From positions 1 through 5,079 of the forward strand of contig JAISWV010000402.1 in the NCBI GenBank assembly GCA_031270755.1: a stretch of DNA of 5,079 nucleotides, read 5' to 3'. Position 1 is the first letter of the stretch. Each line of letters starts with the position of its first letter. Both the position numbers and the translations under genes were made by a program. The stretch is from Synergistaceae bacterium. Lineage in GTDB: Bacteria; Synergistota; Synergistia; Synergistales; Aminobacteriaceae. The notes under the pieces are model-generated. The model was given only the letters and a program-made list of their open reading frames with translations. It was not told the origin of the DNA and did not search any database. Shown here in pieces: positions 1 through 5,079 of this stretch.

Positions 1-1091
1 CCATCGACAGCTTCCAATTTGAAAGCGGGCGGTCCCTGCCGGTGCAGGTGGGGTACGAGACCTTCGGCACGCTCAACGCGGCGAAGGACAATGTTGTCCT
101 TGTGGCCCACTACTTTTCCGCCAACAGCCACTGCGCCGGAAAATATGCCGAAACCGACGAAGCCGCCGGGTATTGGGACGGTCTGATCGGCCCGGCAAAG
201 GCGGTGGACACCGACCGGTATTTCGTAATCAGCTGCGACAACCTCTGCAACTGCGCGGCGAAATCGCCCACCGTACACACCACCGGCCCCTATACGATCA
301 ACCCCGAAACAGGCAAGAGCTACGGTATGGACTTCCCGGTCGTCACTATTCTGGATGTGGTCCGCACCCAGAAGCTGCTGCTGGAGTCGCTGGGAATCAC
401 CCATCTCAAGGCGGTCATGGGGCCCTCCGCCGGCGGCATAATCGCCTATGAGTGGGCGGTGCAGTATCCCGACTGGATGGACGTCATTATTCCCGTCATC
501 GCCACGGCGCAGCATCCGTCCTTTACCTCCTTCCTGGTGCTTCAGCACGGCATCCGAGCCGCCATGCTGGACCCCAAATGGAACGGCGGCGACTATTACG
601 ACAAGCCGGAACAGCCGGAGGAAAGCCTGCATCTGGCCCTGCAGATAATGAACGTGGGCGCCCACTCGGCTGATTTCTACGAGCGGACCTACAAGCGCAA
701 CAGCGCCGATGTGGACTGCTACCGGGATGTGCTGGCCATGTCCTCCTCGGAAAAAGAGCTGTACGGCGTGGTTGCAGCACGCTGCGGCGTGGTGGACCTG
801 AACCACTGGATTTATACCTGCCGTATGGCCATGAACCACGATGTGGCGCGCCATTTCGGCGGAGACTTGGACGCGGCGCTGGCCCGGATTCGCGCGCGGG
901 TACTGGCCATTCCCTGCAGCACCGACATCATGCACCCGGTGTCCTTCAACCGGAGGATTGTCGACCGGATCACCTGGCTGGGCGGCAGCGCCGAGATGTA
1001 CGTCATCGACAGCGATATGGGACACATGGCCGGTATTTTGCAGACCCACCTGTTCGATTGCAAAGTGAAGGATTTTCTGCTGCGGTATTAA
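1..1091 (+). CDS. MetX-like alpha/beta-hydrolase (homoserine acetyltransferase-like putative esterase), 5' partial
   Basis: The frame is open from base 3 and already reads family sequence (FESGRSLPVQVGYETFG), so the true start lies left of the window. The GTG at 42 is an internal valine. Numbering from that GTG, the protein shows the MetX-type stretch DTDRYFVIS (56-64), the TGPYTINPETGKSYG segment (81-95), and a nucleophile elbow GPSAGG with Ser129. Asp295 (STDIMHP) and His328 (MGHMAG) complete a plausible Ser-Asp-His triad. True homoserine O-acetyltransferases usually have a bulkier residue after the serine (GGSMGG or GSFGG) and GHDxFL around the histidine. Here Ala follows the serine and the Asp after the histidine is missing. 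The protein is therefore better called a MetX-like acyltransferase or esterase of unknown substrate than metX. No signal peptide or membrane segment is visible in the part present. The gene is convergent with uxuA and has no methionine-pathway neighbour in the window. Fold assignment is secure; substrate is unknown. Confidence 0.9.
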   Translation, partial: IDSFQFESGRSLPVQVGYETFGTLNAAKDNVVLVAHYFSANSHCAGKYAETDEAAGYWDGLIGPAKAVDTDRYFVISCDNLCNCAAKSPTVHTTGPYTINPETGKSYGMDFPVVTILDVVRTQKLLLESLGITHLKAVMGPSAGGIIAYEWAVQYPDWMDVIIPVIATAQHPSFTSFLVLQHGIRAAMLDPKWNGGDYYDKPEQPEESLHLALQIMNVGAHSADFYERTYKRNSADVDCYRDVLAMSSSEKELYGVVAARCGVVDLNHWIYTCRMAMNHDVARHFGGDLDAALARIRARVLAIPCSTDIMHPVSFNRRIVDRITWLGGSAEMYVIDSDMGHMAGILQTHLFDCKVKDFLLRY

Positions 1092-2134
1092 GGTCTGGCG
1101 GCGGTAAAAGCCTCCCACAAGCCGGCCAGGTACATGGCTCCCAGGGCGCGGTCGTAGAGGCCGTAGCCAGGGCGTCCTGTTTCGCCCCATATCATCCGCC
1201 CGTGGTCGGGGCGCATCACTCCCTGGAAACCGGTCTCCGCGTAGGCGCGGACAATCGACGCGATATCGAGAGACCCGCATTCGGTGGGGTGGGCCGTCTC
1301 GTTGAAGTTGTGAGGGCCGCCAATTTTCACGTTGCGGACATGGGCGAAATGGACGCGGCCCAAGGCAGAATATTTGCGCACCATCTTTGGGATGTCGTTC
1401 TCCGGCAAAACGCCCAAAGACCCCGTGCAGAGGCTCAGTCCGTTGTGGGGAACGTCCGCGATCTTCAAAAAACGGTCCAGAGACGCCTCGCCGCAGATGA
1501 TTCTCGGCAGGCCGAAGATCGGCCACGGAGGGTCGTCCGGGTGGATGCCCATCTTGACGTCGGCCTCCTGGGCCGCGGGAACGACTTTCTTGAGAAAACG
1601 TTCGAGATTGCTCCACAAACCTTCGGCGTTCAGGTCTCGATAAGCGTCCAGCAGCCACCGGAGCTGGTCGGCGTCATACCCCGCGCTCCAGCCCGGCAGG
1701 CCTTTGGTCCCTTTGGACAGGTCCATATCGCGGATCTCCGCGTCGTCGTGGGAAAGACAATTGGACCCGTCGGGCAGCTCCAGGGCAAGAGAACTGCGCG
1801 TCCAGTCGAAGACCGGCATAAAGTTGTAACACAGCACGGAAATCCCTGCCTTGCCCATATTGAGAACGCTCCGGCAGTAGTTGCCCATCAGCTTGTCGGC
1901 GTCCCGGAGTCCGAGCTTGATGTGTTCGTGGACGGGAATGCTTTCGATGGCGGAAAGCTTGAACCCCTTGGCTTCCACCGCGTTTTTGAGCGCCTGGAGC
2001 TTTTCCAGCGGCCAGACCTCGCCTACAGGGACGTCGTAGAGCGCGCTGACGATCCCCTTCACAACGGGAATTTGGCGAATTGCGTCCAGGGTGACGGGGT
2101 CGTCGTCCCCGTACCATCGAAACGACAAGATCAT
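1088..2134 (-). CDS. uxuA: Mannonate dehydratase
   Basis: UxuA dehydrates D-mannonate to 2-keto-3-deoxy-D-gluconate in cytosolic glucuronate/hexuronate catabolism. The 348-residue protein is collinear with the short (about 350-residue) form of the family and looks complete. It begins with the typical FRWYG...DPVTLDAIRQIP and VSALYDVPVGEVWP (residues 5-42). Further family blocks are NYCRSVLNMGKAG (85-97), YNFMPVFDWTR (103-113), MGIHPDDPPWPIFGLPRI (195-212), LCTGSLG (235-241), VHFAHVRN (261-268) and RPDHGR (308-313). From knowledge of the family, His198, Cys236, His265 and Asp310 are the expected metal ligands (Mn2+ or Fe2+), and Asp310/His311 lie in the catalytic centre; all are present. The ATG at 2134 is preceded by AAGGGGG at a 9-base gap, which supports this start. 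No uxuB, uxaC or kdgK lies beside it here, so partner enzymes must be elsewhere. Its stop codon overlaps that of the convergent hydrolase gene. Confidence 0.97.
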   Translation of the reverse strand: MILSFRWYGDDDPVTLDAIRQIPVVKGIVSALYDVPVGEVWPLEKLQALKNAVEAKGFKLSAIESIPVHEHIKLGLRDADKLMGNYCRSVLNMGKAGISVLCYNFMPVFDWTRSSLALELPDGSNCLSHDDAEIRDMDLSKGTKGLPGWSAGYDADQLRWLLDAYRDLNAEGLWSNLERFLKKVVPAAQEADVKMGIHPDDPPWPIFGLPRIICGEASLDRFLKIADVPHNGLSLCTGSLGVLPENDIPKMVRKYSALGRVHFAHVRNVKIGGPHNFNETAHPTECGSLDIASIVRAYAETGFQGVMRPDHGRMIWGETGRPGYGLYDRALGAMYLAGLWEAFTAARP

Positions 2135-2143
2135 GTCCTGAAG

Positions 2144-2150
2144 CCCCCTT
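2144..2150 (-). promoter_or_regulatory. Ribosome binding site of uxuA
   Basis: On the minus strand the bases read AAGGGGG, nine bases before the uxuA ATG. It is a slightly G-heavy Shine-Dalgarno sequence and supports the start at 2134. Confidence 0.75.
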
Positions 2151-2264
2151 ATTGGTGGTTATGAACTTACCGAAATTTTATCATCGAACTCCTGTGGGCG
2201 CACGTCGTGGCCAGACTCAATCGATTCCTTCCGGTTTCTTTATCAATATTTCTTGGACAGCGCC

Positions 2265-2277
2265 TGTATCGTTTACA
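2265..2277. promoter_or_regulatory. Operator-like palindrome upstream of uxuA
   Basis: The minus strand reads TGTAAACGATACA, with perfect TGTA/TACA arms around a 5-base centre and a central CG. It lies 131 bases upstream of the uxuA start in AT-rich DNA. The shape resembles sites of LacI- or GntR-family sugar regulators, which commonly control hexuronate genes, but it is one base shorter than the usual 14-bp LacI/CcpA palindrome. A single copy with 4-bp arms can arise by chance, so this is a candidate only. Confidence 0.25.
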
Positions 2278-2306
2278 TACGTTTTCAATATTATTTCTTA
2301 ATTTAT

Positions 2307-2336
2307 ATTATATATACGTGAAATTCGTCGACTCCA
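2307..2336 (-). promoter_or_regulatory. Weak candidate promoter for uxuA
   Basis: The minus strand has an exact TATAAT (2307-2312) inside an AT-rich run, with only a poor -35 match (TGGAGT, 2331-2336) at an 18-base gap. A transcript from here would have a leader of about 165 bases and would place the palindrome at 2265-2277 some 25-35 bases downstream of the start. The AT-rich tract makes a chance TATAAT likely, and uxuA could also be reached by read-through from the DUF4130 operon, since I see no hairpin-plus-T-run terminator between 2135 and 2388. Confidence 0.25.
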
Positions 2337-2388
2337 CCACCTGTTTCTTTCTAATCCGACAAAGAGAAGGCATCAAGTGGCAATTAGG

Positions 2389-3210
2389 CTATAGCAATGG
2401 ATTATGATTCTCGTTTACCCGGTGGCCGGACAGGGAACCCGGGGTTTCGACCAGGTGTTTCCAATATTTCTTGGGCATGTGGCCGCGCTGTGTTTTATAG
2501 TTCAGGCGCTGACCCGTCGTCGTGCTTCGGTAGAACTCGCGCCAGAGCTCTTGAATTTCCCGTTCTTCTTTGGTGTCCGACGGAGCTCGGGGGAGGTCCA
2601 TGTCCGTGACGATCCATTTTTTCGTGTCGTACACCGCCGCTTTTTTACGGCGCAGGTCGTGAAGCACCCAGCCCCGGTCGGGCAGACGAGCGCCGAAATG
2701 GTCGGCCAAAAGAGCCAACACGTCGCAGTCCGGCTCCAGCTCCGCGTAAAAGATTCCTCCCACGTCTTTGAACCGCACGACACCCAGGTACTTGTTGTAC
2801 TCTCCCCCCGTGCGAAGAGCCGCTTTGCGCACGACGTGGGCGTACTCGTCGGACAGGTCCGCCTCCGCCCTTTTCCCCAGGGTCCACACGCGCTCCAGGG
2901 TGTGCCAGAGAGCCATGTCCACGCTGCTTGAGAAATGCCGGTCATCGCCCCTGTCGCATGAGAGCAGCGCGAACCACGCATCGGACAGCAATTGACGCGA
3001 AACCCGTTTTTTCAAGACCGCCGCCGTCGCCTCAGCCACCTTCGCGTCGTTTTCGATTATCGTCGTCTTGAACAAGATTTCTTGTCGAGCCTGTCGGGTG
3101 TCTCCTTCGCCGTAACGGCGCACAATGCCCTCGGGGACGCTTTGGTCCCGCGCCGTCCTGTGGACGAGGCACATCAAACCGTCCCAAGTGCCGTCGTAAA
3201 CGTATATCAT
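2389..3210 (-). CDS. DUF4130 / TIGR03915-type putative DNA metabolism protein, partner of the adjacent radical SAM protein
   Basis: The 273-residue protein starts with MIYVYDGTWDGLMCLVHR, matching the usual start of this family (MIY-YDG-F-GLL). The C-terminal DUF4130 domain covers roughly residues 85-255 and ends with the characteristic QRGHMPKKYWKHLVE (241-255). Other family blocks are GGEYNKYLGVVRFKDVGGIFYAE (135-157) and DHFGARLPDRGWVLHDLRRKKAAVYD (170-195). In some genomes this domain is fused to a uracil-DNA-glycosylase-like domain; here there is no fusion, only a short tail after residue 255. The gene starts five bases after the radical SAM stop codon with no clear Shine-Dalgarno sequence, which suggests translational coupling. 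Known from the family: constant genomic neighbour of the radical SAM protein. Inferred: cytosolic, acts with it on DNA or nucleotides. The biochemical activity is not known to me. No transcription terminator is evident downstream. Confidence 0.93.
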   Translation of the reverse strand: MIYVYDGTWDGLMCLVHRTARDQSVPEGIVRRYGEGDTRQARQEILFKTTIIENDAKVAEATAAVLKKRVSRQLLSDAWFALLSCDRGDDRHFSSSVDMALWHTLERVWTLGKRAEADLSDEYAHVVRKAALRTGGEYNKYLGVVRFKDVGGIFYAELEPDCDVLALLADHFGARLPDRGWVLHDLRRKKAAVYDTKKWIVTDMDLPRAPSDTKEEREIQELWREFYRSTTTGQRLNYKTQRGHMPKKYWKHLVETPGSLSGHRVNENHNPLL

Positions 3211-3215
3211 CGAGG

Positions 3216-4454
3216 TCAGACCGGGTCGAAGGGCAGCAAGAGCTGCTGGGATACGGGCTTGCCCGACAAGAAGCGGCGCAGGCGCTCCAAGGAGGAAATC
3301 ATTCCCTCCGCGCGCCCGTCGCAGGTTATGAAATGGGCGGCGCGCTTCATCACGACGCCCAGGCGCTTCAGGTCCTCATGCCTCAGGCGGCGGGAGCGGC
3401 GCGCCACGACGATGCGCTTCGCGGACCTGACCCCAACGCCGGGAATACGCAGAAGTTTTTCGTAGTCCGCCTTGTTCACGTCCAGAGGAAAAAAGTTCAT
3501 GTTGCGCAGCGCCCACGCCGTCTTTGGATCCAGGACATCGTCCAGGGAGGGTGCGCTGTCGTCGACGATCTCCCCCGTCGTGAAGCCGTAGTAACGCAGA
3601 AGCCAATCCGCCTGGTAAAGCCGATGTTCCCGAAGAAGAGGCGGGGCCGTCGCCAAAGCCGGGAGGTTTCGTTCCTCGTTCACCGGCATATAGGCGGAGT
3701 AGTACACCCGCTTCAGGCCGAACTTGCCGTAAAGGCCCTCGGACAGGCGCAGGATGCTGAGGTCCGTGTCGGGGGTCGCGCCGATGATCAGCTGGGTCGT
3801 CTGTCCCGCCGGAACGAACCGAGGCGCGCGCAGGGCCGGGCGTTTCTCTTCCGCTTGCTCTTCCAGTCGGCCTCTGATGAAATTCATGGGCGTGAAGATG
3901 GATTTTTTCGTCTTCTGGGGGGCCAGCAGGCCAAGGCTCCGTTCCGTGGGAAGCTCGATATTGACGCTCATCCGATCGACCAGACGCCCCAGTTGCTCGA
4001 TCAACTCCGAAGACGCCCCGGGTATGGTTTTGGCGTGAATGTACCCGTTGAAACGGTGCTCTTTGCGCAAAATAAAAACGGCCCGAATCAAGTCTATCAT
4101 CGTGTCGTCGGGGCTGCGGCGAATCCCGGAACTCAAAAACAGCCCTTCGATGTAGTTTCGGCGGTAGAAGTCGATGGTGAGGTCGGCTACCTCCCGGGGG
4201 GTGAAAGTTGCCCGCGGTCTGTGGTTGCTGCGTCGATTGACGCAATAGGCACAGTCGTAGACGCAGTCGTTGGAGAGAAGTATCTTCAAGAGCGACACGC
4301 AGCGCCCGTCGTCCGTCCAGGTGTGGCATATACCCGCAAAGTAGGCGTTTCCGATTTCCCCCGGCCGGTTTGCCCGCTTCGACCCGCTTGAAGAACAGGA
4401 GACGTCGTACTTCGCCGCGTCCGCCAAGATCGACAATTTGCCCATTACGTCCAT
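3216..4454 (-). CDS. Radical SAM protein, putative DNA modification/repair (TIGR03916 type), with C-terminal helix-hairpin-helix
   Basis: This 412-residue protein has the radical SAM cluster motif CVYDCAYC at residues 64-71 (Cys64, Cys68, Cys71), which would hold a [4Fe-4S] cluster and cleave S-adenosylmethionine. Before it comes the family signature ADAAKYDVSCSSSGSKR (11-27) with Cys20, then GICHTWTDDGRC (41-52) with Cys43 and Cys52. Conserved blocks after it include FYRRNYIEGLFLSSG (96-110) and YYSAYMPV (251-258). A helix-hairpin-helix motif, LLRIPGVGVRSAKRIV (334-349), suggests DNA binding. The ATG at 4454 is chosen because GGGAGGG lies eight bases before it and because family members begin just before KLSILADAAKYD. 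An in-frame TTG at 4502 would add 16 residues, but that region contains the promoter. The gene heads an operon with the DUF4130 gene. Family assignment is firm; the reaction and substrate are unknown, and a role in DNA repair or modification is inferred from the HhH motif and from glycosylase fusions of the partner family. Confidence 0.95.
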   Translation of the reverse strand: MDVMGKLSILADAAKYDVSCSSSGSKRANRPGEIGNAYFAGICHTWTDDGRCVSLLKILLSNDCVYDCAYCVNRRSNHRPRATFTPREVADLTIDFYRRNYIEGLFLSSGIRRSPDDTMIDLIRAVFILRKEHRFNGYIHAKTIPGASSELIEQLGRLVDRMSVNIELPTERSLGLLAPQKTKKSIFTPMNFIRGRLEEQAEEKRPALRAPRFVPAGQTTQLIIGATPDTDLSILRLSEGLYGKFGLKRVYYSAYMPVNEERNLPALATAPPLLREHRLYQADWLLRYYGFTTGEIVDDSAPSLDDVLDPKTAWALRNMNFFPLDVNKADYEKLLRIPGVGVRSAKRIVVARRSRRLRHEDLKRLGVVMKRAAHFITCDGRAEGMISSLERLRRFLSGKPVSQQLLLPFDPV

Positions 4455-4462
4455 GGATATGT

Positions 4463-4469
4463 CCCTCCC
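4463..4469 (-). promoter_or_regulatory. Ribosome binding site of the radical SAM gene
   Basis: GGGAGGG on the minus strand sits eight bases before the ATG at 4454. This decides the start against the upstream in-frame TTG at 4502. Confidence 0.85.
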
Positions 4470-4472
4470 ACA

Positions 4473-4489
4473 ACTACGCAATACGTAGT
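4473..4489. promoter_or_regulatory. Perfect inverted repeat at the predicted transcription start, candidate operator
   Basis: ACTACG and CGTAGT form perfect 6-bp arms around a 5-base centre (caata on the plus strand). The site starts about five bases downstream of the -10 box, so it covers the expected +1 (near 4487) and most of the roughly 33-base leader. A repressor bound here would block transcription. A weak leader hairpin is an alternative. I do not recognise the motif as a named operator. Confidence 0.45.
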
Positions 4490-4493
4490 CGCC

Positions 4494-4522
4494 ATTATAC
4501 AAGACTCAATTTTTGAAGTAAA
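4494..4522 (-). promoter_or_regulatory. Sigma-70-type promoter of the radical SAM/DUF4130 operon
   Basis: The minus strand has TTTACT (-35, 4517-4522, 4 of 6 consensus bases), a 17-base gap, and a perfect TATAAT (-10, 4494-4499). Transcription would start near 4487, leaving a leader of about 33 bases with a strong ribosome binding site. The box spacing and its fit to the gene start make this the best promoter in the window. Confidence 0.7.
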
Positions 4523-4547
4523 CGGGATTGTCTGGAAAAATTCGTCG

Positions 4548-4573
4548 ATGGAGGGCTTATATGGAGGGCTTAA
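4548..4573. repeat. Tandem duplication, 13-bp period (ATGGAGGGCTTAT)
   Basis: Two adjacent copies, 4548-4560 and 4561-4573, match at 12 of 13 positions; only the last base differs (t versus a). It lies in the intergenic region upstream of the radical SAM promoter, next to an AT-rich run, and is not coding. It looks like a replication-slippage duplication. Confidence 0.85.
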
Positions 4574-4657
4574 TTTTTTAAAATTTTACCGTTTTTCGCA
4601 AATCCGTTTCTTCTGATAGGAGATGAGCGCGTACTCGCAGCTCGTCCGATCACGACG

Positions 4658-4728
4658 TCGAGCCTTTCGGCCAAAGCCGTCGCTCCCTTCGAAAAGATTG
4701 CGGCATCACGAAGGCACGCAAAGCTCGA
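4658..4728. repeat. Nested inverted repeats, possible three-way-junction structured element
   Basis: Outer arms TCGAGCcTTT (4658-4667) and AAAGCTCGA (4720-4728) pair over nine positions with one bulged C. Inside, CGGC-caaa-GCCG (4668-4679) abuts the first arm, and CCTTCG (4686-4691) pairs with CGAAGG (4709-4714) across a 17-base loop. Together these make a three-way-junction layout. It is not followed by a T-run on either strand, so it does not look like an intrinsic terminator. It may be a structured RNA, a dispersed intergenic repeat, or chance pairing in GC-rich DNA. A 30-codon minus-strand frame (4650-4742) covers the same bases. Confidence 0.35.
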
Positions 4729-4729
4729 T

Positions 4730-4762
4730 TTTCAACCTCCACTTTCAACCTCCACTTTCAAC
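4730..4762. repeat. Tandem repeat, 13-bp unit (TTTCAACCTCCAC), 2.5 copies
   Basis: Copies at 4730-4742 and 4743-4755 are identical, followed by a 7-base partial copy at 4756-4762. The partial copy contains the stop codon of the ATPase gene, so the duplication adjoins its 3' end without changing its reading frame. Read on the minus strand, each full unit contains GGAGG. Confidence 0.9.
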
Positions 4763-5079
4763 GCACAAAATCGATAAAATTGTGTTTGTCGATGATTTCG
4801 ACGGCTTGCGTTCCGTAGTTTTCCTGGAAAGTACGCGCCGAAGCCGTAAGTTTACCTCTGTTCCATTTGAATTCGTAGGGGTGGAGCCTGCCGTCGCATT
4901 CTTCCACCAAGTCGATCTCGCCCGCGCTTTTCAAGCGCCAGAAATACAGAGTTTTGTAATATCGATGGTTTTGATTGTATTTCAACCGCTCGCTGAGCAT
5001 CAAGTTTTCCCACATTCCGCCGACGTCGCGTCCGGTATCGGGGGCGGCGAAATTATCAGTCAAAGCAGAGATCATTCCG
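4758..5079 (-). CDS. C-terminal part of an AAA-type ATPase with DUF4143 domain, 5' partial
   Basis: The frame stays open to the right edge of the window, so the Met at 5075 is probably internal and the N-terminal ATPase domain lies outside. Numbering from that Met, the visible 105 residues carry typical DUF4143 C-terminal features: DVGGMWENLMLSERLKYN (17-34), YFWRLKSAGEIDLVEE (44-59) and HPYEFKWN (65-72). Glu53/Asp55 and Glu68-x-Lys70 are arranged like a PD-(D/E)XK nuclease-type core, an architecture proposed for this domain; activity is not shown by this. Family proteins are about 380-400 residues, with Walker A/B motifs in the missing part, and their cellular role is poorly defined. The stop TGA (4758-4760) lies within a 13-bp tandem repeat. 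I see no terminator directly after it. Confidence 0.88.
   Translation of the reverse strand, partial: GMISALTDNFAAPDTGRDVGGMWENLMLSERLKYNQNHRYYKTLYFWRLKSAGEIDLVEECDGRLHPYEFKWNRGKLTASARTFQENYGTQAVEIIDKHNFIDFVR

What the first reader, a model, noticed from the sequence alone, without database searches (positions are those of the whole stretch)
2389..4454. Radical SAM/DUF4130 operon: a conserved but biochemically undefined putative DNA repair or modification system
Seen: a radical SAM protein with CVYDCAYC and a C-terminal helix-hairpin-helix, followed after five bases by a DUF4130 protein, under one good promoter. Known: these families (TIGR03916 and TIGR03915) recur side by side, and the partner family is sometimes fused to a uracil-DNA-glycosylase-like domain. 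Inferred: the pair works on a DNA or nucleotide lesion, with radical chemistry from one subunit and recognition or processing by the other. Here the minimal two-gene form occurs with no glycosylase in the window, which suggests that the glycosylase is optional or encoded elsewhere.
Basis: partly seen in the sequence, partly recalled or inferred. Interest (0 to 1): 0.72.

Follow-up and report, generated by a model that had tools for sequence, protein, structure and literature searches.

The report
SOS-linked radical-SAM DNA repair pair
This two-gene bacterial operon, whose relatives in other phyla mostly carry the recognition boxes of the DNA-damage (SOS) response in their promoters, encodes a radical-SAM enzyme with a likely DNA-binding motif and a partner predicted to fold like the DNA-handling proteins RecJ and Cdc45, and would likely use radical chemistry to repair damaged DNA without the uracil-removing domain that some relatives carry fused to the partner.

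Summary
The pair is real: TIGR03916 radical SAM (3216-4454, 627.5 bits) and TIGR03915/DUF4130 (2389-3210, 189.5 bits), 5 bases apart. In 185 Synergistota genomes 29 have both, 9 the radical SAM alone; 28 of the 29 are adjacent. UdgX reaches its cut-off in none. New here: (1) DUF4130's model resembles DHH phosphoesterases (RecJ, Cdc45) in two libraries, but catalytic motifs and sequence-profile support are missing. (2) SOS boxes: GAAC-N4-GTTC within 1 mismatch before 55 of 79 Bacillota radical SAMs, exact GAAC-N7-GAAC before 13 of 14 Pseudomonadota ones; SOS control of a UDG-COG4277 operon and one clostridial pair was already in print. (3) The window has neither box, but a palindrome shared with relatives and with promoters of an HTH-S24 (LexA/CI-like) repressor (5 of 6; own genome only at 2 mismatches); recA promoters lack it. 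(4) An N-terminal Cys-Cys-His-Cys signature mostly accompanies DUF4130; one prediction from it failed. Likely an SOS-inducible repair complex; the lesion is unknown, abasic sites my guess.

The parts
3216..4454 (-). Radical SAM protein, TIGR03916 (rSAM_link_UDG), 412 aa
   Evidence: TIGR03916 627.5 bits, cut-off 343.5; PF04055 32.2 bits; AF2 model pLDDT 82.9 resembling lipoyl synthase, HydE, BioB, MiaB
4242..4265 (-). CVYDCAYC, residues 64-71, radical-SAM [4Fe-4S] motif
   Evidence: Sequence; the three Cys are 100% conserved in 113 paired rows and kept in all 10 relatives without DUF4130 at hand
4299..4397 (-). N-terminal C20 / C43-H44 / C52 signature, candidate extra metal site (auxiliary [4Fe-4S] or zinc; inferred)
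   Evidence: Invariant in A3 (46 rows); the three Cys 99.1, 99.1 and 100% in 113 paired rows (the one gap row is truncated), H44 is Q in one; altered in 10 of 10 relatives without DUF4130 (9 Synergistota; L132); two Bacillota loci keep it without an adjacent DUF4130
3393..3485 (-). Helix-hairpin-helix motif, residues 324-354
   Evidence: HHH_3 E 5.9e-5 but below the curated cut-off; family profile to 2duy E 0.00039
2389..3210 (-). DUF4130 / TIGR03915 protein, 273 aa; predicted DHH-phosphoesterase-like (RecJ/Cdc45-like) fold without the catalytic motifs
   Evidence: TIGR03915 189.5 bits, PF13566 136.6 bits; model pLDDT 88.7; fold matches; no sequence-profile support
4494..4522 (-). Sigma-70-like promoter TTTACT-17-TATAAT
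   Evidence: 10 of 12 consensus positions
4473..4489 (.). Perfect palindrome ACTACG-N5-CGTAGT between -10 and start codon; predicted repressor operator
   Evidence: CTACG-N5-CGTAG within 1 mismatch in 6 of 22 Synergistota pair promoters, this one included (all 6 tested of genera g1, g5, g15), dinucleotide shuffles 0.04; 2 exact places in the whole genome, one is this
4462..4469 (-). Shine-Dalgarno-like GGGAGGGA
   Evidence: Read directly from the sequence

Best explanation
The operon likely encodes a damage-inducible DNA-repair complex in which a helix-hairpin-helix radical-SAM enzyme would do radical chemistry on a DNA lesion, while DUF4130, predicted to have a RecJ/Cdc45-like fold without the catalytic motifs, would hold the (probably single-stranded) DNA. 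Shown: the pairing, the order radical SAM then DUF4130, SOS boxes in the promoters of most relatives tested in Bacillota and Pseudomonadota, a palindrome in the window's promoter that recurs at promoters of an HTH-S24 (LexA/CI-like) repressor in related genera, and the absence of UdgX. Predicted: the DHH-like fold and loss of catalysis; an extra metal site at C20/C43-H44/C52. Inferred: that the repressor controls this promoter and is cleaved on damage; that the substrate is DNA. My guess at the lesion, the weakest step: an abasic or otherwise base-damaged deoxynucleotide in single-stranded DNA, because relatives fuse DUF4130 to UdgX, whose family makes and covalently caps such sites. Without UdgX, as here, the pair would act on sites made by ordinary glycosylases or arising spontaneously.
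Against: No biochemistry. Profile-profile comparison of DUF4130 with RecJ and NrnA gives nothing (probability 0.05 to 0.15 per cent), and fold-match rmsds are 4 to 6 A. None of 22 Synergistota recA promoters carries the operator within one mismatch in 350 bases, and the window genome's own repressor promoter has it only at 2 mismatches, so an SOS regulon here is not established. Of 26 Synergistota promoters (the window's genome counted twice) none has the Bacillota box within 1 mismatch and one has the N7 box (shuffles 0.3); 0 of 4 Bacteroidota promoters has either exact box. 9 Synergistota genomes keep a diverged radical SAM without DUF4130. Two Bacillota loci on long contigs (L150, L160) have the intact Cys signature and no adjacent DUF4130, and no box; whether DUF4130 is elsewhere in those genomes did not complete. 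The abasic-site guess rests on the UdgX fusions of another phylum.
Confidence: 0.6

Rival explanations
1. A DNA-modifying rather than repairing system: the radical SAM modifies a base (for instance thymine) and DUF4130 recognises or processes it, as suggested in PMC3765255.
For: [quoted passage not shown] the radical SAM's fold neighbours include methylthiotransferase MiaB and lipoyl synthase.
Against: SOS boxes in front of the pair in two phyla fit repair or damage tolerance better than housekeeping modification; the pair is patchy (29 of 185 genomes of the phylum).
Confidence: 0.15
2. The pair removes the UdgX-DNA covalent adduct (or helps UdgX) and has no function of its own on DNA without UdgX.
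For: Fusion of DUF4130 to UdgX in L058, L060, L061; the next gene is annotated as UdgX family in 6 of the 10 plasmid loci fetched, in all of those whose downstream gene is annotated.
Against: UdgX over cut-off in 0 of 185 Synergistota genomes and 3 of 23 others, while the pair is conserved.
Confidence: 0.08
3. A spore-photoproduct-lyase-like direct reversal of pyrimidine photoproducts.
For: PMC3765255 calls the associated radical SAM SplB-like; radical SAM plus damage-linked regulation.
Against: NCBIfam lists only TIGR03916 and a marginal thiH match for this protein at E 0.01; many hosts seem to be gut anaerobes kept from light (inference from record names); three further invariant Cys upstream of the cluster motif.
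Confidence: 0.1
4. The radical SAM acts on a nucleotide, RNA or a protein, and DUF4130 is a maturation or nucleotide-binding factor.
For: DHH-fold matches include PAP phosphatase and phosphodiesterases acting on small nucleotides.
Against: HhH motif and SOS boxes.
Confidence: 0.12

Closest known systems
TIGR03916 / TIGR03915 (rSAM_link_UDG and SAM_7_link_chp) uncharacterised pair
   Same: Both proteins score over the curated cut-offs; same order and close spacing
   Different: Database families without tested function that I found; here without UdgX and with its own promoter palindrome
SOS-regulated UDG operon COG1573-COG4277 of Bacteroidetes, Alphaproteobacteria and Verrucomicrobia (PMC8565304, passages seen)
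   Same: Radical SAM (COG4277 by recall) with a partner gene, damage-regulated
   Different: There a glycosylase is named as the partner; here the minimal form with DUF4130 alone
CAC3343-CAC3344 of Clostridium acetobutylicum (PMC3828012, passages seen)
   Different: Bacillota-type box by my scan of relatives (GAAC-N4-GTTC); the window has a different palindrome. That CAC3344 is DUF4130 was not tested
RecJ / Cdc45 / DHH phosphoesterases
   Different: No DHH and no GGGH motif (1 chance DHH in 108 rows), no sequence-profile similarity
Lipoyl synthase, MiaB, HydE, biotin synthase
   Different: Cys spacing differs, C-terminal HhH, no known substrate
Non-canonical LexA (HTH_3-S24) of Bacteroidetes with N5-spaced operators (PMC8565304, passages seen)
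   Same: Domain make-up of the Synergistaceae repressor and the 5-base spacer of its operator
   Different: Other half-site; regulation of recA not found; cleavage and binding untested

Membership tests
TIGR03916 | Score over curated cut-off 343.5 | tested here: met
   627.5 bits
TIGR03916 | CxxxCxxC and C-terminal HhH | tested here: met
   CVYDCAYC at residues 64-71; HhH below cut-off alone, E 0.0004 by profile
TIGR03915 / DUF4130 | Score over curated cut-offs 112.25 and 27 | tested here: met
   189.5 and 136.6 bits
UdgX-linked system (TIGR03914) | UdgX domain fused or in genome | tested here: not met
   0 of 185 phylum genomes over cut-off; own genome best 137 bits of 189.95, on another contig; the MAG is 86.7% complete
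DHH phosphoesterase superfamily | Fold | tested here: inconclusive
DHH phosphoesterase superfamily | DHH metal motif and GGGH motif | tested here: not met
   1 of 108 rows, a chance DHH in L059
SOS regulon with canonical LexA | Known LexA box in the window promoter | tested here: not met
   Neither GAAC-N4-GTTC nor GAAC-N7-GAAC within 1 mismatch in the 300 bases upstream; no LexA over cut-off in 18 genomes, own included
SOS-like regulon with HTH-S24 repressor | Operator shared by repressor gene and target | tested here: met
   In related genomes: 6 of 22 pair promoters, 5 of 6 repressor promoters at 1 mismatch or less; in the window's own genome the repressor copy has 2 mismatches
SOS-like regulon with HTH-S24 repressor | recA under the same operator | tested here: not met
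   0 of 22 recA genes within 1 mismatch in 350 bases upstream; promoters further upstream not scanned
SOS-like regulon with HTH-S24 repressor | RecA-triggered self-cleavage | not testable with these tools
   Ala-Gly and Ser positions present in the 5 repressor ORFs read, Lys by eye in the sequences; the LexA positions are recalled
Spore photoproduct lyase | Sequence family match | tested here: inconclusive
   Not among families at E 0.01 nor among listed fold matches; a fold list cannot exclude it
Auxiliary-cluster radical SAM enzymes | Second Fe-S cluster | not testable with these tools
   Three further invariant Cys; residues 18-41 of the model have pLDDT under 50

The most novel reading that the evidence does not exclude
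This is a new kind of SOS repair machine: a radical-SAM enzyme with a second, partner-linked metal site works with a catalytically stripped RecJ/Cdc45-fold clamp to rescue damaged or base-less nucleotides in single-stranded DNA; UdgX is a later Proteobacterial add-on; and in Synergistaceae the machine is switched on by a phage-type (HTH-S24) repressor that replaced LexA.
Probability: 0.25. Interest if true: 0.87.

Novelty: new variant of a known kind. Interest (0 to 1): 0.6.

Why it matters
A conserved, damage-linked radical-SAM operon of many anaerobes has had names but, as far as my searches show, no chemistry. A predicted fold for DUF4130, an SOS box in front of the UdgX-free form across a sample of Bacillota, and a candidate operator and repressor in Synergistaceae give concrete handles: which inducer, which partner surface, which DNA to test. 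If right, it adds radical chemistry by an enzyme pair to inducible DNA repair and explains why UdgX is fused to DUF4130.

Tried and rejected
Failed prediction: after I wrote that low-scoring Bacillota radical SAMs would lack DUF4130 and the Cys signature. Wrong for 13 of 14: they have a diverged DUF4130 downstream and intact cysteines (12 CCHC, 1 CCQC); only L132 lacks both. The broader link (signature kept when DUF4130 is adjacent, altered when it is absent) survived, but L150 and L160 keep the signature without adjacent DUF4130, as do four loci cut by contig ends (L172, L184-L186).

The claim that the three Cys alone track DUF4130 is weak: random triples of conserved columns are broken in all four DUF4130-less lineages in 19% of draws. 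The N-terminal region as a whole is enriched for losses (permutation p 0.001), and H44, R51, F96, N100, Y101 are lost in all four lineages.

Profile-profile search for DHH homology: nothing. Pfam on 47 DUF4130 members: DUF4130 in all 47, other families in at most 2. PDB by sequence: nothing convincing for DUF4130. Defence library: no match for the radical SAM and a marginal one for DUF4130. Rfam: none at gathering. Spore photoproduct lyase is not among the listed fold matches, which excludes nothing. recA as regulon member: not found (one search was a first script whose residue pattern found no recA). UdgX with radical SAM, UdgX with LexA, and Synergistetes with LexA and SOS response, in the paper library: 0 papers each. 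Acinetobacter 'phage' record with the pair looks like a bacterial contig (glyS, glyQ, aidB), so I do not count it as phage-borne; the other nine phage-collection records were not looked at.

Rows dropped before counts: P homologs, duplicate loci and rows under 360 aa were left out (113 paired rows remained), and the six Bacillota rows without adjacent DUF4130 were kept out of the paired set, near-duplicates, among them two DUF4130-less rows, and L132 were not in the tree, 68 of the 71 listed matches were examined (G189 was in hand as L043, two fragments were left), upstream stretches under 120 bases, 4 of 26 Synergistota promoters.

Full report
Observation. The two minus-strand genes are as described: radical SAM 3216-4454 and DUF4130 2389-3210, 5 bases apart. 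The radical SAM scores 627.5 bits against TIGR03916 and the partner 189.5 against TIGR03915. The promoter matches 10 of 12 consensus positions. The host is a MAG (86.7% complete) related to Synergistaceae assemblies. Neighbours in the window are a MetX-like esterase end, UxuA (mannonate dehydratase) and the end of a DUF4143 protein, none known to me as repair genes.

Co-occurrence. In 185 Synergistota genomes, TIGR03915 is over its cut-off in 29 and TIGR03916 in 36, plus split or partial copies in G036 and G101. All 29 are among these 38; nine have the radical SAM without DUF4130 (G004, G011, G013-G016, G170-G172), also by the broader PF13566; 147 have neither, counting G119, whose weak PF13566 match is broken by three stops. 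In 28 of the 29 the two lie side by side, radical SAM first; in G098 they sit on different contigs. In 28 loci found by DUF4130 similarity in Synergistota (4, already counted above), Bacillota, Bacteroidota, Spirochaetes and Pseudomonadota the radical SAM is upstream on the same strand in all 28 (the odd order printed for L060 comes from an over-long ORF; in L040 and L046 the radical SAM is split over two ORFs); L053 and L061 have gaps of 1066 and 454 bases. Of 71 radical SAM matches in 299 Bacillota genomes I examined 68 loci; 61 have a DUF4130 on the same strand, 59 of them within 73 bases and two 723 and 1170 bases away. Of the seven without, four are cut by contig ends, L132 is a diverged form, and L150 and L160 are unexplained.

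Glycosylase. UdgX (TIGR03914) is over its cut-off in 0 of 185 Synergistota genomes; the best own-genome match, 137 bits of 189.95, is a UDG-superfamily protein on another contig. Of 23 other genomes with the pair, 3 are over the cut-off: L058, L060 and L061 carry TIGR03915-TIGR03914 fusions, whereas Asticcacaulis L059 has DUF4130 alone. On plasmids the radical SAM occurs in 158 of 72,556 records. I fetched ten of these: in six the next gene is annotated 'UdgX family uracil-DNA binding protein', three have no gene table there, and in one the record ends after the gene.

Regulation. Box patterns were fixed (by recall) before scanning 300 bases upstream of the radical SAM. Bacillota: GAAC-N4-GTTC within one mismatch in 44 of 66 high-scoring loci (letter shuffles 6.0; control palindromes 1, 1 and 2; 41 of the 60 with adjacent DUF4130) and 11 of 13 low-scoring ones (1.8); exact in 11 and 6 (0.2 and 0.1); in 50 of these 55 the nearest box lies 20 to 110 bases before the start anchor. 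Pseudomonadota: exact GAAC-N7-GAAC in 13 of 14, some of them close relatives (dinucleotide shuffles 0.08). Bacteroidota: neither exact box in 4. This agrees with print: CAC3343-CAC3344 was placed in the LexA regulon of C. acetobutylicum by footprinting and expression analysis (PMC3828012, passages); a UDG operon COG1573-COG4277 is described as SOS-regulated in Bacteroidetes, Alphaproteobacteria and Verrucomicrobia (PMC8565304, passages; identity of COG4277 with this family is recalled). In Acinetobacter Tol 5 a gene of this name is up under extreme desiccation (PMC13130816, passage).

The window itself has neither box. It has ACTACG-N5-CGTAGT at 4473-4489, just after the -10. Relatives of genera g1, g5 and g15 have the same palindrome within one mismatch downstream of the -10 (6 of 6 tested, the window included, from which the pattern was taken; 6 of 22 over the phylum, shuffles 0.04); genera g2 and g9 and two of four g26 genomes have GATAAC-N5-GTTATC, a pattern read from these promoters, within one mismatch (8 loci). 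No canonical LexA passes the cut-off in 18 genomes, but the six of them in g1, g5 and g15 each have a match to the peptidase end of LexA from one conserved HTH-S24 protein (HTH_3 and Peptidase_S24 confirmed in the three scanned; Ala-Gly and Ser seen in the five read). With the pattern already fixed, its promoter carries the operator within one mismatch in 5 of 6 (shuffles 0.03, three control palindromes 0); in the window's own genome only a two-mismatch copy overlapping the -10. HTH-S24 repressors with N5-spaced operators are the SOS regulators of Bacteroidetes (PMC8565304, passages). Against a full SOS regulon: none of 22 recA genes has either operator within one mismatch in 350 bases upstream. 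The exact operator occurs at two places in the genome, the other inside a peptidase-like ORF.

Reading. A damage-inducible repair complex is the best account: HhH and a DHH-like subunit to bind DNA, a radical SAM centre to act on the lesion, UdgX as an add-on in Pseudomonadota. The lesion is unknown; abasic or base-damaged nucleotides in single-stranded DNA are my guess. PMC3765255 had already linked DUF4130 to SplB-like radical SAM proteins and UDG and proposed thymine modification (figure legend).

Novelty. The families and the SOS link of the UDG-bearing form and of one clostridial pair are known. New as far as my searches of an open-access library go: the DHH-like fold, the SOS box before the UdgX-free form across a Bacillota sample, the Synergistaceae operator and repressor, and the DUF4130-linked N-terminal signature.

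Noticed in passing
L189 1090-1800, L190, L191, L192, L193, L195: Synergistaceae tested lack a LexA over the cut-off but g1, g5 and g15 have an HTH_3-S24 repressor with CTACG-N5-CGTAG-like operators in its own promoter: candidate non-canonical LexA of this group.
   Followed up: partly
L008, L010, L011, L009, L013, L015, L028, L032 upstream of the radical SAM: GATAAC-N5-GTTATC palindrome at the -10 region in genera g2, g9 and part of g26; its regulator was not identified.
   Followed up: partly
L066-L070, L106-L109, L132: Diverged TIGR03916-like radical SAMs without DUF4130 (L132: none adjacent), altered N-terminal Cys signature, cluster motif kept: possibly a separate function.
   Followed up: partly
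L150 (G296), L160 (G257): Radical SAM with intact Cys signature on long Bacillota contigs, no DUF4130 next to it and no SOS box.
   Followed up: no
G119:C10:43882-44073: Weak DUF4130 match with three stop codons inside, a likely pseudogene remnant.
   Followed up: no
window 4758-5075: C-terminal end of a DUF4143 protein, best PADLOC match PDC-S01 (E 7e-28), cut by the end of the window.
   Followed up: no
L117 (CAKLQH020000003.1): Record named Acinetobacter phage MD-2021a carries the pair beside glyS, glyQ and aidB; looks like a bacterial contig.
   Followed up: no
L197 and L201: HTH-S24 proteins near UmuC-like polymerase ORFs in G032 and G093.
   Followed up: no
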